Of a stretch of DNA of 48,291 bases, positions 1 to 48,291 are shown in pieces (the stretch's first letter is position 1; every line of letters begins with the position of its first letter). The stretch is from Nitrospinaceae bacterium (lineage in GTDB: Bacteria; Nitrospinota; Nitrospinia; Nitrospinales; VA-1): NCBI GenBank assembly GCA_029261695.1, contig JAJDAV010000042.1, positions 1 to 48,291 of the forward strand, given 5' to 3'. Under the pieces are notes generated by a model. It was not told the DNA's origin and searched no databases. It saw only the letters and a program-made list of their open reading frames with translations. The translations under genes and the position numbers were made by a program.

Positions 1-43
1 AAACACGCTTTCATTTTACATATCAATTACTGAAGGCGGCAAA

Positions 44-49
44 TATAAT
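44..49 (+). promoter_or_regulatory. Possible -10 box upstream of the export operon
   Basis: A perfect TATAAT hexamer lies 43 bases before the ATG of the TolC-like gene. No good -35 box stands at the usual 16-18 base spacing, so this is a weak promoter call. A GGAG ribosome-binding site follows at 77-80, 11 bases from the start codon. The first 91 bases hold no other recognisable gene. Confidence 0.35.
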
Positions 50-91
50 AGGTAATACACCTTCTTTTTATAGTTTGGAGTTTAAAGAAAA

Positions 92-1660
92 ATGAGTTTG
101 TTAAGCAAAGTTGTTCTTGGCTATATTTTTGCCTTTTTTATATTTCTACAACCACTAATGGTTAATGCGGAGGATGCACCCCCTATTCCCTTAAGTCTTA
201 AAGAAACCATTGAGGATACATTAAAAAATAATGTCAGTATTGCGGTTCAAAAATACAACTCGAAAATATCTGAGCAATCTATCTATGAAGAAGAAGCAGA
301 TTTTGACATGACCCTTGATTTTGATGTTTCTGTGGGTGAAGAAACGGGCCAATCTGCTAGCGCATTTGCTAATCCCGCTAAAAGTAGAAATCAGAATTAC
401 AATTGGGATTTTTCAATCTCTCAAAAATTTGTTACCGGTGGCGATTATGAGTTGAGTTTCGATAATAATAGGAACAGGACGAACTCAACCGTTGCTGGTC
501 TCAACCCACAATATTCTACGGAGATGAATTTAACGCTGACTCAGCCCTTATTAAAAGATTTTGGTATTGATAATAATAAGAGCGATATTTATATCGCTAA
601 AAATAACCAGAAAATTTCAGACTATGAGTTCATGGATTCAGTTATTGATATCATCACCAATGCTGAAAATACATACTGGGATCTGGTATTTAGTATTGAA
701 GATTTGAAAGTTAAGAAAAAATCATTAGAACGAGCGCAGGATTTAGAAAAACAGGTCAAGGCACAAGTTGAAGTAGGAACCATGGCTCCCCTGGAAATAC
801 TTCAGGCCCAATCAGAGGTCGCCTCGCGCGATGAACTTCTTTTAAGCGCACAGGATACAATTCTCGACAATGAAGATAGTTTAAAAAATATCCTTAATTA
901 TTCGTTCGACACAAAACAAGGGCAATCGCGTCTTCGCCCTACGGAGGACCCTGCATTCGATCCTGGGACTGAGGGGACTCTAGTAGAAGCTCTTCAAGAG
1001 GCATTAAACCAAAGGCCAGATTTGTTGGGTAAAAAGAAGGAACTTGATAATCGTAATATTGAAGTTAAATACAACGAAAACCAGACTTACCCTACCCTCG
1101 ACCTTGTTTCCAGCTTGGGCTTGAACGGTATTAGTGGTGAGGCCATTAATATAACTTCAGGGTCCTTTCAAGGCACGAGTAAATTTGGAGGCGGGTATGG
1201 AAATTCCCTCAGTGATTTAGGCTCGGGTAAATACCATCTATGGGAGTTCGGGTTGAATTTCAGTTATCCCATCGGAAATCGTGCTGCTAAAAGCCAACTT
1301 GTAGCTAAGAAACTAGAAGTCGCACAATTATTGCTGGATATTAAAGATCTGGAAAAAACCATTGCGGTAGAAGTCCGTGAAGCCTATCGACAAATTAAAA
1401 CCGACATTAAAAGAGTTCATGCTTCCCGGCTGGCAAGAAAACTTGCGGAAGAAAAACTCAGTGCAGAAGAAAAGAAGTTTGAAGTCGGTCTGTCAACGAG
1501 TTTCAATGTCCTTGAATTTCAAGAAGACCTTGCAGAGCAACAAAGCAATGAGATTAAAGCGATCATTGACTATAAAAAATCCAAAAACCGTCTACGTCAA
1601 GTTAAAGCCCAAACTCTTAGGGACAACAATATCGAATTGTCTGAAAGCGATAAAACATGA
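92..1660 (+). CDS. TolC-family outer-membrane efflux protein
   Basis: This 522-aa protein is probably the trimeric outer-membrane channel of a tripartite export pump. Residues 1-26 form a signal peptide (hydrophobic stretch, cleavage likely after VNA). The rest has the two-fold repeated helical/beta layout of the outer membrane efflux protein family: long amphipathic helices around residues 180-270 and 415-510, separated by beta-rich segments with GGDYELSF- and GLNFSYPIGN-like strands. The stop overlaps the start of the adaptor gene by four bases (ATGA), so the two are translationally coupled. The adaptor, ATPase and permease follow in order, which supports a MacAB-TolC-like machine. The substrate cannot be read from the sequence. 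Confidence 0.9.
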   Translation: MSLLSKVVLGYIFAFFIFLQPLMVNAEDAPPIPLSLKETIEDTLKNNVSIAVQKYNSKISEQSIYEEEADFDMTLDFDVSVGEETGQSASAFANPAKSRNQNYNWDFSISQKFVTGGDYELSFDNNRNRTNSTVAGLNPQYSTEMNLTLTQPLLKDFGIDNNKSDIYIAKNNQKISDYEFMDSVIDIITNAENTYWDLVFSIEDLKVKKKSLERAQDLEKQVKAQVEVGTMAPLEILQAQSEVASRDELLLSAQDTILDNEDSLKNILNYSFDTKQGQSRLRPTEDPAFDPGTEGTLVEALQEALNQRPDLLGKKKELDNRNIEVKYNENQTYPTLDLVSSLGLNGISGEAINITSGSFQGTSKFGGGYGNSLSDLGSGKYHLWEFGLNFSYPIGNRAAKSQLVAKKLEVAQLLLDIKDLEKTIAVEVREAYRQIKTDIKRVHASRLARKLAEEKLSAEEKKFEVGLSTSFNVLEFQEDLAEQQSNEIKAIIDYKKSKNRLRQVKAQTLRDNNIELSESDKT

Positions 1661-2979
1661 AGAAAACCCTGATTTTGATCGGGGTGTTGATTCTCTTAAC
1701 CGCGCTTTATTTGTCCGATAATGAGTCTGAGGCACCCCTAAAACCTGCATTCAAACTTGCTGAAGTAACACAGGGGCCTATCTCAATTAAGATCTCCGCC
1801 ACCGGTGTTGTTGAACCCAATTTTAAGGTCGAAGTAAAATCCAAAGCCAGCGGAGAAGTATTATCCTTCCCATTGCTTGAAGGCGACAAAATAGAGAAAG
1901 GCACATTGCTCCTTCAGTTGGATAAGTCTGACGAGAAAAGAAATGTAGCCAAAGCCAAAGCCGACTTATCCAGTGCCACTGCAAAGCTCAATAAAGCTGA
2001 AACAGCTCTTCTGCTTCAAAAAACAAAATACAGTACGGATATAAAAACTTCACAATCTGAGGTGCAAACTGCTATTGCCAATCTCAAAGAAAGTGAAGAT
2101 AAACTAAAAAGACAAATTGAACTTTTTGAACAAAAAGTAGTGTCGCAAGAATCTCTAGATTCAGCTCAAACCTTGTTCGATGTCAATCAGCAAAAATTGA
2201 TCCAGGCCGAATCGCAATTTCAAAAAGCAAAAGATTCAATACACGATATAGCAATGAAGGAAAACGAAATCGAACTCGTGAATACTGAGGTGCAACTGGC
2301 AGAAATTGCATTGGATGAGGTGCAAGAAAGGCTGGAGGAAACAGAAATTTTTGCACCCATCACGGGGGTTATTATTGAAAAGCTGGTAGAAGAAGGCCAA
2401 ATAATAGCATCTGGAATATCTAATGTCAGTGGGGGAACCGCCCTCGCCTCCATCGCTGATATGTCTCGTCTCTTTATAATTGCCGACATAGATGAAACCG
2501 ATATTGGGTCTGTTAAAGTGGGTCATGAAGTAACGATTACGGCAGATGCTTTTCCTGATAATGTGTTTAAAGGCCGTGTAAAGCGGATTGCCCCACAGGG
2601 TATAGTTGAAAATAGCATTACCATATTCAAAGTGAAAATCGAGGTTCTTGGTCAGGGTAGAAAAATTTTAAAACCCATGATGTCGGCCAACATTGAAATT
2701 GTGACAAAGAATATTAAAAATACAATTTTCACCTCTAGAGCGAGCATTCGTGATGGCGAAGCTGGGAAATTTGCCATGATTCTAAAAAATGATATTCCAG
2801 AAAGAGTGGAAGTTAAAACCGGGATAAGAAACCCCATTCACGTTCAAATTATTTCGGGGCTGACCCCTGGGGATAAAGTAATTCTCGGTGATTGGGAAAA
2901 GGCTCTGGAAGAAGCTAAGAACTCAAGTGGTAAAGGCTCTTCACTCAAAAAGATTTTATGGATGATTCGTTCTAAGTAA
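1657..2979 (+). CDS. Periplasmic adaptor subunit, MacA/HlyD family
   Basis: This 440-aa membrane-fusion protein would link the inner-membrane ABC transporter to the TolC-like channel. An N-terminal anchor spans about residues 4-20. A first lipoyl half (ASGEV...LLEGDKIEKG) lies near 65-90, followed by a long Lys/Glu/Gln-rich coiled-coil hairpin (about 95-230). The second lipoyl half (FAPITGVI) comes next, then a beta-barrel domain containing DIDETDIGSVKVG and a membrane-proximal domain. The order matches MacA-type adaptors. It overlaps the TolC-like gene by four bases and sits 13 bases before the ATPase gene. Substrate unknown. Confidence 0.9.
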   Translation: MKKTLILIGVLILLTALYLSDNESEAPLKPAFKLAEVTQGPISIKISATGVVEPNFKVEVKSKASGEVLSFPLLEGDKIEKGTLLLQLDKSDEKRNVAKAKADLSSATAKLNKAETALLLQKTKYSTDIKTSQSEVQTAIANLKESEDKLKRQIELFEQKVVSQESLDSAQTLFDVNQQKLIQAESQFQKAKDSIHDIAMKENEIELVNTEVQLAEIALDEVQERLEETEIFAPITGVIIEKLVEEGQIIASGISNVSGGTALASIADMSRLFIIADIDETDIGSVKVGHEVTITADAFPDNVFKGRVKRIAPQGIVENSITIFKVKIEVLGQGRKILKPMMSANIEIVTKNIKNTIFTSRASIRDGEAGKFAMILKNDIPERVEVKTGIRNPIHVQIISGLTPGDKVILGDWEKALEEAKNSSGKGSSLKKILWMIRSK

Positions 2980-2992
2980 ATATGAGGTCACT

Positions 2993-3676
2993 TTGATTTC
3001 CATCGAAAACTTATCAAAAGTTTATGATTCTGGGTCCTTGTCGGTAACAGCTTTGAAGGAAGTCAGCTTTCAGATCGATAAAGGTGAGTTTGTAGCCATA
3101 ATGGGACCGTCAGGAAGTGGTAAATCTACCTTAATGAACTTGTTAGGTTGCCTGGATTTACCAACTACTGGAAAATATGAATTGGAAGGTCTTGAAATTG
3201 GAAATCTAAAAGCCAATCAATTAGCTGAAGTAAGAAATAGAAGGATAGGATTTGTATTTCAAAGCTTCAACCTTCTCCCAAGAGCAACAGCTTTAGAGAA
3301 TACAGAATTGCCCCTTCTCTATGGAAGGGTCGCAAACTCCACTGAAATTGCCATGCAGGCTTTGGAAAGAGTTGGGCTGAAACATAGGGCCAAGCACAAA
3401 CCTACAGAGCTATCGGGAGGAGAAAAACAAAGAGTTGCCATAGCAAGAGCTCTTGTTAACCAACCCGCCATTATTCTCGCAGATGAGCCGACTGGAAACC
3501 TCGATTCAGTAACTGGAGAGGAGATCATGTCACTTTTCCATGAACTGAATAAACAAAATGTTACCCTTATTATTGTCACTCATGAAGAAGAAATTGCCCG
3601 TCAGGCAAAACGAATAATCAAAATGAAAGATGGAAGAATTACCACAGACCAGATACTCGAGGAAACTTCATGCTGA
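2993..3676 (+). CDS. ABC transporter ATPase, MacB/LolD type
   Basis: This 227-aa ATPase powers the MacB-type exporter. Visible motifs are Walker [10 protein letters not shown] (38-46), Q-loop [11 protein letters not shown], signature [15 protein letters not shown], Walker [14 protein letters not shown] and H-loop VTHEE. The length is standard for a stand-alone LolD/MacB-type ATPase. The start is taken as TTG at 2993, with a GAGGT ribosome-binding site five bases upstream; no in-frame ATG gives the conserved N-terminus [11 protein letters not shown]. The 3' end overlaps the permease gene by seven bases. Unlike E. coli MacB, ATPase and permease are separate polypeptides. Confidence 0.95.
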
Positions 3677-4878
3677 TTCTTGATCTATTCAAGATGGCTT
3701 TAAGAAGCTTGATTTCTCATAAACTTCGCACATTTTTAACAGCTTTGGGAATCATCATAGGCGTGGCTTCTGTTATATCCATGATATCCATTGGAGAAGG
3801 AGCACGGCAGCAAACATTAAGTACAATTTCCAAGTTCGGAACAAATATTATTACCATCAAACCAGGTCAGAAAAAATCAAGACATGTTTCTACGGGGAAA
3901 GTAGATACTTTAATGTTGGAAGATGCTCAATTAATTGAAAAACACGTTCCTCTTATAACCGGAGTAGCTGCTCAGGTTTATCGTTCAGCACAGTTGAAAT
4001 ATGAGAATAAAAATTCAAACACAACGGTTCGCGGTACGGGGAAAAGTTATGTTTCTCTGGCAAATTTTGAAATGGCCAAGGGACGTTATTTTAACCAACA
4101 AGAAATTAATGCAGCTAAAAGAGTTTGCGTGCTCGGAGCTACCGTCTTAAAAAACCTTTTCGAAGAAACCAATCCACTGGGTAAAACCATAAAGGTTGAT
4201 GGGAAAAATTTTATGGTTATTGGGGTAACTGAGCCTAAGGGCGCTCTAAGCTGGTTTGATCCAGATGATCAGATATTTATACCCGTTACAACGGCTCAAA
4301 AACGTGTTTTTGGGATGGATCACATTCAGTCCATTGATGTGCAAGCGGCAAATATTGAAGACCTTGAAATTATAAAAGAAGACATAGCTCAGTTACTGAG
4401 ACTCCAACATAATATTGCCGATGGTAAAGAAAATGACTTCTACGTACAAAACTCGTCCCAGTGGTTAAATAGTTGGGGAGATGCAGCAAAAACCTTTACT
4501 TACCTTTTAGGTGGAATTGCAGCTATTTCATTAATGGTGGGCGGTATTGGTATTATGAATATCATGTTGGTTTCTGTAACTGAACGAACCCGAGAAATTG
4601 GCATTCGAAAAGCTATAGGTGCCAAGAAAAAGGAAATTCTGGAACAATTCCTTATTGAGTCGGTGCTAATAAGTTTTCTGGGCGGAGGAGTAGGAATATT
4701 GTTAGGTATCACCATATCTGAGATGGTATCCAAAATAGGAGGATGGGATACAATTGTTTCTTCCCAATCCATTATTCTGGCATTTGGTTTTTCCGTAGGA
4801 ATTGGAATATTTTTTGGATTTTATCCTGCAAATAAGGCCGCCAATATGAATCCAATTGAAGCTTTGCGTTACGAATAA
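3670..4878 (+). CDS. ABC transporter permease, MacB/FtsX family
   Basis: This 402-aa inner-membrane permease pairs with the preceding ATPase. It has one N-terminal transmembrane helix (about 20-42), a large periplasmic MacB_PCD-type domain (about 45-270) and three C-terminal helices (about 277-303, 330-352, 367-388). The conserved FtsX coupling segment ERTREIGIRKAIGAKKKEI lies between the second and third helices, and the protein ends in the family-typical NPIEALRYE. The start codon overlaps the ATPase gene, so the four genes form one operon. Export of a peptide, lipid or small molecule is all consistent. Confidence 0.93.
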   Translation: MLILDLFKMALRSLISHKLRTFLTALGIIIGVASVISMISIGEGARQQTLSTISKFGTNIITIKPGQKKSRHVSTGKVDTLMLEDAQLIEKHVPLITGVAAQVYRSAQLKYENKNSNTTVRGTGKSYVSLANFEMAKGRYFNQQEINAAKRVCVLGATVLKNLFEETNPLGKTIKVDGKNFMVIGVTEPKGALSWFDPDDQIFIPVTTAQKRVFGMDHIQSIDVQAANIEDLEIIKEDIAQLLRLQHNIADGKENDFYVQNSSQWLNSWGDAAKTFTYLLGGIAAISLMVGGIGIMNIMLVSVTERTREIGIRKAIGAKKKEILEQFLIESVLISFLGGGVGILLGITISEMVSKIGGWDTIVSSQSIILAFGFSVGIGIFFGFYPANKAANMNPIEALRYE

Positions 4879-4937
4879 TCTTTCGTACTCCTTATTCTTG
4901 CCGTAACATAAAACATCTTATATTTTAGCTGCTTATT

Positions 4938-6416
4938 ATGGATTTCCTTCCTGACAAAAAGAAATTTATCCATCTGACAACTTCTTTATCCCGCGTTCCT
5001 GTGTGTGGTGAAGAATGCATTTCAAGCCTCGATCCTTTCCTTTTGTATCAAGAGCTGTTTAAAAATTCAAAACGATCATTTTTGCTGGAAAGCGGAAAAG
5101 GCCCCCCGGAGACTGCCCGGTTCTCAATTTTTGGTGAGTCAAACTCTAAACAGCTAAATTTTTACAGAAAGAAAGCCATCCTTTATGAAAATGGCACTCT
5201 GAAAAATGAGTTTAATAATATTGAAGAAGCTTTTAGAATATTGGACTTCGACAAAAATACTCAACACATTGACTATCTTCCACATTTTTGGGGCGGATGG
5301 GTTGGTTTTGTAGGCTATGAAGCAGGTGCGTTATTTGAAAACATTAACCTCCAGACTTCCTCCAACGGTCTTCCAGATATTAGTTTCATGGAAGTTGAAC
5401 AATTGTTTCTCTATGATCATCAAAGTCACAAACTAAAATTTATAATTTCTGGTGAAAACAAAATAAAAGAATCAGATTATGTGGCCTTTATTGGCGAAAT
5501 CAAACGAGTCTGGAAGAACGTGCAATTAGCGTTAGAGAAAATTAATTCTGAAGGTCCGCTCAAAACAATTTCTAAAAATAATCCCCCCCCTACTTCAATC
5601 AAATCCAATTTGAATAAGAATGACTATATGCAAAAGGTCGAAAAGGCCAAGACATATATTCGTGAAGGAGACATATATCAAGCAAACCTTTCGCAGAAAT
5701 TTGACACTCCCTTTGATGCTGATCCTTTAGAATTATATCGAAAATTAAGAAAGGTTAATCCTTCACCTTTTTCTGGTTTTCTTAAATTTGACAAGTTTGT
5801 TCTTGTTAGTTCCTCCCCTGAAAGATTAATAAAAGTTTCAGGGGACACAATTGAATCCAGGCCCATCGCGGGAACCCGCCCACGCAGTAAGGTTGCTAGT
5901 GAAGACAAAGCTTTATCTAAAGAACTTTTGTTGAATGACAAAGAACGCGCCGAACATTTAATGTTGGTTGATTTGGAAAGGAACGATCTTGGCCGACTAT
6001 GTAAAACGGGTTCTGTCGTGGTCACTGATTTTATGTTTTTAGAAAAATACTCCCATGTAAGTCACATAGTATCCAATATTTCTGGGAGTCTATTACCCAA
6101 CCAAAATATATTTGATATATTAAAGGCTACTTTTCCAGGAGGAACTATCACTGGCTGCCCCAAAATCAGATGTATGGAAATCATCAATGAATTGGAGCCT
6201 GTCGAACGAGGTCCCTACTCGGGTTCATTTGGGTATATTGGTTATGCGCCCTATATGGATTTAAATATAATTATTCGCTCAATAATTATTAGTAATGGCA
6301 ATGCAAGCTTCCATGTAGGTGCAGGAATTGTGGCTGACTCAATTCCAGAAAAAGAATACCAAGAAACTCTGGATAAGGCCGCCGCAATGGTAGAAGCTTT
6401 ATCTGCGGAGCAATAA
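4938..6416 (+). CDS. pabB: Aminodeoxychorismate synthase component I / anthranilate synthase component I-like
   Basis: This 492-aa chorismate-utilising enzyme carries the family motifs PIAGTRPR (309-316), ERAEHLMLVDLERNDLGR, GGTITGCPKIRCMEII and the GPYSGSFGYI segment. It would aminate chorismate using ammonia from a glutaminase partner, which is not in the window. The neighbour three bases downstream is a class IV aminotransferase/lyase, so a PabB-PabC pair making 4-aminobenzoate for folate is the most likely reading. However, residue 311 is Ala where E. coli PabB has the reactive Lys (PIKGT), and LLES near the N-terminus recalls TrpE, so an anthranilate synthase cannot be excluded. It begins 59 bases after the export operon. 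Confidence 0.85.
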   Translation: MDFLPDKKKFIHLTTSLSRVPVCGEECISSLDPFLLYQELFKNSKRSFLLESGKGPPETARFSIFGESNSKQLNFYRKKAILYENGTLKNEFNNIEEAFRILDFDKNTQHIDYLPHFWGGWVGFVGYEAGALFENINLQTSSNGLPDISFMEVEQLFLYDHQSHKLKFIISGENKIKESDYVAFIGEIKRVWKNVQLALEKINSEGPLKTISKNNPPPTSIKSNLNKNDYMQKVEKAKTYIREGDIYQANLSQKFDTPFDADPLELYRKLRKVNPSPFSGFLKFDKFVLVSSSPERLIKVSGDTIESRPIAGTRPRSKVASEDKALSKELLLNDKERAEHLMLVDLERNDLGRLCKTGSVVVTDFMFLEKYSHVSHIVSNISGSLLPNQNIFDILKATFPGGTITGCPKIRCMEIINELEPVERGPYSGSFGYIGYAPYMDLNIIIRSIIISNGNASFHVGAGIVADSIPEKEYQETLDKAAAMVEALSAEQ

Positions 6417-6419
6417 TAA

Positions 6420-7295
6420 ATGGATGAACCCACCGTATATATAAACGGATTATTTACTCGGCTAAGAAATGCAAAAGTATCCATTCTTGATCGAGGGTTT
6501 TGCTATGGAGATGGTTTATTTGAAACTTTACGCTCTAATAATGGAAAAGTATTTCGCCTTGAGCACCATATAAATAGATTATTTGAATCTCTAGCACAGG
6601 TTTTAATTGAGTTACCTATGACACGCTTAGAGGTAATGAATGTGGTAAGGGAGACTATTTCCAGAAACAAATTTGAGAATGCCATTCTTCGTCTTGCGGT
6701 AACTCGAGGGGATACCCAATCCAATATCCAAATTGATTCCAACGTTCCCCCTACTCTTGTGATCAACATTCGTCCCTTCGTACCTCTTGTAAAATCTGTG
6801 TATAAAAAAGGGATCCGAATCAAACTTTTTCAGGAAAGAGCCAATCTTATAAATGGTTTAGGGAATCGATTAAAGTCGGGCAATTATTTGTCAAATATTC
6901 TAATAAAGGAACTATCTGATAGAAAGAATTTTATGGAAGGCATTGTGGTCGATCCTGATTTTGGTGTTACCGAAGGCACTACGAGTAATATATTTATTGT
7001 AAAACAAGGGATGCTCAAGACCCCACCTCTGAGTCCTTATGTTTTGGAAGGCATTACAAGGCAAGTCGTACTAGAAATCGCAAAAGAGCATAAAATACCC
7101 TTTAATGAAGAACAAATAAGCATAGATGACTTATTAAATGCTGATGAAGTTTTTATAACTAATAGCGGTATTGAAATTGTTCCCGTGACTCAAGTTGACT
7201 CAGAGGTTATCGGGGATAAAAAGCCGGGTATATTAACGGGATTTTTTCATAATGAATTTTTAAAATGCGTTGAAGCTGAGAAAAATACATGTTAA
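6420..7295 (+). CDS. pabC: Class IV aminotransferase, likely 4-amino-4-deoxychorismate lyase
   Basis: This 291-aa PLP enzyme belongs to the fold type IV family (PabC, IlvE, D-amino-acid aminotransferase). Diagnostic segments are LDRGFCYGDGLFETLR near the N-terminus, the Schiff-base lysine K152 in RLKSGNYLSN, and the phosphate-binding GVTEGTTSNIF. The start lies three bases after the stop of the pabB-like gene. That position favours aminodeoxychorismate lyase (4-aminobenzoate plus pyruvate) over a transaminase, but sequence alone does not separate the two. A paralogue lies at 39107-39964. Confidence 0.8.
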   Translation: MDEPTVYINGLFTRLRNAKVSILDRGFCYGDGLFETLRSNNGKVFRLEHHINRLFESLAQVLIELPMTRLEVMNVVRETISRNKFENAILRLAVTRGDTQSNIQIDSNVPPTLVINIRPFVPLVKSVYKKGIRIKLFQERANLINGLGNRLKSGNYLSNILIKELSDRKNFMEGIVVDPDFGVTEGTTSNIFIVKQGMLKTPPLSPYVLEGITRQVVLEIAKEHKIPFNEEQISIDDLLNADEVFITNSGIEIVPVTQVDSEVIGDKKPGILTGFFHNEFLKCVEAEKNTC

Positions 7296-7340
7296 TTTCT
7301 AACAATTACTAATCTTTTGCAATTTAATTGAGTAATTTTA

Positions 7341-7763
7341 ATGACTGAATCCGATAGATTTCAAGATAACTCTTCTGGAGTTATCTCAGATAATAAATAT
7401 AAAAAAAATTGGCTGCCAAAAGATTCCTTTGGAGATTTGGGCCAATGGAGAAATTATAATGAGGCCATTGGTTATTTACGCCTGATGAACCAAGTATATG
7501 CAGGGGGTTATAGTGATTGGAGGCTGCCCACCTGTCAGGAAGTGGAAAGCTTATATGACACGGCTTACGATCATTTGGATTGGGAGGATGAAATCGTCCA
7601 TATTTCTACACTTTTTGTAAACAAATGTTCTAATTATTTGTGGACTAGCGAAAAAGATGAAAACCAGAATGTCTGTAGAATAAACCTGAGAAATAAAGAG
7701 CTGGAATATATTGACCCCGGAACGCGAGATCATCAAGCTGCCAGACTAGTGCGAGATATTTAA
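7341..7763 (+). CDS. DUF1566 domain protein
   Basis: This 140-aa protein carries a DUF1566 (Lcl C-terminal-like) domain. The family hallmarks are W-x-N/D-A motifs early, the GGYSDWRLPTCQEVESLYD core at about 55-73, a LWTSE segment and a C-terminal ARLVRDI strand. Most relatives are secreted or attached to surface proteins, but no signal peptide is visible here. The gene starts 45 bases after the pabC-like gene and its stop is one base from the stop of the convergent gene. Its role is unknown. Confidence 0.75.
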   Translation: MTESDRFQDNSSGVISDNKYKKNWLPKDSFGDLGQWRNYNEAIGYLRLMNQVYAGGYSDWRLPTCQEVESLYDTAYDHLDWEDEIVHISTLFVNKCSNYLWTSEKDENQNVCRINLRNKELEYIDPGTRDHQAARLVRDI

Positions 7764-7764
7764 T

Positions 7765-8169
7765 CTACTGGTTATTTTCTTTGTCACTCCAAATCGTTTC
7801 CCAAAATGTCAGGCAGTCCATAGGGTTAAAGTTTCCTTCTTTGTATTCCTCGCCTGAAACTATAGCTTCTTTAGTCCCTTCATGATCAAAGGCTACGATT
7901 AATACATCAGCATGTTTAGTCTTCTCAAAGCCATTAAATAGCGTTCCTTTTAATGTGGCAGGAATATTCAGAGGTATAAAGCGGGCAATTCTTTCTCCTA
8001 GCCTTGAATTGTGCAAATCAAGGCATAACCCATCATTTTCAAGCCACAAGTCTATACTTTGATCCTCAGTTTTCCCTGTAGTAAAAATTTTACTATCAAC
8101 ACGGACGGCGTGTGCAGTCCCAACCGAGCCTTTCAGCCATACTTTTCCGTCATCATAAATTGTTGCCAT
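7765..8169 (-). CDS. Conserved-looking hypothetical protein, 134 aa
   Basis: I do not recognise this protein. It is predicted soluble, begins MATIYDDGKVWLKGSVG with a GTAHAVRVDSKIF strand, and looks rich in beta structure (alternating hydrophobic strands) with an acidic C-terminal tail. There is no signal peptide, membrane segment or clear catalytic motif. It starts with ATG at 8169, is transcribed divergently from bioF, and converges almost base to base with the DUF1566 gene. Codon use and AT content resemble the neighbours, supporting a real gene. Confidence 0.6.
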   Translation of the reverse strand: MATIYDDGKVWLKGSVGTAHAVRVDSKIFTTGKTEDQSIDLWLENDGLCLDLHNSRLGERIARFIPLNIPATLKGTLFNGFEKTKHADVLIVAFDHEGTKEAIVSGEEYKEGNFNPMDCLTFWETIWSDKENNQ

Positions 8170-8182
8170 TCTATGGGTTCCT

Positions 8183-8211
8183 TTGACTTGAAACGAGATT
8201 TATACCATAAT
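8183..8211 (+). promoter_or_regulatory. Predicted sigma70-type promoter for bioF
   Basis: TTGACT at 8183-8188 and CATAAT at 8206-8211 are separated by 17 bases. Transcription would start near 8218, leaving a leader of about 26 bases before the TTG start of bioF. No BirA-type operator was recognised. Confidence 0.5.
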
Positions 8212-8243
8212 TTTAATTTTTAAAACCAACCCTTAAAAAATAA

Positions 8244-9377
8244 TTGACCAAAAAATTTATCAATCGTCTGGATCAAGGTCTGAGTGATCTAAAGGAGAGC
8301 CATCTCCATAGAGAAGTTAGATTGTATAATAATTTTGAATGCAATCTAGCGTCCAACGATTATTTTCAGTTGCGCTTTCACCCTAAAGTTATAGCTGGCG
8401 CAAGAAGAGCCTGTGAAAAATTTGGCTCTGGGAGTGGTGCATCCCCTCTTCTATCAGGTTTTCTACCTTGCCATAAAGAACTATTAGAGGAAATTATAGT
8501 TTGGAAACAAAAGCCTTATGGCATGTTGTTCAACTCAGGATTCGTTGCCAATCAGGCAATTTTAAAGCATTTGCCCGGCAAAAAAGATTTAGTCCTCGCA
8601 GATCGACTTATTCATCATTCACTGGCGCAAGCCCTTTTAAGTTGCCCCGCAAAGTTCAAGCGCTACAGCCATTTGGATATGGATGAACTTGAAAAACTTC
8701 TTCAAAAAAATCATGAAAACTTCGACACCCTATTTGTAGTAACAGAAAGCGTTTTTAGCATGGATGGTGACTATCCAGATCTAAAAAAACTGGTCGCCCT
8801 AAAACATAAATATCCCTTCGTATTGGTATTGGATGAGGCTCATGGAACAGGCGTTTTTGGGGAGAATGGAGGGGGCCTGGCAGAGGAAATGGGTGTCCTT
8901 TCCGATGTTGACATTTTGATAGGAACATTGGGCAAGTCGTTGGCTAGCATGGGCGCTTATGTATTGTCACACAATCAGTCAGTCATAGATTATTTAACCA
9001 ATGTTTCAGGGGAATATATTTATTCTACTTTTTTATCGCCATCTCAGGTTGGGGCTGCACTAGAATCCATAAAACTAATAAAAACATACGATGAACAAAG
9101 AAAAAAAATAAGAAGAATATCAAAATATGTCAGAAGCCAATTAAAGCAAAATTACCAGGAATATGAGTCTCCAATAATTCCTATATTTATCGGTGATCCT
9201 CATAAAACTCTAAATTTGAGAGATATATTATTAAAGAATAAAATATTGGTTGGGGCTGTCCGACCCCCCACTGTTCCGAAAGAAACATCACGATTAAGAA
9301 TCTCTCTGCACTCTGATATCAATGAAGAATCCTTAGATATTCTTCTTAATTTAATAAAAACATGGAAAAAAGACTGA
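8244..9377 (+). CDS. bioF: 8-amino-7-oxononanoate synthase
   Basis: This 377-aa alpha-oxoamine synthase condenses pimeloyl-ACP with L-alanine in biotin synthesis. It shows the fold type I PLP pattern: NLASNDYFQL, GSGSGASPLLSG, an FNSGFVANQA segment, LDEAHGTGVFG, and the Schiff-base lysine K231 in GTLGKSLASMGAY. The length is normal for BioF. Related acyltransferases (Kbl, HemA, Spt) share the fold, but a BioH-like esterase and BioC nearby support BioF. The start is TTG at 8244; no upstream in-frame ATG exists and the ribosome-binding site is weak. It overlaps the next gene by 16 bases. Confidence 0.88.
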   Translation: MTKKFINRLDQGLSDLKESHLHREVRLYNNFECNLASNDYFQLRFHPKVIAGARRACEKFGSGSGASPLLSGFLPCHKELLEEIIVWKQKPYGMLFNSGFVANQAILKHLPGKKDLVLADRLIHHSLAQALLSCPAKFKRYSHLDMDELEKLLQKNHENFDTLFVVTESVFSMDGDYPDLKKLVALKHKYPFVLVLDEAHGTGVFGENGGGLAEEMGVLSDVDILIGTLGKSLASMGAYVLSHNQSVIDYLTNVSGEYIYSTFLSPSQVGAALESIKLIKTYDEQRKKIRRISKYVRSQLKQNYQEYESPIIPIFIGDPHKTLNLRDILLKNKILVGAVRPPTVPKETSRLRISLHSDINEESLDILLNLIKTWKKD

Positions 9378-10012
9378 CGATCACTGCAATTTCGGGTTGG
9401 GCAATTCCCGAAACCTGGTTTGAAGAACAAATAAATAATGTGTTTATCGACGCTGACACAAGAATTATTTATCCTAAAAACCCGGAAAACAAAGAAGAAG
9501 CGCGACAAGTTTTAAATCAATATCCATCTGATCTTTATATTGGCTATTCCCTAGGAAGCCTCTGGCTCCTTAAATACCAAGAATTTTTACCACAAAATTG
9601 CCATAAAGCTTTATTGGCGCCAATTTTGGGATTTTTAGATTCAAGCAAATTGGGGGGGAAAACTACAGAAGCACAGTTAAAATATCTGATAAAAATATTA
9701 AAGAACAGCTCCGATGAGACCGAGATTTTGCGGGATTTTTTCTTTCACGCAAATTTGCCCTACCCTGAAACCCAAATTCATGAAATCCACAAAAGAGAAA
9801 TTTTAATAAATGGCTTGGAGTTTCTTAATAATTTTTCTGTTACTGGCAAAGAAACTAATGATTTTTTGTCGATTATAGGGGAAAATGATACTTTTGTGGA
9901 TCCAGAAACTTTAAAAGTGCATATTCCACACTTGAAAATTATAAAGGGAGCTGGGCATTCACCTACTTTATTGCTGAAACAGTTAGCTAATAAATTTCTT
10001 AAATTGAGATAA
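9362..10012 (+). CDS. Alpha/beta hydrolase, candidate pimeloyl-ACP methyl ester esterase (BioH/BioG-like)
   Basis: This 216-aa alpha/beta hydrolase has a readable catalytic triad: S63 in the nucleophile elbow GYSLGS, D176 in GENDTFVD and H199 in GAGHSP. The N-terminal [13 protein letters not shown] matches the start of short BioH/BioG-type hydrolases. Its start lies inside the 3' end of bioF, so the two are translationally coupled. With bioC 2.3 kb downstream, the likely role is removing the methyl ester from pimeloyl-ACP methyl ester, releasing the chain built under BioC. That specificity is inferred from context, since several unrelated esterases fill this step in different bacteria. Confidence 0.7.
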
Positions 10013-10026
10013 ACGATTCATTCTGC

Positions 10027-12288
10027 ATGAAAATATTTGGAATAAATTTTACAGCGAATCCTACGGATAAAAGTCCGATTACGATCGCTCTTTGTGATTT
10101 TAAAAAAAGTCATGGGCTTTCTGTACACAAGGTCCAATTCTTAACCTCAATATCTGAGTTTGAGCTTTTTTTAAAGCAAAAAGGCCCTTGGTTTGCTGGT
10201 GTTAATTTCCCACTGGGGCAGCCCAAGCAGTTTCTTGAAAAAGCAGCTCTACCGCCCGTATGGAATACCTACATTAAAGAAATTCGAAAATGGAAACAAA
10301 CAGGATTTGAAAAAAAGGTAAAACAGTACATCAACAAACTCCCAAAGGGAAATAAATTACCCCTTCGCATAACAGATATATTTGCGGGATCAGATAGTCC
10401 CTTAAAACTCACAGGGAATCATTCTATCCACCGTTTTTTTGAAGGTAGTCATTGCGTACTTAAGTCTGGTGCATCTATCATCCCCTGTTTACCCAAAAAA
10501 GATAATAGAATAATTATTGAAACATTACCTGAATTGGTTGCCCAACGATTTAAAGTTCACGATGCTCAAGGAAAAAGAAAAAAGTCAGAGGCAGAAAATA
10601 TTCATAAAGAAGTAATAAAGGGTTTGGAAACCCCTGAATTTGAGCACGATTTTGATTTTAAATTGTTTATTGATGACACCCTGAAATTACAATGCATCGA
10701 AGATGTTAAAGGTTTTTCTCTTGATGCGATATTAAGCGCAGTTCAGACAGGCTGGTCGTACAATATGGGAAAACCCAATTATGGGATTCCAGATTTACAG
10801 CACCCCAGTATCCAATCCGAAGGCTGGATTATTGATCCTAGTCTGGTTAATGGAATAGCAAAACCTAAGAATAAATTAGGTAACGAGCTTGCAGAGTTTA
10901 TCCAAAAAGGGGGATTAGACTCCAAGAGGTCTTTTAACCTAATGGGTCACATCCAGAGACTATCAAATATTGGCCGAGCATTATCAGGTGAACGCAATTT
11001 AAATGCATTACTAGAAATAATTGTAAATGAGGCAAGAGACCTGACCCATGCTGATGGGGGGACACTTTACATAATGCAAGATGATGTCCTGAATTTTAAA
11101 ATTGTTCAGAACGAATCATTAAATATATTCATGGGTGGCACCACCGGGAAGGACATAACCTTTCCACCTGTCGCGAAAAATATGTCCAATGTCTCTGCTT
11201 ACGTTGCAATAAAGAATATTTCAGTAAATATCCCAGATGTTTATAACTATGAGCCTTTCGATTTTACCGGGCCCAAAAAGTTTGATGAGAAAACAGGTTA
11301 TCGAACCAAATCCATGCTTGTTGTACCACTTACTAACCATGAGGATGTAGTTATAGGGGTTTTACAACTCTTAAACGCTCGGGATATAAAAGATAAGAAA
11401 AGAGTCATTCCGTTTTCCCCTGATTACGAAAGCCTGGTTGAGTCATTAGCCTCCCAAGCAGCGGTAGCAGTTAGCAATGCCTCCCTCATAAATGAAATAA
11501 AATCAGCACATCAAACATTGATTGTTGCTCGAGATAAATCTGAAGAGGCTAACCGCGCAAAGAGTAATTTCCTGGCTAACATGAGTCACGAGCTCCGAAC
11601 TCCCATGAACGCAATCATTGGCTATAGCGAAATGTTATTGGAGGATGCAGAAGAAGAAGGGTTAGATGATTTCACAGATGATCTGGGGAAAATCCGATCA
11701 TCAGGAAAGCATTTATTAGGATTAATTAATGAAATTCTCGATTTATCAAAAATTGAAGCTGGGAAAATGGAAATCCTGCTCGAAAGCTTTGAGATTTCAA
11801 AATTAGTCAAAGAAGTTGAGGGTACAATTCACCCTCTCGCGGAAAAAGGATCGAATAAATTGGTCATAGATTGTCCTGAAGGTATTGGTTATATGGATGC
11901 CGATGAAACCCGAGTCCGCCAAATGCTGCATAACTTATTAAGCAATGCATGTAAATTCACAGAAAATGGCACCGTTACGTTAAAAGTTTTTCGCGATACA
12001 AGAGACGACATCGAGTGGGTTAATTTTGCCATCAGTGATACAGGCATGGGTATCCCGGAAGAATCTATTAACAAGCTATTCCTGGAGTTTTCTCAAGTCG
12101 ACAATTCCTCGACAAGAAAATTTGGAGGTACCGGACTTGGCCTTGCAATCAGCAGGAGGTTTTGCTTAATGATGGGAGGAGATATACGAGTAAGAAGTGT
12201 TTTGAATGAAGGCTCAACCTTCACCATTTATCTCCCAGTTAAAGTAATCACCCAAAAAACACTAAGAAGAAGGCAAAGTGATCGTTAA
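10027..12288 (+). CDS. DUF429-GAF-histidine kinase fusion protein
   Basis: This 753-aa protein has three parts. Residues 1-280 match DUF429 (predicted RNase H-fold nuclease family), with the family segments [39 protein letters not shown] and a closing EGWIID. Residues about 308-485 are a GAF sensor domain. Residues about 500-745 form a histidine kinase: H-box His521 in [19 protein letters not shown]-box N640 in [10 protein letters not shown]1 box DTGMGIP (671-677) and [10 protein letters not shown]. No membrane segment or receiver domain is present, so it looks like a soluble sensor kinase with an unknown partner. Asn occupies positions 7 and 60 where DUF429 usually has Asp, suggesting a sensing rather than cutting N-terminus. 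It lies 14 bases after the esterase gene, within the biotin cluster. Confidence 0.85.
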
Positions 12289-12357
12289 ACATTTATCTCT
12301 TTCCAGTATGGGGTAAATATAAATCACACATCTCGCCATGAACATTTCAAACCTCCT

Positions 12358-13125
12358 TTGACTTTGGATCACCCAAATCGGTCATCAGACATAGAAAAAA
12401 AAATTGTTGAAAGTTTTTCAAAGTATGCTCGTTCTTATGATCGTTACGCACTTTTGCAGCGATCTATGGCAGAGCGACTGGCTTCTTTTTTACCTCAAAA
12501 GCCTCCCCCTCATATTATTGAGCTAGGTTGTGGAACAGGAGTTTTTACTCGGCACCTTTTAACTATGCCCCTAAAAAACCTGACCCTAAATGATATATCA
12601 CCTGAAATGATTAAAATATTGAAAGCGCGTTTATCAACTCCTGGTAATACTAAGTTTTTGGTGGGAAATGCAGAAAAAATCACATTGGAAATGGCAGATT
12701 TAATATGCGCCAATGCAGTTTTTCAATGGTTTGAAAATCCTTTAGAAACGCTAACTGGCTTAAAGAGTTCATTAAATAAAAAGGGAAGTATATTATTTAG
12801 TACATTTGGCCCTGAAACATTGATGGAGTTTCGCCAAGCCGCAAATATAGTTAGCCCAACAACTCTTTATACTATCAAACAATGGAAGAACTTTATAAAG
12901 GACACAGGGTTTGTGTTGAGGTCATTTGATATGGAAAAAAGAAAAATTTTCTCTCCAAGTGCTATGAATTTAATAAAAAATCTTCAGCAAATTGGAGCAG
13001 CACCTATTAGAATGTTTAATGCGGGTGGATTAAGGAAACTAATCAGGGATTACGATAAACATTTTTCTACAGATCAGGGAGTTTATGCAACCTGGGAGCT
13101 CTATTACTTTTCCATTACTTGTTGA
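12358..13125 (+). CDS. bioC: Malonyl-ACP O-methyltransferase
   Basis: This 255-aa class I SAM-dependent methyltransferase matches BioC, which methylates malonyl-ACP to disguise it as a fatty-acid primer. The N-terminal VESFSKYARSYDRYALLQ segment is typical of BioC. The SAM-binding motif I is ELGCGTGVFTRHL (E55-L67). It is followed by an acidic strand with LNDISPEM and by the BioC-like ANAVFQWFENP and LFSTFGPETLMEFR stretches. A TTG at 12358 is the best start, because no in-frame ATG precedes the conserved N-terminus. The gene completes the window's biotin set; bioA, bioD and bioB are not here. Confidence 0.88.
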   Translation: MTLDHPNRSSDIEKKIVESFSKYARSYDRYALLQRSMAERLASFLPQKPPPHIIELGCGTGVFTRHLLTMPLKNLTLNDISPEMIKILKARLSTPGNTKFLVGNAEKITLEMADLICANAVFQWFENPLETLTGLKSSLNKKGSILFSTFGPETLMEFRQAANIVSPTTLYTIKQWKNFIKDTGFVLRSFDMEKRKIFSPSAMNLIKNLQQIGAAPIRMFNAGGLRKLIRDYDKHFSTDQGVYATWELYYFSITC

Positions 13126-13176
13126 TATAGAAAGTTTATATTATACAAAACAAACCCCCGGCTTATTTATATAAAG

Positions 13177-15054
13177 ATGCCAGCAAATTTCCTCAGTAAA
13201 AATCTAGCTCTCCTAAAATCGCATCATCCAAAAGCATATGAAGTTATTAATAATTCTATTCCAACTAGTAAATTCTTTATTTCGGAATCAAACTCCGGTC
13301 TCCCAACGCTTTCCTATATAAATGATGAAGGGAATCAGATTTGTTTACTTAGCAAATACGACCCCCTTAAAGAAGCCAATAGTTTAATCAATTCCCTAAA
13401 TCCACAAGAACATACAAACTACATTGTTAGTAGTATGGGATTATGCTACCAGATAATCGAACTGATAAAGCTAGCACCTACATCTTCTAGGATTATTGTA
13501 ATCGAACGCAACCCAGAACTAGCCAGGCTTGCCTTTGAAACAAAAGATTTAAGCCAAGTTATACTTTTTCCAGGTTTATCTTTTGCTTTCCCTGAAACAA
13601 CAAATGATGTTCTGACTATTCTAGAAAAAGATAAATTTAATTATTGTTTAAATGGTTATCAACTCGTTAGACAGAAATCTTTACATCAAATAGATGCGGA
13701 AGGTAATAATGAATTTCTCGGGGAATTAGAGAAGTTTTTTCAAGCCGCTACGATCGAACTTAAAACCCAAACAGCAAAGTCTAAATTATTTTACAATAAT
13801 GTTCGCAGGAATTTCTCCAATCTAATATCAAGTAATGGCATAGAGGCCATTAAAAACTCTTTTCAAGATATGCCTGCTATTATTTGTTCAGCAGGCCCCT
13901 CACTTGACAAAAATATTCAATATCTAAAACCTAAAAGAGATAATTTTATTTTAATCTCTGCGGCAACTGCATTAGAGCCATTATTTAAAAATGGGATTTC
14001 ACCTGACTTTGTAGTCGCTATTGACCCAGATGAATTGACACCTCGTTTCTTCGATTTCCAGAGTAAAATTGAAAATACATGGCTTATTTACGACCCTGTA
14101 GTTCCCTCTATTATTCCAGAGTTCTTCAAAGACAAACGCTTTACTTATGACTCACCAGTTAATTTAGCCCAATGGTTAAAAAAGCATATAGGATCTTATG
14201 GCTCACTAGGTAAAGTTTTTTCCGTCGCTCATGCAGCCTTTGAGTTAGCTAATAATATTGGATGCTCACCAATCATTTTCATAGGTCAAGACCTTTCTTT
14301 CTCTGGAAACCGGCTCCACTCAAGGAACTCATATTATTACCAAGAAAAAGAAAAATTATTGGGCCCCATTGAAACGATGGAAAATTTAGATGAGAAAAAA
14401 TTTCGCAAATATTCTGAAAATTTATTTGACGGTCCAAATATATTTGGCGGTCAATTAAAGACAACGGTGGCTCTAGACACTTACGCACAAATGTTGTCGG
14501 ATTCCTTCAGTAATAATTCAAATATTTTCAATGCCACGGAAGGAGGTATGGGAATAAGAGGAACCGAAAATATATTATTGCGTGAAGCTATTAATACTTA
14601 TTGTTGCAAAAACATTTCAACGCTTAAAACAAATATCCTTAAATCTCTTCCACCCATACCCCCTAAAATTGCAGAGGTGCATAAGACGGCAGAGAAAAAA
14701 CTTACGTGTTTTAGAGAGATTTCCAATCAATTAGCTGAACTTGAAACAGGACTGAAGCAAGGGCAATTTATAACAGATATAACCAAAGAGAGTTTTGTGC
14801 GCAAGATGAGGTCAATCATTCAAGACTTGTTAGAGGATGAAGAAGCGACTTTGCTTCTACAAGGTTATGACTATTCGGGGTTTGCTATTTGGAATCAAAA
14901 ATCAAATGAGATATCTAAAAATAAAATGGGTGTCGGAAACCCGGATCGCCTCGAGGAAGAATTTCAACGTGATAAAAATTTTCTTGATAGTTTAAAAAAT
15001 TCTGTAAAATTTCATTTAGATTTTTTTTCAAGTTTGGCAAATAAGGATAACTAG
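13177..15054 (+). CDS. MptE-like (DUF115) motility accessory factor family protein
   Basis: This 625-aa protein belongs to the DUF115 / 6-hydroxymethylpterin diphosphokinase MptE-like family, which includes the Maf flagellin glycosyltransferases. The central core has the hallmark CSAGPSLDKNIQ (AGPSLD from residue 239), ISAATALEPLF, GISPDFVVAIDP and FIGQDLSFSGNRLHS. The C-terminal third is helical and charged. In flagellated bacteria these proteins transfer nonulosonic acids to flagellin, and flagellar genes occur about 20 kb away, but no sugar-synthesis genes are in the window. ATG at 13177 fits the start. Glycosyltransferase activity is inferred from the family. Confidence 0.75.
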   Translation: MPANFLSKNLALLKSHHPKAYEVINNSIPTSKFFISESNSGLPTLSYINDEGNQICLLSKYDPLKEANSLINSLNPQEHTNYIVSSMGLCYQIIELIKLAPTSSRIIVIERNPELARLAFETKDLSQVILFPGLSFAFPETTNDVLTILEKDKFNYCLNGYQLVRQKSLHQIDAEGNNEFLGELEKFFQAATIELKTQTAKSKLFYNNVRRNFSNLISSNGIEAIKNSFQDMPAIICSAGPSLDKNIQYLKPKRDNFILISAATALEPLFKNGISPDFVVAIDPDELTPRFFDFQSKIENTWLIYDPVVPSIIPEFFKDKRFTYDSPVNLAQWLKKHIGSYGSLGKVFSVAHAAFELANNIGCSPIIFIGQDLSFSGNRLHSRNSYYYQEKEKLLGPIETMENLDEKKFRKYSENLFDGPNIFGGQLKTTVALDTYAQMLSDSFSNNSNIFNATEGGMGIRGTENILLREAINTYCCKNISTLKTNILKSLPPIPPKIAEVHKTAEKKLTCFREISNQLAELETGLKQGQFITDITKESFVRKMRSIIQDLLEDEEATLLLQGYDYSGFAIWNQKSNEISKNKMGVGNPDRLEEEFQRDKNFLDSLKNSVKFHLDFFSSLANKDN

Positions 15055-15214
15055 TTTATTTTAGAATCATCTTAAAACCCCACTCCGTTCCCAATTGATC
15101 CGCTAGCTTAAATAATTGAATAAGCGCCTATTTTTCAATACTTTAGTATTGACAAAAATCCCCTATAAGTTTATCCTCTTAACATCAAATAAAATTAAAT
15201 GGATGGAGGCAGGC

Positions 15215-15403
15215 ATGGAAGCTTTGCATGACAAAAATATGCCCTTTCCGGAAGATGATGGCTCATCGGCCCAAAAAGATAGCTTGGAATCGTTTGAGAA
15301 TGATCTTCGGGAGGAAAATTTACGTATGATGAGAAATCTACGCTTGAAAGAAATGATAGGCAAGGCCAAAAAGAATGACCCTACGGTATGGCCCTTCAAA
15401 TAG
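15215..15403 (+). CDS. Small acidic hypothetical protein, 62 aa
   Basis: This short protein is preceded by a strong ribosome-binding site, GGAGG at 15205-15209, five bases before ATG 15215. An in-frame ATG at 15203 and a TTG at 15116 exist, but the Shine-Dalgarno spacing favours 15215. The protein is charged (PFPEDDGSS, then a basic helix RNLRLKEMIGKAKK) and ends DPTVWPFK. It has no membrane segment or known motif. It follows the MptE-like gene by 160 bases and converges with the redoxin gene. The function is unknown. Confidence 0.6.
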   Translation: MEALHDKNMPFPEDDGSSAQKDSLESFENDLREENLRMMRNLRLKEMIGKAKKNDPTVWPFK

Positions 15404-15434
15404 TTTAAAATTCTGTTGTTCGAGTTTCTTATAT

Positions 15435-16091
15435 TTACTCGGCCAACAGGTTTTTAATCTCTGTCGCCAATCCAAATCCTGAGCCAAACCATTTACCACG
15501 CAAGACGCCCTCCTTATCAATCAATATAGTCGAAGGGGTCCCTCGCAACTGATAATTTTCGAAGGTCTCTGCAGTAAATTTTTTATCTTTATAATAATTG
15601 ATAACCTGTTCTGTTATTTTTTTCTGAGTCACCTCAGGTAATTGAGAGAAGTCAGGAAAATCTCTTTTTATCATTTTTCTAGCCGCTTCACTGGCTTTAG
15701 TAGGATCCGCTGGAACAATTTTATCCCAGGCAATAGCAAAGGGTATTTTATAAGAGAGATGATTGTTTTCAAGTAATCCCTGGCTTCCTAACCCATGCAA
15801 AGTTTCTCCAACCACTTCCCCATGCGTTACTAACTTTTTTAAATTTTCCAGATTATTCAATTGGTAATCTTCAAAAGCAGTAGCCAACCCCCAAAAAAGC
15901 ACAGGTTCATCGCGGAACATATTATAAGAATCAAGAATTTCTGGAAATCCAGCACTAAAACATCCTGGACAATTGACCTGAAAAACTTTTACAACAATAA
16001 TATTACCTCTTTCCCTACTAATATTTGAGGGTTCACCTTGTACCCACTCAGAGATTTCTAAGTCGGGAGCCATCTCGCTAATTTGAGGCAT
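15435..16091 (-). CDS. TlpA/redoxin-like thioredoxin-fold protein
   Basis: This 218-aa thioredoxin-fold protein has the redox motif CPGC (C41 and C44 with this start) after the strand VVKVFQVN, and the cis-proline loop RGTPSTILIDKEGV near the C-terminus. An inserted helical region of about 100 residues separates the two, as in AhpC/TSA-TlpA relatives. No signal peptide is seen, so it may be cytoplasmic, unlike classical TlpA. ATG 16091 is preferred over TTG 16109 because GGTGAGGA sits at proper distance upstream. It overlaps the upstream lipoprotein gene by 14 bases, so they are coupled. Its partner is unknown. Confidence 0.75.
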   Translation of the reverse strand: MPQISEMAPDLEISEWVQGEPSNISRERGNIIVVKVFQVNCPGCFSAGFPEILDSYNMFRDEPVLFWGLATAFEDYQLNNLENLKKLVTHGEVVGETLHGLGSQGLLENNHLSYKIPFAIAWDKIVPADPTKASEAARKMIKRDFPDFSQLPEVTQKKITEQVINYYKDKKFTAETFENYQLRGTPSTILIDKEGVLRGKWFGSGFGLATEIKNLLAE

Positions 16092-16905
16092 GACCCGTAT
16101 CCTCACCAATATTTGCCACTAAACGTTTAATCAAAGGTTTCATCCTCTCAGGTGGATTACTATTTAAAGCTTGATCGAGCAAAAAGAGCGCCCTACTCTT
16201 TTCTCCCTGAAGATTATGAATGACTCCAAGCATTACATAGGAGTTAAAAAGTTTGTCTCCCATAGGATAGTCATCAACTACTTTCTGGAAGTATTTTTTT
16301 GCATTGGAGAATTTTTTTAATCTATAAAATGAAGACCCTATTCCAAAATGGATATTATCTTCTAAAAAATTTGGTGGATTTTGCTTAATGAGTCCATTAA
16401 ATAGCTTTAAGCTTGCTTTATACTTGCCGTCACTAAATGCCTTCATCGCCAATTTGTAGTTTTCACTGGAAAATATAACAGGTGGCTTGACTTCTGAGAG
16501 AAGCCTTAATCTTTCTTTTTGTTCATCATATTTTACACGCGTATTTTGCAAGTCCTCTTTCATTTTTTGATTACGAGCGATTTCTTTATTTATTCGGCTT
16601 GAAAACTCACTGTCTGAATTGCGGATATTTGAATCTGCTTTACGGATTAAGCCATCCATAGTTTCTTCTTGTGCCGACACAGAGGCTTGGTTTATAAATA
16701 GTCGCTCTATTTCAGAGGTCAGTTTGTCCAAGTACTGTTGATTTTCTCTTCTTTTAGCAAGGGTTTCTTTATCTGGCGGATCCCAAACATGCATTTCAGT
16801 AGGATTTGCATTCCAATTAGTTGGAGCGGACGGCAAATATCCACCGCAAGCCGTGAAAAAACTGGCAAAAATAAAAACAACCATTATCAAAAAAATATTT
16901 TTCAT
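16078..16905 (-). CDS. TPR-containing lipoprotein, CpoB/YbgF-like
   Basis: This 275-aa protein has a lipoprotein signal with lipobox FFTAC (modified Cys20), so it should be anchored in the envelope. A coiled-coil region (about 60-130, rich in Lys/Glu/Arg) is followed by tetratricopeptide repeats (about 148-260), including KAMKAFSDGKYKASLKLFNGLIKQNP and the next unit with AKKYFQKVVDDYP. Coiled coil plus C-terminal TPR is the layout of CpoB/YbgF, although no tol-pal genes adjoin it. It is first in a two-gene unit with the redoxin and is divergent from the dnaJ-like gene. Confidence 0.75.
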   Translation of the reverse strand: MKNIFLIMVVFIFASFFTACGGYLPSAPTNWNANPTEMHVWDPPDKETLAKRRENQQYLDKLTSEIERLFINQASVSAQEETMDGLIRKADSNIRNSDSEFSSRINKEIARNQKMKEDLQNTRVKYDEQKERLRLLSEVKPPVIFSSENYKLAMKAFSDGKYKASLKLFNGLIKQNPPNFLEDNIHFGIGSSFYRLKKFSNAKKYFQKVVDDYPMGDKLFNSYVMLGVIHNLQGEKSRALFLLDQALNSNPPERMKPLIKRLVANIGEDTGHASN

Positions 16906-16923
16906 AGGCCTGCAAAGTTATAT

Positions 16924-16941
16924 AATCAGATATTACTGATT
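16924..16941. promoter_or_regulatory. Inverted repeat between divergent genes
   Basis: AATCAG and CTGATT are separated by six bases in the 79-base gap between the lipoprotein gene and the dnaJ-like gene. A dyad in a divergent promoter region could be an operator. Only six base pairs are matched, so chance is possible. Confidence 0.25.
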
Positions 16942-16984
16942 TAGTTTAGACAAAATCCCCTTAAAATTCAACCCTTTACAAACA

Positions 16985-17881
16985 ATGAAAGATTATTACT
17001 CCGTTTTAGGTATTAAAAAAGGTTCTTCCGATGATGACATTAAAAAAGCCTATCGCAAGCTTGCCATGAAATATCATCCAGACCGAAATGAAGGCGATTC
17101 CAAAGCTGAAAATAAATTTAAAGATATAAGCGAAGCCTACGCTGTTCTAAGTGACAATAAAAAGCGCCGTGAATACGACCAAGTAGGTTCAGAAGGGTTT
17201 CATCAAAAATTTTCACAAGAGGATATTTTCCGAGACTTTGATATCAACGATATACTCAGAGGGTTTGGATTTGGTTCCGGTCCAGGCAACCCTTTTCAAG
17301 GGCAAGAAGGCTTTTCTGGTGAAGGTGGGTTTGGTAATCGATTTCACCGTCAACCTCAAGCAAGTCCTCCCCCTCCCCTTATAAAAGAACTTTCTATAAG
17401 TTTTGAAGAGGCAGCATTAGGAGCCCAAAGAAATATTTCAATTTCACGAAATGGAAAGGTTGATGAGACCAGCATTAAAATTCCTGCAGGAATCACTGAC
17501 GGAAAAACCCTACGATTAAAAGGAAAAGGCCATTTAGGACCAGATGGTAAAACTTTGGGAGATTTGCATTTAAAAATCAGAGTGCAATCTCACCCTCTTT
17601 ATAGACGTGAAGGCCAAAACATTGTCATAGATTCTGAAATCAAATTGACCGACGCAATTTTAGGTACTACCATTGAAGTCCAAACTTTAAATGGCATTAA
17701 GGGAGTCAAAATCCCACCGGGGACACAAAACAATGCAAAGTTACGTTTAAAAGGGGTCGGCATAAAATCGCCATCAGGCATTCAGGGCGACCAATTGGTT
17801 AATATTAAAATATCTACCCCTAAAAATTTAACAGATGAGCAAATACAACACGTACAATTTTTAAGGGGTACAGGTATTTAA
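16985..17881 (+). CDS. DnaJ-class co-chaperone, CbpA-like
   Basis: This 298-aa protein starts with a J domain (residues 1-65) containing the HPD tripeptide at 31-33 that stimulates the Hsp70 ATPase. A Gly/Phe-rich linker follows (about 85-125). The C-terminal substrate-binding domain (about 130-290) has the family segments [31 protein letters not shown] and [16 protein letters not shown]. The cysteine-rich zinc finger of DnaJ itself is absent, which places it with CbpA-type proteins. It precedes the ferredoxin gene by 36 bases. DnaK is not in the window. Confidence 0.9.
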
Positions 17882-17917
17882 AAATTTATAAGTTTTACTT
17901 ACTTAAGGGAGTAAATA

Positions 17918-18211
17918 GTGGCCAAAGTTTTTTTTAAGACAGATAACGTTACCCATGAAGTAGAAGACGGGACTCCACTTATAGACTTTTGTGATGAGAT
18001 TGATGTATCCCTTTCCTTTGGATGTACAGAAGGAACTTGCGGGGTATGCGAAGTCACAGTCATAGAGGGTAGAGAAAACCTATCCAGAATCACGGATGAA
18101 GAAAAAGATTATTTGTTAGAGGAAGACCTTGAAGATGGGATGCGACTAGGCTGCCAGGTAAAAATACGAAAAGGAGATGTGACGCTCAAATGGAAGAAGG
18201 TTAAAGGTTAA
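17918..18211 (+). CDS. Plant-type 2Fe-2S ferredoxin
   Basis: This 97-aa protein ligates one [2Fe-2S] cluster through C36, C41, C44 and C79 (pattern C-x4-C-x2-C-x34-C), in the loop FGCTEGTCGVCEV and in RLGCQV. The length and acidic character fit a soluble electron carrier. The start is GTG at 17918, with AAGGGAG seven bases upstream. It lies just after the dnaJ-like gene and ends two bases from the convergent NB-ARC-like gene. The redox partner is unknown. Confidence 0.9.
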   Translation: MAKVFFKTDNVTHEVEDGTPLIDFCDEIDVSLSFGCTEGTCGVCEVTVIEGRENLSRITDEEKDYLLEEDLEDGMRLGCQVKIRKGDVTLKWKKVKG

Positions 18212-18213
18212 AT

Positions 18214-20769
18214 TTATAATCCACTGCCCTTAATATCTTCTTCTACTTTTTTCATCATCCATTCTTTAATTTCCTCCGCAAGCTTTTTGGATTCCTCCGT
18301 CGGGATATCTGGACAGGCCTGGCTGGCCATATCTGCAAAGCTCATAGCCTCTTCTGAGGGGCCTGATTTTTGATAAATTAAAGACATCTTCCAAAGTGAT
18401 TGCGCTTCCAAAAAACGCTCATTATTTTTTTTACCAATGGATTTTGCATGGCGAAAACATATCAGGGCTTTTTCATCATTATTCAACTGCCAGTAGGTTT
18501 CCCCTAAGTTTGTAAGCAGGCTATATTCGATTTTAAAATGAGTGCCTTTACGAATTTTAGGCCATCCTTTTTCATAACTTTCTACGGCCTTTTCAAACTC
18601 TTTTAGTTGCTGATAAAAATCCCCTGTTTTCTTTAAAATAATCCCCTGACTCTTCTTATCTTCCAATTTTTTAGCCAGCGTTAGAGAGGCCTCGAGATTT
18701 TCAATGCCCTTTTTAGTTTTGCCCATTTTCATGTGTGCATTAGCCATATTTTGCATAACACCCATTTCTCTTACCTGGTCATTGCATTGGCGTGAAACCG
18801 TTTTAGCCTGTTTGAACTGGGTAATTGCCGTGGTAAATTTTTTCATTTTGGTATTTACCAAGCCTATATCATCAAGGTTTTTTGCTACTTGCTTTTTGTT
18901 ATCTGTCTTTTGTGCGATATCTAGGGCTTTCTTGAAATTTAATTCAGCTTGTTCCAATTCGTTCGATTTATAATAAGCTTGTCCCAGATAATCCAAAGCT
19001 TCCATTTCATTTTTCTTATTCCCTTCAAGTCTTACAAACTCCAATACTTTTTCAAAGCATTCGCTGGCTCTTTCATAGCCGCCTGTCTCCAGACTTGCCT
19101 TACCCAGTAAATTTAACGCATCTTTTTCATCTTTCGAATGTCCTAATTGATTGGCAAGACTCTGCGCATCTTCTAAATATTCAACTGCTCTTTCATAGAG
19201 CTCCATATCTACAAGCTGCATACCCAAAGTGAGTAGATTATTTTTTTCGGACTCAATATTCTCTGATTCTCGCGATGCAGCTAGAGCTGACTCATTCCAT
19301 TGAATGCATTCTTCTGGAGGGTGGCGCATGGGCATCAATACTCTAGCCTGAGTACAAAAATCCCCACAAAGTTTGGCGATAGTGGCGTCTTCCGTACTTT
19401 TATTCGCTGACCACGCTTGTCCAGCCTGAATATTAGCCCAGTTTAGATCAAACATATTTAAAGCACTCTCAGCGGCTTCTTCATCCTGTCCATAAAGTTC
19501 ATTCGCTTCAGACAATACGCCAAAATAATAAAGAGCAAGGTTTCGATGAGTGAGAATTTTCTCAGAAGGTCGCAGCTCTTTTGCTACCAACTTGCGAACT
19601 ACTTCATGAAATGAGTAAAGCTGATTCAGTGGATCGTACTCAATCAACTTTAAAGAAACTAATCTTTTTAGATGTTCATTTTCTCTATCTCCACAGATAT
19701 TTTCTTCTGCCTTTCCATCAAATGAATCAGCAAATAAAGCCAATTTTCTAAGAACGGTTGCAGTTTCCTTTTTAAGCTCTTTATTGACAATATTAAAAAT
19801 GGGTTGAACATTTCTGTCAATAATTTCGATCTCTTTCTTTTCTTCTTTAATAAATTCGTCGCCTTCGGGCTTTAAAAGTCTACGTTCTTCCCTTAGAGAA
19901 TTGATAATGTTTGTTAAGGGAAAGTCTGGATTCGCTCTAATAAATGAACCAGCAATAGAAATAGCTAGTGGGGAATTACCACATAGCTCTGCGATTTCTG
20001 CGGCATCTTGTTTTGCGGTTGGGGCAAGATAAAATAATAATAGTTCCCCTTCGTCTTGATGCAATTCTTTTACCTGCCTGGAAAAAGAACCTGGAGGTGC
20101 AATCTTTGTTTCAGAAGTAACAATCATCATTCCGGACTTGGGTGGCATCAGATGTTTTATTTGACTGAGTTTTTTTACATTTTCAAGAACAATCAAAATT
20201 CTTTTGCCCCGAAAAGATGCACCATATTGTTCAGAAAGTTCAAAAGGGTCTGATGGAATGGGTTCTTGAGGGTTAAAAGCCCGCAAAACATATCCCATGG
20301 CTTTGCTAACGGGTAATGGATGATCACCATCCCCTTTAAGATCTATATAAAATTGTGCATCGGGATATTTAGGAGCCAACTGATGAGCCAACTCAAGTGC
20401 CAATGATGTTTTTCCTGTAGCTTTTTTGCCATAAAGGCAAATAGGTCCAGCACTACCCCAATTCTTAGCTGCAACCTCATGAAGAATGTCTTTTCTTCCG
20501 AAAAAGGCTTCTAATTTTTCTGGCAGCTGTTTTATAGATAATGCGGGGAAGCTTTTAGAGTTTATCATTGATAATTGGTTTAAAAGGCTTGCCCCTTGGC
20601 CTGAAGAACTGGAGCTTCCTGAGGGAGTCCGGGAAAGGGTATCCGAAGAGCTTGAGGAAGGTTCTTGCTTGTTTTTTTCGGAGTTTTTACCACTATCGGA
20701 ATTGGAAAAAATAAAACGAAGTCCGATAAATATTACAACTAAAATAATTATTATTAAAGATAGATCCAT
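18214..20769 (-). CDS. Membrane-anchored NB-ARC-like (STAND) NTPase with TPR array
   Basis: This 851-aa protein has an N-terminal transmembrane anchor (residues 4-21), a Ser-rich linker (about 37-60), an NTPase domain (about 80-290), a winged-helix-like region and a long tetratricopeptide array (about 440-820). NTPase motifs are Walker A GKKATGKT (114-121), Walker B-like RILIVLEN (190-197), sensor VTSE (217-220) and a GxP-type NSPLAI (265-270). This is the AfsR/NB-ARC organisation without a DNA-binding or obvious effector domain. Glu replaces the usual Walker B Asp, and Glu replaces the sensor Arg of TSR, so ATPase activity may be altered. Its role (signalling scaffold, defence, envelope regulation) is unknown. 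Confidence 0.75.
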   Translation of the reverse strand: MDLSLIIIILVVIFIGLRFIFSNSDSGKNSEKNKQEPSSSSSDTLSRTPSGSSSSSGQGASLLNQLSMINSKSFPALSIKQLPEKLEAFFGRKDILHEVAAKNWGSAGPICLYGKKATGKTSLALELAHQLAPKYPDAQFYIDLKGDGDHPLPVSKAMGYVLRAFNPQEPIPSDPFELSEQYGASFRGKRILIVLENVKKLSQIKHLMPPKSGMMIVTSETKIAPPGSFSRQVKELHQDEGELLLFYLAPTAKQDAAEIAELCGNSPLAISIAGSFIRANPDFPLTNIINSLREERRLLKPEGDEFIKEEKKEIEIIDRNVQPIFNIVNKELKKETATVLRKLALFADSFDGKAEENICGDRENEHLKRLVSLKLIEYDPLNQLYSFHEVVRKLVAKELRPSEKILTHRNLALYYFGVLSEANELYGQDEEAAESALNMFDLNWANIQAGQAWSANKSTEDATIAKLCGDFCTQARVLMPMRHPPEECIQWNESALAASRESENIESEKNNLLTLGMQLVDMELYERAVEYLEDAQSLANQLGHSKDEKDALNLLGKASLETGGYERASECFEKVLEFVRLEGNKKNEMEALDYLGQAYYKSNELEQAELNFKKALDIAQKTDNKKQVAKNLDDIGLVNTKMKKFTTAITQFKQAKTVSRQCNDQVREMGVMQNMANAHMKMGKTKKGIENLEASLTLAKKLEDKKSQGIILKKTGDFYQQLKEFEKAVESYEKGWPKIRKGTHFKIEYSLLTNLGETYWQLNNDEKALICFRHAKSIGKKNNERFLEAQSLWKMSLIYQKSGPSEEAMSFADMASQACPDIPTEESKKLAEEIKEWMMKKVEEDIKGSGL

Positions 20770-21026
20770 AGGGACTTCTAAAAATAAAGGTTTTATTAAA
20801 TTCCCAAAAAATCAGACTCTTAAAAAATAAAGAAAGGTGTGATTGGTTTTAATTGTTTTGCCCTGTAATTTGGCACATTATCCCATTTTTCTCCAAAAAT
20901 TCAATGTTTTCAGTAATTAATTATCTTTAGAAAACTAAAACAGATGCTTAGAGTTTAATCATTTTGTATCCCTTTCATGTCCGGTTTTCTTGATTTTTAC
21001 AAGTTAGTTTTAGAATTTTTGAAAAC
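20770..21026. other. AT-rich intergenic region, no gene seen
   Basis: This stretch separates the divergent NB-ARC-like and pyr genes. It is very AT-rich and contains no open reading frame with a ribosome-binding site. It should carry the promoter of the minus-strand NB-ARC-like gene, but no convincing -35/-10 pair was recognised. The pyr promoter begins just after it. Confidence 0.5.
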
Positions 21027-21054
21027 TTGACTTAAAAAAAATCTCTGCTAAAAT
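21027..21054 (+). promoter_or_regulatory. Predicted sigma70-type promoter of the pyr operon
   Basis: TTGACT at 21027-21032 and TAAAAT at 21049-21054 are 16 bases apart, and TGC just before the -10 gives an extended -10 element. Transcription would start near 21061, about 10 bases before the PyrR-binding stem-loop, leaving an attenuator leader of about 145 bases. Confidence 0.6.
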
Positions 21055-21070
21055 TCACTTGTTTCTTAAC

Positions 21071-21102
21071 TCTTTTAAACAGTCCTGTGAGGCTGTAAAG
21101 GG
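21071..21102 (+). promoter_or_regulatory. PyrR-binding loop (anti-antiterminator) in the pyr leader
   Basis: AGTCCTGTGAGGCT at 21081-21094 matches the PyrR recognition consensus ARUCCNGNGAGGYU exactly. It folds into a hairpin with hexaloop CTGTGA (21085-21090) and upper stem AGTC/GGCT. Below it are C80-G95 and A79-T96, a two-A bulge (77-78), and a lower stem pairing 71-76 with 97-102. This reproduces the known architecture of PyrR sites: hexaloop plus internal purine bulge. It lies between the promoter and the leader terminator, upstream of pyrR itself. Confidence 0.8.
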
Positions 21103-21134
21103 ATTCAATGATTATCGAGCCAATACCACTTCTA

Positions 21135-21176
21135 CCTTCTTGCGGGATTCAATTTTCCCAAAGAGGGATTTTTTTT
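21135..21176 (+). terminator. Intrinsic terminator of the pyr attenuator
   Basis: A bipartite stem pairs 21135-21141 (CCTTCTT) with 21061+100 to +106, i.e. 21161-21167 (AAGAGGG, one G-U pair). It continues through a small internal loop as GGGA (21144-21147) with TCCC (21156-21159), closing an eight-base loop. One A and eight T residues (21169-21176) follow directly. It lies 30 bases before the pyrR start, so it would end transcription in the leader. The AAGG of the PyrR-loop stem (21098-21101) can pair with CCTT at the foot of this terminator, giving a possible antiterminator switch (inference). Confidence 0.7.
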
Positions 21177-21205
21177 GCCTCAATTCACTCCTTCCCGAGT
21201 CCAAT

Positions 21206-21742
21206 ATGAGTACAACTCTATTAAATGAAAATGATATAGCGCGTGCTATTAGCAGAATTTCACACGAAATTTTGGAACGGAACCAAGGGGCAGAAGATAT
21301 TGCCCTGATTGGGATTCGTACACGAGGGGTGACTCTATCCAGCCGTCTTCAAGATAAAATCAACGCAATTGAAAATACCCAAGTAGAAACGGGTGCTTTG
21401 GATATCACCTTGTACAGAGACGATCTAGGTGCTGGACTTCAAAAACCGGAATTAAAAAAAACAGAAATCACCTTTGGGCTAGAGGGAAAGCATGTCATTT
21501 TGTGTGATGATGTTTTATTTACCGGAAGAACCATTCGAGCAGCCATAGATGCTCTAATGGATTTTGGACGGCCTGCTTCCGTCCAATTAGCAGTTTTAGT
21601 TGATAGGGGGCATCGTGAACTCCCCATAAGGCCGGATTATGTCGGGAAAAATATACCCACCCCAAAAACTAAACGGGTACAGGTGCACCTAAAAGAAATA
21701 GATGGAGAGGATAAAGTCATTATTCAGGAGCCTGTTAAATGA
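21206..21742 (+). CDS. pyrR: Pyrimidine operon attenuator / uracil phosphoribosyltransferase PyrR
   Basis: This 178-aa phosphoribosyltransferase-fold protein binds pyr leader RNA in response to UMP/UTP and often has uracil phosphoribosyltransferase activity. Visible features are LIGIRTRGVTLSSRL, the PRPP-binding motif VILCDDVLFTGRTIRAA and the C-terminal VDRGHRELPIRPDYVGKNIPT segment typical of PyrR. ATG at 21206 gives the usual family length. An in-frame TTG at 21059 would add 49 residues encoded by the attenuator and is rejected. The stop overlaps pyrB by four bases. It is first in the operon and is probably autoregulated through the leader. Confidence 0.93.
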   Translation: MSTTLLNENDIARAISRISHEILERNQGAEDIALIGIRTRGVTLSSRLQDKINAIENTQVETGALDITLYRDDLGAGLQKPELKKTEITFGLEGKHVILCDDVLFTGRTIRAAIDALMDFGRPASVQLAVLVDRGHRELPIRPDYVGKNIPTPKTKRVQVHLKEIDGEDKVIIQEPVK

Positions 21743-22686
21743 CTCAAACGGCTAGTCTTTCTAAACGAAATATTATCTCCATGAATGGCCTTAAAGCAGA
21801 AGATATAAAGGTGATTCTAGACACTGCCGTTTCTCTTAAGGAAATATCTACTCGCACAATCAAAAAAGTACCTACTCTCAGAGGGCGCACAATTATTAAT
21901 TTGTTTTTCGAGCCAAGCACCCGAACGCGAACCTCATTTGAAATTGCAGGAAAAAGATTGAGTGCAGATGTTATCAATATTTCAGGAACTGGGAGCAGTA
22001 CCGCCAAAGGAGAAAGCCTGATAGACACAGCAAGAAACCTCAACGCAATGAACCCAGATATTCTAGTTGTCAGGCACAATTGCTCAGGTGCACCTGCTCT
22101 TATTTCCCAGTTTGTTGACTGCCCTGTCATTAATGCTGGGGACGGTACTCATGAGCATCCAAGCCAGTCCTTACTCGACCTTTTAACAATAAGGGAGCAT
22201 AAAGGAAGTTTGGAAGGCTTAAAAGTTACCATTGTAGGTGATATTGCCCATAGCCGAGTAGCTCGATCCAATATTCTAGCAATGCAAACAATGGGGATGA
22301 AAGTAAAAGTGGTTGGCCCCCCTACCCTGATTCCTGTAGAAATTGAACGACTTGGGGTTGAAGTTTGCTATGACCTTGGACAAGGCATTAATGATGCTGA
22401 TGTAATAATGATTCTTCGTATTCAACTTGAAAGACAAAATCAGGGACTTCTTTCAAGCTTAAGAGAATATTCAAATTATTTCTGCCTTACCGAAAAGCAT
22501 CTATCAAAAGCTAAGAAAGACACTTTGATAATTCATCCTGGTCCAGTCAATCGAGGGATAGAAATAGCATTAGATGTCATGGAAGGCCCTCGTTCTGTAA
22601 TTTTAGATCAAGTCACCAATGGAGTCGCAATCAGAATGGCTCTTTTTTACCTGCTGTTAGGAGAGAGCGATGCGGACACTAATTAA
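21739..22686 (+). CDS. pyrB: Aspartate carbamoyltransferase catalytic subunit
   Basis: This 315-aa enzyme transfers the carbamoyl group to aspartate, the first committed step of UMP synthesis. The carbamoyl-phosphate loop FFEPSTRTRTSFE holds S60-T61-R62-T63-R64. The segment DGTHEHPSQSLLDLLTI and the C-terminal HPGPVNRGIEI are typical of ATCase rather than ornithine transcarbamylase. No pyrI follows, so a PyrI-independent enzyme, possibly associated with PyrC, is likely. It overlaps pyrR by four bases and pyrC by 17. Confidence 0.96.
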   Translation: MTQTASLSKRNIISMNGLKAEDIKVILDTAVSLKEISTRTIKKVPTLRGRTIINLFFEPSTRTRTSFEIAGKRLSADVINISGTGSSTAKGESLIDTARNLNAMNPDILVVRHNCSGAPALISQFVDCPVINAGDGTHEHPSQSLLDLLTIREHKGSLEGLKVTIVGDIAHSRVARSNILAMQTMGMKVKVVGPPTLIPVEIERLGVEVCYDLGQGINDADVIMILRIQLERQNQGLLSSLREYSNYFCLTEKHLSKAKKDTLIIHPGPVNRGIEIALDVMEGPRSVILDQVTNGVAIRMALFYLLLGESDADTN

Positions 22687-23953
22687 AAACGGTCATCTCA
22701 TTGACCCCGGAAACAAAAAAAATGGTGAATTCGATTTACTGATAAACAAAGGTAAAATTGAAGCTGTAGAACCCAGAGGGAAAATCAACGAAACTTCTGA
22801 TATAGAAATAATCGATGCAAATGGCGCTATTGTATCGCCTGGATTCTGTGATATGCATGTCCATTTCAGAGAACCAGGTCACGAATATAAAGAAACCATC
22901 GAAACGGGTAGTCAATCTGCGGCAGCGGGAGGATTTACTACCGTTGCAGTGATGCCCAATACCGAACCCGTAAATGATAATCGCTCCATCACCGAGCTTA
23001 TCATCTCTCAAGCCAAAGAAACAGCGATCGTCAATGTGCTGCCAATTGGTGCAATAACTAAAGGATTGAAAGGTGAAACCCTTTCAGACATGGGCGAATT
23101 AAAGGCTGCTGGCTGTATAGGCTATTCAGATGATGGAAGGCCGGTTAGCGACAGTGAACTCATGCGACGTGCTTTAGAGTACAGTAAAATGTTTGATCTT
23201 CCTTGCATTCAACATAGCGAAGTCCTTGAACTGACTCGTGGCGGAAGCATGAATGAAGGAATTGTATCCACAGAACTTGGCCTAAAAGGAATGCCGACAG
23301 AGGCCGAGGATATTATGGTACATAGAGATATCAGCTTATTACCAAAAACCGGGGGTAGGCTGCATGTGGCTCATATCAGTAGTGGTGGCGCAGTAGACTT
23401 GGTCCGCCAAGCCAAGGCAAAAGGATTACCGGTTACCTGTGAAGTTGCACCGCATCATTTCACACTAACCCATGAAGCATGCAGAGGATATGATACTAAT
23501 GCAAAAATGAGTCCGCCTCTTAGAGCAGAACCTGATATCGAAATGATAAAAGAAGGGATGAGGGATGGCACAATTGACTTTATCGCAACAGACCATGCTC
23601 CCCATGACCTCGTTGACAAACAGGTGGAGTTCAGTAAAGCATGTTTCGGAATTGTAGGCCTCGAAACAGCTCTGCCATTAACCTTGAAAATGGTCGATGA
23701 AAAAATAATCTCGCTTGAAAAAGCTATCGACATGCTAACTTTTCAACCCAATCGGATTTTTCGACTTGATAAAGGCACATTAGGAATTGGTAAAGTCGCA
23801 GATATAACCATTTTTGACGAAAAAACGAAGTACTCGATAGATCCCAGCAAATTCAAATCACGGAGTAAAAACTCTCCTTATAAAGGCTGGAAAGTGAGAG
23901 GGAAAATCCTTCGAACAATCGTAAATGGGAAAACTGTTTTTAAGAACAACTGA
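22670..23953 (+). CDS. pyrC: Dihydroorotase
   Basis: This 427-aa zinc amidohydrolase cyclises carbamoyl-aspartate to dihydroorotate. The metal-binding HxH pair is H63/H65 in [10 protein letters not shown]. Further metal and catalytic segments are [13 protein letters not shown] and the Asp in ATDHAPHD. The length and [10 protein letters not shown] motif put it with type I dihydroorotases, which can associate with PyrB. GGAG sits just upstream of ATG 22670 inside the pyrB 3' end. Confidence 0.95.
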
Positions 23954-23982
23954 ACATATCTTCACAGAGAATAATACGTAAT

Positions 23983-25107
23983 ATGAAAGCGATTTTAGCT
24001 CTTGCCGATGGAAAAATATACGAAGGCGAACATTTTGGTTCGGAAGGTGAAGTAGAAGCTGAAATAGTTTTTAACACCAGTATGACGGGTTATCAGGAAA
24101 TTATTACCGATCCATCTTATTGTGGCCAGATGGTGGTCATGACCTATCCATTAATTGGGAACTACGGCATAAATCCAGAAGACTTTGAATCGGATCGCCC
24201 CTATCTATCAGGATTTATCGTCAAAGAACTAAGTAGAGTTCAAAGTAACTGGCGATCACGAGGCAACCTTGAAGATTTTTTAAAAGAAACAAATGTTTTT
24301 GGGATTCAAGGCATAGACACCCGTGCCTTAACCCGACGGATTCGGGAAAAAGGCGCACAGCAAGCCATTCTATCGACAGACATCACTAACCCACAATCTC
24401 TTCTTGAAAAGGCCCGCCAATCTCCAGGTCTAATGGGTAGAGACTTGGTAAAAGAGGTAACTTGTAAAACCTCGTATGACTGGAATGAAAGTGAATGGGC
24501 AATTCAGAATGGTCAGACACAATTAAAAACAAATCAAGATCGTCCTTATAAAGTTATTGTGTATGACTTTGGTGTCAAAAGGAATATTCTACGGAAATTA
24601 ACTAGCGCCGGATGTATGGTAAAAGTTGTTCCAGCAACTACCCCGGCAAACGAGGTTCTTGCAGAACAGCCGGATGGAGTTTTTCTTTCTAATGGACCAG
24701 GGGATCCAGCAGCCGTTCCTTATGCAATTGAAAATGTTAAAGCCATTATAGAAAAAATTCCTGTATTTGGAATTTGCCTGGGTCATCAAATCTTAAGCTT
24801 GGCACTGAACGGGAGTACCTACAAACTTAGATTTGGACATCACGGTGGGAACCAGCCTGTGCTGGACGTTAATTCAGGCAAGGTTGAAATCACATCCCAA
24901 AATCATGGGTTTGCGGTCCAACAAAATTCTTTAGGGAATGATGTTAAGGTGACTTCAACCAATCTGAATGATGAAACCATTGAAGGACTTCAACACAAAA
25001 CCTGGCCAGTTTTCTCAGTTCAATATCATCCGGAAGCATCACCGGGGCCCCATGACTCCAATTATTTATTTGAGAATTTTGTAAATCTTATGAAAGCACA
25101 AATTTAA
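23983..25107 (+). CDS. carA: Carbamoyl-phosphate synthase small subunit
   Basis: This 374-aa glutaminase subunit supplies ammonia to CarB. The N-terminal domain begins [17 protein letters not shown] and contains [15 protein letters not shown]. The class I glutamine amidotransferase domain has nucleophile C265 in FGICLGHQ and the His-Glu pair H349/E351 in QYHPEAS. The size matches E. coli CarA. It begins 29 bases after pyrC. Its TAA stop shares one base with the ATG of the next gene, an unknown inserted between carA and carB. Confidence 0.97.
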
Positions 25108-25982
25108 TGCTCCAAAAAATCTTAGAGGAGCTATTCGAGTTCGCCGCAAAATTGATTCCTTCAGAAAAAATATTAGAAGCCAAAAAATCTTATCAAAAAG
25201 AAACGGGAGAAATTTATGAGGACGACAAATCCTACAACTCCAGAATGGCTTTGTTTCTTGAATGGTATTTATTTGATACTTATATTGAGGATGAATCAAA
25301 AACAGTCCTTGAGAATTTGTTAGATGAAAACTCGGAGGAATGGGGAAACGACCAACTAAAAACGTACAAGAGCATAACGGAAAGTATTCAAGCTTTATAT
25401 CTGGTAAAAAAAGTCAAAGACGACAATGTGAAAGTTTTAAATTTATTTACTGATGAAATTTATTTGGTCAATGAGAAAGACTCACGATTAATATTCAGAA
25501 AAAATGATATTTTTCAAGGGCGCATAATATATTTTCAACAGCAGTTTCAATTTACGGGAAATTTTTGCTTTCATCCTGAAAAAACCCATCGTTATATCAA
25601 GCCTGAAATTAAAATTATTTCCAAGACTCAAATAAAATATAAAAAAGATCTCGCAAAACTTGAAAAACTATTAGCTAAAGAAAATAAAAAAATAACAGGA
25701 CAAGACACTCAAATCGAAAAAGTAAAAGAGAAAATTAAAAATAGCGATTCAGAAAGCAAAACAACAAAACTGAATCAGTCTCTTGCGCAATTGATAGAAG
25801 AAAAAGGACGGCTGCTGAATAACACAGAAGATTTAGAAAAAAGGATCTTCGTCCTTAAACACGATAAAATCAAAGTTGAAGGTAATAAACAAATCAACAA
25901 ATTAATAAACAAACTGGCTTATATGAATTTAAAGTGGGAACGCTCCAGACAAATTGAAATCTCTGATATCTATAAAAATTAA
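25107..25982 (+). CDS. Uncharacterised 291-aa protein inserted between carA and carB
   Basis: I do not recognise this protein with confidence. Residues 1-170 look globular, with an aromatic helix [14 protein letters not shown] (47-60) and beta-like segments [14 protein letters not shown] and [10 protein letters not shown]. Residues about 175-265 are a Lys/Glu-rich coiled coil. There is no signal peptide or membrane helix. The FLEWYLFD-type segment recalls uncharacterised deltaproteobacterial proteins, but I could not check this. Both junctions are TAATG one-base overlaps (25107 with carA, 25982 with carB), so it should be made in step with the CarAB subunits. A structural or regulatory partner of carbamoyl-phosphate synthase is possible (inference). 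Confidence 0.8.
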
Positions 25983-28900
25983 TGCCTAAACGAACTGATA
26001 TAAAAAAAATACTTCTTATTGGGTCTGGACCTATTGTAATTGGTCAGGCTTGCGAATTTGATTATTCTGGCACGCAAGCCTGCAAATCCTTAAAAGAAGA
26101 AGGATATGAAGTTATCCTTGTGAACAGCAACCCTGCCACAATAATGACGGATCCTGAATTTGCAGACCGTACCTATATAGAGCCAGTCACGCCGGAAGTT
26201 GTGGAGAAAATAATCATTCGTGATCGACCCGATGCGCTGCTTCCAACAATGGGGGGGCAAACTGCATTGAACACAGCACTAGCTGTCGCCGAAAAAGGGA
26301 TTCTTGATAAATATAACGTTAAGTTGATTGGCGCAAAAGTAGAATCCATCAAGAAAGCGGAAGATCGAAATTTATTTAAAGAGGCAATGATTCGAATAGG
26401 ACAAAAGGTGCCTCCGAGTGGTCAGGCAGTTACAATGCAAGAAGCCTGGGATATTGTAAAGGAAACAGGTTTCCCCGCAATAATTAGACCTTCCTTTACT
26501 CTCGGGGGAACCGGTGGCAGCATCGCCTACTCCAAGGATGAGTTTGTTCCACTTGTGGAGCATGCCCTGAAATCTAGCCCCATCCATCAAGTTCTTATCG
26601 AAAAATCCCTTTTAGGTTGGAAAGAATATGAGCTTGAAGTTATGCGAGACCTAAATGATAACGTGGTTATCATTTGTTCCATTGAAAACTTCGATCCAAT
26701 GGGGGTTCATACAGGAGATAGCATTACTGTTGCACCTGCTCAAACTCTGACGGATAAAGAATACCAGATCATGCGTAATGCAGCGATCGATATCATCAGA
26801 GAGATCGGGGTTGATACCGGTGGTTCAAATATTCAATTTGCAACAGACCCTGAAACCGGGGATATGATTGTTATTGAAATGAATCCTCGTGTTTCCCGGA
26901 GTTCAGCACTAGCATCCAAGGCTACAGGTTTTCCCATAGCAAAAATTGCAGCAAAGCTAGCAGTTGGATATTCATTAGATGAAATTAAAAACGATATTAC
27001 CCGAGTTACCCCTGCGTCCTTTGAACCGACTCTTGATTATTGCGTAGTTAAAATTCCCCGTTTTACATTTGAAAAATTTCAACAAGCGGAACCAATTCTG
27101 ACAACACAGATGAAATCTGTCGGTGAAGTAATGTCTATTGGAAGGACCTTTAAGGAGGCCTTGCAAAAATCTATCCGTTCGATGGAAATTGGAAATTATG
27201 GTTTCGAAGAAAACTTTCTTTTCAAACTAAACAATGTGGGCTTATCGGAGCAAAAGCAAAAGGAAAAACTTTTGGCGGCACTAACGATCCCTTTTTCGGA
27301 TCGTCTATGGCATGTTGCCGCGGCATTACGACGGGGAATTAAAATTGAAGAAATTAATCAGATTACAGGAATAGATCCATGGTTTCTAGATAACTTGCTA
27401 AGCATTATTGAATTTGAAAGCGAACTAAAAAATCTGGGTTCAATAGATTTAGTTACTAAAGAAACTCTATTAAAATCCAAGCAATTTGGTTTCTCTGATA
27501 TTTATCTTGCTGGAATATTGAATTGCACTGAAAAAGAAATTCTCCAAAAGCGGGAACATTTTAATATTTTTCCTTCATATAAGCGTGTAGACACCTGCGG
27601 GGCTGAGTTTGAAGCCTTTACGCCCTATTTATATTCAACCTATGAAGATGAATGTGAATCCAATCCCACTTCAAAGAAAAAGATAATTATTTTGGGTGGT
27701 GGTCCAAACAGAATTGGGCAGGGAATTGAGTTTGATTATTGTTGTGTGCATGCCTCCTTCGCTCTCAAAGAAGACGGCTTTGAAACCATAATGGTAAATT
27801 GCAACCCCGAAACCGTAAGCACCGATTATGACACCTCGGACAGACTTTACTTCGAACCTGTAACTTTAGAGGATGTCCTCAATATTATAAGAATTGAAAA
27901 ACCAACAGGGATCATTGTTCAACTGGGTGGGCAAACGCCTTTAAAATTAGCTTTGTCTCTATTGGAAGCAGGCGCGCCCATTATAGGAACCAGTCCAGAG
28001 GATATTGACAGAGCCGAGAATAGAGAACTCTTCAAGGCCGTTTTAGAAAAACTTGGTCTAAAGCAACCTGTCAACGGTACTGTTGTATCCTATAGCGAAG
28101 CTAAAGAAATAGCAGCCTCTATTGGATACCCGGTAGTGGTTCGCCCTTCGTATGTATTAGGAGGACGCGCAATGGAAATCGTCTACAACCAAAATCGCCT
28201 TGAGTATTATATGCAGCATGCAGTAAAGGCATCACCTGAACATCCCGTTTTAGTCGATGATTTTTTGGAGGACGCTATAGAAATTGATGTTGATGCTATT
28301 TCAGATGGAACTGATGTCGTCATTGGTGGTGTCATGGAACATATTGAGGAAGCTGGAATTCATTCTGGTGATAGCGCTTGCTCTCTTCCTGCATTTTCAC
28401 TTCCCTCAGAAACTATCGAAGAAATTAAAAATCAAACCCGTGCTCTGGCTAAGGAATTAAAAGTTATTGGCCTGATAAATATCCAATTTGCAGTACAAAA
28501 TGGTGAAATATTTATAATTGAGGTGAATCCAAGAGCATCTCGCACTATCCCATTTGTTAGTAAATCAATTGGTGTCCCGCTTGCAAAAATAGCTGCAAGG
28601 GTTATGGCTGGAAAAACATTAAAAGAAATAGGGTTTGTTAAAGAAATAAAACCTGTGCATATTTCGGTAAAGGAATCCGTTTTCCCTTTTAATAAATTTT
28701 CTGATGTAGATATTCTTCTCGGCCCAGAAATGAAATCTACGGGTGAGGTTATGGGGATTGATAAAAATTTTGGCCGGGCATTTGCTAAATCTCAACTTGC
28801 AACGGGTGTAAAACTTCCTTTGCAGGGATCGGCTTTTATCAGTGTTAAAGATTCAGACAAACAAAAAGCAATTGTTATTGCTAAGGATCTCCATGAATTA

Positions 28901-29218
28901 GGGTTTCAAATTATTGCTACCTCAGGGACTGCAAACCATCTAAAGGCAAATGGAGTCACCGCAGAAACTATTAATAAGGTCAAGGAGGGTTCACCTCATT
29001 GCGTTGAGGCGATTGAAACCGGGGAAATTGATTTAGTAATCAATACCACTTTTGGGGAACAGGCTATTGAAGATTCTTTTTCTTTACGTAGAAGTTCTTT
29101 AAATCAAAATCTTCCCTACTGCACAACCATTGCTGGAGCTTCTGCCCTTTTGGGAGCCTTGAAAGCTCTTAAAGAGGAAGATTTAGGTATCACAGCTATC
29201 CAAGAATATAATACGTAA
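25982..29218 (+). CDS. carB: Carbamoyl-phosphate synthase large subunit
   Basis: This 1078-aa protein makes carbamoyl phosphate from ammonia, bicarbonate and two ATP. It shows the internal duplication of CarB. The first ATP-grasp half begins [22 protein letters not shown] and contains [11 protein letters not shown]. The second half begins [21 protein letters not shown] and contains [12 protein letters not shown]. An oligomerisation region lies between them, and a C-terminal methylglyoxal-synthase-like allosteric domain with [13 protein letters not shown] follows. The length is normal. It ends the pyr operon; its stop is five bases from the convergent gene's stop. Confidence 0.97.
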
Positions 29219-29223
29219 TCGAT

Positions 29224-30525
29224 TTAGGGCACAGATTTTATCCCATTAAAATCCCACCAAGGAATTTGCTCCTGCCTTGCAGACAAATTACTACCCCCTC
29301 TTGACTGTTGCTTCGAGATCCCAAAACTTTTAAAAGAACGAATCAAATTCCCTGGCATGAAATCTTTACCAATAATTGTTACGGCCTTTGAATGTCCAAG
29401 CATACTTTCCATAATTTGAATGACCCCCATTTTCACATAAATATCCCCTAAATCGTTTGCGGTAAAAGGATCATTCAACCCTAAACTCATAGAGAACACG
29501 CGAAATCTATCACCCACTTCGACACCATTTTGTTTGCCAATATTTAGTAGAACATCTTCGTTATTAACAGCTATGATTTCCCCTTCAAGTGGATTAAGTA
29601 AAATTTTATCCTTAACAAAGGCTGTCATCTGCGGGATCAAGAATGACAATGCCAGGTCCATTGAGCTGGATTCTTTAAATTTATCCTTCTCAGGTTTAAG
29701 CTGATTTTCAATTGAAAACGGACGTCTACCCGAGTTGGAATAAGCTCTGAAATTTTCTTCATAAACTACCCTTCCCGTTTTATTCTGAATCAGTTGAAGG
29801 TTCACTGCTAATTCAGCATTTTCAGCAATAAGTTTCATTTCCTTATCAACAGCTACAGATTTACTGCTACCCGGATTAAACTTTATAACCTTCCCCCTAA
29901 TCTTAAAAAGAGTTGCTTGTTTAGAGGGTGTACCCAATCTAATGGGCCATGGGATAGGGTCCTGCATCACAGAATCTTTAGAATCCATTTTCCTCATTTT
30001 TCCCATCAGGCCATCGGACGAGTCCTGGATAGTAATTAAATTACCATTAAAACCTTTATCTAGATGGTGAATAGCAGGTGCGATATCCATTTGATATTCG
30101 GAGCTAGCAGGTGAAACATTAGGATTTTTAAAAGAAGGTTTATTGATTGGATAATCACCATAAATTTCAGACGAGACTTTTGGGTTTCCCATATTTAAGG
30201 ATTGTTTCTTAATAAATGGATTCTGCATACTATTTGAACGATTCATATGTTTCTCGCTTTTCATTTTCATGCTTTTAGGAGATGATTCCATCCCCATAGA
30301 GCTTTCCATTTTGTGAGGGATCATATGAAATAAATTACTATCAATTAATTGCCTTTTGAGATTGTCAGAAAGGAGTTTTCCTGGATTATAAGATTTATTC
30401 CAATTTTGTGGATTTTCAAATTCAGTAACCACAATTTTGTGTTTGTAAGTGGCCAAAGCCTGGCCTTCAAATAGGAAGAAAATGAGAGATATTAGAAACA
30501 GTTTAAATGAAATTTTATGGGTCAT
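29224..30525 (-). CDS. CsgG/FlgT-like periplasmic protein with Met-rich insert
   Basis: This 433-aa exported protein has a signal peptide (residues 1-25, cleavage near ALA). A CsgG-like start (KIVVTEFENP...LSDNLKRQLIDSNLFHMI) is split by a low-complexity insert. The domain resumes with FKIRGKVIKF, NLQLIQNKTGRVVYEENF and FVKDKILLNPLEGEII. The C-terminus (EIIAVNNEDVLLNIGKQNGVEVGDRFRVFS) resembles the FlgT C-terminal domain. The insert holds nine Met within residues 68-112, including MESSMGME and MKMKSEKHM, and further Met at GLMGKMRKM. Such Met/His clusters can bind Cu(I) or Ag(I), but that is inference. A FlgT-like envelope or flagellar role is also possible. It converges on carB. Confidence 0.6.
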   Translation of the reverse strand: MTHKISFKLFLISLIFFLFEGQALATYKHKIVVTEFENPQNWNKSYNPGKLLSDNLKRQLIDSNLFHMIPHKMESSMGMESSPKSMKMKSEKHMNRSNSMQNPFIKKQSLNMGNPKVSSEIYGDYPINKPSFKNPNVSPASSEYQMDIAPAIHHLDKGFNGNLITIQDSSDGLMGKMRKMDSKDSVMQDPIPWPIRLGTPSKQATLFKIRGKVIKFNPGSSKSVAVDKEMKLIAENAELAVNLQLIQNKTGRVVYEENFRAYSNSGRRPFSIENQLKPEKDKFKESSSMDLALSFLIPQMTAFVKDKILLNPLEGEIIAVNNEDVLLNIGKQNGVEVGDRFRVFSMSLGLNDPFTANDLGDIYVKMGVIQIMESMLGHSKAVTIIGKDFMPGNLIRSFKSFGISKQQSRGGSNLSARQEQIPWWDFNGIKSVP

Positions 30526-30678
30526 GGATTTTCGAAAAAATATTATAAATAGTTACTAGTCATATCGACATAAATGTGAGAATCTTCAAGGAAATTTAGG
30601 CATAAATATCTAATAACCTCTTCTATTTATTGGCCAGATAACTTGACCGGACCGGCTTCAACAAGTACAATTCACCGG

Positions 30679-31407
30679 ATGAAAAAAATTACCCTTATTA
30701 CCTCCCTATTTTTGCTTCTTTTAGTGAATATTTCTTCTGCCGCTGAAAGCGATATGGTCCTTATAAAATCTGGCTGTTTTATGATGGGAACCAATGCAGA
30801 TGGCATTTATGAGGATGACGATGACAATTCACGTGAAAAACCCGCACACAAGGTTTGTCTGGACAAGTTTTATTTAGATAAATATGAGGTGTCTCAAAAA
30901 AAGTGGGACGCAGTAATGAATTTCAATCGATCCGTTTTCCGGCATCCTGATCAACCCATTACCCACATAGATTGGCGTGAGGCTAGATCCTATTGCAAAA
31001 AAGTAGGAAAACGTCTGCCAACTGAAGCGGAATGGGAATATGCAGCAAGAGCTGGCAGCCAAACAAGATTTCCTTGGGGAGATGAAATAGATGACGATCG
31101 AATTTGGTATACAGGCAATGCTCCTCGTCAGGTCCCACAAATTGGCAAAAAAAGCCCAAATGCATGGGGACTGCACGATATGATGGGGAATGTTTGGGAG
31201 TGGGTAGAAGATTGGTTCTCCCACGAATATTATAAAAAAAGTCCCCTCAAAAACCCAAAAGGTCCTGTCAGGCAAAGTTTCCGGGTCATACGAGGTGGTT
31301 CATGGATGATAGATGAACAATATTTACGAGTGACCCTTCGCCATAAAGGCATGTCTGACCCTACAGAGTCTTATTGGGTAGGAGTTCGGTGTGCAAAATC
31401 TCCTTAG
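30679..31407 (+). CDS. Secreted SUMF1 / formylglycine-generating-enzyme-fold protein
   Basis: This 242-aa protein has a signal peptide (MKKITLITSLFLLLLVNISSA) and then a complete FGE-sulfatase domain: IKSGCFMMG, DKYEVSQKKWDAVM, ITHIDWREARSYCKKVGKRLPTEAEWEYAAR, FPWGDE, GLHDMMGNVWEWVEDW and VIRGGSWM. The two active-site cysteines of true formylglycine-generating enzymes, expected after RGGSW, are absent, so it is probably a non-enzymatic or differently acting relative. ATG 30679 is chosen because the signal peptide starts there; the TTG at 30643 is rejected. It is divergent from the CsgG-like gene and precedes nth. Confidence 0.85.
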   Translation: MKKITLITSLFLLLLVNISSAAESDMVLIKSGCFMMGTNADGIYEDDDDNSREKPAHKVCLDKFYLDKYEVSQKKWDAVMNFNRSVFRHPDQPITHIDWREARSYCKKVGKRLPTEAEWEYAARAGSQTRFPWGDEIDDDRIWYTGNAPRQVPQIGKKSPNAWGLHDMMGNVWEWVEDWFSHEYYKKSPLKNPKGPVRQSFRVIRGGSWMIDEQYLRVTLRHKGMSDPTESYWVGVRCAKSP

Positions 31408-31428
31408 CACCTTAACAACAAAAATATC

Positions 31429-32061
31429 TTGGATAGCAAAACTGTAAACAAGCTATACAACAAACTTTCCAAAAACCTGAAAGACCCAAAATCAGAACTG
31501 GACTTCAAAAATCATTTTGAGTTACTCATAGCTGTTATATTGAGCGCTCAGTCCACAGATAAAACGGTAAATACAGTTACCACCATACTATTCGATAACA
31601 CCCCTACCCCAGAAAAATTACTACTATTGGGAGAAAAAAAACTCCTACAAATAATTAGACCCGTGGGTCTATCTCCCACAAAGGCTAAAAATATTATTGC
31701 CACATGCAAAATATTACTCGAAAAACACCAAGGCCAAGTTCCCCAAAACAGAGAGGCATTGGAAGCGTTGCCTGGAGTAGGCAGGAAAACAGCAAATGTT
31801 GTTTTAAATGAAGCTTTTGGCGAGCCCACGATCGCAGTTGATACTCACGTCTTTAGAGTGGCAAATCGAACGGGATTAGCTATAGGAAAAAACGTTCTTG
31901 ATACAGAAAAAGAATTGCTTCGTGTTACGCCTAAAAAATGGGCCGGTAATGCCCATCACTATTTAATTCTTCACGGGCGTTATGTATGCAAAGCCAAGAG
32001 ATTTGATTGCAAACAATGTGTCATTATCAATGAATGTGAATTTTCAAATAAGAATATATAA
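31429..32061 (+). CDS. nth: Endonuclease III
   Basis: This 210-aa DNA glycosylase/AP lyase removes oxidised pyrimidines. The helix-hairpin-helix LPGVGRKTANVVL is followed by AVDTHVFRVANR with the catalytic Asp; the catalytic Lys is in the GRKT segment. The C-terminus binds a [4Fe-4S] cluster through C-x6-C-x2-C-x5-C (from CKAKRFDCKQC). The length matches E. coli Nth. TTG at 31429 is the apparent start, with no strong ribosome-binding site. It lies 21 bases after the SUMF1-like gene and two bases before the next gene. Confidence 0.95.
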   Translation: MDSKTVNKLYNKLSKNLKDPKSELDFKNHFELLIAVILSAQSTDKTVNTVTTILFDNTPTPEKLLLLGEKKLLQIIRPVGLSPTKAKNIIATCKILLEKHQGQVPQNREALEALPGVGRKTANVVLNEAFGEPTIAVDTHVFRVANRTGLAIGKNVLDTEKELLRVTPKKWAGNAHHYLILHGRYVCKAKRFDCKQCVIINECEFSNKNI

Positions 32062-32063
32062 CA

Positions 32064-32825
32064 TTGGCCCAACTAAAAAAAATCAATAGCTTTGATTCTA
32101 TAATTAAACGCCTTGAAAGTATTTTCCCCGAACAATCCTGCATCGAAACACTTTATGAATATCACACATCAGATGGTGACTACCCCTTATTAAAAATTAT
32201 TCTTGGGAAAGGAAACTCACGGAGGGCGCTTATTTCTGCCGGGATTCACGGCGATGAGCCAGGTGGAGTGGAAACAATCCTAAATTTTTTAAAAAATAAA
32301 GCTTACAAACCTTTTATCGATGAATGGGAATTCACTTTCTTACCTTGTATAAATCCCTATGGGTATGAATTTGAAGTCCGAGAAAATCACGAAGGTAAGG
32401 ATTTAAACAGACTTTTCAAAGTAGATGATCCTCCGATAGAGATTGTTTTTGCAAAATCAGTTTTTGACAGGGCTTTTGATTTAGCCCTTGAACTTCATGA
32501 AGACGTTGATAGTCATGGCTACTATCTCTATCAAAAAGGAATCAATGCTAAATACGATGGATACGGGCTAGAAATATTAAACTCCGTAAAAAAGATCATG
32601 CCCATAAATTTGGATAATGAAATTGACGGATCAGTTGCTCACCAAGGAGTAATAGGAAAAGATATAGATATCGCTTCTATGGATTGGTGGCCAATGGCAC
32701 TTTATGGAGCCGCAAAAGATACTAGAATTTCTCTAACTCTTGAAGCCGCTAGTAAGTTCAATATTGAAACAAGGGTTAATGCTCATTTAAATGCAATCAA
32801 GACTGCCTTGACTATATTCTTCTAA
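32064..32825 (+). CDS. M14-family / succinylglutamate desuccinylase-like zinc peptidase
   Basis: This 253-aa protein has the metallocarboxypeptidase signature: zinc ligands in the HxxE motif of GIHGDEPGG, the DLNRLF segment and a second zinc His in LELHEDVD. NPYGYEFEVREN matches the substrate-binding loop of M14 peptidases. It lacks a signal peptide, so it probably acts in the cytoplasm as a small carboxypeptidase, deacylase or AstE/AspA-like amidohydrolase. TTG at 32064 is two bases after the nth stop, suggesting coupling. The substrate is unknown. Confidence 0.8.
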   Translation: MAQLKKINSFDSIIKRLESIFPEQSCIETLYEYHTSDGDYPLLKIILGKGNSRRALISAGIHGDEPGGVETILNFLKNKAYKPFIDEWEFTFLPCINPYGYEFEVRENHEGKDLNRLFKVDDPPIEIVFAKSVFDRAFDLALELHEDVDSHGYYLYQKGINAKYDGYGLEILNSVKKIMPINLDNEIDGSVAHQGVIGKDIDIASMDWWPMALYGAAKDTRISLTLEAASKFNIETRVNAHLNAIKTALTIFF

Positions 32826-32849
32826 AGGGGGGAGATATATGGAAGGACG

Positions 32850-35228
32850 TCAGCCTGTCTTGGGAGAGATAATAGGAATTACGATAGGCTCTCCCACTGA
32901 CAAAGAATTTATATTTTTGTCAGAGTTATAGCTGCTCAGCAACCAGAGTGGGATTGTATACATATCATTGCAAATTTCCCATAAGGTTTCACCTTTTTCA
33001 ACACTACGAATAGTGAGTTTTCTAATGTCATAGTTGTTGAAAAAATCTTCCTGAATGGCCTTGTGGTATTCTTGCCTTTTTTCTTCAAATTTATCAGGGT
33101 TGGTCTTTTTAAAGCTGACTCGAAGCTCGTCGTGGACTGTAATTCCGCCTTTACCTTTTATTTTGTTTATTCTCTGCAACTCACCTACAGATAAAAGAGC
33201 CCATTCTGCATAATGGCTTAGAGTTTCATCAAAATCTACCGTTATCGTGCCTATACTCGTTTGATCCGTTGTGGAAAAGGACACTGGCATAAATGCAGGT
33301 CTATTTTTATTTAAACCATTTTTGGAGTTTGTCGCTACTTTTAGAGTTCCCTCAGATACCGCACGTTGAGGATTAATTTCTTTATTATTTGAAGACGACT
33401 TTACTACAGGAGTTTTATCGACCTTTAGTTCGAAGTTTTTAATTTTATTCTTTTTCTTCGGTGCGGCAACAGATGGACTACTCTTGGCAACTCTCAATTT
33501 TTGTCCAGGATATAGTGAGTTGGGATCCATCATTCTATTTAAACTGGCCAGATGGATAACATCGGTATCAAATCTCTTCGCAATTTTAGACAAGTTATCA
33601 TTCTTCCGCACACGATAATAATCACCCTGCAAGGAAAGACTCTTGTCTTCAAGCTTAGCCAATTTTATTGATGGACCCGATTGTGGGACTTTAATTCTTT
33701 GCCCGGGATAAAGCGAGTTAGGGTTCTTTATTTTATTGATTTCTACAAGATACCGAGCATCTGTCCTAAACCGTTTCGCAATAGTAGATAGATTGTCATT
33801 CCGCCTAACCCTGTAAGACACTAAAGAATGATTGTCTGGGGTATAGTTCGCAAGCCGGAAGGTAGGCTTTGATACTTCTTGCGATCTCCCTTTTCCCTTT
33901 GGTAATTGCAGCACCTGCCCAATATATATTCTATTTCGTCTGCCAATACTATTGTAAGCCTTTAAAGATCGAATACTTGTTCCGAATCTAAGAGCAACAC
34001 CCGAAAGCGTGTCTCCTCGTCTTACGGTGTAATACTTTGATCGTAGTTGATTGGAGTAAAGAACTCTTCGAGGGATCTTATTATATGTGGCTTGTAAATT
34101 GTCAAACTTGGATGCTGGTGCCTGAAAAATATACCCTTTTGGAATTCGCTTTTCACCATTTAAAACTGGGCGTCTCAGTGAAGGGTTTGCATCTGCTATT
34201 TCGTCTCGAGTCATACCAAAATAATTCATTGCGGTTTTTATATGTACATAATCCGGCAATTTAATAGATGCTCGACGCAGAGGTTTTTTAATATTCAGAT
34301 TTGGAAAATATTTATCTTGGTTTCTAACAACATGAAGGGCAGCAAGAAATTCCGCATAAAAATTTCGTGACGCGAAACCAAAAGTGCGGCTTTTGTATTT
34401 CTCAACAATTTTAACTATATCGCTACCGTGCCGTTTTTGCGCACGTCTCATCCCTTGTGCGCCATGATTGTAGGCTGTAATGGCTAACGGCCATGCCTTG
34501 ACAAGCTCAAAATTCCTTTTTAAAAGTTTTGCAGCAGCATATGTTGCTAGAATCGGGTCTCTTCTTTCATCCACATCGTATCCGACTCTCATAAACAATC
34601 TACCTGTCCCACGCGTGAACTGCCATATCCCGGCTGCGCCAGCACTTGAATAAGCGCCTATCTGAAAAGATGATTCAACATGAGGTAAGACACTTAATTC
34701 TTCAGGGAGATTATACTTTTTCAAAATCCGTAAAATTTCTGGCATATAGAGTCCAGATCGTTCTATCCCCTCTTTAAATCTATCCTTGAGTCCTAACTGA
34801 GCTCTAATCCGGCGAGAAGCTTTGTGAAAATCTTTTTTAACTAATTTATAAACACGAAGATCCTCGCCTTTTAATGACGATTTATTTTTTGTTTTCGCTA
34901 TCCGTCTTAAAATTCTTTTGTATTTTTCTTTTACCTTATCGAGTTTTCTTTCTTTCGCACGTCTTGACAAACGTTTGTCGCCGAGATAGACGACTTCATA
35001 GGATATTTCCAAATTGCGCATATCGTGAATGACAGCATGTCTCGTGGTGTACTCTGAATATATTTTTCTCCAAAATTCAACCTCATCAGCAAGGCCGGGA
35101 GGCGTGGTAAAATGATATTTACTTAAGGTGTGGGTTTCATAGGCAAAACTGGCATGCGCAGAGGACAAGCACATTGGTGCCAGAAACAAGGCGAAAACTA
35201 ACCCTAAACTTCTAATCGTCTTGATCAA
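32850..35228 (-). CDS. mltD: Membrane-bound lytic transglycosylase D-like with LysM repeats
   Basis: This 792-aa exported enzyme cleaves peptidoglycan. After a signal peptide (about 1-27) and a basic helical region (about 85-145) comes an SLT domain with catalytic E185 in LPHVESSFQ and the conserved GAAGIWQFT and ITAYNHGAQGM. LysM modules follow: three clear ones (about 393-440, 470-515 and 530-577, starting YTVRRGDTL, YRVRRNDNL and YRVRKNDNL) and two more divergent ones near the C-terminus (around FDETLSHYAEW and VEKGETLWEIC). E. coli MltD has two. No lipobox Cys was found at the signal cleavage site. The start is TTG at 35228. Confidence 0.9.
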   Translation of the reverse strand: MIKTIRSLGLVFALFLAPMCLSSAHASFAYETHTLSKYHFTTPPGLADEVEFWRKIYSEYTTRHAVIHDMRNLEISYEVVYLGDKRLSRRAKERKLDKVKEKYKRILRRIAKTKNKSSLKGEDLRVYKLVKKDFHKASRRIRAQLGLKDRFKEGIERSGLYMPEILRILKKYNLPEELSVLPHVESSFQIGAYSSAGAAGIWQFTRGTGRLFMRVGYDVDERRDPILATYAAAKLLKRNFELVKAWPLAITAYNHGAQGMRRAQKRHGSDIVKIVEKYKSRTFGFASRNFYAEFLAALHVVRNQDKYFPNLNIKKPLRRASIKLPDYVHIKTAMNYFGMTRDEIADANPSLRRPVLNGEKRIPKGYIFQAPASKFDNLQATYNKIPRRVLYSNQLRSKYYTVRRGDTLSGVALRFGTSIRSLKAYNSIGRRNRIYIGQVLQLPKGKGRSQEVSKPTFRLANYTPDNHSLVSYRVRRNDNLSTIAKRFRTDARYLVEINKIKNPNSLYPGQRIKVPQSGPSIKLAKLEDKSLSLQGDYYRVRKNDNLSKIAKRFDTDVIHLASLNRMMDPNSLYPGQKLRVAKSSPSVAAPKKKNKIKNFELKVDKTPVVKSSSNNKEINPQRAVSEGTLKVATNSKNGLNKNRPAFMPVSFSTTDQTSIGTITVDFDETLSHYAEWALLSVGELQRINKIKGKGGITVHDELRVSFKKTNPDKFEEKRQEYHKAIQEDFFNNYDIRKLTIRSVEKGETLWEICNDMYTIPLWLLSSYNSDKNINSLSVGEPIVIPIISPKTG

Positions 35229-35294
35229 GTTATGACTTTCTATTCAAAAATTATAAGAGATAATTTTATAGCATTTCCAATATTATAAATACGC

Positions 35295-35308
35295 ATCTAA
35301 ATTTAGAT
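35295..35308. promoter_or_regulatory. Perfect 14-base palindrome upstream of mltD
   Basis: ATCTAAATTTAGAT is a perfect 14-base palindrome 67 bases before the mltD start, in the 177-base gap between mltD and the flagellar unit. It could be an operator for a dimeric regulator. AT-rich DNA produces such palindromes by chance, so the call is weak. The same gap holds an AATTCAA/TTGAATT hairpin at 35381-35399, without a T-run. Confidence 0.25.
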
Positions 35309-35405
35309 AACATATTGTTTTCTAAGGATATCAGAGGGGCATCTTTAGGTCAAGGTCAATCCAGATGATTTTCAACCGGTAATTCAATTTCTTTGAATTT
35401 TCCTT

Positions 35406-35702
35406 CTATCCAAGCTTTTGTGAGCCAGGATATTCCTTGTTTAGTTGATACACCCACGCGAGTAGTTCAGCCACCACTTTATACAGAGATTCAGGAACCT
35501 CTTGCCCCACGTCTATTTCAGAGAGAAGATTGAGTAAATCTTTATCCTCACGTATAGGAATATTATTTTCCTTAGCCATCAATATAATTTTATCAGCAAC
35601 CCACCCCTGCCCCTTTGCAGTAACCCTTGGAGCGGCATTTTTGCCTTTTTTATATTGAAGAGAAAGGGCTGATTTTTTCTTTTCGTTGTCCTTTTGACTC
35701 AT
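35406..35702 (-). CDS. FlhB C-terminal-like small flagellar protein
   Basis: This 98-aa soluble protein matches the cytoplasmic C-terminal domain of FlhB: KGKNAAPRVTAKGQGWVADKIILMAKENNIPIRED followed by LLNLLSEIDVGQEVPESLYKVVAELLAWVY. The NPTH autocleavage site of true FlhB is absent, and there are no membrane helices. Such stand-alone FlhB-like proteins (FhlX/YlqH type) occur next to fliK in several phyla and may stand in for the cleaved FlhB fragment during export switching. The ATG overlaps the stop of the FliK-like gene by four bases. Confidence 0.88.
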   Translation of the reverse strand: MSQKDNEKKKSALSLQYKKGKNAAPRVTAKGQGWVADKIILMAKENNIPIREDKDLLNLLSEIDVGQEVPESLYKVVAELLAWVYQLNKEYPGSQKLG

Positions 35703-37198
35703 GTCTTAATACTTAACAGTGATGTGTTCTGGCTTACAAGTAATTCGATCAAATTATCTTTTATCGGGGTCACATTTTCTTTGGTGCAACATTCAACTGA
35801 GGTGGTCATATCTTTCTTTTTCATTTCCTGCTCAAACTCAGTTGCGCTTTTTCGAATATAATCAGCTATATCATCCTTCTCCACCTCCATGCGCACGGCT
35901 AAATTTTCTGGGTCCACCTTTGCGTTTATTTTCAAATTCCCAAGTGCTGACAGATTTAAAAAAAAGGCCAGATTATAGGAGCCTTTCTCGCCTTTTTTAC
36001 CATCCTGTTCATCATCAGAATTTTCGCGAATGAAAAGGCTAATGGTTTTATCGTTGGAGCTGAGAGGATTGGGTATTTGTATTACCAGAGGTTGATTTTC
36101 CTGCGTAGAAACACGTGATGAAAGCTGATTCAGTTCAATACTATCGGTAGAAATTTTAATTCGTTGCTGGAAATCAGAAATCTGCCGGCTTTGATTTTGT
36201 TCTGGCAAATTTTTAATGGCCTTATCGGTTATCTTGACCAGGTCAAGTAATTGCCCTTTTAAGTCTTTAGCAAGTTCCAGTCGGTATTGAGTGTTTTCTG
36301 GTTGAGTTAAAGTTTGTTTCACCTTCGCTTCATAACGGACGCCAGATTTATCAACTTGTTCTTCTATTTCGGTTCCCTTGGGAAGGACACCCGACTTAGG
36401 AGTCAAAATTTGTAATGTCTCTCGTAACCTTTCAATAAGCTCTGGCTTTATGCCCAACTCCTTCAATACGGGGGAACCCAGAATATCTCTAGTCAATTCG
36501 CCAACCAGCTTACCCAAAGGTGTACGCGCTGGAAGATAAGGTTTTATTAGATCCAACTCCACCCCTCCCAGTTTCTCTGGGGGATCAAGCAAAACCGGTG
36601 TAAAACCATTTTCAACTTTTTGAAATTGTATGCGGACGTTTGCACCAGGACGATATAAAGCTGCGGTGTCCGTTTTGACCAAAAACTCGTGCCCTTTAAA
36701 ATTCACAGATAAGGTATTAGAACTATCAATACGATTGATTGTCACAGGTACAGTTTTGTCTGGAGGAAGTTTTAACTCACTAAATTTGTCAGACCTTATT
36801 ATCTCCGGTTGGACTTTCCGAGAAAGGTTGGTCGTGTAGCCTTCCTCTTGAAATTTTTGCTGTGGAGGCGGAACCAGTTTTAATACTGGAGCAGGATTTA
36901 CCTTTTCAACCTGAGCATAAATTTTTTGCCCTGGTTTAAAAGAGTTTTCAGCTTTTATACTATTTGAATCGCCTTGAACCTTGGGGCGCACATCTGGTAA
37001 TTCAGCGACAACTTTTTGGCCTGCTATTGAAACTGTAGCTTTTCCTTTGGGAAGAATTTTAATGATTTCTCCCTGCAAAATTTTTCCCGGCTGTAATTGG
37101 TTCTTTAAACCTAGAGGGATAAGAGGAGAGTTTTCCCCTGACAAAATCCTCATCACTTTAGTGACAAGATTTTCAAGTGGTATCGTTGGAATAACCAA
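35699..37198 (-). CDS. fliK: FliK-like flagellar hook-length control protein
   Basis: This 499-aa protein is likely the molecular ruler for hook length. It has a Pro/Gln-rich, low-complexity middle (about 90-330) and a C-terminal domain of the FliK_C type: a hydrophobic NLAFFLNLSALGNLKINAKVD strand pair (about 395-415), then AVRMEVEKDD and helical segments. Two N-terminal segments (LQPGKILQGEIIKILPKGKATVSIAGQKVVAEL) look like small beta-barrels. The start is TTG at 37198 with AAGGGA upstream. Synteny with FlhB-like and FliL genes supports the call; sequence alone is weaker because FliK diverges quickly. Confidence 0.75.
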   Translation of the reverse strand: MVIPTIPLENLVTKVMRILSGENSPLIPLGLKNQLQPGKILQGEIIKILPKGKATVSIAGQKVVAELPDVRPKVQGDSNSIKAENSFKPGQKIYAQVEKVNPAPVLKLVPPPQQKFQEEGYTTNLSRKVQPEIIRSDKFSELKLPPDKTVPVTINRIDSSNTLSVNFKGHEFLVKTDTAALYRPGANVRIQFQKVENGFTPVLLDPPEKLGGVELDLIKPYLPARTPLGKLVGELTRDILGSPVLKELGIKPELIERLRETLQILTPKSGVLPKGTEIEEQVDKSGVRYEAKVKQTLTQPENTQYRLELAKDLKGQLLDLVKITDKAIKNLPEQNQSRQISDFQQRIKISTDSIELNQLSSRVSTQENQPLVIQIPNPLSSNDKTISLFIRENSDDEQDGKKGEKGSYNLAFFLNLSALGNLKINAKVDPENLAVRMEVEKDDIADYIRKSATEFEQEMKKKDMTTSVECCTKENVTPIKDNLIELLVSQNTSLLSIKT

Positions 37199-37364
37199 GG
37201 AAATCCCTTCGGCAAAAATTCAGTTTAGGAATTGGATTAAGGTAATAGAAGCTTAACGGCATTGCCCTAATTTAATGCTTATCGGCAAAATAGCATGAGC
37301 CATGAAGGCTCTTTGCCCTATTTTCATCTATAAAATGGATGGTTAGTTAGAGAGATAGTTCTTT

Positions 37365-37694
37365 TCAGGCTCGAATATTGATTTTGCCCCCATGGTTGCC
37401 TTCGAGAGGCTCACTTTCCTCAGGGGCTATAATTTCTTCATCAGAATCAGTTTTTTTCTTTTTCAATACTCGCACCCGTTTTTTTTGACCTGTTTGGGGA
37501 TCTGTTTCTTCAATGAAATAAGTGTTTTCTGCTTCTTGTACAGATGTGCGTTTCATTTCATCCGTCACCTCACGCTCTTTATTTACTTGCTGCGCTGTGA
37601 CAGTGGGTAGCGATTGAATGGTTTGTTGTACTTTTTCGACATGCGTACCCATTTGCAAAACTTGCTGGGTATTAACTTGTGGAGTGGTTGGCAT
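37365..37694 (-). CDS. Small hypothetical protein in the flagellar cluster, 109 aa
   Basis: I do not recognise a family. The protein is hydrophilic: a Gln/Val/Thr-rich helical N-terminus (QQVLQMGTHVEKVQQTIQSLP), a short core EAENTYFIEETDPQTGQKKRVRVLKKKK and an acidic C-terminus. It has no signal peptide or membrane segment. It sits between fliL (63 bases upstream) and the FliK-like gene (166 bases downstream) on the same strand, which suggests a flagellar accessory role. ATG at 37694 is clear. Confidence 0.6.
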   Translation of the reverse strand: MPTTPQVNTQQVLQMGTHVEKVQQTIQSLPTVTAQQVNKEREVTDEMKRTSVQEAENTYFIEETDPQTGQKKRVRVLKKKKTDSDEEIIAPEESEPLEGNHGGKINIRA

Positions 37695-37757
37695 GATTGA
37701 TACTCGAAATTATAATTTCTTAGTAAATATAACCCGTTGCCAAACAAAATCGAGGTA

Positions 37758-38378
37758 CTATTTGATCATAAAACTTGAAAAAAACACGTCAGTAACGGTT
37801 CCTGTTCCACTTAATAGTAGCGCGTTTGAAGCTGTAAGGATTTCCTTTTTTATTCTCTCCTCAGTGTTCGACCTTTGGAGAGTAAAATCGCTAGGGCGCT
37901 TTCTTCTCAATATACCATAAATATTCTTTCGAACTAGAGGCAGAACCTTATCCAGATCTTTATTGAGGACGCTGTTACTCAATAAAAGGTTAGCAGAAAG
38001 GGAAATAAACCTTCCTGTTTCCTTTCCATCTTCACGAATTGGCAGGAAAAAAGGTTCTAATTTGTAAATATTGACCTTTTCAACAGCAGAAGTTTCCTCT
38101 TCTTCCTTCAGTTCTTCCTCGGCCTTTTCTTCCTCAACAGGAACCGCTTCTTCCTCTGGACTGGAGGTCATAAAGTAAAACCCAGCCCCTACGGCAATGA
38201 GTAAAACCAATGCCCCACCACCAAAAATCATTAGAAGCTTTTTATTAGAGAAAATCCTTTGGATTTTCCCTTTAAGACCAGGCGCAGCTTCTTCACCACT
38301 TCCTGCATCCTCTAATAAAGCTTCAAGTTCAGCGGCCTCGTCGGACGATAGCTCTTCTTTTCCCTCTTCTTCAGCCAT
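37758..38378 (-). CDS. fliL: Flagellar basal body-associated protein FliL
   Basis: This 206-aa inner-membrane protein has the FliL layout: an acidic N-terminus (1-35), one transmembrane helix (about 48-70), a Glu-rich linker (75-100) and a periplasmic domain (about 105-206) containing YKLEPFFLPI, RFISLSANLLLSN and the C-terminal EERIKKEILTASNALLLSGTGTVTDVFFSSFMIK. FliL binds the stator and supports torque and swimming. It heads the minus-strand flagellar unit. Confidence 0.85.
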   Translation of the reverse strand: MAEEEGKEELSSDEAAELEALLEDAGSGEEAAPGLKGKIQRIFSNKKLLMIFGGGALVLLIAVGAGFYFMTSSPEEEAVPVEEEKAEEELKEEEETSAVEKVNIYKLEPFFLPIREDGKETGRFISLSANLLLSNSVLNKDLDKVLPLVRKNIYGILRRKRPSDFTLQRSNTEERIKKEILTASNALLLSGTGTVTDVFFSSFMIK

Positions 38379-38450
38379 AGCTAGCTAATTACCATCGAAT
38401 TAAAACCATTCATCTATTATTCTACGGATTGTAGAGAGCGGAACTCAATA

Positions 38451-39083
38451 TTAAGTTGTTGTTTTTTCAATATTTTCTGCTGCTAAAAGAGACAATTTGG
38501 CGTAAAGGTCTTTAACTTGCTCTCGAAATTTGTCCTTATCCAAAGAATTTTTCAAAATATAATCAGCATATTGTTTTTTTTCTTCATCAGGCATTTGGTT
38601 TTTCATTCTGGCAGACACTTCATCCAAACTCATTTTATTACGAGTTTGAATCCGTTTGATACGAGTTTTTTCATCGGAATCTACCACAACAACTTTGTCC
38701 ATATTCTTATAGTTTCCCGATTCAATCAATAAAGCCGCGTCAACAATTACCAACGCCTTGGGGTGTTTTTTGTGGATGGATTTATACTTTAGTTTTTCAG
38801 ACTCGAAAACTCTGGGATGGAGAATTTTTTCTAGCTCACTTTTTTTATTTTTGTCATCAAAAACAATTCTAGCGAGTTCCTTTCTGTCTATATTTCCCGA
38901 TGCATCAAAAACTTCTTCGCCGAATAGTTTTGATATTTCATGCCATGCTGGCTTTTCAGGTTCAACAAGTTCGCGACAGATTAAGTCTGCATCTAAAACG
39001 TATGCTCCAAATTCTTTAAAAAAAGAAGCTGCCAAGGTTTTACCCGACCCTATCCCCCCTGTGAGTCCAACCAGTAATGACAA
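38451..39083 (-). CDS. coaE: Dephospho-CoA kinase
   Basis: This enzyme phosphorylates dephospho-CoA, the last step of CoA synthesis. It has the P-loop VGLTGGIGSGKT at the N-terminus, the LDADLICRELVEP segment, LVIVDAALLIE and the lid KRIQTRNKMSLDEVSARM. The length (210 aa) is normal. A TTG at 39083 is preferred because GGAG lies six bases upstream; an in-frame TTG at 39095 would add four residues. It starts 23 bases after the class IV aminotransferase stop, in the same direction. Confidence 0.95.
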   Translation of the reverse strand: MSLLVGLTGGIGSGKTLAASFFKEFGAYVLDADLICRELVEPEKPAWHEISKLFGEEVFDASGNIDRKELARIVFDDKNKKSELEKILHPRVFESEKLKYKSIHKKHPKALVIVDAALLIESGNYKNMDKVVVVDSDEKTRIKRIQTRNKMSLDEVSARMKNQMPDEEKKQYADYILKNSLDKDKFREQVKDLYAKLSLLAAENIEKTTT

Positions 39084-39106
39084 ATCAAACTCCAATCGGC
39101 AAAAGC

Positions 39107-39964
39107 CTAATCAAGGTTCTCCAATAATTCTGAATAAAGCCTCATGATTTTTTGTGTTATAGGCCCCGGTTTACCATCACCTACAGGCCGACTATCTAAC
39201 ACTGAAACCGGCATCACTTTTTTTACCGTTCCTGATAGAAAAACTTCATCAGCCTTAAAAAGTTCTTCTCCTGGCCATTTCCCCTCTTCCAAGGTAATTC
39301 CATTTTCGTTGGCAAGTAGGATTATCTTTTCACGCGTAATCCCAGAAAGAATCCCACACCCCTTTTCCGGGGTTAAAAGTCGTCCCTCTTTAACAAAAAA
39401 TAAATTACTGGTTGTACCCTCCGTCAGCTGTCCCCAGGGATTAACCATAATGGCATCCTCAGCACCCATTTTTTGTGCCTCAACCCTTGCGAGAACGTTA
39501 TTTAAATAATTTCCTGTTTTTACAGCTGGATTCAACGCATCACGAGAATTTCTTTTGATAGATACCAACGCGACAGAAATTCCCTTTGCATAACTCTCCT
39601 CTGATATTTGAGGGATATTTTTGACGAAAATAATTATGTTTGGATGGGAACATGATGACGGGTCGATATCTAAATCACCCACTCCGCGAGTGACTATGAT
39701 TCGGATGTATGATTCATCGTTTCCGGCAGAATCCAGGGTGGCTTGGATTTGTTTTTTTATCCAGGTTTCATCATGTGGGATTTCTAATGAGATTCCTGAA
39801 GCAGAAGCATAAAGTCTTTTTAAATGCTCATTGAGGAAATAGGGTTTGCCTTCGTCTGTACATACAACCTCATAAATGCTGTCACCAAACAAAAACCCAT
39901 GATCCAAAATCGAAATGAAACCTTCGTCCTGAATATCACCATTAATGTTAATTTTGGTTGTCAT
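39107..39964 (-). CDS. Class IV aminotransferase (D-amino-acid or branched-chain type)
   Basis: This 285-aa fold type IV PLP enzyme has LDHGFLFGDSIYEVV near the N-terminus, the Schiff-base Lys in NPAVKTGNYLNNVLAR and the phosphate-binding QLTEGTTSNLFFV. The sequence could be a D-alanine/D-amino-acid aminotransferase, a branched-chain aminotransferase or an aminodeoxychorismate lyase. IYE in place of the FET of the first paralogue (6420-7295) leans towards the transaminases. It lies upstream of coaE and downstream of cvpA on the minus strand. Function assignment is uncertain. Confidence 0.85.
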   Translation of the reverse strand: MTTKININGDIQDEGFISILDHGFLFGDSIYEVVCTDEGKPYFLNEHLKRLYASASGISLEIPHDETWIKKQIQATLDSAGNDESYIRIIVTRGVGDLDIDPSSCSHPNIIIFVKNIPQISEESYAKGISVALVSIKRNSRDALNPAVKTGNYLNNVLARVEAQKMGAEDAIMVNPWGQLTEGTTSNLFFVKEGRLLTPEKGCGILSGITREKIILLANENGITLEEGKWPGEELFKADEVFLSGTVKKVMPVSVLDSRPVGDGKPGPITQKIMRLYSELLENLD

Positions 39965-40003
39965 AAATTTTCAGTAGAGAGTGAAGCTATCAAGGGTTAG
40001 CAA

Positions 40004-40693
40004 TTATTCTTTTCCAACTGACTTCAAAATATCATTTAGCTTTTGCTGATCTTCCGTTGAATGTTCATCCAAGGGTTGTTCGTCATTTTTAGAGTCACCC
40101 CCCATGTTCGGCAGCTTCTTCTTTAAATCTTCAAATTGATCAGCCATATTTTTCAGGTTCTTAAGTTCTTCAATTTTTTCTTTTGCCCCATCAAGATTAA
40201 AATCTGTCAACTGTTTGCGAATACTAAGAGTCCCCGGGTTCTGTTTTACAAATGTTAAAACCTGGGCCAAGTAAGGAGCCGTTATTGAATCTTTAGTAAG
40301 CTTATTGCTCACTTCAGGGAAAAATTGAAGCGGAAAGGTGACCGCCACAACTATTACAACCCCTCTGGCAATCCCAACAACACCACCCATCAACCGATCA
40401 ACTGGCGACAATTGAGTCGCAGACATAATCATTCCCCTGGCAACTTTGCCCATTAATGAAATAATTATGGCCGTCAGAATATAAATTGCTACAAAAGCAA
40501 TGAGCTTGGCTATAGGTTTACTTGGGATGCTTTCCATTAAAAGCTGCGAAAATGCGCCTTGATATTTAGTGGCCATAAGATAACCACCCAAATAGGAAAG
40601 CAATGAAAAGACTTCCTTAATGAATCCTTTAAAAAGGGACAACACCATACTCAAACCCAGTATGGAGCAAACAATAATATCAAAGGTAGTCAT
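40004..40693 (-). CDS. cvpA: CvpA-family inner-membrane protein
   Basis: This 229-aa protein begins with four transmembrane segments (about residues 4-24, 30-45, 62-82 and 100-122) containing FDIIVCSILGLSMVLSLFKGFIKE and the PVDRLMGGVVGIARG loop typical of CvpA/colicin V production proteins. A hydrophilic, Lys/Glu-rich C-terminal tail (about 165-229) follows. CvpA proteins affect envelope homeostasis and secretion, but the mechanism is not settled. It lies 19 bases downstream of the Nudix gene. Confidence 0.85.
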   Translation of the reverse strand: MTTFDIIVCSILGLSMVLSLFKGFIKEVFSLLSYLGGYLMATKYQGAFSQLLMESIPSKPIAKLIAFVAIYILTAIIISLMGKVARGMIMSATQLSPVDRLMGGVVGIARGVVIVVAVTFPLQFFPEVSNKLTKDSITAPYLAQVLTFVKQNPGTLSIRKQLTDFNLDGAKEKIEELKNLKNMADQFEDLKKKLPNMGGDSKNDEQPLDEHSTEDQQKLNDILKSVGKE

Positions 40694-40712
40694 AGTTTAA
40701 TTTGTAAACCCA

Positions 40713-41231
40713 TCAAAATATCGATTCATATTTATTCAAAATCAACTTAAAAGAAGATGTAAACAGCTCGGGATTCTTTTTGGTCTCATTTTTAAGTAAA
40801 GCCAAATCAAAAAATTTACCTTCACTAATTTCATCTTTATTAATTATTATCTTTGCATCAGTTATACAGGTATAAACCTGCACATGTTCCTGATACGTTT
40901 CCTCACAGGCTTCGATTTTAGACAAAGGAATTAATGTGCCTTTTATTTGCAACTCTTCCCATAATTCTCGATGGGCGCATTCATCATAGGTTTCTCCAGA
41001 ATCAACATGACCTGCTGAAGATGTATCCCATAAACCCGGATTCTCATCCTTTGCCATCGATCTTTTCTGCAAAAATATTTCCTTATTGGTGTTAAAGACC
41101 AGGATATGGATGGAGCGGTGCATAAGGTTTTTTTTATGTATTTCACGTCGCGTAGCAGTATCAATAACCCGGTCTAGTTCATCCACCACATCATATACTT
41201 CGTTTTGATCAGTAATCAGATTTCCTTTCAC
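40713..41231 (-). CDS. Nudix hydrolase
   Basis: This 172-aa protein carries a complete Nudix box: GHVDSGETYDECAHRELWEEL followed by QI (G-x5-E-x7-REU-x-EE-x-G/Q-U; the last Gly is Gln). The N-terminal DVVDELDRVIDTATRREIHKKNLMHRSI and FLQKRSMAKDENPGLWDTS segments match the Nudix branch near isopentenyl-diphosphate isomerase and YfcD. The substrate is unknown. The start is GTG at 41231, 11 bases after the HPr-fusion gene, suggesting co-transcription with it. Confidence 0.88.
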   Translation of the reverse strand: MKGNLITDQNEVYDVVDELDRVIDTATRREIHKKNLMHRSIHILVFNTNKEIFLQKRSMAKDENPGLWDTSSAGHVDSGETYDECAHRELWEELQIKGTLIPLSKIEACEETYQEHVQVYTCITDAKIIINKDEISEGKFFDLALLKNETKKNPELFTSSFKLILNKYESIF

Positions 41232-41242
41232 GATCCTAAAAC

Positions 41243-42559
41243 TCAGTTGCCATCAGGCCTTAAATAACTAAGCTTGCGGGGGAATTCCCCCTTTTCACAG
41301 TAGTTGTGCTGAGCAAGGACTTTTACATCCTCAATTGCTTGCTTAGAACCTTCAAACTCGACGGTCTTATAGCCTTTATCCGCAAGGGCTCCCCCGGCCT
41401 GTAAAAGGCTCATAACAGATTTAGCATTATATTTGTCGCCATCTATCAGCATATGAAGTTCCCCTTCATACTGACGGGCAATGAGTGATATGTATGTAGA
41501 GGGTCGGGCATGAAATCCTAAAGGTTGAGGAATAGTTACTTCCACACGAATATTTTCGACAAACCCACTTAAAATTGCCACCGCAATTTTATCTCCCTCA
41601 CGCATAAAATGCTTACTGAAATAAAATCCAAAATTAACAACGTGCCCAAGAAGCTCATCTTTATTGACCATCCTGGAAATGCTTTGTTTGCATTCCCCGT
41701 GGCGGATATCATCTTCATGTCTTTCATAGAAATGACAAAGCCAGAGAACCACTTCCAAAAGATGCAGAGGCATAGAAACATAGCCCCTGAAATTCCCTAA
41801 TTCCTGAAGCTCTTTCTCGAGAGAGGTGTTTTTAACATAAGTGTCATACTCCGACTGAACACTATGAATATGCTCTTTGTACATCCGAACTATTTTTTCA
41901 TCTAACTTGGCTGGAATTAAAGCTCTTATAGTTTTCACATCGTCTGACTTGTCTATCTTTGCTTCTTGAATCAGTTTGGCAATTTGTCTATATTTTCTGC
42001 ATAGATCAATTACCCTTTCCCGCTCTTCTTTTACATCATCATCCAAAATGTTTTTGGGAAGGCGCTTATTGGATTCAATTTTGAAAAACCCGTCGTCTGA
42101 GCCTTTATCCACTGCACAGGATAATCCATTGATTTTTCCAGTGCGGATTGCTTCTTCTTTTAAATTTAAAATCGATTTATTTAAAAACACCAGGGATTGA
42201 TTGGCTGCCAAGTGAAATTCCTCGTCAATTTCTTTAGGCTCCTTTAATTTATAGTAAGGATAACGATCAAGAATATGCTTGATATAAAATGCTGCAATTG
42301 CGAGATTTCGAATACAGGCAACGTACTCAGAAAAAAACGACCAAGCCTTATTTTCACGAGCTCCATGCTCATCAAGTACACTCTCCAGATATTCAGACTC
42401 CTGCATTAGCCTTGAATAAACTTTTCGCGAAACGTTGCTTTTATCTTCAACAATTTTTGCGAAATCATTGATCACCATAAAAAACAATTCGCAAGGTTCC
42501 TGAACAATATTTAAAAACTCTTGTTCGGAGATTATCTGGATGAGAGATTTAGGTTCCAT
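41243..42559 (-). CDS. HPr domain fused to a large uncharacterised N-terminal domain
   Basis: The last 105 residues of this 438-aa protein are an HPr-type phosphocarrier domain: VEVTIPQPLGFHARPSTY with the phosphorylatable His350, and Ser381 in NAKSVMSLL. The 31-residue spacing equals that of His15 and Ser46 in classical HPr. Residues 1-335 form an all-helical, soluble domain I do not recognise, with charged helices and an RLPKNILDDDVKEERE linker. HPr is normally a free protein of about 88 residues. No enzyme I, HPr kinase or sugar permease is in the window, so a regulatory role is more likely than sugar transport (inference). Confidence 0.8.
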   Translation of the reverse strand: MEPKSLIQIISEQEFLNIVQEPCELFFMVINDFAKIVEDKSNVSRKVYSRLMQESEYLESVLDEHGARENKAWSFFSEYVACIRNLAIAAFYIKHILDRYPYYKLKEPKEIDEEFHLAANQSLVFLNKSILNLKEEAIRTGKINGLSCAVDKGSDDGFFKIESNKRLPKNILDDDVKEERERVIDLCRKYRQIAKLIQEAKIDKSDDVKTIRALIPAKLDEKIVRMYKEHIHSVQSEYDTYVKNTSLEKELQELGNFRGYVSMPLHLLEVVLWLCHFYERHEDDIRHGECKQSISRMVNKDELLGHVVNFGFYFSKHFMREGDKIAVAILSGFVENIRVEVTIPQPLGFHARPSTYISLIARQYEGELHMLIDGDKYNAKSVMSLLQAGGALADKGYKTVEFEGSKQAIEDVKVLAQHNYCEKGEFPRKLSYLRPDGN

Positions 42560-42632
42560 ATTGCGCCAATCTAAAATGCAAAATTAAATTTAGTAATTAC
42601 TGCAAACCTATAGTAACTGTATTTTAAGGATG

Positions 42633-43175
42633 TTAAAAGCTAGAAGATTTTGCCAGCATATTTTTAGGTAGGTATTTCTGCCAAGTTTCAAGATGAGAGT
42701 CTGGGCCTGGAGGTATAATAAACGGGACAAATTGATAGTCAGGCTTTATCGGTTTCCGCTTCAATTTCATATCAATTTCCAAAGGAGTCCGGTTCCCCTT
42801 TTTCAAGTTACAACTCTTACAGGCAACAACCACATTAGTCCAATTGGTCTTGCCTCCTCGAGATTTAGGCATTATATGGTCAACCGTCAGCGGATGGTTC
42901 GAAGTACCGCAATACTGACAAGTGTAATTATCGCGGCGCAAAATATTTTTTTTGCTGAAGGCAATGCCGTTTTTTCGATTTCGATGAACCATTTTCAAAA
43001 CCCGGATAACGGTAGGAATAGCAAAACTAGAAGAAGGTGTTCGAACACAATAATCTGAATTGTCGAGTTCTTCTGCTCTTCCTCCAAAAACCATAATTAG
43101 AGCATGGCGGGCACTGCAAAATTGCAGAGGCTCATAGGAATAATTCAAGACAAGGCTTTTAAATGAATCCAGCAT
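42633..43175 (-). CDS. HNH endonuclease family protein
   Basis: This 180-aa protein has an N-terminal LVLNYSYEPLQFCSARHALIMVFGGRAEEL segment shared by a widespread HNH family, and a C-terminal zinc-bound HNH domain: CQYCG, LTVDHIMPKSRGGKTNWTNVV and ACKSCNLKKGNRT. All four zinc cysteines and the catalytic His of VDHI are present. ATG at 43175 is preferred because GAGGT lies nine bases upstream and it gives the conserved start; ATG 43205 adds ten residues. Its biological role (DNA repair or other) is not known. It is not next to restriction genes. Confidence 0.85.
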   Translation of the reverse strand: MLDSFKSLVLNYSYEPLQFCSARHALIMVFGGRAEELDNSDYCVRTPSSSFAIPTVIRVLKMVHRNRKNGIAFSKKNILRRDNYTCQYCGTSNHPLTVDHIMPKSRGGKTNWTNVVVACKSCNLKKGNRTPLEIDMKLKRKPIKPDYQFVPFIIPPGPDSHLETWQKYLPKNMLAKSSSF

Positions 43176-43234
43176 ATTTCCAAACCTCATAAGGCTGAAA
43201 AGCATGAATTTCTTTACTTGACCACTTACAAATA

Positions 43235-43279
43235 ATCCTGAAAAGGATACTCTTTCTCGTATAAAGCTGTCAACAGCTT
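43235..43279 (-). terminator. Two small hairpins after the FAD-oxidase gene
   Basis: In the gap below the FAD-oxidase stop, AAGCTG/CAGCTT (43264-43279, four-base loop) and ATCCT/AGGAT (43235-43248, four-base loop) form short stems. Neither is followed by a strong T-run on the minus strand, so termination here is only a possibility. Confidence 0.25.
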
Positions 43280-43286
43280 AGAAATA

Positions 43287-44708
43287 TCAAAAACTATTAA
43301 AAATATTTCCTCTTCCGAGTTTCCCCTGTGTATCAAAAGTTTTTTTTATTTTTTCTAAATCGTTGATGTTTTCCTGACCTACCATGTCATAAAAATATTT
43401 TCGCTTTTTCTTTCCAATTCCATGCTCCGCTGAAACTGTCCCCTTCCAGGCAATTATTTTACTCGCTAGCTGATCATATAAAGATGAGGCTTGCTTTAAT
43501 TGAGTCGAGTCTGGAAGAAGATTTATATGTAAATGATTGTCACCAATATGGCCAAAAATTACATACGGTATTCCTTGGCCAGAGAGTACATTTTCATAAA
43601 ACCCCATCATTTCCAAAAAATGAGGATCTGAAACCGCCATATCCGTTCCAATTTTTTCCCTTTTTGCACGAGAGTTGCGTTCATTTACCAGACTGGGAAT
43701 TTGGTGTCTGAATTCATGAAACGTCTCAATATCTTTCTCATTTTGAGCAAACCATGATTCATCCAAAAGAATATTTTTTTTATCTAAAAAAGTGAGCCAT
43801 TTCCCCAAAGTGAAATCATAATTTCCTGCTTCAGCCACGTCTTCTTCAAAAAACAGAGCCGCATTGGCTTTCGAAGGAATGTTTGGATATTTTTCCCTCA
43901 GCATTTCTAATGAAAAACGGTCAAAATATTCAAGAGAACACGGAAAAACTAAAGAATCCGATCTGATTTCAGGGATTAGATCCCAACAATATTTTTCTTT
44001 TTCAAAAAACAGGACCCCGCTCAAAAACTCATCAGGTTTAGAAATTAATCTCAGGCAAATTTTAATAAATACACCCAGAGTACCATCAGAACCTATCAAC
44101 AGATCCAGCCAATCCATATCAGGTTGCACATAATAACCAGCAGTGTTTTTGCAATTTGGGCTGGAATATGTAATTGATGGGAAACTGATTTCACTTCCAT
44201 CATCCAAACGAAGGGGGGTTGAGATTTTTTGACCGCGCTTTACCAGCACTCTCCTTCCATCCACCAGAGCAAAATCCACGGCATTAACAAAATCACGAGT
44301 TACTCCAAATTTGTAACTCCGCGATCCCGATGCGTTTGTAGCTAAAGTGCCACCAATGGATGCATTTGTTTCTGTAGGATTGGGAGGATAAAACCAGGCG
44401 GTATTTTTTAAATGGTCCTGCAATTCAGATAAGGTTACTGCAGGGCCTACCCAGATTTCACCCTTTTTTACAGGCTCAATTTCTTTAAATTTTTCCAAAG
44501 AAATTATAATTCCCATTGAAGGGATTCTGGAAGCTGTTAATCCCGTTCCTGCCCCAGAAAGAGTCACCGGTCTGGATTCAATTTTTAGAGCGGTAATTAG
44601 CTCCTCTGCATTTTCAGGAATAAGAACTTCATCGGCATTACCACCTGAGTAACTGGAAGCATCCCTTAAATAAGGCGCAATGGTCTCTTTGCTGGTCTTT
44701 CGTAACAT
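43287..44708 (-). CDS. FAD-binding oxidase, GlcD / D-lactate dehydrogenase family
   Basis: This 473-aa flavoprotein has a PCMH-type FAD-binding half (PVTLSGAGTGLTASRIP, PPNPTETNASIGGTLATNASGSRSYKFGVTRDFV) and a C-terminal FAD-oxidase domain with FGHIGDNHLHINLLP and a closing SAEHGIGKKKRKYF. These are typical of glycolate oxidase GlcD, D-lactate dehydrogenases and D-2-hydroxyglutarate dehydrogenases. It would oxidise a 2-hydroxy acid and pass electrons to a quinone or other acceptor. No GlcE/GlcF-type partners are present, so the exact substrate is open. ATG at 44708. Confidence 0.9.
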   Translation of the reverse strand: MLRKTSKETIAPYLRDASSYSGGNADEVLIPENAEELITALKIESRPVTLSGAGTGLTASRIPSMGIIISLEKFKEIEPVKKGEIWVGPAVTLSELQDHLKNTAWFYPPNPTETNASIGGTLATNASGSRSYKFGVTRDFVNAVDFALVDGRRVLVKRGQKISTPLRLDDGSEISFPSITYSSPNCKNTAGYYVQPDMDWLDLLIGSDGTLGVFIKICLRLISKPDEFLSGVLFFEKEKYCWDLIPEIRSDSLVFPCSLEYFDRFSLEMLREKYPNIPSKANAALFFEEDVAEAGNYDFTLGKWLTFLDKKNILLDESWFAQNEKDIETFHEFRHQIPSLVNERNSRAKREKIGTDMAVSDPHFLEMMGFYENVLSGQGIPYVIFGHIGDNHLHINLLPDSTQLKQASSLYDQLASKIIAWKGTVSAEHGIGKKKRKYFYDMVGQENINDLEKIKKTFDTQGKLGRGNIFNSF

Positions 44709-44724
44709 TCAAAGGCGATAAAAT

Positions 44725-44895
44725 TTATTGATTGTTATCAGAATTTTGGTCTGGGTTGGTAGACCCCTCTTCTTTTATTTTTCTTCGTTCTGCTTCAACT
44801 TTTGGTTGAACATGAATGAATTTGGCATATTTCACCATTAGGACCATCATCGCGACGGCAAATATCGCCCCTAATATTAAAAACATATTATCCAC
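44725..44895 (-). CDS. Small membrane protein, 56 aa
   Basis: This short open frame (GTG 44895, or ATG 44886) encodes one transmembrane helix, FLILGAIFAVAMMVLMVKYA, then a basic/charged cytoplasmic tail with VEAERRKIKEEG and an Asn/Gln-rich end. AGGGG lies nine bases before the GTG. It ends 16 bases before the FAD-oxidase start, so the two are likely co-transcribed. Its size and single helix suggest a membrane anchor or small accessory subunit, possibly for the oxidase (inference). Confidence 0.6.
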   Translation of the reverse strand: MDNMFLILGAIFAVAMMVLMVKYAKFIHVQPKVEAERRKIKEEGSTNPDQNSDNNQ

Positions 44896-44997
44896 TAAAC
44901 AATTCCCCTGAAATTAAATAAATCTATTATAACATTTCTATCGAGTTCAATGAAGAGTAGGAGCATAATGAAATCATTTTTAAAATTCCCACGTAAC

Positions 44998-45026
44998 TTG
45001 ACAGCCATCAAAGCCAAAAGTATTCT
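44998..45026 (+). promoter_or_regulatory. Predicted sigma70-type promoter of the MoxR gene
   Basis: A perfect TTGACA at 44998-45003 and TATTCT at 45021-45026 are separated by 17 bases. Transcription would start near 45033, leaving about 33 bases before the TTG start of the MoxR gene. Confidence 0.5.
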
Positions 45027-45065
45027 CATTTATAATTATGAATTGACCAATTTAAGGAACAAATT

Positions 45066-46019
45066 TTGAACAACCAAAATTCCCCAAAAAAAACAACTAT
45101 CATTGATGGTGTCACCTTGAACCTGAGCAAACCGGACGCCACCGAACCCACTTGGATTGGTCAGGATGAGGTTTTGAAGCAAATTCACGCCTGCTGGCTG
45201 GTCGTATCCGACAAAGACCACCCTCTTTCACCGAGGATCACAGGTATGCCAGGTACAGGGAAAACCACTTTGGCTATGGTGGCAGCCCAGCAACGCAAAC
45301 AACCTTTATATATATTTCAATGTACCAGTGACACCCGACCGGAAGACTTATTGGTAACCCCTGTGCTTTCAGAAAAGGGTTCGATTTCATATCACGCCTC
45401 GTCCCTCGTTTGCGCCATGATCACCGGGGGGATCTGTATTCTGGACGAAGGAAATCGTATGAACGAAAAAAGTTGGGCCTCCCTGGCACCCCTGTTAGAT
45501 CACCGTAGATACGTGGAATCCATCATTGCGGGGATACAAATTCATGCTCATAAGGATTTTCGTGCTTGTGTCACGATGAACAATGATGAATCTACTTTCG
45601 AAATTCCTGATTACATTCTGTCTCGTCTGCAACCCACGCTACAGATGAATATGCCAAGTTACGAAGATGAATTAGAAATTTTACGATATCATCTGCCTTT
45701 TTCAGAAGAAGAACTTCTAAAAATGACTGTAGAATTTCTACAAAAATCTCACCAACTGGACTTGGAGTTTTCGCCCAGAGATGGAATACATATATTGCAA
45801 TATGCACTGAAGCGACTGAGTCAAGAGACGGATCACCCAATATCAAAAGATGAGGTATGGAAAGAAGCCATCAGTAAAGTTTTAGGGGAAGATGCATTGG
45901 ACCTGGACAGCCTTGCAGCAAGAAATAACAGGTCATTGCAAGATGAACGATTGCCCATGGGACTAGGCGACTTCTTTTTTAATGATGACAACCCACTTCA
46001 TCCAGATAGCGATAAATAA
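45066..46019 (+). CDS. MoxR-type AAA+ ATPase
   Basis: This 317-aa AAA+ ATPase has Walker A GMPGTGKT (60-67), Walker [11 protein letters not shown] (about 120-129), a sensor-1 Asn in VTMNND and an arginine region at SRLQP. The [14 protein letters not shown] and [14 protein letters not shown] segments are typical of the MoxR/CbbQ branch, whose members usually act with a partner (often a VWA protein) to remodel or activate target complexes. It starts with TTG at 45066, with AAGGAA six bases upstream. The next gene, eight bases away, is a likely partner. Confidence 0.88.
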
Positions 46020-46027
46020 ATATCACT

Positions 46028-47860
46028 ATGGATAAAATTTTTCGTCTCAGTGAACGCATCCAATTTCTTCCAGTGGTGCACGGCAGTGGCAGTTTTGCAA
46101 GGGAAGTTAGAAACCGCATTCTATCAACAAAATGTAATTGCCTTGCAGTTGCCCTCCCTCCCGAGTTTCAAAATTCCGTTGAAGAAGGAATCGAACTTCT
46201 GCCTCAAATAACATTAAGCACACAGCAGGAAGAAGATGGGGCACTAAACTACGTCCCAATTGATCCAAGCCAGCCGATAATTGCTGGTTTGCGGGTTGCC
46301 AGGCAGGAGGGGATTGCACGTCGTTTTATTGATTTAAGCACCCAAGCTTACGAAACTAGACACTCAAGTTTTCCTGATACGTTTTCTTTGCAAAAAGTCT
46401 CCTACGAAAAATATGCAAGCACATTTCTATTAACACTTAAACCTCCCAAAGTTGAATCACAGCATTATTGGCGAGCAAGGTGGATGGCCTATCAGCTCCA
46501 CTGTCTGGAACTGGACTTTTCTAACATTATTATTATTTGTTCAATTCTTGATTGGCCGTGGATTAAAGATGCATTCGATGAGCGAAAAAAATATAAGAAT
46601 CCGCCAACAGATCTAAAAACTCCCGTTCTTAATAATGTAGACAAAAATACTTTATTTTTTGCCTTAACCGAGTTTCCATTTATTACATACCTTTATGAAA
46701 AAAAACGTCAGGAGATGCGTACCGACAGCAATACGCCAATAGACGGTGTGAAAGAAATTTTGCTTCGAGCTCGTGATCTATTTATTAAAAAGCATAAAAT
46801 TAAATACCACAACCTGACCTCACAAACATTTCAGATTCTTCTACAATATGTAAGGAACCTGACTCTTATGGAGTCGAGACTTTTACCCGACTTATATACG
46901 TTGGTCAATTCAGCTAAGCAGTTTGGCGGAGACCCTTTTGCCATTTCTGTTCTCGAAGCTGCACGTGATTATCCCTTTGAAGAAACAGATAAAGAATCCA
47001 GCACTATTTCATTGGGTATTGATCAGGGGATGTTAGATACAGAAGACGCTTCACCTGTCAGCATGAAAAACCGGCTTTCAGATACCCAGTATGAATGGCG
47101 AACCTTAAACTTGAAACCGGATCCAGATTTAGAGCAGAAACAAAACTGGAAACATAAATGGGACCCTTATGGGCAATGTTCCTGGCCTCCTGAAGATGAA
47201 AAAATAGAAAACCTAAACACTCATGTTCGTGAACAAACCCGTCTTTTATTGAGTCATGACCTTGCAAGAACAGAAAAGTTCACGTCCTCTGTTAAAGATG
47301 GAATTGATATTCGAGATACTCTCAGGCACTGGTATACGGGAGATATTTATGTGAAAGAGATCCCTCCTTCTCGCGGAGAAGTCGAAATCATAGTCTTCCT
47401 GTTCGATGCCGAACCTGACCCAAATCAATACAATTGGCGGCAAACCTGGTATGCAGAACATAAAGATGAATCCACCCTTTGTTTTTATGCAACCGAATAT
47501 ATGGAAAACCTAATTGGGCCTGGAATTGGTCAGGCTACCTATGGTGGATGTATGATGCTCTTTCCACCCCGCCCTATCCTTGATATCTGGCAGGACCCTC
47601 GGTTGAGGTTTTCACAGACATTGGAGGAGAAACTATTAGAAGCAGCTTTTTTTCATTCCCGCCAAAAACATGTCACAGTCGTTTCATCCTGTTCACCACA
47701 ATTAACGTGGCGCCGTCTGGCACGTAAATATGGAAAAAAAATTATTCATATCCCGCTGAAACGATTTTCTAAACAGACCATTGAAAAAGTCAGAAGGTTT
47801 CATGTATTGAATGGCAAAGATATCCGTTCCTACGCCAAACGTTTTATCCAAGAGTTATAA
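46028..47860 (+). CDS. Large uncharacterised protein paired with MoxR ATPase (possibly divergent TraB/TIKI-like)
   Basis: This 610-aa soluble protein is not confidently recognised. The N-terminus FLPVVHGSGSFAREVRNRIL, then CLAVALPPEF and EGIARRFIDLS, recalls the TraB/EreA/TIKI superfamily (DUF5682-type proteins often found with MoxR genes), but the usual acidic residue (vEgP) reads ALPPE and a later His is missing, so it may be inactive or unrelated. The middle has HYWRARWMAYQLHCL, and the C-terminus (about 540-610) is a compact basic domain, FHSRQKHVTVVSSCSPQLTWRRLARKYGKKII. No VWA MIDAS motif is seen. Proximity to MoxR suggests a two-gene module. Confidence 0.65.
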   Translation: MDKIFRLSERIQFLPVVHGSGSFAREVRNRILSTKCNCLAVALPPEFQNSVEEGIELLPQITLSTQQEEDGALNYVPIDPSQPIIAGLRVARQEGIARRFIDLSTQAYETRHSSFPDTFSLQKVSYEKYASTFLLTLKPPKVESQHYWRARWMAYQLHCLELDFSNIIIICSILDWPWIKDAFDERKKYKNPPTDLKTPVLNNVDKNTLFFALTEFPFITYLYEKKRQEMRTDSNTPIDGVKEILLRARDLFIKKHKIKYHNLTSQTFQILLQYVRNLTLMESRLLPDLYTLVNSAKQFGGDPFAISVLEAARDYPFEETDKESSTISLGIDQGMLDTEDASPVSMKNRLSDTQYEWRTLNLKPDPDLEQKQNWKHKWDPYGQCSWPPEDEKIENLNTHVREQTRLLLSHDLARTEKFTSSVKDGIDIRDTLRHWYTGDIYVKEIPPSRGEVEIIVFLFDAEPDPNQYNWRQTWYAEHKDESTLCFYATEYMENLIGPGIGQATYGGCMMLFPPRPILDIWQDPRLRFSQTLEEKLLEAAFFHSRQKHVTVVSSCSPQLTWRRLARKYGKKIIHIPLKRFSKQTIEKVRRFHVLNGKDIRSYAKRFIQEL

Positions 47861-47863
47861 CTT

Positions 47864-48291
47864 ATGCCTTTTGAAATCCTGATAAGAGAGGCAATTAAAC
47901 CTGACATACCTGTTTTAGTTCAAAACAATAAGGCACTCGCTCTTGAGACTGAAAACCTTCAACTTGATTACGACACCCTATTTTCTGGCGTAAGCAATGC
48001 ATTGAAAAGAGAGGAATGTCACTATTTTGTTGCAGAAATAAATGGAGAAATTACAGGCCAAATTATGATCACCTATGAATGGAGTGATTGGAGGAATGGT
48101 ATCTTGTGGTGGATACAGAGTGTTTTTGTCCGTCCCGAATATAGAAGGAAAGGAGTTTTTCGAATGCTTTATGAGCACGTAGAAGAGCTGGCACGAAACC
48201 ACCCAGAAGTAAAAGCTTTGCGACTCTATGTCATAAGAGATAACAACTCTGGAATAGACACGTACGAATCCCTGGGTATGAGCGATTCAGG
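47864..48291 (+). CDS. GNAT-family N-acetyltransferase, partial
   Basis: An open frame from ATG 47864 runs to the window edge (142 complete codons seen). It contains GNAT motifs: IREAIKPDIPVL at the start, FVAEINGEITGQIMITYEW (central strands) and the acetyl-CoA-binding segment VFVRPEYRRKGVFRML followed by ALRLYVIRDNNSG. The 3' end lies outside the window. It begins three bases after the stop of the 610-aa gene, so the three genes from 45066 probably form one operon. The substrate is unknown. Confidence 0.85.
   Translation, partial: MPFEILIREAIKPDIPVLVQNNKALALETENLQLDYDTLFSGVSNALKREECHYFVAEINGEITGQIMITYEWSDWRNGILWWIQSVFVRPEYRRKGVFRMLYEHVEELARNHPEVKALRLYVIRDNNSGIDTYESLGMSDS

Follow-up and report, generated by a model that had tools for sequence, protein, structure and literature searches.

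A histidine kinase encoded in the biotin gene cluster of a Nitrospinaceae bacterium is a sensor kinase of a known kind that carries a new N-terminal domain: an RNase H-like fold assigned to DUF429. In the clade to which this sequence belongs, the domain has lost its acidic residues as part of a coordinated set of replacements and has been kept under strong purifying selection, suggesting the conversion of an enzyme into a sensor in this lineage. Histidine kinases mostly receive their input through small sensory folds; here, a predicted nuclease domain appears to have been captured in that role.

The fusion gene and its surroundings

The window, i.e., the whole stretch of 48,291 nt that was analysed, holds an ORF at 10027-12288 on the forward strand that begins with ATG and encodes a single soluble protein of 753 aa with the architecture DUF429-GAF-HisKA-HATPase_c. 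The highest hydropathy of this protein over 19 residues is 1.29, no segment being hydrophobic enough for a membrane helix, and the kinase is therefore taken to be cytoplasmic. The gene, its domains, and its neighbours are as follows.

8244..9377, + strand: bioF (8-amino-7-oxononanoate synthase); TIGR00858 is the best match (4e-108), under its curated cut-off
9362..10012, + strand: BioH-like alpha/beta hydrolase with an S63-D176-H199 triad (AlphaFold pLDDT 91, Foldseek); overlaps bioF by 16 nt
10027..12288, + strand: DUF429-GAF-histidine kinase fusion gene, 753 aa (Pfam domains, hydropathy)
10027..10851, + strand: DUF429 (RNase H-like) domain, residues 1-275, with a degenerate active site (PF04250-positive orthologs; AlphaFold pLDDT 90)
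10996..11472, + strand: GAF domain, residues 324-482, resembling GAFs that bind cyclic nucleotides; CyaB2 and PDE5 are the closest solved structures (Pfam, solved-structure matches)
11557..11763, + strand: HisKA dimerisation/phosphoacceptor domain, residues 511-579, with H521 in SHELRTP (Pfam, motif)
11902..12243, + strand: HATPase_c domain, residues 626-739, with intact N, G1, and G2 boxes (Pfam, motifs)
12358..13125, + strand: bioC (malonyl-ACP O-methyltransferase); TIGR02072 4e-51, slightly under its curated cut-off

The original prediction of a DUF429 domain joined to a GAF domain and a complete histidine kinase was borne out, as was its placement, 14 nt after the BioH-like ORF and 69 nt before bioC. 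The same prediction stated that the window encodes no response regulator, and a receiver-domain search of the 48-kb window indeed found none. The Pfam matches to the GAF (5.7e-13), HisKA (5.2e-21), and HATPase_c (9.4e-28) domains are strong, and the kinase motifs are all intact: the phosphoacceptor His (H521) and the N, G1, and G2 boxes (NLLSNACKF at 636, DTGMGI at 671, and GGTGLGL at 700). The window belongs to a draft assembly of 220 contigs, in which an assembly chimera or a chance fusion of ORFs might arise; however, at least 24 genomes, two of them assembled as single contigs (G010 and G046), have a complete or near-complete fusion of the same architecture with conserved flanks, and this explanation was rejected as having a negligible chance of being correct.

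The assignment of residues 1-280 to DUF429, also part of the original prediction, failed in a direct profile search and stood by way of orthologs and the predicted fold. PF04250 did not match window residues 1-300 even at E ≤ 10, nor did any other Pfam family, and the window's own N terminus thus falls short of the curated score. Along the full length of the domain, however, residues 1-280 are homologous to proteins that pass it: they are 47% identical to the same region of the G053 ortholog (E 1.7e-78), which PF04250 matches at 5.3e-10 and 39.8 bits (L069; curated cut-off 23), and the L075 ortholog passes as well (6.7e-9, 36.2 bits against 23). The orthologs that pass are 41-47% identical to the window's N terminus, and PF04250 matched 15 of the 23 members of alignment A1, at best with 1e-12. 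Because an ortholog 47% identical to the window clears the curated cut-off, we regard the missing match as a problem of sensitivity with a diverged N terminus, and the candidate reading "not DUF429" was rejected. By homology, the window's N terminus is a degenerate and atypical DUF429 member, in which the acidic strand-end residues are absent.

In the AlphaFold model of this region (pLDDT 90.1, pTM 0.88), strands and helices follow one another as in RNase H-like proteins (E2-7 E18-26 E30-39 H42-49 E55-59 ... E161-165 ... H230-247), with the three-stranded antiparallel sheet, helix, strand 4, helix, and strand 5 of the core. Searched against the PDB with Foldseek, the model gave weak top matches to Ydc2 (E 0.064, probability 0.63) and RuvC (E 0.19), none at E ≤ 0.001, and in a viral library it matched phage resolvases and terminases. 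A DUF429 profile found nothing among solved structures, and a profile comparison of DUF429 with RuvC by hhalign likewise found nothing. Published work placed DUF429 in the RuvC/terminase clade (clade D) of the RNase H-like superfamily and predicted that its active-site residues lie in strands 1 and 4 (PMC3985635); the Foldseek matches, weak as they are, agree with this placement, and together the publication and the model support the original description of DUF429 as a predicted RNase H-fold domain.

Among the neighbours, the BioH-like gene matched no family in Pfam, NCBIfam, or PDB sequences, and a profile search of solved structures was also empty. Its product is modelled as an alpha/beta hydrolase in which S63, D176, and H199 are invariant, with K. 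pneumoniae BioH among the top Foldseek matches; on this structural likeness, it is a candidate for the pimeloyl-ACP methyl ester esterase of Nitrospinota. An MptE-like (PF01973)/PseD-like gene, located at 13177-15054 in the window, follows bioC in most, though not all, of the order and has no known link to biotin. PADLOC returned weak, partial matches only.

Loss of the acidic site

The carboxylates of RuvC are found in strand 1, in strand 4, and in a D-x-x-D motif of the last core helix. The corresponding region of the window differs from its relatives at the following codons.

10045..10047, + strand: codon of N7; Asp in 56/56 relatives outside the clade; closes strand 1 (alignment, AlphaFold, loss test)
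10204..10206, + strand: codon of N60; Asp in 56/56 relatives outside the clade; within it, Asn in 7/9 members and Asp in 2/9; just after strand 4 (alignment, AlphaFold)
10555..10560, + strand: codons of V177-H178, in place of an otherwise invariant Tyr-Lys (alignment, loss test)
10714..10716, + strand: codon of F230, in place of the first Asp of the D-x-x-D-A motif that opens the last core helix; the window keeps D233 (alignment, AlphaFold, loss test)

The original prediction had pointed to Asn at both strand-end positions where Asp is expected (N7 and N60), and both prove to be derived. For the loss test, the 56 relatives (43 standalone and 13 intact fused sequences) served as the reference, in which 25 columns are invariant. 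Eight of these 25 positions (D7, S10, P132, M136, Y177, K178, R193, and D230) are replaced in every one of the nine members of the window's clade, the other 17 not being lost clade-wide; when the same test was applied to 17 other clades or single lineages as controls, between 0 and 2 positions had changed. The replacement of Asp by Asn belongs to a coordinated loss. In the AlphaFold model, position 7 ends strand 1, position 60 comes after strand 4, position 165 ends strand 5, and positions 230 and 233 open the last core helix, and the ends of strands 1 and 4 carry no acidic residue in the window. Given the layout of the RuvC carboxylates, the changes at 7, 60, and 230/233 therefore mean that an acidic site like that of RuvC has been lost. 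The acidic residues are retained in most fused orthologs, so that the fusion is the older event; the inactivation is confined to the window's own clade, where catalysis has probably been lost.

We considered whether the domain in this clade might still be catalytic with a different set of residues. E165, D117, and, in the window, D233 remain, and purifying selection is strong; nevertheless, three of the four acidic positions of the RuvC layout (7, 60, and 230) are gone in the window, Y177, K178, and R193 are lost in all nine clade members, and D233, although present in the window, is missing from seven of the nine, leaving this reading highly improbable. Beside E165 and D117, the clade still keeps R114, T116, S124, W79, and the EGW at 265-267.

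Distribution, order of events, and selection

The same N-terminal region was present in 34 of 100 related genomes. Across the phylum Nitrospinota (77 genomes), 32 genomes carry the DUF429 subfamily; all belong to the window's order, and, apart from remnants and decayed copies, the subfamily occurs at the bio locus only. The carriers' organism names are nearly all Nitrospina, Nitrospinaceae, or Nitrospinota; one sequence labelled as a Thaumarchaeota MAG (L066) carries the Nitrospina locus and is probably a case of binning contamination or mislabelling. No DUF429-kinase fusion was found outside Nitrospinota, either among 42 standalone relatives from eight phyla or among 29 DUF429 genes of another phylum. 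The 42, which were used in the tree, are single-domain ORFs of 270-420 aa belonging to Chloroflexota, Cyanobacteriota, Pseudomonadota, Acidobacteriota, Lentisphaerota, Thermodesulfobacteriota, Nitrospirota, and Melainabacteria; the 29 come from a sample of 151 genomes, the longest ORF being 501 aa. The PF04250 survey of two further phyla comprised 3 and 10 genomes only.

The tree was built without the changed, catalytic columns. The Nitrospinota DUF429 sequences group together (SH-aLRT 93), and the degenerate clade of the window is nested inside this group (SH-aLRT 99); fusion therefore came first and inactivation later. The split DUF429 gene of G048 also falls inside the Nitrospinota group. 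In this genome (L049:6466-8455), a standalone DUF429 gene (282 aa) is followed after 4 nt by a gene for a kinase with the architecture receiver-HisKA-HATPase (378 aa), in the same bio slot, an arrangement most simply read from the sequences as fission with replacement of the kinase. As DUF429 here adjoins a different kinase, its pairing with a kinase has outlived the change of kinase. There are other variants: the G047 fusion has an additional PAS domain between GAF and HisKA, and in G046, G049, and G059, an insert of ~770 nt lies ahead of bioC; the G046 insert is an extra methyltransferase gene located after the kinase gene (L043:9599-10321).

Within the degenerate clade, the one pair with a moderate dS (G025/G044) has a DUF429 dN of 0.088 and dS of 1.21, a ratio of ~0.07, and a higher dN for bioF (0.125); dS is saturated in most pairs, so that dN/dS is usable for few only. 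The degenerate DUF429 is under strong purifying selection and has not decayed to neutral sequence.

The location of the gene suggests another possibility, that the kinase is a dedicated regulator of biotin synthesis that senses a pathway intermediate or demand and controls a bioF-bioH-bioC operon. The slot is constant: bioF, BioH-like gene, kinase, and bioC occur in this order in every fused genome whose contig is long enough, even where pabB/pabC/Lcl no longer flank the cluster (L040, L055, and L048), and the short intergenic gaps suggest a single transcript. Against this, the neighbourhood is conserved in general across the order, the window has no receiver domain, bioB lies on another contig, and the G048 cluster retains DUF429 and a kinase without bioC (outside the cluster, the top bioC-like match in that genome is 27% identical). 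Nor was bioF, a BioH-like gene, or bioC detected near any of the 42 standalone relatives outside Nitrospinota. Moreover, bioF, the BioH-like gene, and bioC are kept in further genomes of this family and order from which the kinase gene is missing; since such losses are repeated, the gene is dispensable and the biotin synthesis genes are independent of the kinase. We consider a role in biotin control unlikely. The neighbourhood survey upheld the biotin-cluster placement given in the original prediction, with the same slot throughout; the link is positional, a matter of synteny. Decayed copies also occur: G015 and G028 hold remnants, the G031 copy is frameshifted around residue 214, and G002, which belongs to the same genus as the window, carries a single nonsense codon within the ATPase domain, the last two being either real or assembly errors.

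Possible inputs and precedents

The second candidate input is the GAF domain. Its best matches among solved structures are CyaB2 (cAMP-binding GAFs, 1ykd; 5e-17) and PDE5 (4e-13), whose GAFs are in tandem where the window has a single one, and it contains a conserved TGYxT stretch. Two close paralogs of this GAF were noted: a GAF-HD-GYP protein of the window's genome (L176:535-2211) and a receiver-GAF-PAS-class III nucleotidyl cyclase of G048 (L195:1006-3291). The GAFs of such HD-GYP and cyclase proteins from the same lineage are 54-68% identical to that of the fusion; a shared small-molecule input is therefore a reasonable reading, and the similarity suggests one ligand common to GAFs across three types of output. 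In the closest pair of fusions, GAF is 96% identical and DUF429 81%, and in most of the pairs compared, conservation is highest in GAF.

These observations bear on the idea that DUF429, its ancestral enzyme activity gone, is only a structural or oligomerisation scaffold in the window's clade and that GAF alone senses. The conservation of GAF and its recurrence in HD-GYP and cyclase proteins are what this idea would lead one to expect, and GAF may be the only real sensor. Still, the retention of R114, T116, D117, S124, and E165, in a domain constrained like bioF, exceeds the need of a mere spacer, and we regard a pure scaffold as possible but doubtful. With regard to the original suggestion that DUF429 had lost its enzyme role and might have become a ligand sensor, the first part agrees with the eight invariant sites lost and the low dN/dS; as to the second, a scaffold is equally allowed and GAF is the better conserved candidate.

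We favour, with moderate confidence, a cytoplasmic sensor kinase in which DUF429 serves, without catalysis, as an input or a scaffold next to a GAF of the cyclic-nucleotide type. A DUF429 domain of RuvC-type layout, its acidic site still present, was fused to GAF and a histidine kinase core in an ancestor of one Nitrospinota order, and in most of that order the domain is still potentially active. In the window's clade, the predicted catalytic carboxylates were lost, and purifying selection holds the fold and the patch of R114, T116, D117, S124, E165, W79, and EGW 265-267. The protein would act as a homodimeric sensor histidine kinase, in which occupancy of the DUF429 pocket, by a ligand that is a nucleotide or resembles nucleic acid, and occupancy of the GAF together set autophosphorylation at H521; the phosphate would then pass to a response regulator encoded elsewhere. 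The architecture, the synteny, the single fused clade, the order of events, the loss of the acidic site, the selection, and the intact kinase motifs come from the sequence data; the loss of catalysis, ligand binding, the coupling to the kinase, and the output are the parts that we infer. That DUF429 senses nucleic acid or a nucleotide is our leading guess, by analogy with RelZ (discussed below), whose DUF429 acts on RNA:DNA hybrids and R-loops; sensing of biotin is a weaker guess. Several points count against the favoured reading, namely (i) the weak Foldseek matches (E 0.06), (ii) the lack of a RuvC profile match, (iii) the better conservation of GAF, and (iv) the dispensability of the gene.

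RelZ (MS_RHII-RSD, MSMEG_5849 of M. smegmatis) joins a ppGpp synthetase to an N-terminal domain whose RNase HII activity is ascribed to DUF429; the protein cleaves RNA:DNA hybrids as well as R-loops, and the two domains are functionally interdependent (PMC4429107, PMC7591505). Compared by published description, both proteins place a DUF429-assigned domain at the N terminus of a signalling enzyme, and RelZ may be taken as the closest functional precedent for such a fusion. They differ in that RelZ synthesises (p)ppGpp/pGpp, has no GAF, and keeps its RNase intact, whereas the window encodes a kinase for phosphorelay, with a GAF and with the acidic site lost. Published DUF429 fusions involve Nudix, RelA/SpoT, and phosphomethylpyrimidine kinase domains (PMC3985635, PMC3153485), and a histidine kinase is not among them. 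The original remark that DUF429 is not known as a kinase input domain thus holds insofar as no kinase fusion was found elsewhere, but the domain is not wholly uncharacterised, RelZ having joined it to a signalling enzyme.

A more far-reaching view, which we consider rather doubtful, is that the fusions form an intracellular kinase class that reads nucleic-acid state (for instance a nucleotide, R-loops, or RNA:DNA hybrids) through the RNase H-like domain, as a phosphorelay counterpart of RelZ. The domain would be active in most of the order, whereas in the Nitrospina lineage it would serve as a pseudo-nuclease receptor. If so, nucleic-acid-state sensor kinases would be a new intracellular class in marine nitrite oxidisers.

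Set against other known systems, the window shares its DUF429 domain with standalone members (PF04250; COG2410, COG4328, COG4923), which are single-domain, unlike the fusion, and outside Nitrospinota lie in ORFs of about 260-420 aa. With GAF-containing sensor kinases it shares the order GAF, HisKA, HATPase_c and the intact catalytic motifs, and it differs from the usual ones in its extra N-terminal RNase H-like domain, with no receiver and no linked regulator. No paper describing an RNase H-fold sensor on a histidine kinase was found in the open-access literature, and we take the DUF429-GAF-histidine kinase architecture to be undescribed within that literature and the genome samples surveyed. 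With intact and inactivated states in living relatives and the order of events on a tree, the family offers a clean natural experiment in enzyme-to-sensor evolution. It also gives a way into DUF429, a poorly understood family, and into the signalling of the main nitrite oxidisers of the ocean, a group that is genetically hard to study.

Kinase genes were also seen beside standalone DUF429 genes. In Pseudanabaena-type cyanobacteria (L093, L102, L107, L109, L117, L137, and others; at least 12 genomes), a Ser/Thr kinase gene lies directly upstream, and the upstream gene encodes a histidine kinase in an acidobacterium (L099) and a PrkA-like kinase in a Vampirovibrio (L119).
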